From NCBI GenBank assembly GCA_944325545.1, contig CALVAM010000013.1:1-64000 (forward strand): 64,000 nt of DNA. The letters run 5' to 3'. A program made the position numbers and the translations under genes. Positions 1 through 64,000 of this stretch are shown piece by piece (position 1 is the stretch's first letter; each line of letters begins with the position of its first letter). This DNA is from Candidatus Gastranaerophilales bacterium. Lineage in GTDB: Bacteria > Cyanobacteriota > Vampirovibrionia > Gastranaerophilales > Gastranaerophilaceae. Below the pieces are notes generated by a model. The model made no database searches, was not told the origin of the DNA, and was given only the letters and a program-made list of their open reading frames with translations.

Positions 1-26
1 TGAGCCAGGATCAAACTCTCCATTGT
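1..26 (-). rRNA. rrs: 16S rRNA, 5' end only (runs off the left edge)
   Basis: Read on the minus strand, the first bases are the universal 16S start (AGAGTTTGATCCTGGCTCA). By alignment with the E. coli 5' end the mature terminus falls near position 26. Only the tip of the gene is inside the window; the rest lies to the left. Confidence 0.95.
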
Positions 27-137
27 CAGAAAAGTTATGTCCATTAGCTAATCTCTCGATTAACCGCTCGAACTTCATTTTTTTACGTTGTCTTATCATT
101 CGCTTTTGAATTAACAAGTTTTTCGTCTTCAGCTATT

Positions 138-152
138 CTGTTTTCAAGGTTC
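138..152 (-). promoter_or_regulatory. boxA-type antitermination element in the rRNA leader
   Basis: The minus strand reads GAACCTTGAAAACAG, matching the boxA element known from cyanobacterial rRNA operons (GAACCTTGAAAA). In other bacteria boxA RNA is bound by NusB/S10 to make polymerase resistant to termination. It lies about 110 nt before the 16S start, a usual position. Confidence 0.65.
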
Positions 153-293
153 AAGTTTATTTATTTCTTTTAGAACTCTTTTGACTAGTTCAACGGCTTT
201 GTACTAAAACATTTGACTACTTTTTCTTCCTCAAACTGCGACTTAATTATTTATTTCGCTATTTAATACCGGCTTACCGCTGCCAACACCTCT

Positions 294-321
294 ATCATAT
301 ATCGTCAATTTTCTTTGTCAA
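294..321 (-). promoter_or_regulatory. Predicted rRNA promoter P2 (16S-proximal)
   Basis: On the minus strand a perfect -35 TTGACA (316-321) is followed after 16 bp by -10 TATGAT (294-299), predicting transcription from about 287 toward the 16S gene. This is one of the best sigma-70 matches in the window. An HLR1 element sits at 340-357, upstream of it. Confidence 0.65.
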
Positions 322-339
322 CTTCTTCTCTTTTTGCTA

Positions 340-357
340 TTTACATTTCGTTACATT
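340..357 (+). promoter_or_regulatory. HLR1-like direct repeat upstream of rRNA P2
   Basis: TTTACATT-TC-GTTACATT matches the HLR1 consensus (G/T)TTACA(T/A)(T/A)NN(G/T)TTACA(T/A)(T/A) at every defined position. In cyanobacteria HLR1 is bound by the OmpR-type regulator RpaB. It lies about 53-70 bp upstream of the predicted P2 start. Binding by an RpaB homologue here is inference. Confidence 0.55.
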
Positions 358-485
358 CTTAACGATATCGATTTCAATGTCCTTACATAGACTTGCTATG
401 TTTATATTTCGGCATTTTAGATCCCCTTACGAGAAACCTACGTGTAAATCAATTTTCTTTACGCTTTGATTTATCGCGTTCCTTC

Positions 486-514
486 ATTATAAGATGAAAA
501 ATTTTTAAAATCAA
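486..514 (-). promoter_or_regulatory. Predicted rRNA promoter P1 (distal)
   Basis: On the minus strand -35 TTGATT (509-514), a 17-bp spacer and a perfect -10 TATAAT (486-491) predict a start near 479 running toward the 16S gene. An HLR1 element begins 9 bp upstream of the -35 box. Confidence 0.65.
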
Positions 515-522
515 GTTATTTT

Positions 523-540
523 TTTACATTTTTTTACATT
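523..540 (+). promoter_or_regulatory. HLR1-like direct repeat upstream of rRNA P1
   Basis: TTTACATT-TT-TTTACATT is a perfect match to the HLR1 consensus and lies about 44-61 bp upstream of the predicted P1 start. Photosynthetic cyanobacteria are reported to have activating HLR1 sites at about this distance. It also lies just upstream of the divergent small regulator gene at 576. Confidence 0.55.
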
Positions 541-575
541 CATTTTTATCTTCTTTTCATGTTATATATATATGT

Positions 576-980
576 ATGAAAAGTTTAGCAGAATTTTTAC
601 AAGAAAAAATGGAAAAAGCTGGTCTTTCTATTACTGGGCTTTCAAAAAAATCCAATATTGAATTAGACGTTCTCGAGGACTTAATTTCTGGTAAAGAGCT
701 TTTTCTTTCCGTAACTCAAAGACAACAATTAGCTAAAGTTCTTAAATGCTCTATTAATGAAATAAAAGAACATGAAAAAACTTATGTCTTTGATGACGTT
801 TCTCCTGAAACAATTTCAGAATTGAAAAAACAAATTCTCAATAGAGCCACTAATTTAAAATGTCCTATTTGCGGCGAACCTTTAATTACAAGAATTGCTA
901 AAAACTACGATTTAGATGATAATCTTATTCTTAAGCCCAAAGCTCATTGTGTTAAATGTGTATTCCAAATTAAAGACTAG
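576..980 (+). CDS. Small HTH-like protein with C-terminal four-cysteine zinc-ribbon-like motif
   Basis: A 134-residue protein. Residues 1-65 resemble an XRE/lambda-repressor helix-turn-helix (LSKKSNIELDVLEDLISG, then a helix ending in LAKVLKCSINEI). The C-terminal part has two cysteine pairs, CPIC at 96-99 and CVKC at 125-128, which could bind zinc. It is divergent from the rRNA operon and its 3' end overlaps the convergent ogt gene by 11 nt. No clear Shine-Dalgarno precedes the ATG. A DNA-binding role is inferred from fold resemblance; its targets are unknown. Confidence 0.6.
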   Translation: MKSLAEFLQEKMEKAGLSITGLSKKSNIELDVLEDLISGKELFLSVTQRQQLAKVLKCSINEIKEHEKTYVFDDVSPETISELKKQILNRATNLKCPICGEPLITRIAKNYDLDDNLILKPKAHCVKCVFQIKD

Positions 981-1428
981 CACCCTCTAACTCTAATAAC
1001 CACCGCTTTTTAAATTCACCATATGCATAACCAGAAAGTTTACCATTCGAACACAAAACTCTATGACAAGGAATTAGAATTGCTAACTTATTTCTTCCGC
1101 ATGCTCTTCCTACAGCTCTTACACTATTTGGCTTTCCTATTGCTTGAGCTATTTCTTTATAACTTTTATGCATGCCATATTCTATTTTTAATAATTCTTC
1201 CCAAACCAATAACTCAAATTCTGTACCATTTAGACTATATGGAAGTTCAATTTTATTCTTATTTTTATTTAAATACAAATCTAATTCCATAAAAGCATGC
1301 TTAATTAAATCTGTTTTTTGATACAAACCTTCAAATTTAATTTTATCCAAAATTATATTAACAATCTTTTTTTTATTTTCTACAATTGTTACATAACCTA
1401 TTTTTGTTAACTTTGTATAATATTTCAT
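970..1428 (-). CDS. ogt: Methylated-DNA--protein-cysteine S-methyltransferase
   Basis: A 152-residue suicide repair protein that removes the alkyl group from O6-methylguanine (and O4-methylthymine) onto its own cysteine. The active-site signature is IPCHRVL with Cys121. It is preceded by the DNA-binding recognition helix and arginine finger (NSVRAVGRA, Arg104). The length is that of the single-domain Ogt/AGT type without an Ada regulatory domain. The 3' end overlaps the preceding convergent gene by 11 nt. No strong ribosome-binding site is seen before the ATG, so the start is slightly uncertain. Confidence 0.9.
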   Translation of the reverse strand: MKYYTKLTKIGYVTIVENKKKIVNIILDKIKFEGLYQKTDLIKHAFMELDLYLNKNKNKIELPYSLNGTEFELLVWEELLKIEYGMHKSYKEIAQAIGKPNSVRAVGRACGRNKLAILIPCHRVLCSNGKLSGYAYGEFKKRWLLELEGASL

Positions 1429-1438
1429 ATGACTAATC

Positions 1439-1467
1439 TTAACATATTTCCTTTTATTTGATAATAT
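1439..1467 (+). promoter_or_regulatory. Possible promoter of the GH13 gene
   Basis: A -35 TTAACA (1439-1444), a 17-bp spacer and -10 TAATAT (1462-1467) would start transcription near 1474, just before the ATG at 1483. The -35 is good and the -10 is moderate. Confidence 0.35.
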
Positions 1468-1482
1468 TATTATGGTGTACTT

Positions 1483-3003
1483 ATGAAAACGAAATTTATT
1501 TTATCTATACTAACGTTATTTTTTATTAATAATTTTTCTTCTGCAGCATATATTAATGACTTAAGGTCATTATTCATTAATAACAGAGCTAACATTTGCT
1601 GTATAAACATCAGAAACTTTAATTCAAAAGATTTAAACAACGATGGGATCATTAATAATAACGAAGAAAGTGGAAATTTTTTAAACGCTATTGAACGACT
1701 AGATGAAATTAAAAATTTAGGGATAAACACTTTACATGTTTTACCAATAACACCTGTCGGGAAATTAAAAGCTCTTGGGACAGCGGGTTCGCTATACTCT
1801 ATGGCAGATTTCTGGAACATTAACCCTCAATTAATTGATAAAAATTCTGAATTAACAGATATAGAACAAGCTAAGTTATTTATTAAAGAATGTCATAAAA
1901 GAAATATTCGAGTAATTATTGATTTACCAAGCTGTGGAGCTTATGATTTATTCTTGACACACCCTGAACTATTTTTAAAAGATCATAAACAACTTTCTAT
2001 TGTTCCTACTGATTGGACAGATGTAAGACTATTTAATACCGGATCTAATAACAAACTTAATCAAGATCTTATTAAAGCTCACAAAGATTTTATTGATCTA
2101 GTCCTGCTAATTGGTGCTGATGGTATAAGAGCGGATGTTGCAACAATAAAACCTGCAAACTTCTGGAGTGAAATTATTAAATATACAAGAGCTCAACAAC
2201 CTGAATTTCTTTTCTTAGCAGAAGCTTCTGACTCTTGGAGAGAACCTCCTAGCAAATACGCCCCGTTTACTCCTTATGACAAACTACTTCAAACTGGTTT
2301 TGACGGGTATTATGGAAGTTTTTTCAACATTAAAGAATGGAATAGTGATGAATTTATAAATCATATTAAATTTAACTTAAAATTACTCAATTCTTTTAAA
2401 GATAAAAAAAGTGTTATTTTAAGCTTTTCAACACATGACGAAGTTAGCCCAATTTTACTACATGGCGAAAATTTCTCTAACATGATTTCTTGGTTAAATG
2501 CTACTTTACCATTTAATCCGTATTGTATTGATGGTTTCTTTAATGGAGATGATTATTTGTATAGCTGGGCGAACTCAACTGCTACAAACTCTGAAACTGA
2601 TGATAACTCATACTTTGTTCATAGAGGTAAATTAGATATCTTTAATTTTTCTAAAAAACCTAATGGTAATAATGATAAAATTTTAAACAATTTTAAAAAA
2701 GCATACACTTTTAGAAACAATAATATAGATATTATTACAAAAGGAGCTTTTACCCCTTTAAATACAAAAAATAATAAAGTTTTTGCATATACGAGAACTC
2801 TAAATAATACGGACATTATTGTTATCGGAAACCTGGATTTTAAAAATCCTCAACATAAAATTAAACTTAAAATTAATAACTTAAAAAAAGATATAAATAT
2901 TGAAACAATTTTTGGAAATGATAATATTAAAATTAATGGTAAAATAATTTTTACAGACTTAGACTCTGGGGAAACAAAAATTATTAAAATTACGAAAGGT
3001 TAA
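1483..3003 (+). CDS. Secreted alpha-amylase family (GH13-like) glycoside hydrolase
   Basis: A 506-residue protein with an N-terminal signal peptide (about residues 1-21). A short Asp/Asn-rich loop at residues 50-62 (DLNNDGIINNNEE) looks like an EF-hand/dockerin-type calcium loop. A GH13 (beta/alpha)8 barrel follows. The three expected carboxylates are in place: nucleophile Asp218 in RADVA, acid/base Glu247 in LAEAS, and Asp319 preceded by His318 in THDEV. The C-terminal ~100 residues look like the usual all-beta domain. It probably acts on alpha-glucans in the periplasm or outside the cell; the exact substrate and bond cannot be told. trpS follows after 7 nt, a likely read-through pair. Confidence 0.8.
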   Translation: MKTKFILSILTLFFINNFSSAAYINDLRSLFINNRANICCINIRNFNSKDLNNDGIINNNEESGNFLNAIERLDEIKNLGINTLHVLPITPVGKLKALGTAGSLYSMADFWNINPQLIDKNSELTDIEQAKLFIKECHKRNIRVIIDLPSCGAYDLFLTHPELFLKDHKQLSIVPTDWTDVRLFNTGSNNKLNQDLIKAHKDFIDLVLLIGADGIRADVATIKPANFWSEIIKYTRAQQPEFLFLAEASDSWREPPSKYAPFTPYDKLLQTGFDGYYGSFFNIKEWNSDEFINHIKFNLKLLNSFKDKKSVILSFSTHDEVSPILLHGENFSNMISWLNATLPFNPYCIDGFFNGDDYLYSWANSTATNSETDDNSYFVHRGKLDIFNFSKKPNGNNDKILNNFKKAYTFRNNNIDIITKGAFTPLNTKNNKVFAYTRTLNNTDIIVIGNLDFKNPQHKIKLKINNLKKDINIETIFGNDNIKINGKIIFTDLDSGETKIIKITKG

Positions 3004-3010
3004 TTATTTT

Positions 3011-4009
3011 ATGCAAAGAATAGTATCAGGAATGCGTCCAACAGGTAAATTACACTTAGGTCATTATTTAGGAGTAATTGATAACTGGGTTAAATTACAA
3101 AACGAATATGAATGCTACTTCTTTGTTGCTGACTGGCATGCTTTAACTACTAAATATGATAAAACTGAAAATCTTAGGCAAGACATACTTGATATAACTA
3201 TGGATTGGCTTGCGAGCGGAGTTGACCCTGAAAAATCTACTATTTATGTTCAGTCACAAATCCCTGAAATCGCAGAATTACATCTTTATTTAAGTATGAT
3301 TACTCCACAAAACTGGGTTGAAAGAGATCCTACCCTCAAAGACATGGCAAAAATTCTAAAATCAAAAGAAGGCATGACTTCTCAAATCAACTACGGACTT
3401 ATGGGTTACCCAGTTCTCATGACAGCTGATATTCTTATGTTCAAAGCGGATTTTGTTCCTGTAGGAATTGATCAAGTAGCTCATGTAGAACTTACAAGGG
3501 ACATTGCAAGAAGATTTAATAATGTATATAATTGTGACTTTTTCAAAGAACCTCAACCCAAATTAAACAACTGTTCTTTAATCTGCGGGCTTGATGGCAA
3601 TAAAATGGGAAAATCTTTCAACAATGATATAAAAATTTCTGACACTGCTGAAATTACTGCTAAAAAAGTTATGTCAGCTATAACAGACAGAAGTAGAATG
3701 AGAAAAGATGACCCTGGGCATCCTGATGATTGTGAAGTTGCATTTAAATATTGGAAAATTTTTGGCTCTAACGATGAAATTAATACTGTTAAAGAAGAAT
3801 GCGAAAAGGGTTTAAGAGGTTGTGCTGATTGTAAACGTCAATTAGGAGCAAAAATTAACGAACGCATGGCTGAAATTAGAGAAAAACGAAAATACTACGA
3901 ACAAAACCCTAAATTAGTTATTGATATACTTAATCTTGGGGCTGATAAAGCTAGAAAAGAAGCACAACAAATACTAAAAGAAGTTAAAAATTTAGTAAAA
4001 ATGTATTAA
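3011..4009 (+). CDS. trpS: Tryptophanyl-tRNA synthetase
   Basis: A 332-residue class I aminoacyl-tRNA synthetase that charges tRNA-Trp. The HIGH motif appears as HLGH (residues 15-18, in MRPTGKLHLGHYLG) and the KMSKS motif as KMGKS (198-202). The length is typical of bacterial TrpS. It follows the GH13 gene by 7 nt and converges on the Tic20-like gene, ending 5 nt from it with no room for a separate terminator. Confidence 0.95.
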   Translation: MQRIVSGMRPTGKLHLGHYLGVIDNWVKLQNEYECYFFVADWHALTTKYDKTENLRQDILDITMDWLASGVDPEKSTIYVQSQIPEIAELHLYLSMITPQNWVERDPTLKDMAKILKSKEGMTSQINYGLMGYPVLMTADILMFKADFVPVGIDQVAHVELTRDIARRFNNVYNCDFFKEPQPKLNNCSLICGLDGNKMGKSFNNDIKISDTAEITAKKVMSAITDRSRMRKDDPGHPDDCEVAFKYWKIFGSNDEINTVKEECEKGLRGCADCKRQLGAKINERMAEIREKRKYYEQNPKLVIDILNLGADKARKEAQQILKEVKNLVKMY

Positions 4010-4014
4010 AAATA

Positions 4015-4422
4015 CTACTTTCTACCGGTATTTATATTTATTATGTCCGATACCCAAGGTAAATAACTATACATTCCCATTCCAGAGGTTATCGCTAAAT
4101 ATAATATTACTAACGTAGTTAAAGCCTGAAGCACTGATAAATTAAACAAAAATGGTAATGAAACATTTATAAAATAAGGTATCGCATTTATAAACGGTAT
4201 CCTATACAAAATTACAAAAATCAACTCCGCAAAAGTCACTAATAAAAAATACAAAATCGATAAAAAAATCGATTGTAAAATATGATACATCAAAAAAGGA
4301 GTAACTCTTTTCCTCAAAATAGCAGCTATTATAAGCCAAACAAAACCGATTCCTCCTGCTGTTAAATATGATGCAGCAGAAATAATTCTTTCTATTGGAT
4401 ATATTTCATTAGAAGGACGCAA
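4015..4422 (-). CDS. Tic20-like four-helix membrane protein
   Basis: A 135-residue protein with four predicted membrane helices. The pattern PIERIISAASYL ... VTPFLMYHILQSIFLSIL ... YLPWVSDI resembles cyanobacterial and chloroplast Tic20 proteins, where a conserved helix reads F-R-F-x-x-M-Q-A-I-L-L-D and the C-terminus has a P-x-[IV]-S-D motif. The start is TTG: the only nearby in-frame start lies 6 nt after a strong GGGAG, and the next ATG would remove the first helix. It overlaps the 3' end of the TPR gene by 14 nt, so the two are translationally coupled. The function of bacterial Tic20 homologues is not established; a DUF4870-type protein is an alternative. Confidence 0.55.
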   Translation of the reverse strand: MRPSNEIYPIERIISAASYLTAGGIGFVWLIIAAILRKRVTPFLMYHILQSIFLSILYFLLVTFAELIFVILYRIPFINAIPYFINVSLPFLFNLSVLQALTTLVILYLAITSGMGMYSYLPWVSDIININTGRK

Positions 4423-5479
4423 TGATATCTCCCTTTCTATATTCTTCTATAAAATCTTCTAAAACTTGAATAAACACTAACTTATATTCGTCATTTTCTG
4501 GCCGCATATTTACTGCCGCACGATATGAATATATTGAACGCTCAATTTCATTATTCATATAATAAACATTTGCAATCAAAACATAAATACTCGGATCTAA
4601 TTTATTTATTTTTAAAGCTTCTTTATATTGAGCTTCAGCTTCTTTGTATTTTTTTATATTAGAATACAAATTCCCTGTTAATATATATGCATTCGCTTCC
4701 TTAGGATTAATTTCAATAGCTTTGTTATAAAGCTCAATTGCATCCTCGTAATCTTTAAAATCAGATTTTGCTATTGCATAACAAATATATGCTTTATAAT
4801 TATCTCCGGGCAACTCTATCGCCTTCTCAAAGTATTTGTAACACTTATCTTTATCTTTCTTTACTGCCAAAGTGTTGGCTATACACAAAGCAACCGTCTT
4901 ATTGTCCGGTGCTAAATCAAAAACTTTATAATAATACTCCAGAGCTTTATCATAATCATATAATTTGAAACAAACATTACCTAAATCTACTAAAGCTGTT
5001 AAATTATCCGGATCTAAAGATAAGGCTTTTTCATAATATGCTCTAGATTCTACATAATCTTCAAAATCATGATATAAAAGTGCTATTGCATTATATACCT
5101 CAGGATCTTGAGAGTTAAAGTCTAAAGTTCTATTATAATAATGCAACGCTTTAGGGAAATTCTTCAATTCTGCATATGTATTTGCCATATTATAATAAAC
5201 TAAATAATTACTAGGATTTACAATCATTGCTTGATTAAAATATTTTAAAGCTTTCTTATATTCTTTTGAATAAAACCATATACTACCCAAATTCAAAAGT
5301 GTTTGCAAATCTTTTGGATCAATTTCTAAAAGACTTTCATATACAGAAATAACTTTTTCATATTGATTATCCATAGCATAATATTTTGCTAATTCATGAT
5401 AATGTTCAGTATTTTTAGGCTCTAAAGCCATTTTTAAAACAGTTTTTTCTATTGCCTTATTTAATTCTTTTTTATCCAT
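4409..5479 (-). CDS. Tetratricopeptide repeat protein
   Basis: About 356 residues, nearly all of it 34-residue TPR units (about nine; for example NLGSIWFYSKEYKKALKYFN and VYNAIALLYHDFEDYVESRA) with the Ala/Gly/Tyr/Pro pattern of the fold. There is no signal peptide or membrane helix, so it is a soluble scaffold with unknown partners. I chose the ATG at 5479, 4 nt after the rsfS stop, over the upstream TTG at 5494 inside rsfS. It sits between rsfS and the Tic20-like gene in one minus-strand transcription unit. Confidence 0.8.
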   Translation of the reverse strand: MDKKELNKAIEKTVLKMALEPKNTEHYHELAKYYAMDNQYEKVISVYESLLEIDPKDLQTLLNLGSIWFYSKEYKKALKYFNQAMIVNPSNYLVYYNMANTYAELKNFPKALHYYNRTLDFNSQDPEVYNAIALLYHDFEDYVESRAYYEKALSLDPDNLTALVDLGNVCFKLYDYDKALEYYYKVFDLAPDNKTVALCIANTLAVKKDKDKCYKYFEKAIELPGDNYKAYICYAIAKSDFKDYEDAIELYNKAIEINPKEANAYILTGNLYSNIKKYKEAEAQYKEALKINKLDPSIYVLIANVYYMNNEIERSIYSYRAAVNMRPENDEYKLVFIQVLEDFIEEYRKGDIIASF

Positions 5480-5483
5480 TATT

Positions 5484-5894
5484 TTATCTTTCAATATTAT
5501 TATATTCTGAATACTCTTTTGACTCTTCTAACCATGTCTCTTTCGGAATACTAAAAGCATGATTCCAAAATTTTTCTATCGCATAAGCTTCTCTTTCATC
5601 TTGATGCAGAATGTGAACAACAACATCACCGTAATCTATTAAATTCCATCTATTTTTTATATCATTTTCTCGTCCAATAGGTAACCTTGAAAAAGTTGAT
5701 TTGACCTTATCAGTAAGATTCTCTGTCAAAGCTTTCACTTGCGTATTTGTTTGAGCTGAACAAATTACAAAATAATCTGCAAATGAAGATACATTACTTA
5801 TATTTAAGATAGATAAATCTTTTGCGATCTTATCATCCAAAAATCTAGCTACTACACAAGCAAATTTATATGAACTCAACCCTTCTTTTTCCAT
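5484..5894 (-). CDS. rsfS: Ribosomal silencing factor RsfS (Iojap/YbeB)
   Basis: A 136-residue protein of the Iojap family. The hallmark regions are present: FADYFVICSAQTNTQVKAL, then WNLIDYGDVVVHIL and REAYAIEKFWNHA. RsfS binds L14 on the 50S subunit and blocks subunit joining when nutrients are scarce. A GGAG lies 7 nt before the ATG. It follows rpiB by 12 nt and precedes the TPR gene in the same operon. Confidence 0.9.
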   Translation of the reverse strand: MEKEGLSSYKFACVVARFLDDKIAKDLSILNISNVSSFADYFVICSAQTNTQVKALTENLTDKVKSTFSRLPIGRENDIKNRWNLIDYGDVVVHILHQDEREAYAIEKFWNHAFSIPKETWLEESKEYSEYNNIER

Positions 5895-5906
5895 TTATAA
5901 CTCCAA

Positions 5907-6329
5907 CTAATACATATTTATTCTTCTTAAATGTCTTCCACCTTCAAAATCGGTTTTTAACCAAATATCAACAATATCCAAAGCTAAACCTACACCTGTA
6001 ATTCTTTCACCTAAGCACAAAACATTAGAATCATTATGCATTCTAGTCATTCTTGCTGTGAAAGTATCTGTACAATGAGAAGCTCTTATTCCATTATATC
6101 TATTTGCCACTATTGACATTCCTATTCCGGTTCCACAGACTAAAATACCTTTGTTGTTCGTATCTAAAACTGACTCTGCAACTTTTTTAGCCACCTCAGG
6201 ATAGTCACAACTCTCTTCTGAATAACAACCATAATCTTCTACTTCAAAATCTAAAGATTTTAAATGTTTTATAATTTCATTTTTTAATTTATAACCGCCA
6301 TGATCAGAACCAATCAATATTTTAGTCAT
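5907..6329 (-). CDS. rpiB: Ribose-5-phosphate isomerase B
   Basis: A 140-residue RpiB/LacAB-type isomerase interconverting ribose-5-phosphate and ribulose-5-phosphate in the pentose phosphate pathway. SDHGG (8-12) and the active-site CGTGIG (Cys65) are present. The reading frame extends 13 codons upstream to 6368, but AAAGGGA lies just before the ATG at 6329 and the family starts with M-x-I-x-I-G-S-D-H-G-G, so 6329 is the start. First gene of the rpiB-rsfS-TPR-Tic20-like unit. Confidence 0.93.
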   Translation of the reverse strand: MTKILIGSDHGGYKLKNEIIKHLKSLDFEVEDYGCYSEESCDYPEVAKKVAESVLDTNNKGILVCGTGIGMSIVANRYNGIRASHCTDTFTARMTRMHNDSNVLCLGERITGVGLALDIVDIWLKTDFEGGRHLRRINMY

Positions 6330-6358
6330 ATTTTTGCGTCCCTTTATAATACTTAATA

Positions 6359-6387
6359 ATTGTAACATTTTTGAAATAATTTATCAA
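6359..6387 (-). promoter_or_regulatory. Promoter of the rpiB operon
   Basis: On the minus strand -35 TTGATA (6382-6387), a 17-bp spacer and -10 TACAAT (6359-6364) predict a start near 6352, about 23 nt before the rpiB ATG. The divergent calpain-like gene must use a promoter overlapping this one. Confidence 0.55.
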
Positions 6388-6417
6388 TAATAAATATGTT
6401 TTAGATTTAATATAAAT

Positions 6418-7188
6418 ATGTGGAGTTGTGTGAATAGTTTTAATTTAAATTTTAGAGCCTCAATTTCTGATAAAGATATTGATAATTTCAAGCGTTCTAA
6501 ACAGTATTTTAGTGATTGTTATCTAATGACAACTCTAGAAACACTATCCCATACAAATAATGGAAGAAATATTTTAAAAGAACAAATTCAATATGATGAC
6601 AATAATCCTAAATTAATTAATTGTTACTTATATAATAAAAAAGGTCAAAAAGAAAAATACACAATTCCTACAAATGCAGTTATAGATGGTTATGAAAAAT
6701 TATACAAAAATCAACCAAATGAAATTATAAGAAGTATGGATATAACTGTTGATATGTACGAAAATAAACATAAATCAAAACCTTGGATTTGCAAACTCGC
6801 AGACACTTTCAATGATTATTCATTTGAAAAAAATTCTCCTTCTCACTTTATGGAAGTTTTAACCGGAATAAAACCTACTATTATTGCAGAACAAGATTTA
6901 AATTTTGATTTAACTCGTTACAAAAAACAAGTAATGGAACTTTTCGAAAGAATGGATAAGGAAAAACAACACAGTTTCGTTATAGGAACAGGACCTAAAA
7001 TGCTTGATGGTAGGACTTGGCATGTATATATTCTTGAAGATGTTAATTTAAAAAATAATACTATTACAGTTAAAGAAAAAAGAAGCAATACCCCTAGAAC
7101 AATGAATATTGATACTGCTCTTAATACTTTCAAATATATTGTTGGTTATTTTAATAATGATCTTATTAAAAAGGAATCTCTACAATAA
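6418..7188 (+). CDS. Calpain-like (papain-fold) cysteine protease candidate
   Basis: A 256-residue protein without a signal peptide. YFSDCYLMTTLETL (Cys34) matches the calpain nucleophile helix (G-D-C-[WY]-x-[LM]-x-[AT]-x-L). HSFVIGTGP...TWHVYILEDV (His202) matches the calpain H-A-Y strand pair, and Asn224 after the next strand could be the third catalytic residue. The family assignment rests on this spacing. The start may be ATG 6418 or in-frame GTG 6430, which has GGAG just upstream. Its 3' end overlaps the convergent histidine kinase by 23 nt. Substrate and localisation are unknown. Confidence 0.5.
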   Translation: MWSCVNSFNLNFRASISDKDIDNFKRSKQYFSDCYLMTTLETLSHTNNGRNILKEQIQYDDNNPKLINCYLYNKKGQKEKYTIPTNAVIDGYEKLYKNQPNEIIRSMDITVDMYENKHKSKPWICKLADTFNDYSFEKNSPSHFMEVLTGIKPTIIAEQDLNFDLTRYKKQVMELFERMDKEKQHSFVIGTGPKMLDGRTWHVYILEDVNLKNNTITVKEKRSNTPRTMNIDTALNTFKYIVGYFNNDLIKKESLQ

Positions 7189-8425
7189 ATGTTGAACCAT
7201 TATTTACTTCACTTATCAATGATATATTACCACCATGAAGTTCAACCAATTCTTTTGTAATTGTAAGCCCCAAGCCTGTAGAACTTTCTTTTTTCGTATA
7301 AGCTGAATCTAATTGAACAAATTTGGCAAAAATTTTACCGTGGTATTTTTTATCTATACCAACACCATTGTCATGAACTGCAATTTTATAACTCTTATCA
7401 TCACAAATTACAGCTATCTCAACTTCATCATCTTCCGGCGAATACTTTATTGCATTGCTCATCAAATTATAAATTATCTGTTGAATTTTTGTATAATCAG
7501 CAAAGACTTCAAAATCAGCTTGAATTGCTTTATTTATAACAATATTTTTCTTTTGAGCCAAAGGTTGAAGAATATTACAAGCTTCATCAATTGCTCTAGA
7601 TATCCAAAAAGTACTTTTTACAATTTTCATTGCATTTGCTTCTATTTTTGACATATCCAAAATCTCATTTATCATACCCAATAAATGAGTTCCTGAAACT
7701 TTTATATCATTAACATACTCTTCTTGTTTATAATTCAAATCTCCATATAACTTTGCACCCAATATATCAGCAAATCCTAAAATTGAATTTAATGGAGTTC
7801 TAAGTTCGTGAGAAATATTAGCCAAAAATTCATTTTTAATTTTATCAGCCTCTAATATTTTCTCATTTTGCTCTTTTATAGTCTTATATGCTTGATTTTT
7901 TTCAACAATTCCTTCTTTTAACGCTTTTAATTGTAATTTAAAAACATTTGATAATTCCAAATCTTTTATTACGTATGAAAGTACAGATGTTACAGCATTC
8001 AAAATATCTAAATCATCTTTTTTATAAAAATTTCCTTCCTTCTTCGCTAAAATTAACATTCCAAATACTGTAGATTTTATCATAATTTTAGATATCAAAA
8101 ATGAAGAACAATCTATACTATCTAAATTTAAAGATTTTATCAAATCAACATTGGAACCATTACAAGCACCATTACAATTAAAAACAAAATCTTTTACTTT
8201 ACCTGATATATTAAAAACATCATCTATTTTAAAATCCAATTTATTTTTATACAAATATTTAAGTTGCAAACTTTCAGGATTTGCAAAATATATAAAACCC
8301 TCGTCAAAAATAAATATTTTTTCCAATTTTCTAAAAATATTTACCCCGACATCATTTGATACCAAATTTAAATCAAATAAAGAAGGTAATAATTTTAAAA
8401 CTTGATTAGAAGATAATAAAGCCAT
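7166..8425 (-). CDS. Sensor histidine kinase with N-terminal GAF-like domain
   Basis: 419 residues, no membrane helix, so probably cytoplasmic. Residues ~15-155 look like a GAF sensory domain and ~160-195 like a coiled-coil linker. The dimerisation/phosphoacceptor domain has His206 in NISHELRTP. The ATPase domain has the N box (NLMSNAIKYSP, ~Asn324), G1 (DNGVGI) and G2 (GLGLTI). No response regulator is adjacent; the partner must be elsewhere. It lies 14 nt after the SNF2 gene in the same minus-strand unit. Its signal is unknown; it is not obviously the membrane-anchored NblS type. Confidence 0.88.
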   Translation of the reverse strand: MALLSSNQVLKLLPSLFDLNLVSNDVGVNIFRKLEKIFIFDEGFIYFANPESLQLKYLYKNKLDFKIDDVFNISGKVKDFVFNCNGACNGSNVDLIKSLNLDSIDCSSFLISKIMIKSTVFGMLILAKKEGNFYKKDDLDILNAVTSVLSYVIKDLELSNVFKLQLKALKEGIVEKNQAYKTIKEQNEKILEADKIKNEFLANISHELRTPLNSILGFADILGAKLYGDLNYKQEEYVNDIKVSGTHLLGMINEILDMSKIEANAMKIVKSTFWISRAIDEACNILQPLAQKKNIVINKAIQADFEVFADYTKIQQIIYNLMSNAIKYSPEDDEVEIAVICDDKSYKIAVHDNGVGIDKKYHGKIFAKFVQLDSAYTKKESSTGLGLTITKELVELHGGNISLISEVNNGSTFIVEIPF

Positions 8426-8439
8426 AAAAACCTTTCACA

Positions 8440-11436
8440 CTATCCTGCTGACAAAGAAAAAATATCGTAAATTTCTTGATCTGAAAGTTCTGTAATAATT
8501 TTTTCTCCTTCATAAACTGCCAAATCAGCAAGCTCTTTTTTAGATTTTAACATTTCATCAATCTTTTCTTCAAAAGTACCTAAAGTAATCAATCTATGTA
8601 CCATAACATTCTTATCCTGACCAATACGATATGTTCTGTCTGTAGCTTGTTCTTCTACTGCAGGATTCCACCACAAGTCATAATGAATAACATTAGTCGC
8701 ACTAGTTAAGTTTAAACCTGTTCCTCCAGCTTTTAAAGAAAGTATCATTACCTTTCTATCATCATTATTTTGAAAATCTTCAATTAGCTTTTCCCTTTGA
8801 GGAACTGTTAAAGAACCATGGAAAAACGAAGGTTCAGAATTACACTCATCTGCCAGAATTTTAGCTAATAAATCTCCCATTTCTTTATATTGAGTAAATA
8901 TAAGAGATTTTTCATTATTGTCAATAATACTTTGAACCAATGAAACACATTTTTCTGCTTTTCCAGAAAGCTCCTTAGTCATTTCTCCGGTTTTCAAAAA
9001 TTGATAAGGATGATTACAAATCTGTTTTAGTGCAGTTATAAGTTTAAAAATATTTCCTCTTCTATTTACACCTGTAAAACCACTTATTTTTTCCATCATT
9101 TCGTTTAAAGTTTTCTCATACAAAATAGCTTGTGATTTAGCTAAATAGCAATAATCATTCATAACCATTTTTTCCGGCAAATCTGAAATAACATGCTTAT
9201 CAGTTTTCAACCTCCTTAAAACAAAAGGTGAAACTGATAATTTTAATTTTGAGGCTCTTGATTTTTCCTTAAATCTTTCTATAGGTACAGCATAACTCTT
9301 TTGAAATTCTTTCAAAGAACCTAAATAACCTTTATTAATAAAATCAAAAATACTCCATAACTCTGTTAATCTATTTTCTACAGGAGTACCCGTCATTGCT
9401 ATTTTTACATCAGATTTTAGAGCCTTTATCGCAAGAGTTTGAGCTGTATCAGGATTTTTAATGTTTTGAGCTTCATCAACAACAATCATACCCCAAGAAT
9501 TCTTTTTCATTTCTTCTACATCAATTCTCATTATTGCATATGTAGTCAAAATAACATCACATTTCAAATTAAGCTTTCTATCCAAACCATGATATGTTTC
9601 TGTTTTCAAATCCGGAGCAAACAATTGTAGTTCTTTCATCCAATTCCCCATTAAAGTAGTTGGACAAATTACTAAAACAGGATTTTTAAGTTTATTTTCT
9701 TCTTTTAATTTTAAAATCAAACTTATAACCTGAATCGTTTTACCAAGCCCCATATCATCAGCCATACAGCATCCAAAACCTTTAGAAACATTAGTCCAAA
9801 GCCATTTTAAACCAGTTTGTTGATACGCACGAAGTTCACCTTTCAGACCTTCCGGCTGAGTTACATCCACAGGTTTTGCAAAATCTTTAATTACCTTTGC
9901 ATAAGCTTCATCATAATTAAAATCATAATTTTGAAGTTGACCTGACATAGATGCATGTATCAACTCTAATCTTGTCATTTTTTTATGATTTGCATTTTTT
10001 ATCTGATCGATAAGTTTCAAACCTTCAGCCTTATCTACTAATATATATTTTCCATTATACTGAATTAAACCATCACTCTCGCTAACCAACTTATTAAACT
10101 CTTCCAAAGATATTTTTTCATCTCCCAAAGATACTTCATAAGAAAATTCCAAAATATCATCCAAAGAAATAGCACTACTCGAAACCGTATTAAAAATATT
10201 CATTAAATCATCTGATCTTGCAGCCTTAACTTTTGCATTTATAGAAGCTCTTGGAATAATAATATTAGTCAATTCTTCCGGTAAAATTACTTCTATTTGA
10301 GCTTTTTGTAAGTAATAAGCTGTTTGAGCAATTATTTTATAAACCTCATTTAAATTTAAACTTAAAGCAAGCTTACTTTCATCTTCAAACAATGTTTCTA
10401 ACTCGGGCATATATCTAAGTGCATAATTTAATTGTTTTTCAACTATTTTACCAATATCATCAGTACCAAGTCCCCAAATTTCATCTTTTTGATAAAGTTC
10501 ATCTATCAAAATTGTTTCATTATTATTTCTATTTTTAATATGAATTTTCAATTCAAAATCATCATCACTGATCTTATTGATTTTAAAAAATGGTATTAAA
10601 TCATATTTACCTAAATATAATTCATCAAACCATTGTGCAAAATTTTCTGCCAAATCTTTACCTTTTAAATAAGATTTTTGTTCCAAATCTTTCAACATAT
10701 AATGTCCGGATTTAACATCTTTAAATCGATAAGCTTTTATCCCTAAAAACTTATAAATAAGATAATTCAAATATTCTCTGACAAACCTTTCTACAAAATC
10801 CTTTGGCTTAGGACCTTTAATGAAAATATTTTCCGGCAAATTATTTTCTAATTCATTAATAATTCTTGCAGACTCTTTATTAGAAATAATCGGTTCATAT
10901 ACTATTCTAAAAAAACTTGCTCCAGCACTTTCTCTTTTATGAACTGTAGGTATAAAATATAATTTTTCAATTAACTTCATCACAAAATGTGTTAACTTAT
11001 TAAAATAAGCAAACGATTCTGTTAAAAAAGAAAAATCTACAATTTCACCAAATCCGCCAAAATAATCTAAAACTATATCCAAAGGCATTATATAACCAAT
11101 TTGTCCATTTACTTCTTTTGAAGAAAACCTAAACATTGACCCCTTAGATTTTAAATAAAACTGAAAATTATTAGTAGGAGTAACAAAAAAAGAAAGCTTT
11201 GGATTAGATTCCGTTCCATCATTAATTAAATAAAAATCAGTGTTTCTAACAGGAGAATTAGGAGATAAAAATATCCCCTCAAATTCATCCTCAACAAGCT
11301 GATATATTAAACTTAATGTATATCTAAAATCTTTATTTTTAAATCCATTAGGATTTTCACTAAGATTATAAAAGAATTCATCAACATTATTTTTCTTTAA
11401 TGATAAATCTATATCCAAAGCTTTTGTATCCGTCAT
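8440..11436 (-). CDS. SNF2/Rad54-family helicase-like ATPase
   Basis: A 998-residue protein. Residues ~1-450 are an N-terminal region I do not recognise. The SNF2 motor follows: Walker A in DDMGLGKTIQ (~563), motif II DEAQ (~653), the motif III-like TGTPVENR, and C-terminal motifs V-VI in GGTGLNL and ATDRTYRIGQ (~905-940). Such proteins translocate on double-stranded DNA; bacterial members are linked to transcription recycling or remodelling, but the role here is unknown. An AGAGG sits just before the ATG. It lies between gpmI (29 nt) and the kinase (14 nt), probably one operon. Confidence 0.9.
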   Translation of the reverse strand: MTDTKALDIDLSLKKNNVDEFFYNLSENPNGFKNKDFRYTLSLIYQLVEDEFEGIFLSPNSPVRNTDFYLINDGTESNPKLSFFVTPTNNFQFYLKSKGSMFRFSSKEVNGQIGYIMPLDIVLDYFGGFGEIVDFSFLTESFAYFNKLTHFVMKLIEKLYFIPTVHKRESAGASFFRIVYEPIISNKESARIINELENNLPENIFIKGPKPKDFVERFVREYLNYLIYKFLGIKAYRFKDVKSGHYMLKDLEQKSYLKGKDLAENFAQWFDELYLGKYDLIPFFKINKISDDDFELKIHIKNRNNNETILIDELYQKDEIWGLGTDDIGKIVEKQLNYALRYMPELETLFEDESKLALSLNLNEVYKIIAQTAYYLQKAQIEVILPEELTNIIIPRASINAKVKAARSDDLMNIFNTVSSSAISLDDILEFSYEVSLGDEKISLEEFNKLVSESDGLIQYNGKYILVDKAEGLKLIDQIKNANHKKMTRLELIHASMSGQLQNYDFNYDEAYAKVIKDFAKPVDVTQPEGLKGELRAYQQTGLKWLWTNVSKGFGCCMADDMGLGKTIQVISLILKLKEENKLKNPVLVICPTTLMGNWMKELQLFAPDLKTETYHGLDRKLNLKCDVILTTYAIMRIDVEEMKKNSWGMIVVDEAQNIKNPDTAQTLAIKALKSDVKIAMTGTPVENRLTELWSIFDFINKGYLGSLKEFQKSYAVPIERFKEKSRASKLKLSVSPFVLRRLKTDKHVISDLPEKMVMNDYCYLAKSQAILYEKTLNEMMEKISGFTGVNRRGNIFKLITALKQICNHPYQFLKTGEMTKELSGKAEKCVSLVQSIIDNNEKSLIFTQYKEMGDLLAKILADECNSEPSFFHGSLTVPQREKLIEDFQNNDDRKVMILSLKAGGTGLNLTSATNVIHYDLWWNPAVEEQATDRTYRIGQDKNVMVHRLITLGTFEEKIDEMLKSKKELADLAVYEGEKIITELSDQEIYDIFSLSAG

Positions 11437-11465
11437 ACATCCTCTCTCTTTAATGCTAAAACAAA

Positions 11466-13004
11466 TTATTTAATCAAACTATCACAATCCATTTCAGCAG
11501 GTTTTTCTATACCCATTAATTCTAAAACAGTTGGTGCTACATTACATAAAGCTCCAGAATCTTTTAAAGTAATTTCTTTTGGACTATTAATTACCACAAA
11601 AGGAACTTCATTAGTAGTATGAGCAGTTTGTGTTTTACCGGTATTTTCATCAACCATCACTTCAGCATTACCATGGTCAGCTGTTAACACCATTGTAACA
11701 CCTTCTTTTATACATTTCTCTGCAATTCTTCCAACACATTCATCAACTACCTTACAAGCTTTAGTTGCAGCTTCAATTACACCTGTATGACCAACCATAT
11801 CAGGATTAGCAAAATTTACCAAAATAAATCCATAATCTTTATTATCAATTGCTTTTAATACGTTATCACAAACTTCATAAGCACTCATTTCTGGTTGTAA
11901 ATCATAAGTTGCAACTTTTGGTGATGCTACAAGTTTCCTAGTTTCATGAGGTTTAGGTTCATCAATACCACCATTAAAGAAGAAAGTAACATGAGCATAC
12001 TTTTCAGTTTCAGCTGTTCTAAACTGATTTACTCCATTAGCCTCTAATACATCTCCTAAAATATTTACTAACTTAGTTTTAGGGAATGCTACTGGGTATG
12101 TGAATGTAGCTTCATAACTTGTCATAGTACAATAATATATATTTTTAAGTACTTTCTTTCTATCAAAGCCGTCAAAATCAACAAAATTTATAGCTTTAGT
12201 AATTTCTCTAGCTCTATCTGGACGATAATTAAAGAATATTATAGCATCATTATCTTTAATTCTAGATGCATTTACTTCTTCAGCAGATCCAATTGCTGTT
12301 GGTAAAACAAATTCATCAGTTTCACCTTTATCATAAGATTTTTTAACAGCTTCTATTGCAGATGAAGCATTTTCTCCTTCACCTAATAATAAGCAATTAT
12401 AACCCTTTTCGACTCTGTCCCATCTGTTATCTCTATCCATTATATAATATCTTCCAATAACAGTAGCTACAGGAGGTAAATTATATTTCTTAAGTTCATT
12501 TTCAACAATTTCCAAATACGTACAAGCACTTGCAGGAGGTGTGTCACGTCCATCTAAAAAGGCATGTACATATACTTTTGTTAAACCTTCTTTTGCAGCT
12601 AATTGTATTAAAGCTAGTAAATGATCTAAAGAAGAATGAACCCCACCTGTTGAAACTAAACCATATATATGCAATGAAGAATTATTCTTTTTAGCATGTT
12701 CAATAGCTTCTAAAAATTTTTCATTCTTAAAGAAAGATCCATCTTTAATAGCATTATTTATTTTAGACAAATCTTGATAAACAATTCTTCCGGCACCCAA
12801 ATTTAAATGTCCGACTTCACTATTTCCCATTTGCCCTTCTGGTAATCCTACGTACTTACCATCAGCATGAATTTTTATTGATGGATAATCTTTAATTAGT
12901 TCATTAACATGAACAGGATGTGATAATTTAGTAGCATCATATTTTTCAGCACCGTTAGAAAATCCCCAACCATCCATAATACATAATAAAACTCTATTTT
13001 TCAT
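11466..13004 (-). CDS. gpmI: 2,3-bisphosphoglycerate-independent phosphoglycerate mutase
   Basis: A 512-residue cofactor-independent enzyme converting 3- to 2-phosphoglycerate in glycolysis. It shows the metal ligand Asp11 (MDGWG), the phosphoserine nucleophile Ser62 in NSEVGHLNLG and the C-terminal metal site TADHGNAE. Full family length. The RBS GAGGAG stands before the ATG, with a possible -10 TATAAG farther upstream. The tRNA-Lys gene lies 90 nt upstream on the same strand. Confidence 0.96.
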   Translation of the reverse strand: MKNRVLLCIMDGWGFSNGAEKYDATKLSHPVHVNELIKDYPSIKIHADGKYVGLPEGQMGNSEVGHLNLGAGRIVYQDLSKINNAIKDGSFFKNEKFLEAIEHAKKNNSSLHIYGLVSTGGVHSSLDHLLALIQLAAKEGLTKVYVHAFLDGRDTPPASACTYLEIVENELKKYNLPPVATVIGRYYIMDRDNRWDRVEKGYNCLLLGEGENASSAIEAVKKSYDKGETDEFVLPTAIGSAEEVNASRIKDNDAIIFFNYRPDRAREITKAINFVDFDGFDRKKVLKNIYYCTMTSYEATFTYPVAFPKTKLVNILGDVLEANGVNQFRTAETEKYAHVTFFFNGGIDEPKPHETRKLVASPKVATYDLQPEMSAYEVCDNVLKAIDNKDYGFILVNFANPDMVGHTGVIEAATKACKVVDECVGRIAEKCIKEGVTMVLTADHGNAEVMVDENTGKTQTAHTTNEVPFVVINSPKEITLKDSGALCNVAPTVLELMGIEKPAEMDCDSLIK

Positions 13005-13094
13005 AATATAATCTCCTCAAAATAAGTCTTTTAACCTTATAAGTTTAAGACAAACAGGAGTTAATGTAAAGAGGAAAAGAAAAGCACAAAAAAT

Positions 13095-13167
13095 TGCGCT
13101 TGGCGCGATTCGAACGCGCGACCTATCCCTTAAAAGGGGAGTGCTCTACCTGCTGAGCTACAAGCGC
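13095..13167 (-). tRNA. trnK: tRNA-Lys (anticodon TTT)
   Basis: Folded by eye, the acceptor GCGCTTG pairs with CAAGCGC (discriminator A). The D arm is GCTC/GAGC, the anticodon loop CTTTTAA with anticodon TTT, and the T arm GCGCG-TTCGAAT-CGCGC. 73 nt, with no encoded CCA. The first anticodon-stem pair is a C-T mismatch; everything else is regular. Confidence 0.95.
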
Positions 13168-13208
13168 AAATTTTTTTAATTTGAAATTATTTACTTTTCA
13201 ATAAACCT

Positions 13209-13237
13209 ATCATACTTCGGCTGTGGGCTAACCACAA
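13209..13237 (-). promoter_or_regulatory. Possible tRNA-Lys promoter
   Basis: The minus strand reads TTGTGG (13232-13237), a 17-bp spacer, then TATGAT (13209-13214), predicting a start about 35 nt before the tRNA. The spacer includes a short inverted repeat (TGTGG/CCACA), which could instead be part of the end of the upstream gene. Confidence 0.35.
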
Positions 13238-13248
13238 AATTTATAGTA

Positions 13249-14238
13249 TCAAGAACAAATTTTACTGTCAAGCGTTTTATTTTGAAAAATTTCTTTAATT
13301 ATATCTTTTATTTCTTCAGAGATATCAGAATATTCATTTATATTAACTTTTACCAACTTTGCAAATTCTGCCTTTTTAAATTCGTGCAAGCCTTTTTGTT
13401 TAAAAATATTTTCTAAATTCTCAACTGCTGAACGTTCTTCTAATAATTCTTTTTCTGATATGGTCATAAAATTTTCAAAATGAGAATTTACTGTCTTTAC
13501 TACTAAAGACTTTGGTAATAAATCTTCAAATTCACCACAAGAAACTAAATGAACTTTATCAATACTACGCAATCTAGGCATAATTTGCTTAATATTATCT
13601 TCTGCATCTTTATCTAATAACAAGAATATCGGAATTTTTAATTCTTCTTGAAGCTTATAATACATTTTAACGACCTGATTTTTACCGCCTGCAGGAATAA
13701 TTTGAATTCCTTGTTGATAAAAATCAAATCCTAAATATCTTGAAAAAGCCGGTAATAATATTTCTTCAGTAATTCCCTCTACTAATATTACTTTTTCTAT
13801 CGGGAATTTAAGCAAATACTTTTCTCTCATTATTTTTTGATTATTATCAACAGCTAAGCTCTTTAACCACTTTAAATTTATAACACAATCTGAATCAATT
13901 AATTTTAAAGCTGATATATAATCAATATTATTATCTAATAATTTTTGTGTTTCTAAATCATTATTAAAAATAGAATTTTCATAATCTGCTAATTTTTTAT
14001 TTATAGAAAAATCTTTATAATTATAATCAAAAGAACTATTAAAAATTTCTACAGCAATATATTTTATCTTTTCAAAATCCATCATTAAAATTTCGGACTT
14101 TTTAATTTTAGGTTCGATTAAATTAGAAATAATAATATCAATAAAAACTCTTAAGTATTTTTCTTTAGTTTCTTTAAATCGAGTTAACCTATCTAATGAT
14201 ATTATAATTTGTTCTTTTGATAATCGTTTGTACTTCAT
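13249..14238 (-). CDS. TOPRIM-domain protein (OLD-nuclease-like, no ATPase domain)
   Basis: About 329 residues. The C-terminal half is a TOPRIM fold: catalytic Glu154 in LVEGITEE, a glycine-rich turn IPAGGKNQ and the acidic D-x-D in LLDKDAED (Asp209, Asp211), as in OLD-family nucleases. The usual N-terminal ABC-type ATPase with a P-loop is absent; the first 140 residues are helical and unrecognised. I chose ATG 14238, since it lies only ~8 nt past a perfect TATAAT at 14246-14251, giving a nearly leaderless transcript. An upstream ATG (14277) would put that -10 inside the gene. A nuclease or DNA-repair role is inferred. Confidence 0.6.
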   Translation of the reverse strand: MKYKRLSKEQIIISLDRLTRFKETKEKYLRVFIDIIISNLIEPKIKKSEILMMDFEKIKYIAVEIFNSSFDYNYKDFSINKKLADYENSIFNNDLETQKLLDNNIDYISALKLIDSDCVINLKWLKSLAVDNNQKIMREKYLLKFPIEKVILVEGITEEILLPAFSRYLGFDFYQQGIQIIPAGGKNQVVKMYYKLQEELKIPIFLLLDKDAEDNIKQIMPRLRSIDKVHLVSCGEFEDLLPKSLVVKTVNSHFENFMTISEKELLEERSAVENLENIFKQKGLHEFKKAEFAKLVKVNINEYSDISEEIKDIIKEIFQNKTLDSKICS

Positions 14239-14257
14239 TAAAACTATTATAATATAT

Positions 14258-14275
14258 GCTGTAAATATTTGTAAC
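14258..14275 (-). promoter_or_regulatory. HLR1-like element over the TOPRIM-gene promoter
   Basis: The minus strand reads GTTACAAA-TA-TTTACAGC; only the last two bases leave the HLR1 consensus. It covers the expected -35 region of the TOPRIM gene, a position where the RpaB class would repress. Confidence 0.4.
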
Positions 14276-14292
14276 AAATTTTTTGTTAAATA

Positions 14293-14310
14293 AATGTAAA
14301 GTTTTGTAAC
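14293..14310 (-). promoter_or_regulatory. HLR1-like direct repeat upstream of the 14395 gene
   Basis: The minus strand reads GTTACAAA-AC-TTTACATT, a perfect HLR1 match. For the plus-strand gene, a TATACT -10 at 14346-14351 predicts a start near 14358, placing this element at about -65 to -48. The -35 region of that promoter is poor, which fits dependence on an activator. Confidence 0.5.
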
Positions 14311-14394
14311 AAAAATATCAAATTCTAGAAATTATAAAAAGGAAATATACTTTATATATATAAGAGTATAAAAAATATGGAGCAGTAGACAAAA

Positions 14395-15192
14395 ATGGCT
14401 TTCTTGTTATTATTACATGAAAAAATGAGGCTTCAACGTAACTACAATAAAATGGTGTTACGTAGTTCTCAACTTGCCAACCGCAAGTCAAGAATAGCCA
14501 ATAATATTACTAAAGTACAGAAAATGTACTCTAATAAGATGACTCAACTTGAGCAATCTACTAAGATGCTTCAAAACCAATTCACAATGGGTATTCAAAA
14601 TATGTTTGGTTTGGGTACTCAAAACCAAATGTTCAACCCAATGAATATGGGTGGATATGGTATTACATCATTTGTTGCTAACCAAATGGCTTCTATGCTT
14701 GCAAATGGTGGAAAAGCTATAGAATTACCTGATGGAAAAGGTGGTACACTTTCTACAATATTTGATCAAAATAAATATCAAGCAATGATGACTGAATATA
14801 TGTCAGGAACATTGAAAGAACAAATTGGCGATGATAATAAAGGAACTGGAAAATACGGTGCAAATGGCACATTTGAAAAAGTTGATGTTGATGCTTTCAA
14901 TCAAGCTATGGCAATGGCACAACGACAACAATCTCAAGCTCAAATGATGTGTCAGCAAATGTCATCAAATTATCAAACAAACGTATCAGTTTGGTTAGAA
15001 GCTCAAAAAACACAATTAGAAGCAGAACAAGACGCAGCTTTAGCACCACTAGAAGCAGAACAAACAGATATCGACTTAGAACAAGCAGGATTAGAAACCC
15101 AAATGGCAGATGCAAAAGCAAGACTAGAATCTTTAAAACAAGCTTGCAGCGAAGGAATAAAAGAATCCGCACCGACATTCGGTCTAGGTTAA
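14395..15192 (+). CDS. Unknown coiled-coil protein, Met/Gln-rich
   Basis: 265 residues, not recognised. Residues 1-60 are basic and helical (MAFLLLLHEKMRLQRNYNKM...). Residues ~60-105 are Met/Asn/Gly-rich (GIQNMFGLGTQNQMFNPMNM), and ~180-255 form a Gln/Glu/Ala coiled coil with a repeated L-E-A-[EQ] pattern (LEAQKTQLEAEQ, PLEAEQTD). There is no signal peptide or clear membrane span. A monocistronic unit, with its own HLR1-preceded promoter and a strong terminator at 15221. The GGAG lies about 12 nt before the ATG, farther than usual. It could be a structural or secreted filament-like protein; this is speculation. Confidence 0.6.
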   Translation: MAFLLLLHEKMRLQRNYNKMVLRSSQLANRKSRIANNITKVQKMYSNKMTQLEQSTKMLQNQFTMGIQNMFGLGTQNQMFNPMNMGGYGITSFVANQMASMLANGGKAIELPDGKGGTLSTIFDQNKYQAMMTEYMSGTLKEQIGDDNKGTGKYGANGTFEKVDVDAFNQAMAMAQRQQSQAQMMCQQMSSNYQTNVSVWLEAQKTQLEAEQDAALAPLEAEQTDIDLEQAGLETQMADAKARLESLKQACSEGIKESAPTFGLG

Positions 15193-15220
15193 TAATAATA
15201 ATTATTATAATAATTGACGA

Positions 15221-15250
15221 CGCCCACAATAATGTGGGCGTTTTTGTTTT
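15221..15250 (+). terminator. Intrinsic terminator of the 14395 gene
   Basis: A perfect 8-bp stem CGCCCACA / TGTGGGCG with loop ATAA, followed at once by TTTTTGTTTT. The U tract is on the plus strand only, so it serves the upstream plus-strand gene, not dnaE. Confidence 0.92.
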
Positions 15251-15258
15251 ATACTTAC

Positions 15259-15298
15259 TTCCCCTCCCATTGAGGAAGGGGCTAGGGGTGGGGTAGAA
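15259..15298. repeat. GC-rich REP-like element
   Basis: About 40 bp, much richer in G+C than the surroundings, with runs CCCCTCCC and GGAAGGGGC then GGGGTGGGG that can form an imperfect hairpin. It resembles the REP/MITE-like sequences often found in bacterial intergenic regions, which give spurious peptides of the type LPLPLRKG. Only this copy is seen in the window, between a terminator and the dnaE stop. Confidence 0.45.
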
Positions 15299-15317
15299 GC
15301 AAAAAATAAAAACAAAA

Positions 15318-18300
15318 CTATACTTCTAGCGGTTGATCGAGCGAACGGATTGAAATATCCACTTTATCATTAAACAACTGTGACATATGATTTACTAAAT
15401 CATTAGTAGAATTTACCCAAAAAATTGGTGAAGTTAGTATTTTAGTAGAATATCCATCAACTGCTGGTAATTTAAACATTACAGGGTCATCACCATGGTG
15501 CTTTGCAAGAACATTTTTTATTCCGCACAATTCTTCATACTTAACTTCTTTTTTTAAGCTTACAGTTACAATGTTAGAATTTTCAACAGATTTTACATTT
15601 TCAATTAAAAGACTTATCTGATCTTCTCCCCTATGTTGAACTTTACCTGTGATAACAACTTTGTTATCTTGGACTAAAATATCAGCATATTCTTGTAATT
15701 TTCTATGGAAACACACTCCATCGACTTTTCCTGTTAAATCCTCAACCGTTACAAATCTCAAAAATTTAGAAGGATCTTTCTTAGTAGGAATTTGTCTTGT
15801 AGCAGTAATTAGTCCACAAATAGTAACTTCTTCCTCTTCTTTTACTTCTGCCAATTCTGAAATTCTATGAGTCATAAGGAATTGCAATTTATCTCTTATA
15901 GAAAACAACGGGTGCGATGTGACATAAAATCCTAAAAATTCTTTCTCATACATTTGAATTTCTTTATCTGTATATTCTGCATCACTACCAATCAATTGAT
16001 ATTGAACATTTTCAAACTCATTATCTTCACCCAAAGATGCGAACAAACTTACTTGCCCCATTGCTCTATCTTTAGCTTCTTTTGAAGTCACATCTAAAAT
16101 ATGCTCAATATTATCAAATAATTGTTTTCGACTTTTTTCAATATTTGAAAAAGCTCCAGCTTTTATAAGTCCTTCAAGCGATTTTTTATTAACAAACTTT
16201 GCATCTACACGCTTACAGAAATCAAAAATACTCTTAAATTCACCATTCTCTTCTCTTTCCTTGATAATAGCTTCAACTACAGGTTCACCTACTTGTTTTA
16301 TGGCAGCTAAACCAAATCTTATATTTTCTCCATCAGGAGCATATTCTAAGAATGAATGATTAATATCAGGCGGAAGAACTTTTATACCATATTTTTGAGC
16401 TTCTTCTATATATAATTGAGTCTGATCTTTATTATCAGAAACACTTGATAACAATGCTGATAGGTATTCAACAGGATAATGACATTTTAAATATGCAGTT
16501 TGATATGCGACAAAAGCATAAGCTGCAGAATGCGAACGGTTGAAACAATATGATGCAAAAGCTTCTATTTGTTCGAATAATGTAGTAGCATCTTCAGGTT
16601 TCATATCATGTCGAGTAGAAGCTAATTCAATAAATTTTCCTTTTTGCTTCTGCATTTCTTCAACTTTTTTCTTACCCATCATACGGCGAACAATATCCGC
16701 TTCACCAAGAGAATAATCCGCCAAAGCTTGGAATACTTGCATAATCTGTTCTTGATAAACAATTGTTCCATATGTATCTTTTAAAATAGGCTCTAAAAGT
16801 GGATGAGCATAAGTTACTTGTTTTACACCGTGTTTTCTATCTACAAATTCATCAACCATGCCGGAACCTAATGGCCCAGGGCGGAATAAAGCAACTAGAG
16901 CACCTAAATCTTCAAAAACATCAGGTTTTAAACGTTTTACAAGATTCATCATTCCTTGAGATTCAAGTTGAAATACCCCAATTGTTTCACCCCTTACCAA
17001 CATTTTATACGTTTCTTTGTCATCAAGCGGAATATTATTTATATCAACATCAATTCCACGATATTTCTTAACCATATCAACGGTTTTATATATCATTGTA
17101 AGGTTTCTTAATCCCAAAAAGTCCATTTTTAAAAGAGATAAAACTTCTGTTACTTCATGAGGTGGATAACCTGTTTGTACAATTCCATCTTTTGATGGCT
17201 GAACAGGAATTATTGTATCCAGAGGAGCGTGTGATATTATAACCCCAGCTGCGTGCGTACCTGTACCGCATTTTAGTCCTTCAATCGCAATTGACATATC
17301 AATTAATTTTTTAAAACTAACAGTATTGCCAGTCTCAGGGTTTAATATTTGATAATCTTCATCATATAATTTTCTAAGCTCAGATCCTTCAACTTGAATA
17401 GCATCCTTAATCCACTTTGCTTTTGGATTAGTAGCCTGAGCAAGCTCTATTGCCGGTTCTATTAAACCTGTTAATTTATTACTTTCTGCAAAAGGAACTT
17501 TTAAAATTCTTGCGACACCTTTAAAAGCAGCTTTTGGAGCATACGTTGAGAATGTAATAATTTGGCAGACTTTATCTTCACCATATTTTTGTGTTACATA
17601 ATCAATAACTTGACGACGTTTTTCAATACAAAAATCGATATCAATATCGGGCATGGTAAAACGTTCTTCATTCAAAAATCTTTCAAACAAGAGATTATGT
17701 TTAATCGGATCCAAATCAGTAATTTCTAAAGCGTAAGCTACAACACTACCTGCGGCAGAACCTCTTCCTGGACCAACTGGAATATTATGTGTCTTCGCAT
17801 AATGAATAAAATCCCAAGTAATTAAAAAATACGCAGGAAATCCCATTTTATTAATTACACTTAATTCATAATCCACACGTTCTTTAAGTTCTGGAGTCAT
17901 TTCTCCATAACGTTTTTTCATTCCTTCATATACTATATGCTTTAAATACGTTTCATTAGTATAACCTTCAGGAACATCATAATGTGGTAGTGGAGCATTT
18001 CCCAGTTCTATTTCTATATTACACTTATTTGCAATATCTTCAGTATTTTTAACACATTCTTCAAAAGTTTCGTCATCCATCCAGGAAAAAGCTTTTCGCA
18101 TCTCTTCTTTTGACTTCAAATAGAATTCGTTATTAGGGAAATGGAATCTATTCGGGTCATCCTTATCCGCATTAGTTTGCAAGCATAGCAAAGTATCTTG
18201 AGCATCTGCATCTTCTCTTCTTAAATAATGAGAATCATTTGTCACAATCATTTTAATTCCGAGTTCTTTTGCTATCTTTATTAAGTCAGGATTGGTACGC

Positions 18301-18845
18301 TTTTGATCTTCTAAATTGTGATCTTGTAATTCTATATAATAATCATCCCCGAATAATTCTTTATATTTTAAAGCAGTTGCTTTTGCTTTTTCTTTTTCAC
18401 CATTTAAAAGATGCTGCAGAACTTCACCACCTAAACATGCCGAAGAACAAACAAGTCCTTCATGATATTTTTTTAATAATTCAAAATTTATTCTTGGCTT
18501 ATAATAAAACCCTTCACACCAAGCAACAGAAACTAATTTTATTAAATTAGCATATCCCTTCTTATCTTTTGCTATTAATATTAAATGGTATAAAGGATTA
18601 TTAGAACTATCTTTTTCATGAATATCTCCATCATGAACATAGAATTCACAACCAATAAGAGGATTTATACCAGCTTCTTTTGCCTTTTCATAAAATTCTA
18701 TAGCAGAATACATAACTCCGTGATCTGTTATAGCAATAGCAGGTAACCCATTTTCTTTCGCATAATTAACAAGTTCCCCTACTCTTATTGTTCCATCTAA
18801 TAATGAAAATTCCGAGTGAATATGTATTGGTATAAATTTTGACAT
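15318..18845 (-). CDS. dnaE: DNA polymerase III alpha subunit
   Basis: 1175 residues, DnaE type. An N-terminal PHP domain (HIHSEFSLLDGT) is followed by the polymerase core with catalytic PDIDIDF around residues 394-400. Then come the finger and little-finger regions (GPGRGSAAGS, RPGPLGSGM), an HhH region and an OB fold near the C-terminus. The gene is one uninterrupted reading frame with no intein; many photosynthetic cyanobacteria instead encode DnaE in two pieces joined by a split intein. Monocistronic or nearly so; its 3' end faces the REP-like element. Confidence 0.97.
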   Translation of the reverse strand: MSKFIPIHIHSEFSLLDGTIRVGELVNYAKENGLPAIAITDHGVMYSAIEFYEKAKEAGINPLIGCEFYVHDGDIHEKDSSNNPLYHLILIAKDKKGYANLIKLVSVAWCEGFYYKPRINFELLKKYHEGLVCSSACLGGEVLQHLLNGEKEKAKATALKYKELFGDDYYIELQDHNLEDQKRTNPDLIKIAKELGIKMIVTNDSHYLRREDADAQDTLLCLQTNADKDDPNRFHFPNNEFYLKSKEEMRKAFSWMDDETFEECVKNTEDIANKCNIEIELGNAPLPHYDVPEGYTNETYLKHIVYEGMKKRYGEMTPELKERVDYELSVINKMGFPAYFLITWDFIHYAKTHNIPVGPGRGSAAGSVVAYALEITDLDPIKHNLLFERFLNEERFTMPDIDIDFCIEKRRQVIDYVTQKYGEDKVCQIITFSTYAPKAAFKGVARILKVPFAESNKLTGLIEPAIELAQATNPKAKWIKDAIQVEGSELRKLYDEDYQILNPETGNTVSFKKLIDMSIAIEGLKCGTGTHAAGVIISHAPLDTIIPVQPSKDGIVQTGYPPHEVTEVLSLLKMDFLGLRNLTMIYKTVDMVKKYRGIDVDINNIPLDDKETYKMLVRGETIGVFQLESQGMMNLVKRLKPDVFEDLGALVALFRPGPLGSGMVDEFVDRKHGVKQVTYAHPLLEPILKDTYGTIVYQEQIMQVFQALADYSLGEADIVRRMMGKKKVEEMQKQKGKFIELASTRHDMKPEDATTLFEQIEAFASYCFNRSHSAAYAFVAYQTAYLKCHYPVEYLSALLSSVSDNKDQTQLYIEEAQKYGIKVLPPDINHSFLEYAPDGENIRFGLAAIKQVGEPVVEAIIKEREENGEFKSIFDFCKRVDAKFVNKKSLEGLIKAGAFSNIEKSRKQLFDNIEHILDVTSKEAKDRAMGQVSLFASLGEDNEFENVQYQLIGSDAEYTDKEIQMYEKEFLGFYVTSHPLFSIRDKLQFLMTHRISELAEVKEEEEVTICGLITATRQIPTKKDPSKFLRFVTVEDLTGKVDGVCFHRKLQEYADILVQDNKVVITGKVQHRGEDQISLLIENVKSVENSNIVTVSLKKEVKYEELCGIKNVLAKHHGDDPVMFKLPAVDGYSTKILTSPIFWVNSTNDLVNHMSQLFNDKVDISIRSLDQPLEV

Positions 18846-18886
18846 AACTATAATTTAGCACACAAACAGATTAAGGAATGTAAAAT

Positions 18887-19105
18887 TTATCTTTCAGAAC
18901 GTTTTAAATCTCTCATTTCTCTTTCTAATTTTCGTTCCTCAGTATCTAATCTTACTTGTTCCCTATTTAAAGCATCAATCTGCTTTTTTATATTTTCTTC
19001 TTCTTCGCTAATTTTATCTTCTTCCTGTTTTATTTCTTCTTCAGAAGCATGTTTTTTAAAACTCTGTCTTAGAGAATAACTATAATATGTTGGTAATATT
19101 TTCAT
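18887..19105 (-). CDS. Small charged coiled-coil protein
   Basis: 72 residues, unrecognised. After a short N-terminal patch (MKILPTYYSYSLRQSF), residues ~20-70 are almost entirely Glu/Lys/Arg heptads (EEENIKKQIDALNREQVRLD), predicting one long helix. A clear AAAGGAG precedes the ATG by 6 nt, which argues that this is a real gene. It stands alone between waaA and dnaE, all on the minus strand. Confidence 0.65.
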   Translation of the reverse strand: MKILPTYYSYSLRQSFKKHASEEEIKQEEDKISEEEENIKKQIDALNREQVRLDTEERKLEREMRDLKRSER

Positions 19106-19210
19106 AATGAACTCCTTTGAACAGATAAAAACTTATAATAAAAATAATTGCTACTTCTTTTAAAAATACTGAACACTAATTTTTTATAATACACTTTTTC
19201 GTCTATAAAA

Positions 19211-20428
19211 CTACTTCAAAACATTAATAACAAATTCTAAAGCACCCTGTTGAGCTTTAAAGACATCTTCTCCGGCTTTAGCTGTTTGATTATAAAAAAG
19301 TTTATCAGTCAATAATTTATCAGCAATATTAAAAAACTCTTCTTGCGTTTTTACTACAAAACCAGCCTTAGCATTTTGAATAATTGAATAAATATCCTTA
19401 AAATTGCTAATTGAAGGTCCGGAAATTACAGGCTTTGAAAAAATTATCGACTCTAGCGGATTATGACCGCCAGTTTTATTAAAACTTCCTCCTATAAACG
19501 AAAAATAAGCAAATGAAAATATTTTACCTAACTCTCCCATGGTATCTAAAATCATAATATCATTATTAATCAAATCTCCACCTGAAGAACGTAGACAATA
19601 AGAAGTATTCTTAAAAATTTCTTTAATTTCATCAAGCCTTGTTAAATGACGAGGGGCTAATATAAGTTTTAAATCTTCATGCTTAGCTTTCAATTTCGTA
19701 TAAACATCTAAAACTATTCTATCTTCACCAGAATGTGTTGATGCAGCAAGAAATATTCTTCCTGTATAACTCAAATTTATATCAACTATTGGAGCTGTAA
19801 TATCAAATTTCAAATTATTCATGCGTTTTGTTGTATTTTGATTTGCACCTAACTTTAAAAATTTATTTAAATCCTCTGTAGATTGGGTAAAAATACCTGC
19901 ATACTTATTCAATAAGGGCTTAAAAAAGAATTTAAATTTCATATAAGAATTAAATGTTCTATCAGAAATTCTACCATTTATAATATAAAGCTTGATTCCT
20001 CTTTTTTTGCAAATACCAACAAAATTCGGCCAAATTTCAGTTTCAGCCATCAAAATTTCTGTAGGTTTTATATTATCCAAAAATTTATTTACACAATTGG
20101 GCGTATCAAAAGGGAAATACGTTATAAAATCAGTAGCTTCTGCTAATTTTTTAATAGCATTTTCCTGCCCAGTATTAGTACCGGTTGTTACGACTATTAT
20201 TGCATCTTGAAATTCTTCTCTTACTCGTTTTACAAGCTTTTCTATTGCATTTATTTCACCGACAGAAACACCATGAAACATTATTACTCGTTTTTTTTCA
20301 AAATCAGGAACAATAAAATCTCCACATTTCCTATCAAAAGCGTCTTTAGAATACCCTGCTTTTTGATGGATTAATTTTAGAATTAGCTTAAATAGATTAA
20401 ACCCAAAATCAGTAATAATATCTAGCAT
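19211..20428 (-). CDS. waaA: 3-deoxy-D-manno-octulosonic acid (Kdo) transferase
   Basis: A 405-residue GT30-family enzyme that adds Kdo to lipid IVA in LPS inner-core synthesis. Evidence: the GVSVGE motif near residue 54 (MFHGVSVGEINAI), the second Rossmann half with LAPRHLTRLDEI, and GGSFNKTGGHNPLE, the conserved WaaA signature. Its presence implies an LPS-bearing outer membrane. The ATG directly follows the TAG of the upstream glycosyltransferase gene with no gap, indicating coupled translation. Confidence 0.92.
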   Translation of the reverse strand: MLDIITDFGFNLFKLILKLIHQKAGYSKDAFDRKCGDFIVPDFEKKRVIMFHGVSVGEINAIEKLVKRVREEFQDAIIVVTTGTNTGQENAIKKLAEATDFITYFPFDTPNCVNKFLDNIKPTEILMAETEIWPNFVGICKKRGIKLYIINGRISDRTFNSYMKFKFFFKPLLNKYAGIFTQSTEDLNKFLKLGANQNTTKRMNNLKFDITAPIVDINLSYTGRIFLAASTHSGEDRIVLDVYTKLKAKHEDLKLILAPRHLTRLDEIKEIFKNTSYCLRSSGGDLINNDIMILDTMGELGKIFSFAYFSFIGGSFNKTGGHNPLESIIFSKPVISGPSISNFKDIYSIIQNAKAGFVVKTQEEFFNIADKLLTDKLFYNQTAKAGEDVFKAQQGALEFVINVLK

Positions 20429-22069
20429 CTATCTTTTCTCCATAAGTATATAGCGTCTGCCTTCTTCTAAAATATTATAGTTTAGAGATTTAATTTCATC
20501 TGATATATCTTTTTTACGCATAATAACTAAATTATCATTTTTATTCAATTCATTTACAACAGCACCTAAATCCTTATCATTTGAATAATAAACCGGTTTC
20601 CCTCCATAATAAATCAGAGAATACTTATGAGTAAAACCTAAACAAGAAAGAGTTTTATTATTTTCTTTAGAATATTGAGCAAATTTTAATAAATCATCTT
20701 GTCCAAATTTATAATCAATATTAAAGAATTTTTCTGTACCAAAAGCTGATAATGAAAGCATTAAAATGATGTACGTAAAAAACACTCCTAAGTATTTTTC
20801 TTTTTTTGCAAATACTATAGAAAAAATACCTGCTAAGAATAATAAAGCTATGCATAAAGGCTTAGCTGGAGAGATATCTAAAGCTAACTGTTCCGGTAAA
20901 AATAGATTTGTAAATAAAGCAACAAAAGAGGCTAAAACAAAAATACCACCAAGAAAATAAACAGTTTTATTAATAAATCTTGAGTATTCAGCTTTTTCTA
21001 TATAATTTGTCCAAATATATCCCCCAAGACAAGCTAATGATGGATAAATAGGAAGAATATATGTAATTAGCTTTGTTTTAGATGATGAGAAAAATAATAG
21101 TGTGAAAATAGCTATTATTCCATTATAGACCATAAATCTTTGGATGTCAGATAGGTCTTTAAATTTAAAATCACGTTTAAATATTTTTCTGATTAATACA
21201 GTCAGGGTTGAAAGAATCCAAGGGAAAAAACCCCATAAAATTGTTAAGAAATAAAAGTAAAATGGTTGTTGTCTTCCAATTTCATTTGAGCCTAGAAATC
21301 TTGCGACATGATGTTTCATAACATATTCGTTAAAAAACAGAGGATCATGCATTTTTAACATTACAATATGCCAAGGAAGTACAATTAAAAAGAAAAGAAT
21401 AAAACCAACTAAAAAATATTGCGGTCTGAAAATTTCTTTAAATTTTTTAGAATAAATAGATATAAAAAACATTGAACCAAACGGAATAACAAAACCTGGA
21501 ATTCCTTTTGCCATAACCGCTAAACCGGAAAAAATATAGAATAACCACCAGAAATATTTTTTACTCTTCTCACTACAAAAATTAGTAAGCATTCCAAAAG
21601 CTAAAGAAAACCAGACACAAGTTGCAACTACTATATCTAAAATCGCAAATTTAGCAAGAATTAAAAATTCTAAAGATGTTGCAAGAATTAGGGCTGATAC
21701 AACACCATATGTTCTTGAATAGACCTTTTTCCCTACAAAGTAAGTCAAATATCCGCATAAAGTACCATATAATGCTACCGGAAAACGTGCAGTAAACTCT
21801 GTAATTTTTCCAAATATAGCAAAAGAAAGACATTCTCCCCAGAAATATAGAGGAGGTTTTTCAAAAAAGAACTCATTATTTAAATATAGAGTAAGGAAGT
21901 CCTTAGTATTAAACATATCTTTTGCCATAGAAACATATCTTGACTCATCCACATCCATAAGTGCATAAGCCCAAATATTATGAAAAAATATAAAATAAAA
22001 CAGAACTCCTAGTCCAAGAATCGTAAACAACCCTTGATTTTTTATCAAAAATTCTTTAGCTTTTATCAT
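20429..22069 (-). CDS. ArnT-like (GT83/PMT-family) membrane glycosyltransferase
   Basis: A 546-residue polytopic protein with about a dozen hydrophobic helices and a short C-terminal soluble part. The first periplasmic loop has the acidic signature MDVDESRYVSMAKDM (an Asp-Glu pair as in ArnT and protein mannosyltransferases) and FFEKPPLYFW, which fits the GT83 family. Such enzymes move sugars from a polyprenyl-phosphate carrier to lipid A or other targets. Location directly upstream of waaA supports an LPS role, but whether the donor is aminoarabinose cannot be told. A strong RBS (GAAAGGGGAG) precedes the start. Confidence 0.8.
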   Translation of the reverse strand: MIKAKEFLIKNQGLFTILGLGVLFYFIFFHNIWAYALMDVDESRYVSMAKDMFNTKDFLTLYLNNEFFFEKPPLYFWGECLSFAIFGKITEFTARFPVALYGTLCGYLTYFVGKKVYSRTYGVVSALILATSLEFLILAKFAILDIVVATCVWFSLAFGMLTNFCSEKSKKYFWWLFYIFSGLAVMAKGIPGFVIPFGSMFFISIYSKKFKEIFRPQYFLVGFILFFLIVLPWHIVMLKMHDPLFFNEYVMKHHVARFLGSNEIGRQQPFYFYFLTILWGFFPWILSTLTVLIRKIFKRDFKFKDLSDIQRFMVYNGIIAIFTLLFFSSSKTKLITYILPIYPSLACLGGYIWTNYIEKAEYSRFINKTVYFLGGIFVLASFVALFTNLFLPEQLALDISPAKPLCIALLFLAGIFSIVFAKKEKYLGVFFTYIILMLSLSAFGTEKFFNIDYKFGQDDLLKFAQYSKENNKTLSCLGFTHKYSLIYYGGKPVYYSNDKDLGAVVNELNKNDNLVIMRKKDISDEIKSLNYNILEEGRRYILMEKR

Positions 22070-22400
22070 AAAATACTCCCCTTTCAGCTAAGAATAACAT
22101 AAAATAATTAAGATGTTAATTTGTTAATAATAAATTTTATAAAATTAATCTTAAAACAAATAACTGAATTAAAAACATTTTCATATTTACTACATTATGT
22201 TTAAATATTAAGAAATTATAACAGCAACATTACCTAAATTGGAGCTAAAACAAAAAATTAATTAATACTTCTAGAACAGATTTTGAAACATTTAATTGTA
22301 AATTTTTGTAAAAATTTGTATTTATTTATTAAAGTTTTTCATCAAATTAACCGTTTAGAATCCTAAGGAATGTATTTGCGTTGATGAAAGGAGCAATATA
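22070..22400. other. Divergent intergenic region between the ArnT-like and LysM-like genes
   Basis: 331 bp, very AT-rich, with no ORF that has a ribosome-binding site. It contains the HLR1-like element at 22295-22312, a possible -10 TAGAAT (22356-22361) for the plus-strand gene, and the RBS of each flanking gene. I see nothing else. Confidence 0.6.
22295..22312 (-). promoter_or_regulatory. HLR1-like repeat upstream of the 22401 gene
   Basis: The minus strand reads TTTACAAA-AA-TTTACAAT, a perfect HLR1 match. A weaker third unit (AATACAAA, 22317-22324) keeps the same 10-bp phase. If transcription starts near 22368 from TAGAAT, the array spans about -73 to -44. The -35 region is poor. Confidence 0.5.
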
Positions 22401-25400
22401 ATGGGCTATGAATTAAATATTAATGGAAAAACTTATGTTATTAATGAAGGTGACAGCTATAAGGATTTGATAACTAAACATAAGGACTTAAAAAGTCTGG
22501 CACCATTATTTGATTTAATTGATAGTAAAACCGAAGGTGGAGATGGTAAAATCGATAAATCTGAATTAGATTTATTACAAAAAGCTTTGAGTAATTTTAA
22601 AGGTGGTGATTTAAAAGATTATGATGTTGATAAATACACTAATGATTATTTTAAATCAGGTCAAGATAAAACAACATTTTTTAGTTCCAATAAAATAGAA
22701 AAGAAAGAAAATTTATCTGATGATGGAAAAACTTCTCAAAGAGCTTTTAATCAATATATTCAAAATTTAACTAAAAAATATGATAAAGAAGTTTTTACAA
22801 ATCAATTTAATGGAAAGACCGTAAAAATTGCCACTGGTATGACATTATATAAAATTGCCAAACAGGCATTAGAAAATGAAGGGAAAAAGCCAAGACCGCA
22901 AGATATAAATGAAAGAATTGCTCAAATAGTTTTAGTTAATAATATTAAAGACGTAAACAATATAAAATTAGGAACTGAATTAAAGGTTCAATCTGCAAAT
23001 GGAGCAGCTCCTGTGGAAGAAGTAGAGACAACACCACAAAAAGAAGTAACAAAACCTACTACAGATACAGGTAAAAAACAGGATGTAGATAAAGGAACTC
23101 CTGTATATTCTAATGGTGGATATCAAGGCTTAAGCGAAGAAGCTGTAAAAAAATTAAATACACCATCCAGTATAAATATTAAAACTAATACTTTAGTAGG
23201 TACAGAAGAAGCTCTTGCAGATGGTTATACTAAAGTAACTAATGATGGAACAGAAGTTTTTGTTAAAAAATACGCTGATGATGATAGTTTATCTGCCGGA
23301 GTAAATTTATCAGCAGAAACATTAGAAGAAGTAAAAAATAAAACAAAAGCTTTTGATGAAGCTGTTCAAAAAATAAAAGAGGCTGTTCAAGGTGAAACAG
23401 AAGAAGCTGCTAAAACAAGAAAAGAGGCAAACTTACAAGCATTAAAAGAGATTGTCAAGCTTTCTGATGGTAATATTAAAGTAATCGAAAATATTGCAGA
23501 AAAACTCCGTGATGATAATTATGTAGATAGAACATCAGAGGAGTACAAGTCTTTTGTACAAGATTTGTTACTTACAAGAAATGCTGATGTTATAAATTTC
23601 TTATTTAATAATGAAAACGGTACTGTTACAACAGTACTTGAAAAAGATAAGACTGTACATGAGATTTTAGCAGGTATTTATCAAGAAATTCGAACAAAAG
23701 AAAAAGACGGTAAAAAACTAACTGATGAAGAAATTAAGTTAAAAGAAAAAGTATCTAATTTAAAAGTCTATGACGGCTATAAAATTGAAGCAGATAGTAC
23801 AAATGGAGTTCATGAAAAATATATGGACTTCTATAATATGGATGGTATTCCAAGATACGATAGTGACGGCTATGCTGCTAGAGATCCTAAGTTGTTAGAT
23901 ACATTCTTAACAGAACTGGATACTGCTGATACTGATGAAAAGAAAACAGCTTTGTTTAAGAAGTATATTGATACTAAAGACCCGGAATTGGCTAAGTCAC
24001 TTGCTTTTGATGCTATTGAATTAAAAGCAAAAGATGAGGATATAATAGCTCTTATTAATAATAATGGCTTAGAAGTTATTAATTATCTTGATACTGATAT
24101 TGATAACAAAGCTGTAATTGATGCTGTAGTAGCTAAAGCTAAAGAAATCTATACTTCAGATAAAGGTAATCTGGGAAATGCTGTTTATTTAGATTCTGTA
24201 ATGAATTGGATAAATGAAACTGATTTGTCTGATGAAGATAAAGAGAAAGCGAAGAAAGAAATTCTTGAAACTTATTTTGAAGTCACAACAGATAATGATA
24301 GTAATAAAACATACACTTTCAAGCCATCAAGAAAACCTACATATGAAGAAATGGATGGCTTAGTAAGTGATTTTGATGAATTTAAAGAAGCGTTAGTAAA
24401 ATATGTAAATAAGGATGATATGGGCAGAGGTCAATATAATGAAGCTTTAGAATATAGATTAGGTGGAAGGTATATTGTACCACACTATGCTGAAATGGTT
24501 GATAAAATGAATACCAAAGAAGATGTAATTGATTTTATTAATAATAAAGTTGCTAGAGACAAAAATTATCATTTGCCATTTGATAAAATAGTAGAAAAAT
24601 ATCCTGATGATAAAGATATTGCAGATAGATTGGTAAAATTTATTGATGAAAATAGTACAATATCTGATGAGACAAAAACAAAAATTGTTAAACATTATAT
24701 GAAATTTGATGGTAATAATGTTAACTTCGATAAATCTAAGCTTCCTCAAGGGGTTTCTTTAAGAGATTTTGTGGATAAAATATTACCTGAAGATTGCTCT
24801 AAAGGTGATGCCGCAAAATATATTGACGCAATTATTGATTCAATTGATTTTGAGGTTGCAAATACTTCAGCAGAAAATGGCTTTCCTGATTATACTTTTA
24901 AATACTTAATGAATTCACATGTTACTTCTGAAGCAACACAAATAAAAATGGAAGATAAAATTGTTAAATATTTACTTACAGGAAAACCAAGAACTGAATT
25001 ATATAATGATTTGGCAATGTATGCTTTAGAAAATAGATTAATGGGTAACGAACATATGGCATTAGTTTATGATAAGTCATCGCCTACTATGAAAAAGAAT
25101 TTAATAGAAAACGGATATACAAGAAATGGTTCTTTAGTTGTTGTTAATTCAGGTGATAGTATAGATAAAATTGTAAAAAAATACCTAGCTAGTAATTTAG
25201 ATAAATTCCCTCAATTAAAAAAGTCTGTTGAGTCAGATAAAGAGAAATGGACACCAGAGCGAATAGAAGAAGCTCTTAATGACTATATGCAAGATTTTAG
25301 AAATGATATAATGAAAGATTTAGGTATAAGTGACCCTAAAAAATTAAAAGCGAGTGATATCATAGATTTGGGTAAAGTTAACTGGACTGAACATCAGCCA

Positions 25401-25430
25401 AATTGGCTTAATTATACAATTTATTACTAA
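22401..25430 (+). CDS. Large protein with EF-hand-like loop and LysM-like domains
   Basis: 1009 residues; no family recognised for the whole protein. Residues ~36-60 hold an acidic loop of EF-hand type (GGDGKIDKSELDLL). Residues ~136-197 fit a LysM domain (VKIATGMTLYKIAKQAL ... NNIKLGTELKV). The extreme C-terminus (~910-1000) has a second LysM-like stretch (LVVVNSGDSIDKIVKKYL). Between them lie Lys/Glu/Asp-rich helical segments. There is no signal peptide. The RBS AAAGGAG lies before the ATG, and a terminator follows at 25441, so it is monocistronic. A peptidoglycan-binding or surface role is inferred from LysM. Confidence 0.6.
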   Translation: MGYELNINGKTYVINEGDSYKDLITKHKDLKSLAPLFDLIDSKTEGGDGKIDKSELDLLQKALSNFKGGDLKDYDVDKYTNDYFKSGQDKTTFFSSNKIEKKENLSDDGKTSQRAFNQYIQNLTKKYDKEVFTNQFNGKTVKIATGMTLYKIAKQALENEGKKPRPQDINERIAQIVLVNNIKDVNNIKLGTELKVQSANGAAPVEEVETTPQKEVTKPTTDTGKKQDVDKGTPVYSNGGYQGLSEEAVKKLNTPSSINIKTNTLVGTEEALADGYTKVTNDGTEVFVKKYADDDSLSAGVNLSAETLEEVKNKTKAFDEAVQKIKEAVQGETEEAAKTRKEANLQALKEIVKLSDGNIKVIENIAEKLRDDNYVDRTSEEYKSFVQDLLLTRNADVINFLFNNENGTVTTVLEKDKTVHEILAGIYQEIRTKEKDGKKLTDEEIKLKEKVSNLKVYDGYKIEADSTNGVHEKYMDFYNMDGIPRYDSDGYAARDPKLLDTFLTELDTADTDEKKTALFKKYIDTKDPELAKSLAFDAIELKAKDEDIIALINNNGLEVINYLDTDIDNKAVIDAVVAKAKEIYTSDKGNLGNAVYLDSVMNWINETDLSDEDKEKAKKEILETYFEVTTDNDSNKTYTFKPSRKPTYEEMDGLVSDFDEFKEALVKYVNKDDMGRGQYNEALEYRLGGRYIVPHYAEMVDKMNTKEDVIDFINNKVARDKNYHLPFDKIVEKYPDDKDIADRLVKFIDENSTISDETKTKIVKHYMKFDGNNVNFDKSKLPQGVSLRDFVDKILPEDCSKGDAAKYIDAIIDSIDFEVANTSAENGFPDYTFKYLMNSHVTSEATQIKMEDKIVKYLLTGKPRTELYNDLAMYALENRLMGNEHMALVYDKSSPTMKKNLIENGYTRNGSLVVVNSGDSIDKIVKKYLASNLDKFPQLKKSVESDKEKWTPERIEEALNDYMQDFRNDIMKDLGISDPKKLKASDIIDLGKVNWTEHQPNWLNYTIYY

Positions 25431-25440
25431 AATTATATCA

Positions 25441-25475
25441 AGGGAAGCTTTTAAAGCTTCCCTGTATTTTTATTT
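25441..25475 (+). terminator. Intrinsic terminator of the 22401 gene
   Basis: A perfect 10-bp stem AGGGAAGCTT / AAGCTTCCCT with a 3-nt loop, followed by the T-rich GTATTTTTATTT. It begins 11 nt after the stop codon. Confidence 0.85.
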
Positions 25476-25536
25476 ATCTCTCCTATTGGTATTTTATTTT
25501 GTTTATTATAAAATACCATTTGGGAGATTTAGTGTT

Positions 25537-26340
25537 ATGTTAGATAAGGCTTGTGAGTATATTAAAAATGTTATAGAGGATTTTAAACCTGAAATCGGGA
25601 TTATTCTAGGTTCAGGTCTTGGAGATTTAGCTGATGAGTATTGCGAAAAAGCGATTTCTTATTCAGAAATTCCAGGATTTGAAGCATCAACTGTTTCAGG
25701 ACACAAAGGAAGGTTAGTTTTTGCAAAAATAAACGATAAAAAAGTTGTTATGATGCAAGGAAGATTCCATTTTTATGAAGGACATTCTATTCAAAAAGTT
25801 GTTTTCCCTATAAAAGTTATGAAAAAATTAGGAGTAGAAACTCTTATTGTAACTAACGCTGCTGGTGGAGTAAACGCTAAATTCAAACCTTCTGATTTAA
25901 TGATAATAACAGACCACATTAACCATATGGGAGTAAATCCTTTAATTGGTCCAAATGATGATTCAATGGGAGAAAGATTCCCTGATATGAGTAATATCTA
26001 TACAGTAGAATATGTAGAACTTGCAAGAAAGATTTCTAAAAAGCTTGGAATAGATCTTCAAGAAGGTGTTTATATGGCTTTCACAGGTCCGTCTTATGAA
26101 ACTCCTGCAGAAGTTAAAATGGCTCGAGTTATCGGTGCAGATGCTGTTGGTATGTCAACTGTGCCGGAAGCTGTTGTTGCTTCTTGGGCAAAGATGAAAG
26201 TAATCGGATTAAGTTGTATTTGTAATTCTGCAGCTGGAGTAAGTACTGTTGGACTTTCTCATGAGGATGTTATTCAAGCTGCAAATGTGGCTAAAGAAAA
26301 GTTTAAAAGTTTAGTTAAAGAAATTATAAAAGAATTATGA
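25537..26340 (+). CDS. punA: Purine nucleoside phosphorylase
   Basis: 267 residues, PNP family I (trimeric PunA/XapA type), cleaving purine nucleosides with phosphate. Motifs: phosphate loop ILGSGLGDLADEY, VSGHKGRLV, MQGRFHFYEGH and TNAAGGVN, with the base-site region MSTVPEAVVA. An upstream in-frame ATG at 25486 exists, but GGGAG about 10 nt before the ATG at 25537 and the family N-terminus favour 25537. The stop overlaps the start of rqcP (ATGA). Confidence 0.93.
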   Translation: MLDKACEYIKNVIEDFKPEIGIILGSGLGDLADEYCEKAISYSEIPGFEASTVSGHKGRLVFAKINDKKVVMMQGRFHFYEGHSIQKVVFPIKVMKKLGVETLIVTNAAGGVNAKFKPSDLMIITDHINHMGVNPLIGPNDDSMGERFPDMSNIYTVEYVELARKISKKLGIDLQEGVYMAFTGPSYETPAEVKMARVIGADAVGMSTVPEAVVASWAKMKVIGLSCICNSAAGVSTVGLSHEDVIQAANVAKEKFKSLVKEIIKEL

Positions 26341-26582
26341 GATTAGATAAGTTTTTAAAAGTATCAAGACTTATAAAAAGAAGAACTGTTGCTAATACTG
26401 TTTCAGAAATGGGAAGAGTATTAGTTAACGGTAATCCTGCAAAACCGGCAAAGCAATTAAAAGTTGGTGATGTTATTGAAATTGAGTACTCTAATAGAGT
26501 AGAAAAAGTAGAAGTGCTCGTTATTCCTACAGGCAATGTGAGTATACAAGAGGCTTCAAGTTTATATAAGGAAATTGAATAA
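26337..26582 (+). CDS. rqcP: S4-domain RNA-binding protein, RqcP type
   Basis: 81 residues, almost entirely an S4 domain: MRLDKFLKVSRLIKRRTVAN ... GRVLVNG ... AKQLKVGDVIEIEY. This closely matches RqcP (YabO), which stabilises P-site tRNA on obstructed 50S subunits during C-terminal alanine tailing by RqcH. Hsp15 is the alternative but normally carries a longer C-terminal extension. Coupled to punA by an ATGA overlap and followed 3 nt later by the VTT protein gene. Confidence 0.85.
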   Translation: MRLDKFLKVSRLIKRRTVANTVSEMGRVLVNGNPAKPAKQLKVGDVIEIEYSNRVEKVEVLVIPTGNVSIQEASSLYKEIE

Positions 26583-26585
26583 ACT

Positions 26586-27188
26586 ATGCACGAAATATTT
26601 GTAACGATGAATAATTGGTTTCAGGCTATGGGAGTACAAGGACTTGCTATAAATTCTTGTGTAGAAAGTTTCTTTTTAGTGCCTCCACCTGATATTTTGC
26701 TTATTGCTATGGATTTAGCTAAACCTGAAAAAGCATTATATTACGCAACTGTATGTACAATAGCTTCCGCAGTAGGAGGTGCTATTGGATATTTGATAGG
26801 AAAATTCGGAGGACGTCCGGTTTTTAATTTTCTATTCAGAAAAAATCACGATAAATTCGATGCCGTAGAGAAAATGTATAAAGAATATGGTTCTTTTGCT
26901 GTATTTTTCTCAGCGTTTACTCCTATTCCTTATAAAATTTTTACTATCGCAAGTGGAATTTTAGATATGAATTTTATAAAATTCTTTCTAGCAAGTTTTG
27001 TAGGACGTGGTGCTAGGTTTTTTCTTGTTAGTATTGTTTTAATGTTCTTTGGTGAAACTGTAAAAAAATACTTAGAACTTGTAATTTTAGCTGTTACTGT
27101 TCTTATAGTTTTGTTTTGCGTCGTTATATATAAAAAACGACATTCTTTAATAAGAGTAAAGGAAGAGGTTGATAATGCCGATAATTAA
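26586..27188 (+). CDS. DedA/YqaA-type VTT-domain membrane protein
   Basis: 200 residues with about 4-5 membrane helices. A conserved VTT (SNARE-associated) core is visible: ESFFLVPPPDILLIAM, GAIGYLIGKFGG, FFSAFTPIPYKIFTIASGIL and FLASFVGRGARFF, with the re-entrant-loop Pro and Arg residues. DedA-family proteins take part in lipid flipping and envelope homeostasis; the substrate is unknown here. It is in the punA-rqcP run and overlaps yjbQ by 14 nt. Confidence 0.82.
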   Translation: MHEIFVTMNNWFQAMGVQGLAINSCVESFFLVPPPDILLIAMDLAKPEKALYYATVCTIASAVGGAIGYLIGKFGGRPVFNFLFRKNHDKFDAVEKMYKEYGSFAVFFSAFTPIPYKIFTIASGILDMNFIKFFLASFVGRGARFFLVSIVLMFFGETVKKYLELVILAVTVLIVLFCVVIYKKRHSLIRVKEEVDNADN

Positions 27189-27591
27189 TGATCAATTTAC
27201 AATTAATACACAAGGAAACAATGATATTATTGATATAACAAAACACGTACAAAACTGTGTTTATCAAAAAGAATTAAAAGATGCTCTTGTTTGTATATCT
27301 GTTCAAGGCAGTACCTCTGCAGTTACTACTATAGAATTTGAAAGAGGTTTGGTGCAGGATTTAAAAGAAGCCCTAGAGAGAATCGCACCTACTGGTATAG
27401 AATATCATCATGATGAAATCTGGCATGATGGAAACGGTTATGCCCATGTTAGAGCCGCTCTTGTTGGTAACTCTGTCAACATTGCGTTGAAAGATGGACT
27501 TCTTAATTTGGGTACTTGGCAACAGGTTGTATTACTCGACTTTGATAATAAACCTCGTTCAAGAAATATTACAGTACAAATAATTTATTAA
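27175..27591 (+). CDS. yjbQ: YjbQ/UPF0047 family protein
   Basis: 138 residues of the UPF0047 fold (QGSTSAVTTIEFERGLVQDL ... EIWHDGNGYAHVRAALVG ... GTWQQVVLLDFDNKPRSR). The His/Asp-rich pocket is conserved. Family members have been described as having thiamine-phosphate-synthase-like activity, but the physiological role is unclear. A TTG two codons earlier is also in frame; GAAGAGG just before the ATG at 27175 sets this start. It overlaps the end of the VTT gene. Confidence 0.85.
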   Translation: MPIINDQFTINTQGNNDIIDITKHVQNCVYQKELKDALVCISVQGSTSAVTTIEFERGLVQDLKEALERIAPTGIEYHHDEIWHDGNGYAHVRAALVGNSVNIALKDGLLNLGTWQQVVLLDFDNKPRSRNITVQIIY

Positions 27592-27603
27592 TAGAAGGAT
27601 TCT

Positions 27604-28320
27604 ATGTTAAATTTATACATAACATCAGCAAATAAAAAAGAAGGCAAAACATTCTTAACCGCAGGTATTGCAGGAACTATGCAATCTTTAGGATATTCTA
27701 CTTGTGTTTATAAACCTATTCAAACTTCAGGTATTGAACACAATGGTTTTATGCAATCTCCCGACTTAACTTTTACAAAAACCATTGATCCTTACATTGA
27801 TACACATTTTTCATATTTATATAAATCAAATTTAGAACCTTTAATCGCTTCAGAATTGGAAAATGAACCAATTGATATAGATTTAATCAATAGTGAATAT
27901 TCAAGATTATTAACAATGTCTGATTGTACTCTTTTAGATGGAGATAGCGGTCTTTTAAGTCCTCTTGCTCCAAATATACAAACTGTTGATTTAATTAAAA
28001 AACTTCAAATACCTGTGTTATTTGTTTTAACTCCAAGAGAAGATTCTATAAACGATACTCTTTTGTCAATATATGCAGCTCAAGAAAAAGGAGTTGAAAT
28101 TAGAGGAGTTATTATTAATAATATTTATGAAGATTGCTCTAAGTCTCTTTTGAACGCTATTCCGAGAGTTGTAGAAGAATATACCAATATTAAAATTTTA
28201 GGCCTGATTCCGCATTTAAAACAAAATTTTTCGCCAGAAGATTTGATTACAATAATATTAAACGGGATTGATATTGAAAGTGTCTTCAATGTTAAAATAG
28301 AAAAATTGGATCAGGGTTAA
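27604..28320 (+). CDS. bioD: Dethiobiotin synthetase
   Basis: 238 residues of BioD type. The P-loop is TSANKKEGKTFLTAG, followed by the lysine in YKPIQTSG, and the substrate-binding DGDSGLLSP corresponds to the family's E-G-A-G-G motif. It makes dethiobiotin from DAPA, CO2 and ATP in biotin synthesis. No other bio gene is in the window. An AGAAGG lies ~6 nt before the ATG. rsmD begins 1 nt after its stop. Confidence 0.82.
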   Translation: MLNLYITSANKKEGKTFLTAGIAGTMQSLGYSTCVYKPIQTSGIEHNGFMQSPDLTFTKTIDPYIDTHFSYLYKSNLEPLIASELENEPIDIDLINSEYSRLLTMSDCTLLDGDSGLLSPLAPNIQTVDLIKKLQIPVLFVLTPREDSINDTLLSIYAAQEKGVEIRGVIINNIYEDCSKSLLNAIPRVVEEYTNIKILGLIPHLKQNFSPEDLITIILNGIDIESVFNVKIEKLDQG

Positions 28321-28321
28321 A

Positions 28322-28828
28322 ATGATTATTACTGCAGGTATTTATAAAGGTAGAAAAATAATAGCTCCTGATGAAAAAATCACTCGTCCGACACTTTCTA
28401 AAGTTAGAATGGGAGTTTTTAATACTTTATTTTCTATAATGGGTGAATTTGAAAATAAAACCTTTCTTGATGTATTTGCAGGTTCAGGAATTATGGGGTT
28501 AGAAGCTCTTTCAAGAGGTTTTAAGCTCGTAAAAGGGTTTGAAAAAAATCCGAAAGTATTCGAAATATTAAAGAAAAATTACTCTAATCTCAATATAAAA
28601 CCTAATATTATTTTAGGAGATAGCTTAAAATTATTAAAAAAAGAATCCGATTTCGATGTCATATACATAGATCCACCATACAAAAGCGGTATTTATCTTG
28701 ATGTTATTAATTTAATCAATAATGGGTTAATTATTTTAGAACATGATGAAATTTTAAATTTATCTGATTTTAATTTAATAAAACAAAAAAATTATGGCGG
28801 AAAATTTGTATCTTTTCTCTATAAATAA
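28322..28828 (+). CDS. rsmD: 16S rRNA (guanine966-N2)-methyltransferase
   Basis: 168 residues. The RsmD signature is clear: MIITAGIYKGRKIIAP, RPTLSKVRMGVFNTLF, the SAM-binding DVFAGSGIMGLEALSRG and the catalytic DPPY. It methylates G966 of 16S rRNA in the 30S head. Directly follows bioD; murC starts 64 nt later with its own RBS. Confidence 0.92.
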   Translation: MIITAGIYKGRKIIAPDEKITRPTLSKVRMGVFNTLFSIMGEFENKTFLDVFAGSGIMGLEALSRGFKLVKGFEKNPKVFEILKKNYSNLNIKPNIILGDSLKLLKKESDFDVIYIDPPYKSGIYLDVINLINNGLIILEHDEILNLSDFNLIKQKNYGGKFVSFLYK

Positions 28829-28892
28829 ATAAAATTATTATTGTAAATAATAGTGTATTTATACTATAATGTTCTAAAGTATTGGAGAGATT

Positions 28893-30242
28893 ATGGGAAA
28901 ATATCATTTTATTGCAATTGGTGGAATTGGGATGAGCGGACTTGCCAAATATTTACTGGAAGATGGGAATATTGTTTCCGGTTCTGATATTTCTGATTCA
29001 AAGTATGTTGAAAAATTAAGACATTTAGGAGCTGAAATTTCTATCGGTCACAATAAAGATAATGTACCTAACGATGCTATAGTTATTAAAAGCACAGCAA
29101 TAAGAGATAACAATCCTGAAGTTATTAGAGCAAAAGAATTGGGTTTAGAAATTTATCATAGATCTGATTTATTAGCAGAAATTTCAACTAAAGCTCAACA
29201 AGAAGGCAAAATTTTTATTGGTTTTTCTGGAACTCATGGTAAAACAACAACAAGCGGCTTAGCTTCTTTTGTTCTTGAGAAAGCTGATTTAAATCCTTCT
29301 TTCGTAGATGGTGGCATTATTCCTGAAATCAGTACAAATGCTCAACATAAAAACGGCAAATACTTTATTGCAGAACTTGATGAAAGTGATGGAACAATTA
29401 CAAAATATCATCCCGATATTTTAGTAATAAATAATCTGGAAGAAGATCATTTGGATTTTTATAAAAATGGTATTAGTGACATAGTTAAAACATTTAATCA
29501 AGCTATTTCTCAATCTAAAAAAGTTATTGTTAATAATGATAATACAGGGGTAAATCTATTATCAGGGGAATTTGTTACATATGGATTAAAAAATGCTGAC
29601 TATATAGCAAAGAATATAACTTATGAAAAAAACAGTACAAAATTTGATATTTTATACAAGAATCAAATTTTAATTTCCCTAGAGATAATATTATCAGGAA
29701 TGCATAATGTTTATAACACATTGGCAGTAATTGCAGCTTTAAATGAAGCAGGAGTAGATTTAAGAAAAATCAAAGATTATTTTAAAGAATTTACAGGAAT
29801 GGGCAGAAGGTTTGAAAAAGTTTGTGAATTTTCCGGAATAGAAGTTTATGACGATTATGCACACCACCCTACAGAAATTAAAGCTACTCTTGATGCGGCA
29901 GCACAAAAATTTGGCAAAGAAAATGTCGTAGCAGTTTTTCAACCTCATAGATATACTCGTTTAAAAAGTCTATGGAATGAATTTAAAACATCTTTTAATC
30001 AAGCTGGCAGAGTTATTATAACTGACGTTTATGCAGCTTCTGAAGATGAAATAAAAGACATAACTGGCGAAAATTTTGCAAAAGAAATTTGTAATGGTGA
30101 ATATATGGGTGGAAGTATTTCTGAAGTTGCAAAGAAATTACTACCAACACTACAATCTGAAAATGTTGTAGTTGGGCTAGGTGCAGGTACTATTACAAAT
30201 TTAGGAAAAGAATTAGAAAAGGCGGTTTGCGTTGCTAATTAA
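28893..30242 (+). CDS. murC: UDP-N-acetylmuramate--L-alanine ligase
   Basis: 449 residues. The Rossmann start HFIAIGGIGMSGLA, ATP loop GTHGKTTTSG (~113-122), DESDGT and the C-terminal domain with YDDYAHHPTEI and FQPHRYTR are all typical. It adds L-Ala to UDP-MurNAc in peptidoglycan precursor synthesis. GGAGAG precedes the ATG. The last 11 nt overlap murB. Confidence 0.96.
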   Translation: MGKYHFIAIGGIGMSGLAKYLLEDGNIVSGSDISDSKYVEKLRHLGAEISIGHNKDNVPNDAIVIKSTAIRDNNPEVIRAKELGLEIYHRSDLLAEISTKAQQEGKIFIGFSGTHGKTTTSGLASFVLEKADLNPSFVDGGIIPEISTNAQHKNGKYFIAELDESDGTITKYHPDILVINNLEEDHLDFYKNGISDIVKTFNQAISQSKKVIVNNDNTGVNLLSGEFVTYGLKNADYIAKNITYEKNSTKFDILYKNQILISLEIILSGMHNVYNTLAVIAALNEAGVDLRKIKDYFKEFTGMGRRFEKVCEFSGIEVYDDYAHHPTEIKATLDAAAQKFGKENVVAVFQPHRYTRLKSLWNEFKTSFNQAGRVIITDVYAASEDEIKDITGENFAKEICNGEYMGGSISEVAKKLLPTLQSENVVVGLGAGTITNLGKELEKAVCVAN

Positions 30243-31143
30243 AGAAAATTTTGAGATAAAAAATTTAACAACATATAAAATTGGCGGAATAGTAAAAAAA
30301 GTCTATTTCCCTGAAACTCTAGAAGAATTTACTGAGCTTTTAAGGAGTTTAGAAAATTATATAGTTTTGGGCAGTTGTTCTAATGTTTTAATTTCTTCTA
30401 ACGGCTATGACGGAAATATTATAATTACATCAGAAATGAAAAATTATGAAATTAAAGGTACACGAGTTTATGCTGATTGTGGAGTAAAAGGACCGCTTTT
30501 AGCTCAAAAAACTAGCGAGGCTTCTTTAAGTGGTTTTGAATTTATGATAGGTTTTCCCGGAACTATCGGGGGAGATTTATATATGAATGCAGGAGCACAC
30601 GGACAATGTATTTCTGATGTTTTAATCTCTTGTTGTTTATTTGATAGAGAAAATAAAGAAATAATTTTTATGCAAAAACAAGAAATGGATTTTTCTTATA
30701 GACATTCTATTTTACAGACAGGCAGGTATGTTTTACTTTCTGCAGAATTTGAATTAAAAAAACTTCCTAAAGAAGACATAAAATCTCTATTAGACAGAAA
30801 TTTAAATTTTAGAAAATCAATACAACCTACTCTTGCGACTCCAAATGCCGGAAGCGTTTTTAAAAATCCTGAAAACGATTCTGCTGGTAGACTGTTGGAC
30901 AAAGCAGGTGTTAAAAATTTTGAAACTGACAAAGTTAAAGTATGGGATAAACACGCAAATTTTTTAATAAATAAAGGAAATGCTACATCTTTAGATATAT
31001 TAGAAATGATGGTTAAAATGCAAAAAGCTGTTAAAGATACATATACTATAGATTTAACTCCGGAAATTATTTTTATAGGAGATAAAACAGAAAAAGAGGA
31101 AGAATTATGCAATATACTATACAAGATAAAAATGCTAAAATAG
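30232..31143 (+). CDS. murB: UDP-N-acetylenolpyruvoylglucosamine reductase
   Basis: 303 residues. FAD-binding elements (LGSCSNVLIS, GFPGTIGGDLYMNAGAHG), the catalytic serine region AGSVFKNP and a C-terminal glutamate (TPEIIFIG) identify MurB. It reduces UDP-GlcNAc-enolpyruvate to UDP-MurNAc. The start is TTG inside murC (11-nt overlap), with AAAGGCGG upstream; no ATG fits the family N-terminus. The 3' end overlaps ddl by 37 nt. Confidence 0.94.
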   Translation: MLIKENFEIKNLTTYKIGGIVKKVYFPETLEEFTELLRSLENYIVLGSCSNVLISSNGYDGNIIITSEMKNYEIKGTRVYADCGVKGPLLAQKTSEASLSGFEFMIGFPGTIGGDLYMNAGAHGQCISDVLISCCLFDRENKEIIFMQKQEMDFSYRHSILQTGRYVLLSAEFELKKLPKEDIKSLLDRNLNFRKSIQPTLATPNAGSVFKNPENDSAGRLLDKAGVKNFETDKVKVWDKHANFLINKGNATSLDILEMMVKMQKAVKDTYTIDLTPEIIFIGDKTEKEEELCNILYKIKMLK

Positions 31144-32048
31144 CTGTTCTATGCGGTGGAATGTCATCTGAAAGAGAAATATCACTTAGATCAGGTAAAA
31201 ATTGTTTAGAAGCATTAAAAAGATTAGGTTACAAAAATTCTCAAATCGTGGATGTTACTGAAAATGTAATGAATGATCTAAAAGGTTTTGATTATGCCTA
31301 TAACACATTACACGGTAAATTTGGCGAAGATGGATGTATCCAAGGCGTTTTAGAAATTCTAAAAATACCTTACACAGGATGCGGAGTTATGTCCAGTGCA
31401 ATTTGTATGAATAAAGAATATACAAAAAAAGTACTTAAAACAGAAAATTTACCTTTAATTAAATCTGTTTATTTGTTAAAAGGTGAAAATCCTGTAAAGA
31501 AAGTTTTAGAAGCAGACTTATCTTATCCATTAATGGTAAAACCTGTAAGTGAAGGTTCTAGCTTTGGAATGAGTAAAGTTAATTGTGACGGAGAATTATA
31601 TGACGCTATCGCTGAAGCCAGAAAATACAATTCTGAAATACTAATTGAAGAGTATTTAGAAGGTATTTGTGCTACAGTAGGGGTTTTAGAAAAAGATGGT
31701 AAACCTTTCGCTACAGAAATACTAGAATTAAGACCCAAAAAAGAATGGTATGATTATGAAGCTAAATACACTAAGGGTATGACTGAATTTATATTACCTG
31801 CAGAAATTTCTGAAGAAATGACTAACAAGGTAAAAAAATATGCAATTGAAGCCTTCAAAGTCTGTAACTGTTCAGGAGTTTCAAGAGTTGACTTTTTAAT
31901 AGTTAATAATATACCATACATCTTAGAAATCAATACTAATCCTGGAATGACTGATACAAGTGACTTACCGGCTCAAGCTAAAGTTTGTGGTATTGATTAT
32001 GATAACTTAGTATTACTTATTTTAAATAGTGTAGGTTTGAATAAATAA
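31107..32048 (+). CDS. ddl: D-alanine--D-alanine ligase
   Basis: 313 residues, ATP-grasp fold. Motifs: CGGMSSEREISLRSG, TLHGKFGEDG, the lysine and GSSFGM loop (VKPVSEGSSFGMSKV), and the metal-binding EINTNPGMTDTS. It makes the D-Ala-D-Ala dipeptide for MurF. Agrees with the D-Ala-type Ddl rather than D-Lac. AGAGGAAG precedes its ATG within murB; its stop overlaps the ftsQ start (TAATG). Confidence 0.95.
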   Translation: MQYTIQDKNAKIAVLCGGMSSEREISLRSGKNCLEALKRLGYKNSQIVDVTENVMNDLKGFDYAYNTLHGKFGEDGCIQGVLEILKIPYTGCGVMSSAICMNKEYTKKVLKTENLPLIKSVYLLKGENPVKKVLEADLSYPLMVKPVSEGSSFGMSKVNCDGELYDAIAEARKYNSEILIEEYLEGICATVGVLEKDGKPFATEILELRPKKEWYDYEAKYTKGMTEFILPAEISEEMTNKVKKYAIEAFKVCNCSGVSRVDFLIVNNIPYILEINTNPGMTDTSDLPAQAKVCGIDYDNLVLLILNSVGLNK

Positions 32049-32896
32049 TGTCAAATGAAGATTCTCCAAGATATAATCAAAAACGACGTTTACAACAAGC
32101 CCAAATGCAAAGACGAATTCGTCAATCACAAAGAAGATTGACAAAATTAAGAGCTCTTTGCAAATTATTTATTACTGTTTTTATTATATTTTTGGCATTT
32201 TTTATACTAAAACTTCCACAATGGAGGTTACATAAAAATGCATTTGATAATATAGATAATTCTGCTTTAGAAATTGTTAATAATAGAATCGTACCGTCTC
32301 AAAAGATTTTATCAGCTCTAAGAAGAAATCAAGTATCTACAAAACCTATTTTCTTAGTCAAAACGGATAATCTTAAAAACAGTATAAAACAACTTGAGCC
32401 AATAAGAGATGTTTATATAAGAAGGTATTGGTTTCCGGCAAGATTACAAATTATTGTAATAGAAAGAACCCCTGCCATAACTATTTCCCCTGACATAGAT
32501 GTCGCTCCTATTGCTTTTTTCTCTACAGATGGAAAGTTAATTGGACGAGATTATATGCCGTTAAGTGAGGATTATTCCGTTGTAAAAGTTATTACATATG
32601 GAAGAGGTGATGATTACAGAAATTGGGATAAATCTAAAGTTTTAAGTTTTAAAAAATTAGCAGCAGTTGTAGAAGCTGACACTGGAGAAACTGTTGAATA
32701 TATCGATTACAGAAACCCGCAAGATGTTTATGTTAAAATTCCGACTGTTAATATCAGATTAGGCAGTTTTAATGCCGGAACATATGAAAAAATACACAGA
32801 ATTCCATCTCTTTTACCTCAAGTACAAATGCTTAACAAAAAAGTTAAATATATTGATTTAAGATGGGATACAAATTATATTAAATTGGATGAGTGA
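32048..32896 (+). CDS. ftsQ: Cell division protein FtsQ
   Basis: 282 residues. A basic cytoplasmic tail (~1-36), one membrane helix (~38-54), a POTRA domain (~70-145; LEPIRDVYIRRYWFPARLQIIVIERTPAI) and a beta domain follow, the FtsQ/DivIB plan. It links early and late divisome proteins in the periplasm. Placed after ddl as in many bacterial division clusters. Confidence 0.88.
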   Translation: MSNEDSPRYNQKRRLQQAQMQRRIRQSQRRLTKLRALCKLFITVFIIFLAFFILKLPQWRLHKNAFDNIDNSALEIVNNRIVPSQKILSALRRNQVSTKPIFLVKTDNLKNSIKQLEPIRDVYIRRYWFPARLQIIVIERTPAITISPDIDVAPIAFFSTDGKLIGRDYMPLSEDYSVVKVITYGRGDDYRNWDKSKVLSFKKLAAVVEADTGETVEYIDYRNPQDVYVKIPTVNIRLGSFNAGTYEKIHRIPSLLPQVQMLNKKVKYIDLRWDTNYIKLDE

Positions 32897-34011
32897 TGCC
32901 TAAAAGTGTTTATATTCATATCCCTTTTTGTAAATCTAAATGCAAATATTGTTCATTCATTTCATTTGCTACTTTAGATTTAATACCTGCTTATATTAAT
33001 AGCTTAATTCAAGAAATAAATACTCTTTATAAAGGCGAAAAAATTAAAACTTTATATTTAGGCGGAGGAACTCCTTCTTTATTAGATTTAAACTACATAG
33101 AGAATATTATAAAAATTTTTAATTTTGATTCTGAATACGAATTAACCTTGGAATTAAATCCGGATGATGTAAATTATAATTATCTATATGGCCTGAAAAA
33201 TTTAGGAGTAAATCGATTAAGTATTGGATCTCAAACTTTTAACAATAAAATTTTAAAATTTATAGGAAGAAGGCACGATTCTAAAAGTATTATAAAATCT
33301 GTGGAATTTGCAAAAAAATGCGATTTCAATAATCTAAGTTTAGATTTAATATATGGATTACCTTATCAAAATATAAAAACATTAAAATTTGATTTAAAGG
33401 AATTTTTAAAATTAGATATCCAACATATTTCGACGTACGGTCTTAAAGTTGAAAATAATTCTTACTGGGGTAATTTTTTTGATTATGAAAATTATCAATT
33501 AAAATTTAAAGACTCAACAGTTAAGATTCCTGATAATGACATACAAGCAGAAATGTATGAATTTATTAACGAAATTTTATCAGAAAATAAATTTTATAGA
33601 TATGAAATAAGTAATTTTTCTAAAAAAGGTTTTGAATCAAAACATAATTTAAATTATTGGAATAACTCTGAATATTATGGTTTTGGAATTGCTGCACACG
33701 GCTATATTAATGGAATTCGCTATTCTAATTTTGAAAATTTCACGGATTATATCCAAAATATAGATAAAAAAAACTTTAGCCACAAGGTCACAAAAAACGA
33801 AAAACTTGAAGAAGAAATATTTTTGGGATTTAGAAAAACAGAAGGTATTAATATTTTAAACTTTAATAAAAAATTCGGACTTGATTTTCTCAATAAATAT
33901 AGAAACACTTTAGACAAATATTCAGATTACATAAACCAAACCCCTACCAATGTTAGTTTAAATCTAAAAGGAGTTTTATTGAGTAACATAATTCTTTCAG
34001 AATTTTTATAA
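32896..34011 (+). CDS. hemW: HemW-type radical SAM protein
   Basis: 371 residues. The radical-SAM cluster is C12-x3-C16-x2-C19 (CKSKCKYC), and the fourth Cys found in true HemN is missing, so this is a HemW-type heme chaperone rather than coproporphyrinogen oxidase. Other motifs: LGGGTPS, ELNPDD, RLSIGSQTF and DLIYGLPYQ. The ATG overlaps the ftsQ TGA; a GTG one codon upstream is also possible. The 3' end overlaps the convergent phosphohexomutase by 6 nt. Confidence 0.88.
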   Translation: MPKSVYIHIPFCKSKCKYCSFISFATLDLIPAYINSLIQEINTLYKGEKIKTLYLGGGTPSLLDLNYIENIIKIFNFDSEYELTLELNPDDVNYNYLYGLKNLGVNRLSIGSQTFNNKILKFIGRRHDSKSIIKSVEFAKKCDFNNLSLDLIYGLPYQNIKTLKFDLKEFLKLDIQHISTYGLKVENNSYWGNFFDYENYQLKFKDSTVKIPDNDIQAEMYEFINEILSENKFYRYEISNFSKKGFESKHNLNYWNNSEYYGFGIAAHGYINGIRYSNFENFTDYIQNIDKKNFSHKVTKNEKLEEEIFLGFRKTEGINILNFNKKFGLDFLNKYRNTLDKYSDYINQTPTNVSLNLKGVLLSNIILSEFL

Positions 34012-35385
34012 TTTATTAATATTAAAAGTATTTTTTAATATTTCAAGTTTCTCATTATTATCAGTTTCAAAATATATTCTCAACAAAGGTTCAGTACCAC
34101 TTGGACGAATTAATATCTTCGTTCTATCACCAAGCATAAGTTTTACCCCATCTTTTGTATCAATTGATGTTACTTGATACTCTCCAATTGCTTTTATATT
34201 TCTAACCTTTTCTAATATAGATTGAATTTCATCTTGACTATGAAGTTCTATATCTATTCTATTTGTATAAAATTTAGTACCTGCAATATCATATAACTGT
34301 TGTTGTAACTCTACTAAAGTTTTATTAGACATTGCCATTGCTTCTAATATAAGTAAATTAGCTAAAATACCGTCCTTTTCAGGGATATGACCTTTTATAC
34401 TTAACCCTCCGGATTCTTCCCCACCTATTATTACGTCATATTTACGCATTGCTTCTCCAACGTGTTTAAACCCAACAGGAGTTTCTATAACATCAATACC
34501 AAGCTTTTTAGCAACAATGTCGATTAGAATACTTGAACCAACAGTTTTTACAACAGAACCCATATAGCCCTTCTGAATTAAATGCTCTAATAAAATTAAT
34601 ATGACTTCATTTGGTGAAACATATTCTCCTTTTTCACTAATCACTCCAAATCTGTCAGCATCCCCATCATTTGCAAGTCCTATTGCATCGGGAGTAGATT
34701 TAACTTTTTCAATTAACTCTTTTAAATATTTAGGTTTTGGATCCGGCATGCCACCACCGAAATTGATATCATATACCATATGTAATGACTCAAACTTAAT
34801 ATTTTTAGATTTTAAAATTTTATCAAAATATCCAATTGATGCAGAATATAGACCATCAAATACAATATTTGTTTTTAACCTTTTTATACTATCAAAATCA
34901 ATTATTGAATCAAGATGCTTAAAATATTCTACTGAAAAATCAACTATTTTTATTTGCCCCTCATTATCAGCATCATCAAAAGGTAAATCAATATTTTTAA
35001 CTATTTCATTCGTAATTTCACTTGTTGCCGGACCTGCATAATCAGGAATAAATTTCATTCCTAAATATTCAGGAGGGTTATGCGAAGCCGTAAACATAAT
35101 AGCAACAGCATTTTTTATTTTCGCATTATAAGCTAAAATTGGAGTAGGAACAATTTTTTCGGAATACTCGACTGAAAAACCAATACTCTTAAGAACTTCA
35201 GCACAATAAAAAGAATATTCATCCGCACTATTTCTTGGATCATAACCTATTAAAAATTTTTTCCCAAAACCAAAATTATCCTTAACATACTTTCCAATAG
35301 CAAGCGTTGTTCTTCTAACATTATCTTTAGTAAAATCTTTGTCTAAAATAGCTCTCCAGCCGTCAGTTCCGAATTTTATAACCAT
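34006..35385 (-). CDS. Phosphoglucomutase/phosphomannomutase
   Basis: 459 residues of the alpha-D-phosphohexomutase family. The phosphoserine loop is TASHNP (Ser101), the metal loop GDADRFG, the sugar loop GGEESGG and the phosphate-binding loop RPSGTEPLLRIYFE. It interconverts hexose-1- and -6-phosphates for cell-wall and glycan precursors. The motifs fit PGM/PMM better than GlmM. Its ATG overlaps the stop of the small secreted protein upstream (TAATG). Confidence 0.9.
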   Translation of the reverse strand: MVIKFGTDGWRAILDKDFTKDNVRRTTLAIGKYVKDNFGFGKKFLIGYDPRNSADEYSFYCAEVLKSIGFSVEYSEKIVPTPILAYNAKIKNAVAIMFTASHNPPEYLGMKFIPDYAGPATSEITNEIVKNIDLPFDDADNEGQIKIVDFSVEYFKHLDSIIDFDSIKRLKTNIVFDGLYSASIGYFDKILKSKNIKFESLHMVYDINFGGGMPDPKPKYLKELIEKVKSTPDAIGLANDGDADRFGVISEKGEYVSPNEVILILLEHLIQKGYMGSVVKTVGSSILIDIVAKKLGIDVIETPVGFKHVGEAMRKYDVIIGGEESGGLSIKGHIPEKDGILANLLILEAMAMSNKTLVELQQQLYDIAGTKFYTNRIDIELHSQDEIQSILEKVRNIKAIGEYQVTSIDTKDGVKLMLGDRTKILIRPSGTEPLLRIYFETDNNEKLEILKNTFNINKL

Positions 35386-35738
35386 TACTTAGATTCCTTT
35401 TTAACCCTCATTGGATCTATATCATAGCTAGTAACCCCATCTTTATCTGTAAAAATAATTGGAATGGTTATATTATTTGTACAAGCTTTAACTGTCCAAT
35501 TTTCTTCCCAGATACCGTCTTTTTTAGGTTTTGTAACAGATGTATTAATAATTGAAAAATCTTTACAGTCAGGAGATGCTGCTCTAAGAGCAAAAGAATA
35601 TACTGAAAACAATGAATCTGATTGTAAATCTTGACTTGCTATTGTTTTACCAGGCACTGGAAGATTTGCATTATAACTATATGCAAATGCAACCGAAGAA
35701 ATTGATAAAATTGAAAATATTGCAAATAATTTTTTCAT
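35385..35738 (-). CDS. Small secreted protein of unknown function
   Basis: 117 residues with a clear signal peptide (MKKLFAIFSILSISSVAFA). The mature part (~98 residues) has two cysteines (SPDCKDF and VKACTNN) that could form a disulfide. The longer frame to 35795 is rejected: GAAAGGA stands before the ATG at 35738 and the signal peptide begins there. The family is not recognised. Between the SPFH gene and the phosphohexomutase. Confidence 0.7.
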   Translation of the reverse strand: MKKLFAIFSILSISSVAFAYSYNANLPVPGKTIASQDLQSDSLFSVYSFALRAASPDCKDFSIINTSVTKPKKDGIWEENWTVKACTNNITIPIIFTDKDGVTSYDIDPMRVKKESK

Positions 35739-35763
35739 AAATAATCCTTTCTTACTTCTCTTA

Positions 35764-36735
35764 TTAACCTTTATCAAACATTTGTTTAATACCATCTACA
35801 GAACTTAAAATACCTGTTGCCTCATATGGCATATAAACAATTTTATTATCCTTGCCACTTGTAATGGTTTTCATTGTTTCTAAATATTTCATCGCAATAA
35901 GATATTTATCAGGTTGCCCCTTATCAGCTAAAGCATTTATTATTCTTTGAATAGCTTCCTTTTCACCATCAGCTTCAAGAATTCTTGCTTGAGCAATCCC
36001 TTCTGCTCTCAATATATTAGCTTGTTTTTCACCTTCCGCACGATTGATTGCGGCTTCTTTTTCTCCTTCTGCTTTTAACACTGCTGATTTTTTCAAACCT
36101 TCTGCTTCCAAAATTGCAGCACGTCTGTCACGTTCAGCTTTCATTTGTTTTTCCATAGCAGATTGGATGTCAGCAGGAGGAATAATATCTTGAAGTTCTA
36201 CTCTATTAACTTTTACACCCCATTTATTTGTTGCATCATCTAATATAGCTCTTAGTTCATGATTAATTTTATCTCTTGAAACTAAACTCTCATCTAAATC
36301 AAGTTGACCAACTAAATTTCTTAAATTTGTTTGAGTCAATTTTTCAATCGCATCAGGCAAGTTTTGAATTTCATATACTGCAGATTTTGGATCAATTATT
36401 TGAAAATATAAAAGTGCATTAATACTAATTGATACATTATCTTTTGTAATAACATTTTGTCTTGGGAAATCATAAACGGCTTCTCTTAAATCAATTTTTG
36501 TTCTTTTTTGTATTATAGAATACGCAGAGCCATCAAAACCTTTTTGCGTAACTTTCCAATCAATAGCACGAGGAGCCTCAATTATAGGTATTATAAAATT
36601 AAAACCAGATTGTAAAACTCTGTCAAATTTACCTAGACGTTCTACAATAACAACCTCTGCTTGTTGAACAATTATTACACCTTTTGCTACAACAATTAAA
36701 GCTAATGCTATTAAAAAAATTGATAAAGAAATCAT
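35764..36735 (-). CDS. SPFH/band-7 (stomatin-like) membrane protein
   Basis: 323 residues. An N-terminal membrane anchor (~1-18) is followed by a band-7/SPFH domain (~20-185; VIVERLGKFDRVLQSGFNFI, VSRDKINHELRAILDDATNK). The coiled-coil region has repeated A-E-G-E-K-x-A units (~195-260) that assemble these proteins into rings. Paired with NfeD upstream (9-nt gap), the usual stomatin-NfeD arrangement associated with membrane microdomains and protease regulation. Confidence 0.88.
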   Translation of the reverse strand: MISLSIFLIALALIVVAKGVIIVQQAEVVIVERLGKFDRVLQSGFNFIIPIIEAPRAIDWKVTQKGFDGSAYSIIQKRTKIDLREAVYDFPRQNVITKDNVSISINALLYFQIIDPKSAVYEIQNLPDAIEKLTQTNLRNLVGQLDLDESLVSRDKINHELRAILDDATNKWGVKVNRVELQDIIPPADIQSAMEKQMKAERDRRAAILEAEGLKKSAVLKAEGEKEAAINRAEGEKQANILRAEGIAQARILEADGEKEAIQRIINALADKGQPDKYLIAMKYLETMKTITSGKDNKIVYMPYEATGILSSVDGIKQMFDKG

Positions 36736-36744
36736 AAAACTCTC

Positions 36745-37173
36745 CTAATTATTTAATTTTTCTACAAACATAATTATACTTTCATTTTTTATAATTTTCA
36801 CTTCTTCGTCTTTAGGAATGATTGTCTTATCAGAACTTCTAGCTTCCCAACGTTCTCCATAAATAGCTATTACACCCCTAAATTCAGAAACTTCTTCTAT
36901 AACTTTCGCAACTTTTCCTATATATTTATCATTTATACCTGTTTCAGTTTCTTTTTTTGAACGACCAAAAATCATTGGTCTCAAAAAAGCAAAAGACAAA
37001 AATGATAGTATAAAAAATATAGTTGCTAAAAAAATAATTTTACTAATAAATAAAGACACTATTGCTGTCAAAAAAGATGCTAATGCAAAATTAAGAAAAA
37101 ACATGCTAGGAGTAAATATTTCCAATATTATGAAAATAATTCCTACAACACATAATAATTGCCAGATTAACAT
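36745..37173 (-). CDS. NfeD-like membrane protein (short form)
   Basis: 142 residues: two to three membrane helices (~1-65), then a small beta-barrel OB-like domain (KYIGKVAKVIEEVSEFRGVIAIYGERWEARS). The serine protease domain of long NfeD is absent. Short NfeD proteins pair with SPFH proteins; the SPFH gene follows 9 nt later. The DUF1858 gene precedes it by 6 nt, so the three are probably co-transcribed. Confidence 0.85.
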   Translation of the reverse strand: MLIWQLLCVVGIIFIILEIFTPSMFFLNFALASFLTAIVSLFISKIIFLATIFFILSFLSFAFLRPMIFGRSKKETETGINDKYIGKVAKVIEEVSEFRGVIAIYGERWEARSSDKTIIPKDEEVKIIKNESIIMFVEKLNN

Positions 37174-37179
37174 ACTTTA

Positions 37180-37380
37180 TTAACCTTCAATAATTGAATT
37201 TATTTCATCAACCATATCATCAGGGTTAAAACCATGAACTTTAGCCCCTGCTTCTAAGTTTTCAAATCTAGCAGCTGCACAACCTATACATCCCATTCCA
37301 TATTTTTGAAAAACAGCGATTGCTTCAGGATGATTTTGTACAATATCTAAAATTCCCATTTCTTTTGTTACTTTTGCCAT
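37180..37380 (-). CDS. DUF1858-domain small protein
   Basis: 66 residues: MGILDIVQNHPEAIAVFQKYGMGCIGCAAARFENLEAG in outline, with the C-x-x-C pair (CIGC) typical of DUF1858 proteins, often found in anaerobes beside redox or hybrid-cluster genes. AGGAG stands ~9 nt before the ATG. A possible -10 TATAAT lies at 37435-37440 on the minus strand. Function unknown; iron-sulfur or redox sensing is plausible. Confidence 0.82.
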   Translation of the reverse strand: MAKVTKEMGILDIVQNHPEAIAVFQKYGMGCIGCAAARFENLEAGAKVHGFNPDDMVDEINSIIEG

Positions 37381-37464
37381 AATTAATACTCCTATCTTTG
37401 ACTTTTAGTAATTCCTCATTAAACCAATAAAAGAATTATAACACATATATGAAAGGATTAAAAT

Positions 37465-37614
37465 ATGCAATTTTTAAAAAAATTTTTTAAGCATGATTCT
37501 GTAATTGGTTTGTGTGGTCTAAAAAAACAAACTCAATATATTCAAATAAACATACCTCAATCTTATAAGATGGGGACTATTCAAAATACAAAAAATAATT
37601 ATTTGCTTATTTAA
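37465..37614 (+). CDS. 49-codon small ORF with ribosome-binding site
   Basis: The plus strand encodes a 49-residue peptide starting MQFLKKFFKHDSVIGLCGL and ending with NNYLLI. AAAGGA lies 8 nt before the ATG, a good spacing. It is basic, has an amphipathic N-terminus and one cysteine, and no recognised family. It fills most of the 317-bp gap between the divergent DUF1858 gene and murA. A real small protein is likely but unproven. Confidence 0.5.
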   Translation: MQFLKKFFKHDSVIGLCGLKKQTQYIQINIPQSYKMGTIQNTKNNYLLI

Positions 37615-37648
37615 CATTCATGCAGTAATTTCTTTCTTAATTAATATC

Positions 37649-37677
37649 TTTACATTTTGTTTTAATAATTGTATTAT
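37649..37677 (+). promoter_or_regulatory. Promoter of the murA operon
   Basis: A -35 TTTACA (37649-37654), a 17-bp spacer and -10 TATTAT (37672-37677) predict a start near 37684, immediately before the murA RBS (GGAGG, 37689-37693), so the leader is very short. Confidence 0.55.
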
Positions 37678-37697
37678 TAAAATAGAATGGAGGAATT

Positions 37698-39044
37698 TTG
37701 GTAGAGAAATTCAAGATACAAGGTGGTGAAGCCCTAAAAGGTGAAGTTTCTATAGGTGGTGCTAAAAATTCTGTATTAAAGCTTTTAGCGGCTGCTATAT
37801 TAGTTAAAGGCTCTACCAAAATATATAATGTACCCAATCTAACTGATGTTGAAATAATGCTTAATGTTATTTCAGAATTGGGAGCAAAGTGTTTTTATAA
37901 CAAAAAAGAAAAATCTGTTGAAATTGATTCAACTAATCTTTCATCGATGACAGCAAGATATGAACTCGTAAGTAAAATGAGAGCTTCATTTATAATTTTG
38001 GGAGCTTTAATGTCGCGCTGCAGAGAAGCTATAGTTGCTTTACCGGGCGGATGTGCGATTGGAGAAAGAAGAGTTGATTTCCATATAAAAGGTTTGGAAG
38101 CCTTAGGTGCAAAAATAAAGATAGAAAATGGATATGTTCATGCTAAAGCATCTAAATTAACAGGAACCGATATTTATCTAGATATACCATCTGTTGGGGC
38201 TACTGAGAATTTAATGTTAGCGGCAATTTTAGCTGAAGGTTCTACCAGAATTCAAAATGCAGCCCAAGAACCTGAAATTGTAGATTTAGCTAATTTTTTA
38301 AATACAATTGGTGCCGACGTAGTTGGGGCTGGAACTTCTGAAATTATTATTAATGGTGTAACTCAAGATAAGCTACATTCAGCAGAATATACTACCATCC
38401 CCGACAGAATTGAAGCCGGAACATTCATGGCTGCGGTTGTTGCAACTAAAGGTAAAGCTATTATAAAAAATGTTTATCCGGCTCATTTAACTTTTTTTAA
38501 TGATAAATTAATTAAAATGGGTGCAAGCATAAAGTTAGTCGAACCTACAACCATAGAAGTAAGCTGCAAAAACAGATTATCATCTATTAACTTTGTAACT
38601 CAACCCTATCCGGGATTTCCAACAGATCTGCAAGCTATAGCTATGACATTGTTAACAACTGCTAACGGAGTTGGTATTATTACTGAAAGTCTATATGAAA
38701 ACAGATTTATGCAAGTTCCGGATTTAAGAAGAATGGGGGCTGATATTCATCAAGATAGAAATCATGCTATTGTAAAAGGGGTTAAAAATTTAACAGGAGC
38801 TATTGTAGCCGCTAGCGATTTAAGAGCAGGTGCTGCCCTTGTTATTGCAGGATTAATGGCTAATGGTGAAACTATTGTTGAAAAATTACATCATATTGAT
38901 AGAGGCTATGAAGATTTTGAAACTAAATTGAGAAGTTTAGGTGGAAAAATTTATCGTTACGATGACGACAAATCTAATGAAAGAAAAGTTGGCGATAATT
39001 TTAATTCAATAGAATCTTCTCAAATAATTAAAGGAGGATTTTAA
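37698..39044 (+). CDS. murA: UDP-N-acetylglucosamine 1-carboxyvinyltransferase
   Basis: 448 residues. The substrate lysine is in GAKNSVLK, and the catalytic loop LPGGCAIGERRVDFH has Cys119, the residue alkylated by fosfomycin. It catalyses the first committed peptidoglycan step. The start is TTG, with GGAGG just upstream and a promoter at 37649; no ATG is near. Its stop overlaps the next gene (TAATG). Confidence 0.95.
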   Translation: MVEKFKIQGGEALKGEVSIGGAKNSVLKLLAAAILVKGSTKIYNVPNLTDVEIMLNVISELGAKCFYNKKEKSVEIDSTNLSSMTARYELVSKMRASFIILGALMSRCREAIVALPGGCAIGERRVDFHIKGLEALGAKIKIENGYVHAKASKLTGTDIYLDIPSVGATENLMLAAILAEGSTRIQNAAQEPEIVDLANFLNTIGADVVGAGTSEIIINGVTQDKLHSAEYTTIPDRIEAGTFMAAVVATKGKAIIKNVYPAHLTFFNDKLIKMGASIKLVEPTTIEVSCKNRLSSINFVTQPYPGFPTDLQAIAMTLLTTANGVGIITESLYENRFMQVPDLRRMGADIHQDRNHAIVKGVKNLTGAIVAASDLRAGAALVIAGLMANGETIVEKLHHIDRGYEDFETKLRSLGGKIYRYDDDKSNERKVGDNFNSIESSQIIKGGF

Positions 39045-39376
39045 TGAGTCCGGCATATAAGAGATGGTATGACCACGATCCTAAACTTTTAGAAGTTATC
39101 GAACTATTAAAAAATTATCAAGAAGAATTAAAGGCGCATGCAGTTGTTTTTCTTGATAAATTAGAAGAAAAAGTTTCAAAAGAAGCTCTTGATCGATTTT
39201 ATGATTTAGTAAAACCTGTCAATGGTTGCCGTTGGTATGATAAAGATCCTATCATTTCTAAAACTGTTGAAATTTTACGTGTAGTACCTCCTGAAGTTCA
39301 ACATTCTTGTGCTGAAAGATTTATTGCAGCTTTAAAAGAAATGGGAATAGAATACGAAAGTCCTAATCATAATTAA
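39044..39376 (+). CDS. Unknown 110-residue protein with internal duplication
   Basis: Not recognised. It consists of two similar halves: RWYDHDPKLLEVIELLKN (~7-24) and RWYDKDPIISKTVEILR (~63-79), each followed by a helix ending in [AS]-x-x-[FR]-[LF] (AHAVVFLDKL / QHSCAERFIAAL). The motif R-W-Y-D-x-D-P is thus repeated at ~56-residue spacing. Coupled by 1-nt TAATG overlaps both to murA upstream and mfd downstream, so it is certainly translated. Confidence 0.75.
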   Translation: MSPAYKRWYDHDPKLLEVIELLKNYQEELKAHAVVFLDKLEEKVSKEALDRFYDLVKPVNGCRWYDKDPIISKTVEILRVVPPEVQHSCAERFIAALKEMGIEYESPNHN

Positions 39377-42300
39377 TGAATATTTTAAAAGCTTCGTTTT
39401 ACGACAAATTAAGATTTAATATCACTAAATTCAAAAGTTTCACTTTAACAGGGCTAACAACCTTTAGCAAGCTTTTGTTATTATATAATATTTATGAAAT
39501 CTCTAACAGAAAAGTATTATTCATAACATCAACCGAACAGTCAGCTTTAAAATATGCTTCAGATATTAAAACTCTTTTTGATAAAGATGCTGAAACGATT
39601 CCTTATCAAAATGTTTCTTTATATGAAACAATTAATCCTAATTTTTATGATTATCAAAAACAATTAAATGTATTATTTTCAAAACCGGATATTGTTATCT
39701 CTCCTGTAAAAGTGCTTTTAGAAAAATTTCCTACAGAAGATTTTTTCATAAAACAAAGCCTAAATTTAAAAATAGGCGATTCAATTTCACAAAAAGAGCT
39801 TTTGAATAACCTTTCAAAATTAGGTTATAAACGTTCTACAATGGTTTCCGATATTGGAGAATTTAGTATAAGAGGGGATATTACTGATATTTTTTCGCTT
39901 AACGAAATGCCTGTAAGAATTGAATTTTGGGGAGATGAAATCGTTGATATTAGATTTTTTGATAATGAAACTCAAAAATCTGTAGAAAAAATTAAACATA
40001 TTGAAATATTACCAATTTATAAATTTATTCTTCCAGATAAAACTATTTCAGATCTTTCAAAAGAACTTAATGAACAAATAGAAAATGAAGGATATTTTGA
40101 AGGAATAAACGTTTACCAAGCATTTTTTAATTCGAATTTCGTAAGTATTCTAGATTATTTGAAAGATTACATTGTTATTTTTGATGAATATGAAGAAGTT
40201 ACTGCAAAATATCAACAAATTGATGACAACTATATTAACTTATATAATGAAGCATTAAAAATAAACATGATTTATCCTTTAAAAGAAATAAATCATTTTA
40301 CATTTAAAGAAATCATACAAAGAATAGCCTCTATGCAAAAAATTTGTATGAATAATTTTATTTCAGATGAAACAAATGAAATTATAGATATAGACTCAAG
40401 AAATATCCAGATTTTTGATGCAGATATGCAAAGTGTTGCAAATTATATAAAAAATCATAATAATTATCAAATTACCATTGCAACAGATTATCAAGAACGT
40501 GTAAAAAATGTTTTACAAGAATTTGAAGTTTTTTCAAATATCAATTTTATAAAAAGTATTACATCCCAAGGAACAGAAATCCCTGATGGAAAAATTATTT
40601 TATTAACAGACAGAGAACTTTTTAATAAAAGACAGAAAGATATTTCAACAAATAGAAGAAGACATTACAAAGAAAAAGCAGAATATATTGAAAATATTAA
40701 TGATATAAAAGAAGGAGAATATGTTGTTCATAATATTCATGGGGTAGGGATTTACATTGGATTAACAAAACAAGAATTTGACGGACAACTTAAAGATTAT
40801 TTAACAATAGAATATGCGAACAAAGATAGATTACATATTCCGGCTGAACAAATAAATATGCTCTGTCGTTATCGAGGTTCCGGCCAAATTAAACCTAAAC
40901 TTTCCAGAATGGGCGGAAGTGATTGGGAAAATACCAAAACAAAAGTAAAAAAAGAAGTTGAAACAATTGCTTACGATTTATTAAGATTATATGCAAGAAG
41001 AAAGATGAAAACAGGAATTGAGTTCGCACCGGATTCCCCATTACAATTAGAGATGGAAGATGCTTTTGAATATATAGAAACTCCTGATCAATTAAAATCT
41101 ATCGAGCAAATAAAATCAGATATGGAAAGTCCTAACCCAATGGACCGGCTTGTGTGTGGAGATGTAGGGTTTGGAAAAACTGAAGTTGCAATGAGAGCAA
41201 TGTTTAAGGCTGTTACATCATTAAAACAAGTTGCAGTAATTGTTCCAACCACAGTTTTAGCTTTACAACATTACCAAACAGTTTTAGAACGCTTTAAACC
41301 TTTTGGCATTGATGTTGAATTATTATGTAGGTTCAGAAGTGCAAAAGAAAAAAAAGAAACTTTAAAAAATTTAGCAACAGGTAAGTGTGATGTTGTTATT
41401 GCCACTCATAGCCTTTTACAAGATAATGTTCAGTTTAAAGACTTAGGTTTGTTGGTAATAGATGAAGAACACAGATTTGGAGTTAGACATAAAGAAAAAT
41501 TAAAAGAATTTAGGGAAAATATTGATATTATTTCTATGTCAGCGACGCCAATACCAAGAACTTTATACATGTCACTTTCCGGCATCAAAGATATTTCTGT
41601 AATAAATACTCCTCCTCAAAATAGACTACCTATTAAAACATTCGTAGGAGAATATAATGAACAATTAGTTAAGAATGCCATAACAAATGAATTAGACAGA
41701 GATGGTCAAGTTTTTTATCTGTATAATAGAGTTGAAACAATTGAAGAATTTAAATTAGAGCTTCAAAAACTTGTTCCAAATGCGAGGATTGCGATTGGTC
41801 ATGGGCAATTAAGTGAAAAACAATTAGAAGATGTTATTATAGGTTTTGATAACCATGATTATGATATTTTACTCTGTACTACCATTATAGAAAATGGTAT
41901 TGATATTCCAAATGCTAATACAATAATTATCCAGGAAGCAGATAAATTAGGATTAGCTCAACTATATCAACTAAGAGGACGTGTCGGTAGAAGCGAAAAA
42001 CAAGCTTATTGCTATTGCTTATATAAAAAATCAAAAGAACTTTCAAAAGAAGCTTCTGAAAGATTAAAAGCAATAAAAGAATTTACAACACTCGGAAGTG
42101 GCTATAGAATTGCAATGCGAGATGTTGAAATTAGAGGCGTCGGTAATATTCTTGGAACAAAACAACATGGACACATGGTTAATGTTGGATTTGATACTTA
42201 TTGTCAATTATTAGAAGAAACTGTAAATGAATTAAAAGGTGAAGCTGTTATAGAAAACAAACCCGCTATTATTGATATTAATATTACTGCATATATTCCT

Positions 42301-42744
42301 GATGAATGGGTTGGCTCAAGTGAACAAAAAATGATTGAATATAAACGACTTTCAGATGTTAAAAATGAAATTGAACTGAATTACATCGTTTCTGAATGGA
42401 AAGATAGATTTTCTCGAATACCGGAGGAGGTAGAAAATCTTATAAAACTTATTAAAATAAGATTATTAGCTACAGATTGTAATATATCAATGGTTAGAGA
42501 AGCAGGAAATGAAATCAGAATCTATACTCAATTTACCCCATATGAATGGAACATTTTAAAACAAAATTTAGATAAAAATATTTTAAGAAAAATGAAATTT
42601 ACGATTGCTCCAAAATCTTGTAATGATGCAAAATCAATTATTCTTCTAAATATAAATAACTTAAATTTTGACGAAATATATAATATATTATCAGATTTTT
42701 GTTATTACATAAAAGATACAGTGAGTAATTTTAATAATAAATAA
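39376..42744 (+). CDS. mfd: Transcription-repair coupling factor Mfd
   Basis: 1122 residues. A UvrB-like N-terminal module is followed by the RNA-polymerase-interacting domain (EYVVHNIHGVGIYIGL). The RecG-like translocase has Walker A GDVGFGKTEVA, DEEH, SATPIPRTLYMSL and LRGRVGRS, and the C-terminal D7 domain (VGSSEQKMIEYKRL) closes the protein. It removes RNA polymerase stalled at lesions and recruits UvrA. Full length; coupled to the 110-residue protein gene. Confidence 0.95.
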   Translation: MNILKASFYDKLRFNITKFKSFTLTGLTTFSKLLLLYNIYEISNRKVLFITSTEQSALKYASDIKTLFDKDAETIPYQNVSLYETINPNFYDYQKQLNVLFSKPDIVISPVKVLLEKFPTEDFFIKQSLNLKIGDSISQKELLNNLSKLGYKRSTMVSDIGEFSIRGDITDIFSLNEMPVRIEFWGDEIVDIRFFDNETQKSVEKIKHIEILPIYKFILPDKTISDLSKELNEQIENEGYFEGINVYQAFFNSNFVSILDYLKDYIVIFDEYEEVTAKYQQIDDNYINLYNEALKINMIYPLKEINHFTFKEIIQRIASMQKICMNNFISDETNEIIDIDSRNIQIFDADMQSVANYIKNHNNYQITIATDYQERVKNVLQEFEVFSNINFIKSITSQGTEIPDGKIILLTDRELFNKRQKDISTNRRRHYKEKAEYIENINDIKEGEYVVHNIHGVGIYIGLTKQEFDGQLKDYLTIEYANKDRLHIPAEQINMLCRYRGSGQIKPKLSRMGGSDWENTKTKVKKEVETIAYDLLRLYARRKMKTGIEFAPDSPLQLEMEDAFEYIETPDQLKSIEQIKSDMESPNPMDRLVCGDVGFGKTEVAMRAMFKAVTSLKQVAVIVPTTVLALQHYQTVLERFKPFGIDVELLCRFRSAKEKKETLKNLATGKCDVVIATHSLLQDNVQFKDLGLLVIDEEHRFGVRHKEKLKEFRENIDIISMSATPIPRTLYMSLSGIKDISVINTPPQNRLPIKTFVGEYNEQLVKNAITNELDRDGQVFYLYNRVETIEEFKLELQKLVPNARIAIGHGQLSEKQLEDVIIGFDNHDYDILLCTTIIENGIDIPNANTIIIQEADKLGLAQLYQLRGRVGRSEKQAYCYCLYKKSKELSKEASERLKAIKEFTTLGSGYRIAMRDVEIRGVGNILGTKQHGHMVNVGFDTYCQLLEETVNELKGEAVIENKPAIIDINITAYIPDEWVGSSEQKMIEYKRLSDVKNEIELNYIVSEWKDRFSRIPEEVENLIKLIKIRLLATDCNISMVREAGNEIRIYTQFTPYEWNILKQNLDKNILRKMKFTIAPKSCNDAKSIILLNINNLNFDEIYNILSDFCYYIKDTVSNFNNK

Positions 42745-42762
42745 CTTGTAAATATTTGTAAA
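42745..42762 (-). promoter_or_regulatory. HLR1-like direct repeat upstream of the putative ncRNA
   Basis: The minus strand reads TTTACAAA-TA-TTTACAAG; 1 base differs from the HLR1 consensus (the final G). It begins directly after the mfd stop and lies about 52-69 bp upstream of the predicted ncRNA start. Confidence 0.45.
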
Positions 42763-42779
42763 AAAATAAAAAATAATAC

Positions 42780-42807
42780 TGTAAAAATTATTCTGATGTT
42801 CTATAAT
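42780..42807 (+). promoter_or_regulatory. Predicted promoter of the putative ncRNA
   Basis: A perfect -10 TATAAT (42802-42807) is preceded by a weak -35 (TGTAAA, 42780-42785, 16-bp spacer). A weak -35 with an HLR1 element 17 bp further upstream fits an activator-dependent promoter. Confidence 0.45.
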
Positions 42808-42813
42808 GGTTGT

Positions 42814-43019
42814 ATACAAGGGTATGTGTTAATATATAATTAGTTTATAAATTAAACAAACTATTGTTTGATTAGGGCTTTATAATTTAATATAAGAAAT
42901 TTGTACGGAAATATTTTTATTAAAAGTAAATATATTTCGATAGAAGTTATAGATAAATAAAAATTGTTGATTGGGATATGTACTTATATCTGAGCTTGAT
43001 TATTCAAGCTCTTTTTATT
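42814..43019 (+). ncRNA. Putative non-coding RNA between mfd and fabI
   Basis: About 205 nt bounded by a TATAAT promoter and an intrinsic terminator: stem GAGCTTG / CAAGCTC with a 6-nt loop (42992-43011), then TTTTTATTA. No ORF with a ribosome-binding site is present. Internal hairpins can be drawn (CAAAC/GTTTG near 42855-42872; GAAATAT/ATATTTC near 42908-42940). It does not match 6S, SRP, tmRNA or RNase P RNA as far as I can judge. The alternative is that the hairpin merely ends the mfd transcript. Confidence 0.4.
42992..43019 (+). terminator. Intrinsic terminator upstream of fabI
   Basis: A perfect 7-bp stem GAGCTTG / CAAGCTC, loop ATTATT, then CTTTTTATTA-type T tract. It separates whatever is transcribed from 42745 onward (mfd and/or the ncRNA) from fabI. 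Confidence 0.85.
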
Positions 43020-43096
43020 ATCTTTAATGTTTATTGATTTCGGATCATTTTTTTGATACTGTTATATAGTATTTAAAATAAAGAGGAGTTTAAATT

Positions 43097-43900
43097 ATGG
43101 ATTTAATGAAAGGGAAGAAAGGGATAATATTTGGAGTTTCCAATACCCACGGCATAGCTTATGGAATTGCAAAACAATTATACGATGCTGGAGCAGATAT
43201 AGCATTTACATATGCTGGTGAAGCTATGGAAAAAAGAGTTCGTCCTATTGCTGAAGATATGAATTCTAAATTAATTATGTCTTGTGATGTAACAAAGGAA
43301 GATGAAGTCGAAGCAGTTTTTAAAGAATGTGAAAAAATCTACGGTAAATTAGATTTTGTTGTTCACGCCGTAGCATTTGCTCCAAAAGAAGATTTAATGG
43401 GCAGATTTGTTGACACTTCTAAAGAAGGTTGGGACATTGCATTAGGTGTTAGTGCTTATTCTTTAGTTTCTGTATGTCGTCATGCTGAACCTATTATGAA
43501 TGAAGGGAGTTCAATATTTGCATTAACATACTTAGGTTCTGTGCTTTCAGTACCTAGCTATAATGTAATGGGAGTTGCAAAAGCAGCTTTAGAATCAGCC
43601 ATGAGATTTTTAGCAGTTGACCTAGGTCCTAAAGGTATAAGAGTTAATTGTTTATCTTCAGGTCCTGTAAAAACATTAGCTTCTATGGGTATTAGTGGTT
43701 TTTCTAAAATGTTAAAAGCTGCTGTTATGAGAGCTCCAATGAAAAAGAATGTTTCTTTAGAAGATGTTGGAAGAGCAGGACTTTATTTAGCTTCTGATTT
43801 ATCAAGCGGAACTACAGGGGAAGTCATCTATTGTGACTGTGGTTGTCATTCAGCATATGCTTCTGCAGAAGAAATGGATATTTTATCAAAAGCTGAGTAA
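43097..43900 (+). CDS. fabI: Enoyl-[acyl-carrier-protein] reductase (NADH), FabI type
   Basis: 267 residues, short-chain dehydrogenase fold of the FabI subgroup. It has an N-terminal nucleotide loop GVSNTHGIAYGIA and the catalytic Y-x6-K in PSYNVMGVAKAALE. It completes each round of fatty-acid elongation. AGAGGAG precedes the ATG. It is flanked by terminators on both sides, so it is monocistronic. An unusual C-terminal CDCGCHSAYASAEE contains extra cysteines. Confidence 0.93.
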   Translation: MDLMKGKKGIIFGVSNTHGIAYGIAKQLYDAGADIAFTYAGEAMEKRVRPIAEDMNSKLIMSCDVTKEDEVEAVFKECEKIYGKLDFVVHAVAFAPKEDLMGRFVDTSKEGWDIALGVSAYSLVSVCRHAEPIMNEGSSIFALTYLGSVLSVPSYNVMGVAKAALESAMRFLAVDLGPKGIRVNCLSSGPVKTLASMGISGFSKMLKAAVMRAPMKKNVSLEDVGRAGLYLASDLSSGTTGEVIYCDCGCHSAYASAEEMDILSKAE

Positions 43901-43913
43901 ATTTGATTTTATT

Positions 43914-43948
43914 GCCGGATTTATAAATTTAAATCCGGCACTTTTGTG
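43914..43948 (+). terminator. Terminator of fabI
   Basis: A 9-bp stem GCCGGATTT / AAATCCGGC with an AT-rich loop, followed by ACTTTTGTG. It starts 13 nt after the stop. Confidence 0.85.
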
Positions 43949-43972
43949 TGATTCAAATAAGGATTTTAATTT

Positions 43973-44350
43973 ATGAAAAAAATATTTATATCATTATTGT
44001 TATTGTTAACTGTATCAACTGGGATTGTAAAAGCTTTGACCTATGAACAGGCTCTTTCAGATTCAAAACCGATGGCACTTTTAATTTATGCCACTTGGGC
44101 AGATAATTTAGCCAACGTAAATTCTGTCTTTAATAGCATGGAGCAAAATTATTCTGATAAATATAATTTTGTAAAGTTAGATATAGCTTCAAATGATGCA
44201 AAAGCTTTTAATAAACGTTATCATATATATCCTAATTTACCATATGTTTTATTATTCAGAGACGGAGGAAAAGTTTCCAGATATCTTCAAAACAATTGCA
44301 TAACAGATTCTGCTTGTTTTTCCGAAAAACTAAACATGTTCACAAACTAA
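43973..44350 (+). CDS. Secreted thioredoxin-like protein lacking the CXXC motif
   Basis: 125 residues: a signal peptide (~1-21), then a thioredoxin-like fold (MALLIYATWADNLANV ... YNFVKLDIASND ... YHIYPNLPYVLLFRDGGKV, with the cis-Pro region PNLPYVLLF). The active-site W-C-x-x-C is replaced by TWADN, so it cannot be a classical oxidoreductase. Two cysteines near the C-terminus (CITDSAC) may form a disulfide. AAGGA precedes the ATG. Its end overlaps the tolC stop by 4 nt. Confidence 0.7.
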   Translation: MKKIFISLLLLLTVSTGIVKALTYEQALSDSKPMALLIYATWADNLANVNSVFNSMEQNYSDKYNFVKLDIASNDAKAFNKRYHIYPNLPYVLLFRDGGKVSRYLQNNCITDSACFSEKLNMFTN

Positions 44351-45711
44351 AGATTTTCTTCTTTAGTATAATCAATTCCACCAACAGCGTTGTAAAGAGA
44401 AATTGTTGATATAACGCTGTTGATTTTATATATAACATTTTTTTGTTCAACTAATAATAAAGCAAGCTGTGATTTTAATTCTTCAAGCTTAGAAATATCT
44501 CCAACATTAAACTGTTTTTCAGTATTCATATGTTTATCTTTTTCTAAATCAAGTTCTTCATTTGATTTAATAAGATTTGCTTTGGCAGTTTTAGTCTCAA
44601 CAAGAGCATCGTTAACTTCCTGTATTGATGTTAAAACAGTTTTTTCGTATTTTTCAGCAGCTTTCTTATATTCATACTTATTAATTCTATACCTAGCAAG
44701 CTTTGCACCACCAGTAAAAATATCCCAGCTAGGAGCAATACCAATATTTGATAAAAATGTTTCATTTGCAAACATTCTATTCCACCTATAAGCGTTAAAC
44801 CCTAAATTCCCATATAATATAAACTTTGGCAGAAAATCACGTTTTGCAACTCTAACATCTAGCCCTGCTTTTTGGGCGTACTTTTCAGAACTTACTAAAT
44901 CAGGACGATTCTTAATTACTGTCATAGATAAGCTATCTGGAGTATTCGGATACGAAATATTATTATAATCAGAATGTTCTATTTCTTTATCTGTTTTTAA
45001 CGCTAATAATGTTACAAGTTCATTATTAATTACTTTTCTGCTTTCTATAAGTTTATTCAAATCTTGTTCAAACTTTACTAAAATTTGTTTTTCACTTAAT
45101 AATTCATTTATTGAAGCCAAACCTGCATTATATTTTTTTTCTGTCATTTTTACGATTTCTGACTGTACAGAAATCATATTTTTCAAGATCTCTTCAGTTT
45201 TATCTGCTTTGATCAAATTATAATAATTTGCACAAAAACTTGATGTCAAATATATGTATGTAGATCTTTCTTGTTCTGCCACCATTTCTTTTTGTTTTTT
45301 TGCACTTTTTCTATTTAAATAATTTTGCCCCCATATATCAATTTCATATGAAGCTCTAAGCGGCATAAAGAGTTCATTTTGTGAGTATTCGGGAATTATT
45401 ACAGATCCAAATTCTGTTTGAGGACCACTCATCACTCTAGATAAACGCCCATCAAATCCTATTTGGGGAAGTTGATTAGATCCAATTAACCTTATATTTT
45501 CCTCTGCTTGCTTTGTATTATAAGCTGCTATTTTTAAATCATGATTGTTATTATACAGAGTCTGTAAATGATTTACTAAAATTTCATCATTATAACTCTT
45601 CCACCAATTCAAATTAATATAATCAAGTTTATTGATTTGAGGTTCTTTTGCTATTACTGAATTCATACCTGCTAGTATAATAACTATTGTCAAAAATTTT
45701 TTAAATGTCAT
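44347..45711 (-). CDS. TolC-family outer-membrane efflux protein
   Basis: About 454 residues: a signal peptide (MTFKKFLTIVIILAGMNSVIA), then two structural repeats of the OEP fold with long helices (QAEENIRLIGSNQLPQIG; ALVETKTAKANLIKSNEELD). The longer frame to 45750 would run through the 28-bp operator, so ATG 45711 is chosen. Divergent from marR-emrA-emrB and sharing its control region, it is the probable outer-membrane channel of that pump. Confidence 0.87.
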   Translation of the reverse strand: MTFKKFLTIVIILAGMNSVIAKEPQINKLDYINLNWWKSYNDEILVNHLQTLYNNNHDLKIAAYNTKQAEENIRLIGSNQLPQIGFDGRLSRVMSGPQTEFGSVIIPEYSQNELFMPLRASYEIDIWGQNYLNRKSAKKQKEMVAEQERSTYIYLTSSFCANYYNLIKADKTEEILKNMISVQSEIVKMTEKKYNAGLASINELLSEKQILVKFEQDLNKLIESRKVINNELVTLLALKTDKEIEHSDYNNISYPNTPDSLSMTVIKNRPDLVSSEKYAQKAGLDVRVAKRDFLPKFILYGNLGFNAYRWNRMFANETFLSNIGIAPSWDIFTGGAKLARYRINKYEYKKAAEKYEKTVLTSIQEVNDALVETKTAKANLIKSNEELDLEKDKHMNTEKQFNVGDISKLEELKSQLALLLVEQKNVIYKINSVISTISLYNAVGGIDYTKEENL

Positions 45712-45725
45712 CTTTACACTTTTCC

Positions 45726-45753
45726 TTCTTGTGTTATTATAATAACACAAGAA
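45726..45753. promoter_or_regulatory. 28-bp perfect palindrome: probable MarR operator of the efflux locus
   Basis: Each half-site contains CTTGTGTTATTA, and the palindrome is exact across 28 bp, centred between 45739 and 45740. It contains TATAAT on both strands (45738-45743 plus; 45736-45741 minus), so one bound repressor would cover the -10 boxes of both divergent promoters. It ends 5 nt before the marR ATG and lies 14 nt from the tolC start. Confidence 0.8.
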
Positions 45754-45758
45754 AAATT

Positions 45759-46217
45759 ATGAAACAAGAAATTTTATTAAAACAGAAAATTGGAATGCGA
45801 ATATCAAGAGCTGGACTTTTATCCAAAGTCTTTGCGATACAAAGTTTTGCAAAAGACGGTTGTGAACTTCGACCGGAACAGTTTACTGTTTTAAATGCAC
45901 TAAAAGAAAATGATGGAATGTATTTAAGACAATTAGCGAATATTACATATAAAGACAGACCTAATATAACAAGAATTGTTTCAATATTAGAAGAAAAAGG
46001 TTATTTAAAATCCTCAATAGAAGCAGAAGGCAGGCAAGTAAAAAAATTATATATTACACAGGAAGGCAAAGATGTTTGTGATAAATTATTGCCAACAATA
46101 TTAAAAATATGGGGTACTTCTGTAGAGGGTTTAAAAGAAGAAGAAGTTGATACTTTTTTAAGAGTACTGGATAGAATAGAAATTAATTTAAAAGATAAAA
46201 CGATACTACAAATATAG
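45759..46217 (+). CDS. MarR-family transcriptional regulator
   Basis: 152 residues, winged-helix MarR type: LRPEQFTVLNALKENDGMYLRQLANITYKDRPNITRIVSILEEKG, in outline, followed by the wing with AEGRQVKKLYITQEG. The start is ATG 45759; an upstream in-frame start would read through the palindrome. It is transcribed from a promoter inside that palindrome with almost no leader, suggesting autoregulation. First gene of marR-emrA-emrB. Confidence 0.9.
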   Translation: MKQEILLKQKIGMRISRAGLLSKVFAIQSFAKDGCELRPEQFTVLNALKENDGMYLRQLANITYKDRPNITRIVSILEEKGYLKSSIEAEGRQVKKLYITQEGKDVCDKLLPTILKIWGTSVEGLKEEEVDTFLRVLDRIEINLKDKTILQI

Positions 46218-46225
46218 GTGAAATT

Positions 46226-47317
46226 ATGGCGAAAAGACATGAAGATAAGCATGATAAAGAATTTATTAAAGAAGCAAAAAAAAGGTTAAAAAAAAGACGT
46301 CCGGAATATAAAAAGAAACGAGTAATTGTGCCGACAATAACAGCAATAATTTTAGTATTAATGGGTATATATGCTGCAATTCATTCTACCTATTTTCAGT
46401 CAACGGATGATGCTTTTGTAGAAGGAAGACTTGTATCGGTAGCACCAAGAGTTTCCGCTCCGGTTATAAATTTATTAGTAGATGATAACCAAGAAGTTAA
46501 GGCTGGAGAACTATTATTAGAATTAGATCCAAAAGATTTTGAAGTTGCATTAGCACAAGCTGAAGCAAAATTGGCGGAGGCAAAAGCCGGCTTAAACATT
46601 TCTGAAAAACAAGTTGATGAAAGTGCCTCAAAGGTCAATAAATCATTTGAAGACATTTCCTCCGCATCATCATCTTTAGATTTTGCTGAAAAAGACTTTG
46701 CAAGATATAACGAATTATACAAAGATGGAATTGTTTCAAAACAGGATTTTGAAAAAAGTAAAACAGCTTTAGATGTTGCAAAAGCAAATTATAATGCAGC
46801 ACAAGAAAGTTCAAAAGCATATATGCATGCTCTTGATTCGGGGAAAGCTAAAACTCAAGCAGATGAAGCTTTAATAGAAAGATTAGAAGCTGAAGTAGAC
46901 AGAGCAAAATTAGACTTAGAGTATACAAAAATTTATGCTCCGCAATCCGGAAAAATTTCAGCAAGAAGTGTAGAAAAAGGAAATTATGTAAAAGTTGGTC
47001 AACCGTTGATGAGTATTGTACCAAATCAAGTTTGGGTTGTTGCAAATTTTAAGGAAATACAAATAACCAATATGAAAGAAGGGCAACCTGTAAGGATTAA
47101 AATTGATACTTATCCAGGGAAACGTTTTAAAGGTCATGTTGAAAGTATCCAAAGAGCTACTGGTGCAAAATCAAGTTTATTCCCTCCGGAAAATGCTGTT
47201 GGAAGTTATGTAAAGATTGTTCAAAGAGTCCCTGTAAAAATTGTATTTGATGAAGATATATCAAATTACAATATAGTACCGGGCATGTCAGTTGTTCCAA
47301 AGGTTAAAATAAAATAA
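46226..47317 (+). CDS. emrA: EmrA/HlyD-type membrane fusion protein
   Basis: 363 residues: a basic cytoplasmic tail, one membrane helix (~33-53) and a split lipoyl/biotinyl domain (QSTDDAFVEGRLVSVAPRVSAPV ... YTKIYAPQSGKISARSVEKGNYV). A coiled-coil hairpin (~105-215) and a beta-barrel complete it. It bridges EmrB and TolC. 8 nt after marR; emrB follows after 44 nt. Confidence 0.9.
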   Translation: MAKRHEDKHDKEFIKEAKKRLKKRRPEYKKKRVIVPTITAIILVLMGIYAAIHSTYFQSTDDAFVEGRLVSVAPRVSAPVINLLVDDNQEVKAGELLLELDPKDFEVALAQAEAKLAEAKAGLNISEKQVDESASKVNKSFEDISSASSSLDFAEKDFARYNELYKDGIVSKQDFEKSKTALDVAKANYNAAQESSKAYMHALDSGKAKTQADEALIERLEAEVDRAKLDLEYTKIYAPQSGKISARSVEKGNYVKVGQPLMSIVPNQVWVVANFKEIQITNMKEGQPVRIKIDTYPGKRFKGHVESIQRATGAKSSLFPPENAVGSYVKIVQRVPVKIVFDEDISNYNIVPGMSVVPKVKIK

Positions 47318-47361
47318 TGTTAAGATTTACACTAGTCTAAAATATGGTTGGAGATATGTAA

Positions 47362-48933
47362 ATGTCTGATGAAGTTGCTTTGTTAGAAGATAAAGTTGAA
47401 AATGTGAAAAAAATAAATCCTTATATAATAGCAATAGCGGTTTTATTGCCTTCTTTTCTAGCATTGGCAGCTTCTTCAGGAACAAATGTAAGTCAGCCTC
47501 ATATTGCAGGGTTTTATGGTGCTACTCAGTATGAATCAAATACTGTTATTACTTGTTATATTATATCAGGTGGATTAATGCTACCTGTTACAGGTTATTT
47601 AGTTAAACTTATTGGGAAAAAACTTTTATTTTTATATAGTATTGCGGTTTTTGCACTTGGTTGTTTGATGTGTGTTTTAGCTCCGAACTTACAGGCTCTT
47701 ATTTTAGCAAGACTAGTCCAAGGGATTGGTAGTGGTTGTATCTTACCATTGTGTCAGGCCGTATTATTGGAAGTCTTCCCTGAAGAACAAAGAGGTGTTG
47801 CAATGGGCTTATTTGGGGTAGCTGCAATGTTTTCTCCCCTTGCGGGGCCATTCATTGGAGGATATTTAACAGACAACTATTCTTGGCAATGGATTTTTAT
47901 TGTAAATATACCACTCTCAATAATATCAATGATTATGGTAAAATTTTTGGTTCCTGACGATAAACCCGTAAAATTGAAGTACAATAAAAAATTTGACATT
48001 GTTGGGTATATTTCTATAGTTATCGCAATGGCTTGTATGCAAATAGTTTTAGATAAAGGACAACAGCACAATTGGTTTGATGAGACTTGGATTTGTTGGC
48101 TTACAGGTATTTGTATTTTTTCATTTGTTTTCTTTTACGTTTGGGAGTTGGAATATAAATATCCTGTTATTGACATAAGAGTTTTCAAAGACAGAAACTT
48201 CCTATTTGGAACAATCGCAAGTTCTTTTATTAATATAATGATTTATTCAACATTGCTTCTCGTTCCAATGTTTGTACAAAGTCTTTTAGGGTATAGTCCA
48301 TCTATGTCGGGTTTAGCAATGTTTCCACGATCAATAGTCTGTTTCGTAGGACTAATTGTCGTTGGAGAGGTTTCTAAATATGTGGAAAGTAGAATTCTTG
48401 CTACAATTGGGTTTTTAATTATGGGAGCATCTGTTTTAATGCTGACACAAATGAATCCAACTTCTTCTATGGAAAGCATAGTTTTACCTAATATTTTGTT
48501 GTGTATCGGGGTACCAACTGCTTTTGTTCCTATAACAGCGTTATCTTTTAATACTTTACCTGCTGCAAAAAATGCTGATGCTGCGGCTTTACATGCTTTG
48601 TTTAAAAATATTATAACAGCTGTTGCAACCTCTATTTCAGCAACTTTTATAGCTAGAGTTTCTCAGGTAAGACAAAATTATTTGGTAGAACATTTATCAC
48701 CGCATAATCCGATGTTTCAGTATAAATTATCTATTTTAAGTGATAAATTTTTAAGATATTATTCTGTTCCCACTGCAGAAAGAAAAGCAGCTGGAAGTTT
48801 ATATAACAGCTTACTTCAACAAGCCAGATTAAGTGCATTCTTTGATGTCTTTACAGTTTTAGCTTTATTGATGGTCTTAGTTATTCCGCTTGTTTTTATG
48901 TTAAAAAACAAACAAAGAAAAACAAAAGCTTAG
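47362..48933 (+). CDS. emrB: EmrB/QacA-family (DHA2) drug:proton antiporter
   Basis: 523 residues with 14 predicted membrane helices. DHA2 motifs are present: the N-terminal SQPHIAGFYGA, motif A-like LIGKKLLFLYSIAVFALG and motif C-like MGLFGVAAMFSPLAGPFIGG. It pumps hydrophobic drugs or toxins, with EmrA and the divergent TolC forming the tripartite system. GGAG ~9 nt before the ATG. Its stop is embedded in the terminator hairpin. Confidence 0.9.
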   Translation: MSDEVALLEDKVENVKKINPYIIAIAVLLPSFLALAASSGTNVSQPHIAGFYGATQYESNTVITCYIISGGLMLPVTGYLVKLIGKKLLFLYSIAVFALGCLMCVLAPNLQALILARLVQGIGSGCILPLCQAVLLEVFPEEQRGVAMGLFGVAAMFSPLAGPFIGGYLTDNYSWQWIFIVNIPLSIISMIMVKFLVPDDKPVKLKYNKKFDIVGYISIVIAMACMQIVLDKGQQHNWFDETWICWLTGICIFSFVFFYVWELEYKYPVIDIRVFKDRNFLFGTIASSFINIMIYSTLLLVPMFVQSLLGYSPSMSGLAMFPRSIVCFVGLIVVGEVSKYVESRILATIGFLIMGASVLMLTQMNPTSSMESIVLPNILLCIGVPTAFVPITALSFNTLPAAKNADAAALHALFKNIITAVATSISATFIARVSQVRQNYLVEHLSPHNPMFQYKLSILSDKFLRYYSVPTAERKAAGSLYNSLLQQARLSAFFDVFTVLALLMVLVIPLVFMLKNKQRKTKA

Positions 48934-48950
48934 TTTTATAAGCTTTTTTT
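48924..48950 (+). terminator. Terminator of the marR-emrA-emrB operon
   Basis: A 9-bp stem AAAAGCTTA / TAAGCTTTT, loop GTTTTA, then a T run. The emrB stop codon TAG lies within the stem-loop. It ends 16 nt before the next gene. Confidence 0.8.
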
Positions 48951-48966
48951 ATGATAATATAAGTTT

Positions 48967-51531
48967 ATGAATTGTTTTTTTAGAGACCAGTATGAAGCTT
49001 TATATAAAGCAACAAAACCTTATCAATATGTAGGTGGAGAATTTCTGTCATTTAATAAAGATTTTAACTCTGCAAAAATTAGGTTTGCGTTTGTATTTCC
49101 TGACAAGTATGAAATAGGAATAAGTAATCTTGGCGTAAGAATTATTTATGATAGGGTTAATTCTTACAAAAAAAAATTGGATAATTCAGAAGATATTTCC
49201 CCTTTTATGGCAGATAGAGCTTATGCACCTGCACCTGATTTTAAACCTGAATTTTTATATGGCGTAGAGTCAAAAAGAGCTTTAAAGGATTTTGATGGTG
49301 TTGGTTTTTCTCTGCAGTATGAGTTGTCTTATCCAACAGTTTTAAAGATGCTTGAAATGTCAGGGATTTCTATTAAAAATATTGATAGAAGTGATGAAGA
49401 ACCAATTGTTTTTGCAGGAGGGCCTTGTGCATTTAATCCTTTACCATTAGCTGATTTTATTGATGTTTTTTGTATTGGTGATGGTGAAGAAATGATGGTG
49501 GAAGTTTGTGAAGTTTTAGAAAAAACTAAAGGACTTCCTAGAAAAGAACGTATAAAAGAATTATGTAAGATTAAGGGATGTTGGAATGTAGAATTAGGAG
49601 GTAGTGTTGAAAAGAGAATTTCTCAATTAACATTGGAGAATGCCTCTACATCTTATCCGATACCATTTTCAAGTTCAGTTCATGATAGGGCGATTGTCGA
49701 AATAAGACGCGGATGTGGTAGGATGTGCCGATTTTGTCAACCTGGACATGTTACATTGCCAGTTAGGGAACGTTCTGCAGAAGATATTATTCAAATTACA
49801 AAAGAACTTGTTAAAAATACAGGATATGACGAATATTCTTTACTTTCATTATCTTCTAATGATTATTCAAATATAAAAGAAGTAATAAAAGAATTAGCTG
49901 TAGATTTTAATAAAAAGAAAATATCGGTATCTCTTCCTAGTCAGCGTATTGATGGTTTTAGTTTAGAATTAGCTAACTTAGTTCAGTCAGTAAGAAAATC
50001 TGCGATGACTTTAGCTCCAGAAGCCGGTAGTCAAAGACTTAGAAATGTTATTAAAAAAAATATTTCAGAGGAACAAATTATAAATGCAGCATTGACTCTT
50101 TATGAAAATGGTTGGTCTAGAATAAAATTCTATTTCATATCAGGTCTTCCAACTGAAACTTTAGAAGATATGGATGAAATGGCAGAACTTTTAAGCAAAA
50201 TTAAATATCGTGCAAAACTTCTAAAAAAGGAAAAAGATTTAAAACACGGTTTTGAAATAACTTGTACGCTTTCAATTTTTGTGCCAAAACCATTTACGCC
50301 GTTTCAGTGGTGTCCACAAATGGATTTGGATAAAGTAAGTGAGCATATTAAGTATTTAAAAGAAAAGACAAAGCATATAAAAGGGCTTAAAATTAATTAT
50401 CATGAAAAATTTGTTTCTCAAATTGAGGCAGCTTTAACTAGAGGCGATAGAAATCTTTGTAAGTATATTGAAGCTCTTTATAAAAAAGGTTGTTATTTAG
50501 ATGCTTGGGGTGAGTTTTTTGACAAAAACGTATGGGCAGAAACTGCTAAAGAATGTGGGTTTGATTTAGCTAAATTAGCTATGAAAGAGTATTCTTTAGA
50601 TGATAACTTACCTTGGGATTTTATAAATGTCGGAATAAATAAAGAGTGGCTTAAAGATGAATATAAGCAAGCTTTTTCTCAAGGATGTGAATTTAATCAC
50701 CAACCAACGTGTGAAAATAAGTGCGTAAGTTGTGGAGTTTGTCCCAATTTGAAAACTAAAAAGGTTATGGCAAGACCTTATATAGCATCAGATGAAGCTC
50801 AAAAAATTATAAATATAGAACCTGCTGATCCTACAACTGCACACAGAGATCTAAATATTCCTGTGTATAGATATCGTTTAAAAGTTACTAAAAAAGGACT
50901 TTTAAGATATTTTTCTCATTTGGATTGGCAAAATACTTTCCATAAAGTTTTAGCTCGTAGTGGTTTAAATATGGTTTATACCTTAGGATTTAATCCTACA
51001 ATGAAAGTTTCGATGGGGATTGCATTGCCTTTATTTGTTCAAAGTGAAGGGGAATTGGTTGATATAGAAATCTACGATAATTTGAAAGAGGGTGAAATTA
51101 AAGAAATTTTGAATAAAAATTTACCTCAAGGAGCTGAAATAGTTGATGTTAAACAAATAGAACGATACTCTACGGCTGTGGACATAGCTGCTCATTGGGC
51201 AGAATATAAAATTTCTTTATATAAGAAATCTAATGAAAATAATCTTTACAATTTTGAAAAATTCAAGTATGATGTAGAAAGAGTTTTGTCTTCGAGTGAG
51301 ATTTTAATAACGAAGAAAAACAAAAAAGGTTTTGAAAAAACAATAGATTTTAAAAATTCAATACGAGCTTATAGGTTCGAAGAAGAAAATCTATTCATAT
51401 GTCTGAAAACCGGTCAAGGGTCTGATATACCTCCATTGAGAGCGGATGACTTGGTTAAACTTTTTAATCAAGATCAGATTTTTGAGATAACCAGAATTAA
51501 ATTCTTTGATGAAAATCTGGTAGAGATGTAG
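48967..51531 (+). CDS. B12-binding-like radical SAM protein with C-terminal DUF2344 domain
   Basis: 854 residues. An N-terminal cobalamin-like Rossmann domain (FAFVFPDKYEIGISNLGVRIIY) precedes a radical-SAM domain with C-x3-C-x2-C (CGRMCRFC, ~249-256). A C-terminal TIGR03936/DUF2344 region (VTKKGLLRYFSHLDWQNTFHKVLARSGLNM, in outline) completes a fused TIGR03960+TIGR03936 protein. Such genes usually sit beside RNase E/G, as here (26-nt gap). An extra cysteine cluster (CENKCVSCGVC) near residue 580 may bind another Fe-S centre. The substrate is unknown. Confidence 0.85.
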   Translation: MNCFFRDQYEALYKATKPYQYVGGEFLSFNKDFNSAKIRFAFVFPDKYEIGISNLGVRIIYDRVNSYKKKLDNSEDISPFMADRAYAPAPDFKPEFLYGVESKRALKDFDGVGFSLQYELSYPTVLKMLEMSGISIKNIDRSDEEPIVFAGGPCAFNPLPLADFIDVFCIGDGEEMMVEVCEVLEKTKGLPRKERIKELCKIKGCWNVELGGSVEKRISQLTLENASTSYPIPFSSSVHDRAIVEIRRGCGRMCRFCQPGHVTLPVRERSAEDIIQITKELVKNTGYDEYSLLSLSSNDYSNIKEVIKELAVDFNKKKISVSLPSQRIDGFSLELANLVQSVRKSAMTLAPEAGSQRLRNVIKKNISEEQIINAALTLYENGWSRIKFYFISGLPTETLEDMDEMAELLSKIKYRAKLLKKEKDLKHGFEITCTLSIFVPKPFTPFQWCPQMDLDKVSEHIKYLKEKTKHIKGLKINYHEKFVSQIEAALTRGDRNLCKYIEALYKKGCYLDAWGEFFDKNVWAETAKECGFDLAKLAMKEYSLDDNLPWDFINVGINKEWLKDEYKQAFSQGCEFNHQPTCENKCVSCGVCPNLKTKKVMARPYIASDEAQKIINIEPADPTTAHRDLNIPVYRYRLKVTKKGLLRYFSHLDWQNTFHKVLARSGLNMVYTLGFNPTMKVSMGIALPLFVQSEGELVDIEIYDNLKEGEIKEILNKNLPQGAEIVDVKQIERYSTAVDIAAHWAEYKISLYKKSNENNLYNFEKFKYDVERVLSSSEILITKKNKKGFEKTIDFKNSIRAYRFEEENLFICLKTGQGSDIPPLRADDLVKLFNQDQIFEITRIKFFDENLVEM

Positions 51532-51557
51532 TTTTAGTAAAAAAGGATTTAGAGAAG

Positions 51558-53363
51558 ATGAAAGAAGCAGTAGCTAATAAAATTATTATAGCTGAGCGTG
51601 ATAATATTGCTGCAGTTATGGAAAATGGAAAAGTTGCAGAGTTTTTTGTGCATAGAGGTGAAATAATTTTAGGTGATGTTTATTTAGCACAAGTAGAAAA
51701 TATTTTACCTTCAATTGAAGCAGCTTTTGTTAATGTTGGATCAGATAAAATGGGTTTTTTGCACGCTCAAGATGTTATTGGGAAAGGTGCATTGCAAGAC
51801 AAATTAAAGCCAAAACAAAAATTAGTAGTTCAGGTTGTTAAAGAGCCAACAGGGCATAAAGGACCTCGTGTTACTACAGAAATTTCTCTTCCTGGACGTT
51901 TCTTGGTATTGATGCCTTATGAAGCAGGAATTAATGTTAGTAAAAAGATTACATCTGCAAAAGAAAGAGCTAGATTGAAATCTATAGTAAATCTTTTAAA
52001 ACCGGTTGGAATTGGAGTTATAGTTAGAACAGAAGCAGAAGGACAATCTGAAAGTGATATTCAAGAAGATTTAGAAATACTTTTAGAAAAATGGAATAAT
52101 ATTATAACCTCTGCTGAAAGTCTAACACCTCCTAGCTTACTTTATAGAGATCAAGATTTGTTGTATAGGGTTATAAGAGAAGCTTGTAACGAAAATACTC
52201 AAGAAATTATTGTAGATACAGCTTTTGCTTTAAATAGAGTTCAAAATATTTTACAAAACTGGCATATAAATAAAAATATTAATGTTTCATTGTATAAAGG
52301 CTCAGAACCGCTTTTAGTTGCAATGGATATCCATAAAGAAATCAAAGCAGCTTTGCAAATGAAAGTTAATTTGCCTTCCGGAGGATATTTATTTATTCAA
52401 ACCACAGAAGCCTTGACTGTTATTGACGTTAATAGCGGTAAGTTTACAAATTCAGCAACTCAAGATGAAACAATTTTAAAAACTAATATAGAAGCAGTTC
52501 ATGAAATTGCTCGTCAATTAAGGTTAAGAAATATCGGCGGTATGATTATTATTGATTTTATTGATATGACATCTCGTGTTGATAAATTAACAATGATGGA
52601 AGAATTAGAGCTTGCGATGGAAGCTGATAAAGCAAAACCTCAAGTCGGACAACTATCAGATTTAGGTCTTGTAGAAATGACAAGACACAGACAAGGACAA
52701 GCAATTAGTGAAATATTTGCAAAACGTTGTCCTCATTGCCAAGGCAATGGCTATATTATGGAAGATATTAAGTTTGCATCAGCAACTTCTGAAGGTGAAT
52801 ACAGAGCAAAAGCTGCTAAAATTAAACTTCCTATAGGAAATAACAAGAAAAAATTTAATAACAATAATAAGTTTAATAACAATAAAAATGAACAAAGTAA
52901 AATAGAGGAAATTAAAGAAATTCAACCGGTTCAAGAAGAAAAACTTGAAATTATTGAAGAAAACCCTTCTGTAATCGCTCAAGAAGCTGTAATAGAAATT
53001 CAAGAAGAGAAAACTGAAAAAATTGAGAAAAAGAAAACTCGCTCAAAAAGTCGTAAAAAAGTTAAAGAATCTGATGTTGTATCAGAAGACTTAGCTAAAA
53101 CTGTTATTAATGAAAATTCAGAAATTTCACCGGTGATAGCAGATGATGCAGATAAAACTTCTAAAGAAGCCGAAACTAAACAAGAAGGGGTAAAAGAAGG
53201 GGTAAAAGAAGGGGTAAAAGAAGGGGTAAAAAATCAAGAAATAAAAGAAGAGCAAGAAAAGAAAGAAGAAAAAACTGCAAAAAGAAGTCGAAGACCTAAT
53301 AGAAATTCTCAAAAAGGTCAAAAAAGAACAAGAAAGACTGCTAAAAAAGATGCTGAAGAATAA
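51558..53363 (+). CDS. rng: Ribonuclease E/G family endoribonuclease
   Basis: 601 residues. An S1 domain (~36-110), the 5'-sensor/RNase H region, and the DNase-I-like catalytic domain with DVNSG (~289) and IIIDFIDM follow in order. The zinc-link CPHCQGNG (~391) mediates dimerisation. The ~170-residue C-terminal tail is Lys/Glu/Asn-rich and disordered, with four G-V-K-E repeats from a 12-bp DNA repeat; it may be a degradosome-like scaffold or RNA-binding tail. This makes it intermediate between RNase G and E. Overlaps the next gene by 14 nt. Confidence 0.92.
   Translation: MKEAVANKIIIAERDNIAAVMENGKVAEFFVHRGEIILGDVYLAQVENILPSIEAAFVNVGSDKMGFLHAQDVIGKGALQDKLKPKQKLVVQVVKEPTGHKGPRVTTEISLPGRFLVLMPYEAGINVSKKITSAKERARLKSIVNLLKPVGIGVIVRTEAEGQSESDIQEDLEILLEKWNNIITSAESLTPPSLLYRDQDLLYRVIREACNENTQEIIVDTAFALNRVQNILQNWHINKNINVSLYKGSEPLLVAMDIHKEIKAALQMKVNLPSGGYLFIQTTEALTVIDVNSGKFTNSATQDETILKTNIEAVHEIARQLRLRNIGGMIIIDFIDMTSRVDKLTMMEELELAMEADKAKPQVGQLSDLGLVEMTRHRQGQAISEIFAKRCPHCQGNGYIMEDIKFASATSEGEYRAKAAKIKLPIGNNKKKFNNNNKFNNNKNEQSKIEEIKEIQPVQEEKLEIIEENPSVIAQEAVIEIQEEKTEKIEKKKTRSKSRKKVKESDVVSEDLAKTVINENSEISPVIADDADKTSKEAETKQEGVKEGVKEGVKEGVKNQEIKEEQEKKEEKTAKRSRRPNRNSQKGQKRTRKTAKKDAEE
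53184..53231 (+). repeat. Four perfect 12-bp tandem repeats in the RNase E/G tail
   Basis: The unit GAAGGGGTAAAA is repeated four times without change, encoding (E-G-V-K)n in frame. Changes in copy number would keep the frame (12 = 3 x 4). Confidence 0.9.
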
Positions 53364-53718
53364 ATTTATTTTATTATGTATGATGATATTATTGATATCT
53401 CCTGTTTATGCTGAGCAGGAGGTATCAACTGATATACAGCCTCAAGCTGTTACAGAGCAAACTGAAGTTGTTGACAATATCACTTATAAACAACCTGTTA
53501 GTAGAAAAAGCATTGCTAAGAAATTTTTAGCAGCTATGGGAGGAGTTTTAATATCTTCTTTAGCTTTATACTTTATATTATCTCTTTATAATAAAGTAAG
53601 AGAAAGCTTTTTAAATCAAGAGGTTTTTACTAAAGATGTAGAAACATCCTTGGAAACTCCTGATAATTTAAATGATGCTGTTAGAATTTTTTTAGAAAAA
53701 ACAAAATGGGATAAGTAA
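53350..53718 (+). CDS. Small single-span membrane protein of unknown function
   Basis: 122 residues: a signal peptide (MLKNKFILLCMMILLISPVYA), a short exported stretch, then a membrane helix (~67-86; FLAAMGGVLISSLALYFIL) and a soluble C-terminus (~36 residues). It starts within the last 14 nt of the RNase gene, so translation is coupled. rsmI follows 2 nt later. Not recognised. Confidence 0.7.
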   Translation: MLKNKFILLCMMILLISPVYAEQEVSTDIQPQAVTEQTEVVDNITYKQPVSRKSIAKKFLAAMGGVLISSLALYFILSLYNKVRESFLNQEVFTKDVETSLETPDNLNDAVRIFLEKTKWDK

Positions 53719-53720
53719 AT

Positions 53721-54536
53721 ATGGCTCGAGAGTTTCAGTTTTACATAGTTCCGACTCCGATTGGTAATATACAAGATATAACTTTAAGAGCTGTTGAAAT
53801 TTTAAAAGAAGTTGATTTAATTGCCTGTGAAGATACAAGAGTTACTCAAAAGCTTTTAAATCATTATCAAATTCAGACAAAATGTGTTTCCTATCACAAA
53901 TATAATGAAAAAGAACGCGTAGATTTTTTTATAAAAGAACTTAATAATGGGAAAAAAATAGCACTTGTTTCAGATGCTGGAACTCCTATGATATGCGATC
54001 CTGGTTCTGTTTTATTGGAAGAATTATTAAAACATGGTATTTCTGTATCTTCTCTTCCGGGAGCTTGTGCTGTGACAACTTTTTTATCTCAAGTTCCAAG
54101 AGATAATGAAAAATTTGCATTTATAGGTTTTATACCGAGAACAGAAACTCAAATAAAAGATATTATTAAGAAATACTCTAATATAAATATGGTATTCTAT
54201 GATTCGCCTGAGAGAATTTTGAAAACTTTAAAAGTTATAAAAGATATTAGGCCAAATGTAAGAGTAGCATTAGGAAGGGAATTGTCAAAATTATTTGAAG
54301 AAATCGTAGTTGATGAAATAGACAATGTAATAGAACATTTTAAAGACGGTATAAAAGGTGAAATTGTTTGTATGGTTTATGAAGAGTCTGAATCTCGGGA
54401 ATTAGATTTGGAGTATAAAATATCAGATTTAAAGAAATTAGGTTTTAAAGATAAAGAGATCGCTTCAATACTATCATGCTTATATAAATTAAACAAAAAT
54501 CAGGTCTATAAAAAGTCAATCTCAACCGAAAAATAG
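53721..54536 (+). CDS. rsmI: 16S rRNA (cytidine1402-2'-O)-methyltransferase
   Basis: 271 residues, tetrapyrrole-methylase fold. The RsmI signature IVPTPIGNIQDITLRAVEIL, CEDTRVTQKLL, VSDAGTPMICDPGS and SLPGACAVTTFL are all present. It methylates the ribose of C1402 in the decoding centre. Last gene of the radical SAM-rng-membrane protein-rsmI run. Confidence 0.94.
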   Translation: MAREFQFYIVPTPIGNIQDITLRAVEILKEVDLIACEDTRVTQKLLNHYQIQTKCVSYHKYNEKERVDFFIKELNNGKKIALVSDAGTPMICDPGSVLLEELLKHGISVSSLPGACAVTTFLSQVPRDNEKFAFIGFIPRTETQIKDIIKKYSNINMVFYDSPERILKTLKVIKDIRPNVRVALGRELSKLFEEIVVDEIDNVIEHFKDGIKGEIVCMVYEESESRELDLEYKISDLKKLGFKDKEIASILSCLYKLNKNQVYKKSISTEK

Positions 54537-54564
54537 TATAATATTAACTTTTGTAACGATAAAA

Positions 54565-54592
54565 TTGCAAGCTGTAATTCAGTGGATATAAT
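54565..54592 (+). promoter_or_regulatory. Predicted promoter of the 54763 gene
   Basis: A -35 TTGCAA (54565-54570), a 16-bp spacer and a perfect -10 TATAAT (54587-54592) predict a start near 54599, leaving a leader of about 160 nt with no ORF. The RBS TAGGAG is ~10 nt before the ATG at 54763. Confidence 0.5.
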
Positions 54593-54762
54593 AGTTTTAG
54601 AAAATAATATAAAAAATAAAGGAAAAAATAGTTTTTATAAATAGCAATTTTTAATTTGTTTGTGTGTTTAGATATATAAGATGTATTAAATCAATGGGAT
54701 TATGGTACGAAAATAACAGACTGAATAGTAAAGTAAGTTGTAAAATATAGGAGTAATTAGTT

Positions 54763-56595
54763 ATGACAGATGAATTAACAATTCAAGGGGTAAATCCAGG
54801 GGTAACACCACAGGTACAAAAGAAAAACAATACTGTACCATATACATTAGGTGGTGCTGCAGTTGGTGCAACAGCAGGTTGGGGAGCAACAGCGTTGTAC
54901 AAAGGAAGTGGTTCTGCAAAATCTTATGAAGAGCTTGTAAAAGAAGCAAACGATAAAGATAAGTTAGAATTAACATCTAAAAATGATGCTGTTACAAAAG
55001 CAGAACAAGAATTAGCAGAAGCTAGCAAAGCTGTTTATGAAGGAGCCGAAAAAACAAATTATGATAATGCAGTAGCGGCAAAAGATGAAGCTTGGAAAAA
55101 GTTATATGATTCAAAAAAGAAAGTTTTAGAATTAGGTAGTGGTGAGTTTGATATCCAAAATCCAGACTTTAAGCCTTATGGAGAGACAGATTTCCCTATT
55201 CCAAAAGGAATGAATCACAAAAAAGCTGAAAAGGAATATAACAGCTTAACAGGCGATGTTACAAAAAGAGTTAAAGAACTAAAAAAAGATATGTCAGCGA
55301 CAGGTAAACCACAACAATTAAAAGATAGTACAGAAAGTACAATAGAGGCACTGTTTAAAAATTTAGAAACTGATTACAAAATGCTAACAGATGATACATT
55401 GAAAAATAGATTCTATCAAATATCATACGATGATGGCGGTAAAGATAAATACACAGATGCTTACAATAAAGCGTTTGGTGTTGCAAAAACACAATATCCA
55501 GAAGTAGATATTATTACATTAAAAAATACAAAAAAAGAAGAAATTTTAGAAATTCCCGGTCGTATAATTGCAGGCGAAGGACACGTTCCGGCAGGATGGG
55601 ATAAGGCTGATTTGGTCCCAGTTGTAAACCCTACAACAAAAAGGATAGATTATAAGACAGTATATTTTGATCCAAACGAAGCTACTCAATATATTACTAA
55701 AAGAAATAACGAAATCCGTCAGTTGAGAAAAGAATATGCTCAAGAATTATTACAAAATGCTCAAAGTTACACAACAATAAATCAAGAGTTAAAAAATTTA
55801 GAAAAAGCTATAGATAATAAAACATCACTATCTGATGCAGAAAAGCTTGGTTCTATGTACGATAAGAGCACCGGTGTAAAAGTAAAAGAAATTGTAAAAG
55901 AAGCAAAATCTAAGACTTATACACAAACAGTTGATGGCAAAATATTATCTGGTTACAGCAATGATATTGCTATTTTAGAAAATTTAGATGCAACAAAAAC
56001 AAAATTACCTAAAAAATTAAATGGTTCATATGCTGGAGCTAAAAATATTGGTGAAGCTTTAGAAATGGCAAAAGGTCGTCAAAAAGTCGCAGAAGAATTC
56101 TTATCTGAAGAGAAAAGATTAACAGGTGCGTTAAAAAATACAAAATCTAACAATGCTGTAGTAAAAGAACTTGATGAAAAGATTTTAAAAATCTTTTCAG
56201 GTGATGAAAAATTAACTGAGGCTATGCAGAAATTACGAGAAACTTTCCCTGATTTAAAATTGGGGGGTGATACTCTTACAACAGAACAAATTGAAGCACA
56301 AGCTAAAGAATATGCTGACAAGAATTTAAGCAAGTCTTTAACTGATGCAGTAGAAAGAACAAAGAGCGATTTAGATAAAGTTATTGCTGAAAAAGGTAAA
56401 GTTAATGAAACTGCTAAAAAGACTGCTCAAGAAGCTGTAGAAAAAGCGAAAGGTGAATTAGATAAGCTTGTAGCTGATTTAAACGGTAAAGTAAAAGGTA
56501 TGAGCGGTACTGCAAAAGCTTTAGTAATCGGTGGAGTTGCTGCAGCAGGTGCTTTAATCGGACTATCAATGTCTAATAAATCTAAAAATGTGTAA
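54763..56595 (+). CDS. Unknown protein with two terminal hydrophobic segments and long coiled coil
   Basis: 610 residues, not recognised. Residues ~27-47 form a small-residue hydrophobic segment (YTLGGAAVGATAGWGATALY). Residues ~50-580 are Lys/Glu-rich helices with heptads. The C-terminus (~585-603; AKALVIGGVAAAGALIGLSM) is another glycine/alanine-rich membrane segment. Both look like Gly-zipper spans. No signal peptide. Own promoter and terminator, so monocistronic. Possibly a membrane-tethered filament; function unknown. Confidence 0.6.
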   Translation: MTDELTIQGVNPGVTPQVQKKNNTVPYTLGGAAVGATAGWGATALYKGSGSAKSYEELVKEANDKDKLELTSKNDAVTKAEQELAEASKAVYEGAEKTNYDNAVAAKDEAWKKLYDSKKKVLELGSGEFDIQNPDFKPYGETDFPIPKGMNHKKAEKEYNSLTGDVTKRVKELKKDMSATGKPQQLKDSTESTIEALFKNLETDYKMLTDDTLKNRFYQISYDDGGKDKYTDAYNKAFGVAKTQYPEVDIITLKNTKKEEILEIPGRIIAGEGHVPAGWDKADLVPVVNPTTKRIDYKTVYFDPNEATQYITKRNNEIRQLRKEYAQELLQNAQSYTTINQELKNLEKAIDNKTSLSDAEKLGSMYDKSTGVKVKEIVKEAKSKTYTQTVDGKILSGYSNDIAILENLDATKTKLPKKLNGSYAGAKNIGEALEMAKGRQKVAEEFLSEEKRLTGALKNTKSNNAVVKELDEKILKIFSGDEKLTEAMQKLRETFPDLKLGGDTLTTEQIEAQAKEYADKNLSKSLTDAVERTKSDLDKVIAEKGKVNETAKKTAQEAVEKAKGELDKLVADLNGKVKGMSGTAKALVIGGVAAAGALIGLSMSNKSKNV

Positions 56596-56634
56596 CATTT
56601 TTAATTACTAATGAAACTTATTTTACAACAACAT

Positions 56635-56668
56635 AAAAAAGGTAAGCTGAAAAGCTTACCTTTTTATT
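56635..56668. terminator. Strong, symmetric terminator after the 54763 gene
   Basis: The stem GGTAAGCT / AGCTTACC with loop GAAA is flanked by an A run upstream and a T run downstream, so it could end transcription from either side. Confidence 0.9.
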
Positions 56669-56755
56669 ATTAATTTAAAAATATTATATATAATAATATT
56701 TTCGTTAGCATTACATTAAAATCTAAGTATTTTTTGTATTTTTTTATACACTTAC

Positions 56756-56778
56756 AATGATAAATCATATTTATCATT
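56756..56778. promoter_or_regulatory. Perfect 10-bp inverted repeat, possible operator
   Basis: AATGATAAAT - CAT - ATTTATCATT is exact. It overlaps the -35 region of a TATAAT (56790-56795) upstream of the secreted protease gene. It vaguely resembles Fur-type palindromes (T-G-A-T-A-A/T-T-A-T-C-A), but the centre spacing differs. No T tract follows, so it is not a terminator. Confidence 0.45.
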
Positions 56779-56870
56779 TTACACTTCTTTATAATAATAT
56801 ACATATTTTATTGATGTTTAATTGATATATTTTTAAGTTTACTAAATCTTATATTTAAAGGAGATAGTTA

Positions 56871-57530
56871 ATGTTAAAAAAAATCTTAATTATATTGACT
56901 ATAAATATTTTATCATTACCAATTTATGCATTTAGTTATAAAAATAATAATGCGGTTACAATTTACGAAAAAATTAATCCTGCAATAGTTTCAGTTGATT
57001 CACAACTTTCAGACGGATTATCTTGTGGTACTGGTTGCATTATTGATAAATCAGGAATTATTTTAACAAGTGCTCATGTTATTGATATTGGAAAAACCAT
57101 TGTTGTTACAATGAATAATGGCCAAAATTATAATGCTAAAGTAATAAAGCATTTAGGCGATAATAAAGATATTGCACTTTTAAAAATTGATACTGACTTG
57201 AATTTGAAAACTGTAAAGTTAGGAAATTCAGAAAAAATTAAAGTCGGGGAAAAAGTTTTAGCTATTGGAAATCCTTTTGGATTTAACGGTACACTAACTC
57301 AAGGAATTATTTCAAGAATAGATTATGCAAAAAACAGAATACAAACCGACGCAGCAATTAATCCTGGTTCATCAGGCGGTCCATTACTTAATACAAAAGG
57401 AGAAATTATCGGGATAAACCAAGCAATTTATAATCCTGATAACAATATCTCAAATATTGGAATAGGATTTGCCACTCCTATTAACTTAGTAAAAGAATAT
57501 TTAAAAGAAGATGAAGCTTTGGGTAGCTGA
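56871..57530 (+). CDS. Secreted trypsin-like serine protease (HtrA/Deg type without PDZ)
   Basis: 219 residues: a signal peptide (~1-20), then a chymotrypsin-fold protease domain. The triad is visible: His in TSAHVID, Asp in DIALLKID and Ser in NPGSSGGPLL. The domain matches HtrA/DegP but no PDZ domain follows. Probably periplasmic. AAAGGAG before the ATG. First gene of a run of exported-protein genes. Confidence 0.85.
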   Translation: MLKKILIILTINILSLPIYAFSYKNNNAVTIYEKINPAIVSVDSQLSDGLSCGTGCIIDKSGIILTSAHVIDIGKTIVVTMNNGQNYNAKVIKHLGDNKDIALLKIDTDLNLKTVKLGNSEKIKVGEKVLAIGNPFGFNGTLTQGIISRIDYAKNRIQTDAAINPGSSGGPLLNTKGEIIGINQAIYNPDNNISNIGIGFATPINLVKEYLKEDEALGS

Positions 57531-57568
57531 TTATTTACAATTAAATAAGAAATATTATAATAATAAGT

Positions 57569-58150
57569 ATGAGGAAATTATTAGAAATTATAATATTATT
57601 ATCAATATTTATTACACAAGTTTTTTCAGCTGAAATAAACTTACGTGATTATGATGAAATTGATATCCCTGCCGGAACTCACATTCCTGTAATATCATTA
57701 CAAGAATTTTCTACAGCTTATTGCGAAGAAGGAGATGCCGTAAGTTTTATTACAACTTCTGATATTTATTTATATAATAAAAACGTAATACCTGAAGGCA
57801 CAAAATTAACAGGTTATATAGACAAAAAAAACGAACCTATAATAGGAACAAATGCTGCAATGCGAGTTTTTGTAAATAAAATGTATTTAAAAGATGGTTA
57901 CGAAATACCAATAAAATCTTTTATCTACACGGCAAATAATAACATTATAGGCGGAGGTCTGACACCTCCTGCAGAATACATAAGAATTCCTCATTATCAA
58001 AGATGGACCATGTTTCGAGCTATGGGCACATTACAATGTGTTCCGGGAGCAAAAAGGAAAATGGGAGAACATGTTACTATCGCATCGGGAGCCGATTTAA
58101 TAATTGTCTTAGTGGCTCCAATTCACATGACACATACTGTAGTTAATTGA
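57569..58150 (+). CDS. Secreted TrbI/VirB10-like beta-domain protein (short)
   Basis: 193 residues with a signal peptide (~1-20). The mature part has IPAGTHIPVISLQEFSTAYCEEGDAVSFITTSDIYL in outline, then VIPEGTKLTGYI. This is the pattern of the TrbI/VirB10 beta-barrel (P-A-G-T-x-[IV]-P-[AV] ... G-[DQ]-x-V ... [IV]-x-P-A/E-G-[ST]-x-[LV]). No other conjugation gene is near. It shares this pattern with the next gene, so the two are paralogues. No obvious RBS. Confidence 0.6.
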   Translation: MRKLLEIIILLSIFITQVFSAEINLRDYDEIDIPAGTHIPVISLQEFSTAYCEEGDAVSFITTSDIYLYNKNVIPEGTKLTGYIDKKNEPIIGTNAAMRVFVNKMYLKDGYEIPIKSFIYTANNNIIGGGLTPPAEYIRIPHYQRWTMFRAMGTLQCVPGAKRKMGEHVTIASGADLIIVLVAPIHMTHTVVN

Positions 58151-58200
58151 CAAAATTCTGATTAATTATACAATATTATTAGGGGAGACGATTTTAATTT

Positions 58201-58953
58201 ATGAAAAATGTAAATAAAATTATTATTGCAATATTGTTAGTTTCAAATTTAGGTTGTACAGTGAATGCTGCAGCTAATTTCACTTATCAACAGCCGCAAG
58301 TTCAACAAGTTAATAATAGTAATTATGTACAACAACCTATGCAGTATAATTCAAACCAACCATTAAAAGGAAATGTTGTAATGGTTCCTGCCGGAACAAG
58401 TGTTCCTGCAACATTTACAGCTCCTATATCTTCAGCAACTATGACTGTTGGGCAGTCTGTTTCTCTATTATTAGGCTCTGATTTTTATTACAATAATAAA
58501 TTAATAGCACCTGCAGGAAGCTCAGTTTATGGAACAGTTATAGAAGCTTCAAAAGCAAAACGCGGGAGTATGAACGGTAAATTGTGTATAAGATTTACAC
58601 AAATAAATACACCGTATGGAGTTCAAGTTCCTATATCTGCAATTATAAAAACCGATGATTCTTCAGGAGTATTGATTGGCGGAACAAAAATGGACGTAAC
58701 AAAAGAATATGCTAAAGACTTAGCAGGAGGTAGTGCTGCAGGTGCTTTATCTGGACTCGTATTTGGAGCTTTAGCAGGCGGAGATGTGGGAAGAGGTGCC
58801 GCATTAGGAACTGCAGTCGGAGCAGGTGGTGGCTTAATAAAATCTGTTTGGGATAAAGGTAATGACGTTGAAATACCGGCTAATGCGACGGTTGAATTAC
58901 TTTTAACTCAACCAATTACAGTTTCTACTTCCGGTTATGGATATGAAAATTAG
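58201..58953 (+). CDS. Secreted TrbI/VirB10-like beta-domain protein (long) with Gly-rich insert
   Basis: 250 residues: a signal peptide (~1-24), then a Gln/Asn-rich linker. The beta-domain follows: VPAGTSVPATFTAPISS, VGQSVSLLLGSDFYYNNKLI, APAGSSVYGTV. A glycine-rich hydrophobic segment (~181-213; GGSAAGALSGLVFGALAGG) resembles glycine-zipper membrane motifs, and PANATVELLLTQPITV closes the domain. Paralogue of the preceding gene. AGGGGAG is 11 nt before the ATG, a slightly long spacing. Confidence 0.62.
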   Translation: MKNVNKIIIAILLVSNLGCTVNAAANFTYQQPQVQQVNNSNYVQQPMQYNSNQPLKGNVVMVPAGTSVPATFTAPISSATMTVGQSVSLLLGSDFYYNNKLIAPAGSSVYGTVIEASKAKRGSMNGKLCIRFTQINTPYGVQVPISAIIKTDDSSGVLIGGTKMDVTKEYAKDLAGGSAAGALSGLVFGALAGGDVGRGAALGTAVGAGGGLIKSVWDKGNDVEIPANATVELLLTQPITVSTSGYGYEN

Positions 58954-58978
58954 TAAGTAGGTTAATTTAAAATATTTG

Positions 58979-59000
58979 CTATTTTATTATTCTAAAATAG
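58979..59000. promoter_or_regulatory. 8-bp inverted repeat before tonB
   Basis: CTATTTTA - TTATTC - TAAAATAG is a perfect inverted repeat ending 22 nt before the tonB start. No T tract follows. It could be an operator or a weak attenuator; the AT content makes chance possible. Confidence 0.3.
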
Positions 59001-59022
59001 TAAAAAGTGAGAGAATAAAAAA

Positions 59023-60192
59023 GTGACAATTTTAAACAGAAAAAGTTTTATACTAGACGAGGATGAAGATAATAATCAAGAGGAATATGTTTTACCATCT
59101 ATTGTAACAAGTAAACCTGAAGTTATTCCAATTAAGAAATCATTAGCAATTTCTACAGCATTACATCCGGCTGTGGTATTATTAATATGGTTAATATCTT
59201 TGATGTTGGCATTGATGGGAATTAATTTAACATTGTTCAAAAAGCCTCCAATTCAACAAAAAAAAGATATAGAGTTTGTTTTAGTAGATAAAGAAGGAAC
59301 TCCAAGAAATCCTAATACTAAAAACAGAGCAGATATTAATTCCAGGAGCGGAGGAATAAATGATCCTAAAAGAAAGGTTTCTATGCCTTCTCCAGCTCCT
59401 AAAAAAGCTTCAACCCCTTCTGCTCCAAAAGCTCAAGCGAAACAAACAAAAAAACAACAACAGCAAAGTCCTGTAAAGAAACAAATTATACAACCTAAAA
59501 AACAAGCTCAAACAACAAAAGCAAAACAACAACAAGCTGTTTCCAAACCTTCAGTTGCGAAACCGGCTCCACCTACTTCAAGACCTAGTGCAAGACCTGT
59601 TTCTTCACCGGCTCCGGTTGCGAAACCTTCTTCTAAATTTACAGTTCCTGCACCTAAAGGAGCTCCTATAGGGAAATCTTTATCTACAGGACCTATTGGT
59701 GGAACATCTGCTCCAACAGGTGCAAAATCAGGAAGCGGATCATCCTCAGGAGGTAGTGCCTATGCACCAAGACCATCATTATCACCATCTTCTAGCGGTG
59801 GAGGTAGTGGGCAACTTGCAAGAGGATCTTCCGGGTCAGGAAATCTTGGAAATCCAGGAGGCGGAGGAGGTGCTCCGGGTATTGATGCTCTTCGAGAACC
59901 AGATTTTGGACCTTACATGAGAGAACTCCAAAGAAGAATTAAACTTAATTGGGATCCGCCTAAAGGAAATGAAAGTAAAAGAGTTGTCTTATTATTTAAG
60001 ATTGCTAAAGATGGAAGACTTCTATCTTGCAGAGTTCATAAGTCTTCTGGGCTTCCTTCAGCAGATCAGGCTGCTTTAAAAGCAGTAGAACTAACAGCAC
60101 CTTTTAGACCGCTACCTGCTGATTTTAAAGGACAAAGTATTGATATTCAATTTACGTTTGACTACAACGTATTTGGCGGTTCAAGGTATTAA
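59023..60192 (+). CDS. tonB: TonB-like energy-transducing protein
   Basis: 389 residues: a cytoplasmic tail, one membrane helix (~42-68), a long Pro/Lys/Gln/Ser/Gly-rich periplasmic linker (~80-290) and a C-terminal TonB domain (DFGPYMRELQRRIKLNWDP ... DGRLLSCRVHKSSG ... FTFDYN). The start is GTG: GTGAGAG lies upstream and no ATG fits. TolA is an alternative, since TolA and TonB share the C-terminal fold. Followed by exbB and two exbD genes. Confidence 0.85.
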   Translation: MTILNRKSFILDEDEDNNQEEYVLPSIVTSKPEVIPIKKSLAISTALHPAVVLLIWLISLMLALMGINLTLFKKPPIQQKKDIEFVLVDKEGTPRNPNTKNRADINSRSGGINDPKRKVSMPSPAPKKASTPSAPKAQAKQTKKQQQQSPVKKQIIQPKKQAQTTKAKQQQAVSKPSVAKPAPPTSRPSARPVSSPAPVAKPSSKFTVPAPKGAPIGKSLSTGPIGGTSAPTGAKSGSGSSSGGSAYAPRPSLSPSSSGGGSGQLARGSSGSGNLGNPGGGGGAPGIDALREPDFGPYMRELQRRIKLNWDPPKGNESKRVVLLFKIAKDGRLLSCRVHKSSGLPSADQAALKAVELTAPFRPLPADFKGQSIDIQFTFDYNVFGGSRY

Positions 60193-60230
60193 GATAAATA
60201 TAATTAATGAAAATAAAGAGGTAAATTATT

Positions 60231-60881
60231 ATGGAACTATTATTACATTCAATTCAATTAGATTGGCCAGTGCTATTACCGATATTGGTATGCTCAATTC
60301 TAACCGTTATGGTAGCTATTGATAGAGCTGCTTTTTACAATGCAAATAAAAGAAATGTTATTGAATTTATCCCAAGATTACAAAAAGAACTTGCAAAAAA
60401 TAATCTGATGGGAGCTCAAAATGTTGCTGTACAATGCGGCGGTATCATTGGAGAAGTTACTGAAGAAGGGGTAAGAATTTTATCAGAACAGAAAAAAGGA
60501 TTCTCTCGTTCTTTTGACATAGCATCTGCTCTAGCTACTAGAAAATTAGAACACAGATTGACTATTTTAGGTACAATTGGTGGTGTGGCTCCTTTTCTAG
60601 GGTTGTTTGGAACTGTTGTTAGGATATTATACACATTCCAAGACTTAGCTTCACAAGGTAACCAATCTGCGGCAGTTGCAATGGGTATTGGTTCCGCATT
60701 GATCGCTACTGCTTTTGGGCTTGGAGTTGCAATTGTTGCAGTTGTTTGTTATAACACTTTCCAATCTACAGTTAGAAGATTTGAAGATGATTTTCAACTT
60801 ATTAAATTGTTATTCTTAAGTTTTGTTGACTCTGAAGAAGAAGTTAATGTTCAATCTAAATCAAGTGTGGCATTAGGTTAA
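60231..60881 (+). CDS. exbB: ExbB/TolQ-family proton channel subunit
   Basis: 216 residues with three membrane helices and the conserved MotA/TolQ/ExbB region (LEHRLTILGTIGGVAPFLGLFGTVVRI and GIGSALIATAFGLGVAIVAVVCYN, in outline). Forms the pentameric channel around ExbD. AGAGG ~9 nt before the ATG. Confidence 0.9.
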   Translation: MELLLHSIQLDWPVLLPILVCSILTVMVAIDRAAFYNANKRNVIEFIPRLQKELAKNNLMGAQNVAVQCGGIIGEVTEEGVRILSEQKKGFSRSFDIASALATRKLEHRLTILGTIGGVAPFLGLFGTVVRILYTFQDLASQGNQSAAVAMGIGSALIATAFGLGVAIVAVVCYNTFQSTVRRFEDDFQLIKLLFLSFVDSEEEVNVQSKSSVALG

Positions 60882-60895
60882 AATGGTAAAAAATT

Positions 60896-61429
60896 ATGGG
60901 TATTAAAACAGGTAAAAAAGCTCTATTTACAGAAATAAATATAACACCTTTAACAGATATATTCTTGGTTTTATTAATCATAATGATGGTTGTTGCTCCG
61001 ACTTTTCAATCTGTCGATAACTCTATTACTGTTCCTGAAGTTAATAGCGGAACATCTATTGAACAAGGAAAAGTTACTGTTTCTGTAACTAGGGATGGAA
61101 CTGTTTATGTAGATTCTGTAAGATCTTCTGTAGAAAATTTAGCAAATGATTTATCAAAAGTTAAGCCACAAGGCGATAATGCCGAAGTTGTAGTAAAAGC
61201 TGACGAAAAAGTTAAAAGTTCTATTATAATGGATATTATGGATGCAGCTCAAGACGCAAACTACAAAAAACTTATAGTGGCAGGCGAACCTTTAAATAAA
61301 AAAGACCAAAGAAAGTTAGAAGAAAATCAAACAATGGAAAATACTTCTAACTATACATCTAATAATACCCTAGAAGGTGCTTCTAATAATATTCCAGAAA
61401 AAAATCAATACGAAACTTGGAGTGAGTAA
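60896..61429 (+). CDS. exbD: ExbD/TolR-family protein, first copy (long)
   Basis: 177 residues: EINITPLTDIFLVLLIIMM with the essential membrane Asp, then a periplasmic domain. A C-terminal ~35-residue Asn/Thr/Ser/Glu-rich extension (from ~140) is absent from the second copy. Lies 14 nt after exbB and 3 nt before the second exbD. Confidence 0.9.
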   Translation: MGIKTGKKALFTEINITPLTDIFLVLLIIMMVVAPTFQSVDNSITVPEVNSGTSIEQGKVTVSVTRDGTVYVDSVRSSVENLANDLSKVKPQGDNAEVVVKADEKVKSSIIMDIMDAAQDANYKKLIVAGEPLNKKDQRKLEENQTMENTSNYTSNNTLEGASNNIPEKNQYETWSE

Positions 61430-61432
61430 ATT

Positions 61433-61810
61433 ATGCGTGACAGTTTTAATGAAATTAATATAACACCATTAACAGATATCTTTTTAGTTTTGTTAATTAT
61501 TATGATGGTTATTGCACCATTACTTGATCAACAAGGCTTAAATTTAGCTGTCCCAGAAGTTGTTAATGCAGAACAGGTTTCTCAAGATCCTAAGATCATG
61601 AATTTCAATGTTACTAACGATAATAAATACTTTTTTAATGATTTAGAAATTGCATCAAGTGATTTAGAAAAGGTTGTTTCTGAACATGCAAAAGAATATC
61701 CTGACGGTTTATTAATTCAAGTAGGAGAAAATGCCGAGCACGGAGCTGTAGTAAAACTTATGGATTCAGCAAGAAATGTTGGGGTAACAAGTATTTCACT
61801 TGCAAGATAA
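61433..61810 (+). CDS. exbD: ExbD/TolR-family protein, second copy (short)
   Basis: 125 residues with the same N-terminal block EINITPLTDIFLVLLIIMMV but a divergent periplasmic domain. The two copies differ enough in the soluble part to be functionally distinct, possibly forming a heterodimer in the channel. Follows the first copy by 3 nt. Confidence 0.9.
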   Translation: MRDSFNEINITPLTDIFLVLLIIMMVIAPLLDQQGLNLAVPEVVNAEQVSQDPKIMNFNVTNDNKYFFNDLEIASSDLEKVVSEHAKEYPDGLLIQVGENAEHGAVVKLMDSARNVGVTSISLAR

Positions 61811-61825
61811 ATTTGAGGATAAAAA

Positions 61826-62632
61826 ATGCTGGAACCTTTTATTTGGATGTTTAAAACTTCAGGAATAAAAAAACACTTTTTTTATTTATTCGGTATTTTT
61901 GTTTTATTTTCCATATTTTCTGGAATTTTAACATACTTATTTGATTCAATAGATAACATTACTTTTTTAAAATCATATATAAATATCATATGGTCTATTT
62001 GTTTAATATCAATCTTTTGGTTTTATCAAGGTTATTTTTTCAATTTAGTCGAAAAAATAATTTCGAGAGACTGGGATATTGAATCAAATAATATTTACAA
62101 CAAAAATGTTAAAACTATTTTTAAAATTAGCTTACCCGAATTAAATTTTTTTAAAAATTTATGGCGTGGAATTGCTTCTTCTATTGCTATTGTACTATTA
62201 TTACTACCATTCATACTGTTAATTACAACTTCTAACGCCATATTTATTTTATCTAAACTTTCCCCATTCGTTGTTACAATAATTTATGTATTTTTGTTAT
62301 TATTTTTTCCGGCATTATTATGGAATTATTCTACAAATAATTCTATTATAGCTGTATTCAACTATAGAAAAGCTATTTTTATCATGGGTAACTATACCTG
62401 GAATTATATTAAAAATATTCTAATAGCGATTATTTATTCTATAATAAATGGACTTATTATAAATCTTATTGTAAATATCTTTGCCAAAAATAGAATTTTC
62501 TTTGCAGAACATCATGGTATAAATCTTATCTATGGATTAATATTATTATTTATATTTATTACAAATTATATTTATTGCTTGTATGTAAATGCATATTTAT
62601 TGGGTACAATTACACCCGCTAATGAATACTAA
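61826..62632 (+). CDS. Polytopic membrane protein of unknown function
   Basis: 268 residues with about six membrane helices. The N-terminus (MLEPFIWMFKTSGIKKHFFYLF) is slightly like DUF4013 proteins, but I do not recognise the family with confidence. Last gene of the tonB run (15 nt after exbD). Its 3' end overlaps the holB stop by 4 nt. Confidence 0.65.
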   Translation: MLEPFIWMFKTSGIKKHFFYLFGIFVLFSIFSGILTYLFDSIDNITFLKSYINIIWSICLISIFWFYQGYFFNLVEKIISRDWDIESNNIYNKNVKTIFKISLPELNFFKNLWRGIASSIAIVLLLLPFILLITTSNAIFILSKLSPFVVTIIYVFLLLFFPALLWNYSTNNSIIAVFNYRKAIFIMGNYTWNYIKNILIAIIYSIINGLIINLIVNIFAKNRIFFAEHHGINLIYGLILLFIFITNYIYCLYVNAYLLGTITPANEY

Positions 62633-63480
62633 TTTATAAGTTTAAGACAAATATCATCAAAAATATTTATACTTTTTAAACCAAGGGTAGCCTGTTTTTT
62701 TGCTGTTTCTAAAATTTTTATATGCTCTATAAAATTATTATTTTTAGGGTTTGATTTTAATAATATTAATATATAATTCTGTATTGCACTCAAAATTTCA
62801 AGTACAGAATAATCTTTACTTAAATCCTGTAAAGCTTGAGATATTTCAAAAATATTTTTACGCTCAAAATTAAAATAATTAGTAAATATCCCTTCTATAA
62901 TAGAATAATCATATGATATTTTTTCTTTTGAAGGAACAAAAAAACATTGAGAACGGGAAATTATAGTTGAAAGTACATCATCAATATATCTTGTTAAAAA
63001 TATAAAAGTTACACCTGCTTGTGGTTCTTCTATAATTTTTAATAGAGAATTTGCTGTTTCTGCCTGAAAATTTAAAGAATTTAAACCAGATATATTCCCA
63101 TTTTCATCTTTATCACAAAAAATGTACACTCTATGGAATTCTGAAGAAGATACTAAAGCTTCTTTTATCATTTGAGATTGTTTAATTGAAATAACTGTTT
63201 TTGACTCATCATCTTCAGGTTTATTATCAATTTTAGAAATTGTAAGAACTGCAGGGTGAGAATTCTCTCTTATCCAACGGCAATCAAGGCAATCACAATC
63301 ATCTGTTTTATCCCTTTTACAATTAAGTAATCTTGCTATTTCAAGGGCCAAAATATACTGTGCTTGGAAATCATTACCATAAAATAATAAGCTTTGAGGT
63401 AGTGCTCTTGTTTTTGTATTTAATGCTTGAGTAAAATATTTTGTCAAAAAAGGATACTTATCTGATAATAGCACACTCAA
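62629..63480 (-). CDS. holB: DNA polymerase III delta' subunit
   Basis: 283 residues, clamp-loader AAA+ fold: LLFYGNDFQAQYILALEIARLL (degenerate Walker A, as expected for delta'), the zinc module CxxxxxxxCxCxxC (residues ~54-66) and sensor 1/SRC motif region SRSQCF. Helps load the sliding clamp with tau/gamma and delta. Overlaps the end of holA by 23 nt. Confidence 0.85.
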   Translation of the reverse strand: MSVLLSDKYPFLTKYFTQALNTKTRALPQSLLFYGNDFQAQYILALEIARLLNCKRDKTDDCDCLDCRWIRENSHPAVLTISKIDNKPEDDESKTVISIKQSQMIKEALVSSSEFHRVYIFCDKDENGNISGLNSLNFQAETANSLLKIIEEPQAGVTFIFLTRYIDDVLSTIISRSQCFFVPSKEKISYDYSIIEGIFTNYFNFERKNIFEISQALQDLSKDYSVLEILSAIQNYILILLKSNPKNNNFIEHIKILETAKKQATLGLKSINIFDDICLKLIN

Positions 63481-64000
63481 CCTCCGATATTATATCAATA
63501 GCTTCTGCTGATTTTATTTTGTATTCAACATTAAAAAGATTATCTTTTAATTTTACTAAATCTGAAATCTTTGAATTTTTTAATTTTTCTAGTGTTTGTT
63601 TTACAACAAATTCATGCATACCTAATTTTTTTGCCAGTTCAATAGGAGGTTGATTTTGAGAAATTTTTAAAACTATCCATTTTCTTAACATTGTTTGAAT
63701 TGCAGACAAAAGTTCCAATGGATGTTTTTTATCTAAAAGTTTTTTAAATTCTAAAAGTGCATAATCTCTTTTACCTTTCATTATAAGTTCTGTAAGATTA
63801 AACAAATCTTGGTTAGAAATACAAATATCTTGAACCATTTGTTTTGTAATTATTTTACTAGGGTATGCTATTAATTTTAGTTTTTCAAGTTCTCCATCAA
63901 ATTCTCTTAAATTATTTCCTATTTGTTCAATTAAAAGATTTATTGCATCTTGATTTAAAGTAATATTCTTAGATTTTGCATTATTTTTTAACCAATTAGT
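63458..64000 (-). CDS. holA: DNA polymerase III delta subunit, C-terminal part (5' end off the window)
   Basis: The frame is open to the right edge, giving 180 residues of the C-terminal part. It contains GNNLREFDGELEKLKLIA, the helix typical of HolA just before its C-terminal collar domain, and a collar-like region ending in AEAIDIISEVE. delta opens the beta clamp. An internal ATG at 63838 is not the start. Upstream of holB with a 23-nt overlap, the usual replication partners in tandem. Confidence 0.82.
   Translation of the reverse strand, partial: TNWLKNNAKSKNITLNQDAINLLIEQIGNNLREFDGELEKLKLIAYPSKIITKQMVQDICISNQDLFNLTELIMKGKRDYALLEFKKLLDKKHPLELLSAIQTMLRKWIVLKISQNQPPIELAKKLGMHEFVVKQTLEKLKNSKISDLVKLKDNLFNVEYKIKSAEAIDIISEVECAIIR

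Follow-up and report, generated by a model that had tools for sequence, protein, structure and literature searches.

We consider it probable that two direct repeats in front of the rRNA genes of a Candidatus Gastranaerophilales bacterium (positions 340-357 and 523-540) are binding sites from which RpaB activates the tandem promoters P1 and P2, and that this element, HLR1, was recruited to growth genes while also serving sigma-28-type and surface-protein promoters. About 50 HLR1s across the genome suggest that growth and cell-surface genes have come under the control of a former light regulator. Homologs of RpaA, RpaB and NblS have been reported in Melainabacteria, with no known role, and the lineage has been described as non-photosynthetic (PMC3787301, PMC4040986); an NblS homolog is on record for other Melainabacteria (Di Rienzi 2013), and for the RpaB and NblS homologs the authors considered another function possible (PMC3787301). 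RpaB and NblS homologs have been on record in this group since 2013 without a role, and a regulon of some 50 exact sites that includes growth machinery offers a concrete and testable answer. No link between RpaB and rRNA promoters was found in the papers searched.

Tandem rRNA promoters and their HLR1 elements

The window, that is the whole stretch of 64,000 nucleotides analysed, corresponds to contig 13 of a 1.82-Mb genome (G+C 29.6%). It opens with a 16S rRNA start in reverse complement; the Rfam 16S model gave no match because the contig end truncates the gene, which was identified by its start sequence instead, and no 16S gene is assembled elsewhere in the genome. The prediction that P1 and P2 drive rRNA rests on this 16S start and on the related genomes. 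The following features were read from the window and, for the promoter region, compared with relatives.

1-17, minus strand: 5' start of the 16S rRNA gene, cut here by the contig end
294-299, minus strand: P2 -10 box TATGAT; relatives mostly have TAAGAT
316-321, minus strand: P2 -35 box TTGACA, 16-bp spacer; kept across the genus
340-357, plus strand: P2 HLR1, TTTACATT-TC-GTTACATT, exact, 18 bp upstream of the -35 box; its repeat reads against the direction of transcription
486-491, minus strand: P1 -10 box TATAAT; conserved
509-514, minus strand: P1 -35 box TTGATT, 17-bp spacer; conserved
523-540, plus strand: P1 HLR1, TTTACATT-TT-TTTACATT, exact, 8 bp upstream of the -35 box
576-980, plus strand: divergent ORF of 134 aa without a family match, a candidate second target for the site at 523-540
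14293-14310, minus strand: third exact HLR1, upstream of a GAAATT...TACTTTATATATA promoter with TACTTTATATATA from 14348
14395-15192, plus strand: ORF of 265 aa downstream of this HLR1, no Pfam match
22295-22312, minus strand: fourth exact HLR1, 18 bp upstream of a sigma-28-like box AAAGTT (about 22331-22355)
22401-25430, plus strand: ORF of 1009 aa downstream of this HLR1, no Pfam match

P1 and P2 are sigma-70-type promoters transcribed on the minus strand, both aimed at the 16S gene. The preliminary description had named their boxes and the two repeats, and every element was recovered to the base, the repeats as exact matches at 8 and 18 bp from the -35 boxes. Both agree without mismatch with the published RpaB site KTTACAWWNNKTTACAWW (PMC13421787), that is with the consensus KTTACAWW-N2-KTTACAWW. 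Counted from the predicted starts they lie at -44 to -61 (P1) and -53 to -70 (P2), to be compared with activation by RpaB at about -45 to -66 and repression at -38 to +23 (PMC13421787). In the mechanism that we propose, an RpaB dimer would occupy each direct repeat on the helix face of RNA polymerase and would aid the start of transcription; both the binding of RpaB and activation rather than repression are inferred. Tandem promoters putatively regulated through HLR1 recall the dual psaAB promoters of Synechocystis, which reportedly carry multiple HLR1s (attributed to Takahashi et al. 2010), with the difference that photosystem I genes are controlled there and rRNA here.

Abundance of HLR1 in the genome

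A scan of both strands over 1.78 of the 1.82 Mb (98%) returned 51 exact HLR1s against about one expected, an enrichment of about 50-fold. Three genomes simulated with a Markov-5 model, which preserves the 6-mer statistics, contained 0, 1 and 2 exact matches, 300 permutations of the half-sites gave a mean of 1.2, and half-site spacings from 0 to 24 other than N2 yielded 0-8 matches each, as opposed to 51 at N2. According to a simple ORF caller, used in place of a published annotation, 49 of the 51 are intergenic although 89% of the genome is coding, and the start codon of the gene overlapping one of the two others is apparently overextended. HLR1 is strongly enriched upstream of genes, contrary to the result that the earlier description had named as refuting (matches no commoner there than in shuffled AT-rich DNA), and the enrichment, together with its restriction to N2, implies that two exact HLR1s within about 200 bp upstream of one gene are not a chance occurrence. 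A search of the window allowing three mismatches gave 154 matches where 148 are expected, the level of chance, so that only exact or near-exact matches are informative; two mismatches gave little signal in the genome. The WalR box of the related WalK-WalR (YycGF) system of Firmicutes is a TGTWAH direct repeat with one base more between the repeats than HLR1; tried as a candidate (TGTWAH-N5-TGTWAH), it was rejected, since half-sites at that spacing occur only twice versus 51 times at N2.

HLR1 at rRNA promoters of related genomes

Within the same genus we examined 30 rRNA operons from 21 genomes, with 59 predicted promoters, 23 of which carry HLR1 with at most one mismatch (15 exact, 8 with one mismatch). 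At these 59 promoters no HLR1 was found in the opposite orientation and spacer-shifted controls reached at most 3; the reversed-pattern control shares one base with true TTTACATT sites, which makes it a poor, conservative one at rRNA promoters. The TTTACA repeat always lies on the strand opposite to transcription. In 22 of the 23 promoters the gap between HLR1 and the -35 box is 8-9, 17-19 or 29 bp, distances that fall on one helix face; related genomes are not independent observations, and no probability was therefore attached to this phasing. The one-turn difference between P1 and P2 that had been pointed out for the window is accordingly general, holding across rRNA and sigma-28-like promoters. 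Compared with relatives, P2 of one genome (G453a) and P1 of two others (G086 and G466) differ by an insertion of 11 bp between HLR1 and the -35 box, with HLR1 kept. As 11 bp amounts to one helical turn, this is the pattern expected from a face-bound activator.

Genomes G086 and G466 also bear on whether the sites might repress rRNA transcription, or whether the 523-540 site might serve the divergent gene at 576, from whose start codon it is only 36 bp away. RpaB does repress from sites overlapping the start, but both HLR1s lie upstream of the -35 boxes without covering it. As for the divergent gene, the flanks of G086 and G466 differ and HLR1 is nevertheless retained, one helical turn farther from P1; the P2 site, moreover, is placed between the two rRNA promoters, and the orientation is always that of rRNA. 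We regard this alternative, in either form, as very improbable.

UP elements of rRNA promoters are A+T-rich and occupy an upstream position comparable to -44 to -70. The repeats could accordingly be UP elements that recruit the RNA polymerase alpha subunit with no regulator involved, a reading with which their position and A+T richness agree, as does the occurrence of nothing but A/T runs at the corresponding position in many other genera. An element of this kind, made of A/T only and lacking a fixed repeat, was rejected as the sole explanation, given that G and C are conserved in a fixed repeat: in the alignment of rRNA promoters the exact 18-bp motif, including its Gs and C, is kept where the flanking sequence diverges. 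The about 50-fold enrichment at N2 spacing only, and the fixed distance of the motif from promoters other than those of rRNA, sigma-28-type ones included, likewise speak against UP elements, to which we give a very slight chance.

Part of the operons of the genus lack HLR1 or have it with two mismatches, and in other genera 14 of 126 rRNA promoters had HLR1 with up to two mismatches versus 9-13 for spacer-shifted controls. Family-wide conservation had been expected and did not show, other genera having no excess over the controls. Lack of conservation at rRNA operons of relatives had been named beforehand as a refuting result; in the genus the element is conserved (23/59 promoters), and HLR1 at rRNA promoters is essentially a trait of this genus.

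HLR1 at other promoters

Exact HLR1s also precede rpsJ, rpoB and a flagellin gene, and copies with one mismatch precede rpsB, rplU, rpsU and rpaB. That before rpaB (G000:C1:114233, in L100) is 23 bp from the start codon and might reflect autoregulation. Of 30 genomes of the genus, 29 retain the rpsJ element (0-1 mismatch). Its gap is 26 bp in 13 of the 29 and 29 bp in 8; the commonest value, 26 bp, is out of phase, so that rpsJ agrees less well with the helical series. Outside the genus the element is mostly absent. With HLR1 at control level at rRNA promoters and mostly missing at rpsJ outside the genus, it looks as if the growth branch had been recruited at the level of the genus.

The remaining targets mostly have no Pfam match. 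HLR1 (0-1 mismatch) precedes 24 sigma-28-like promoters (AAAGTT...GCCGAT), at 17-18 bp in 19, 7 bp in 2 and 28-29 bp in 2 (23 of 24 in total) and never in the opposite orientation, and the genome encodes a sigma factor of the FliA/WhiG family (TIGR02479, 232.8 bits, cutoff 189.6). Sigma-28-type promoters (approximately 24) thus nearly always have HLR1 at 17-18 bp, and many of them precede proteins outside any Pfam family; some of these proteins share an N-terminus (MGMAASQARLL...) or EF-hand-like motifs. At a second promoter type, [CG]AA[AT]TT...ACTTTATATATA, HLR1 is mostly found at 16-17 bp.

The notion of a repurposed growth control is strengthened by the HLR1s at rpsJ, rpoB, rpsB, rplU and rpsU. 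Growth genes nevertheless account for a part of the regulon only, which also takes in many surface and sigma-28 genes. HLR1 would have been recruited in this genus to the growth machinery (rRNA, the S10 operon, rpoB and further ribosomal proteins) and would serve many sigma-28-type and surface-protein promoters as well. With both groups under the same element, a single response regulator would couple growth to motility and surface genes. More tentatively, and as a possibility that we take seriously without calling it probable, the light and redox system may have become a master regulator of growth in gut cyanobacteria that lack photosynthesis, with RpaB driving the genes of rRNA, ribosomal proteins and RNA polymerase and acting, from one helix face, on at least two to three sigma classes, so as to couple growth to motility and surface display, with the growth branch recruited within one genus. 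Such a regulon bears on whether cyanobacterial light regulation arose from an older control of growth or of the envelope, and the 8/18/29-bp series over sigma-70 and sigma-28 promoters offers a natural experiment on how an OmpR-family regulator may activate from one helix face.

About 35 places in the genome (for example C17:4176, C9:49521 and 14348 of the window) share a promoter type that is strongly conserved, GCAATT or GAAATT followed after about 15 bp by TACTTTATATATA, and HLR1 lies upstream of somewhat fewer than half of them. Other TACTTTATATATA-type promoters (for example C3:16877, C2:43940 and C10:5074) carry in the place of HLR1 a 10-bp direct repeat, CTTAATA-TTT-CTTAATA, which may be the box of an OmpR-type paralog.

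RpaB, its paralogs and a candidate kinase

Three OmpR-type regulators are encoded in the genome. As the earlier interpretation required, one of them is RpaB-like: in profile searches it was assigned as the RpaB equivalog (NF045944, 356.5 bits, cutoff 330; gene at L001:964-1746), the two paralogs remaining below the cutoff. In its DNA-binding domain the equivalog shares 71-76% identity with RpaBs from genomes of other families that were taken as photosynthetic on the strength of their family and size, and the DNA-contacting segment DTRVVDVHISRLRSKLE equals that of photosynthetic RpaB except for at most S/A before KLE. The best NblS candidate, a HAMP-PAS-HisKA-HATPase kinase encoded at L105:5412-7274, scored 313.7 bits for NblS (cutoff 1000) and 310.7 for WalK; it is the putative partner of RpaB, and the signal that it would convey is likewise presumed. 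While its kinase thus fits WalK and NblS equally, the system departs from WalK-WalR in its regulator, with 356 bits for RpaB versus 221 for YycF.

In the genus, 12 genomes contained 30-69 exact HLR1s each (561 in total versus 41 for the reversed control), and other genera of the family mostly had fewer, still above their control. Two families of the same class (f4 and f6) had 0-1 per genome, and in f4 and f7 RpaB is present with exact HLR1 nearly absent. RpaB presence and HLR1 counts are hence imperfectly coupled across the phylum. No clear orientation rule emerged from 20 sites of other-family genomes.

It is unlikely, in our estimation, that another OmpR-family regulator of this genome binds the repeats in place of RpaB. 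Two further candidates are indeed encoded, and one genome of family f2 (G285) has 11 exact HLR1s (control 1) with no RpaB over the family cutoff; against this, HLR1 is the published RpaB consensus, both paralogs differ from photosynthetic RpaB in the DNA-contacting segment, which only the equivalog has in that form, and CTTAATA-TTT-CTTAATA is a better candidate box for a paralog.

RpaB as the probable regulator invites comparison with the NblS-RpaB regulon of photosynthetic cyanobacteria, with which the system shares the 18-bp consensus, the half-site spacing, an orthologous RpaB and, from the predicted starts, site positions close to those published for activation. It differs in its host, which is non-photosynthetic, in its targets (rRNA, ribosomal-protein, rpoB, flagellin and surface genes), in a kinase far below the NblS cutoff and in the replacement by Thr of Cys59 of photosynthetic RpaB. 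That residue is the single conserved receiver-domain Cys of photosynthetic RpaB (VCQEL), and the family f1 RpaBs compared have Thr there (VTREI). Judged by RpaB, the nearest relatives that bear a name belong to Candidatus Gastranaerophilales, and several come from the rumen.
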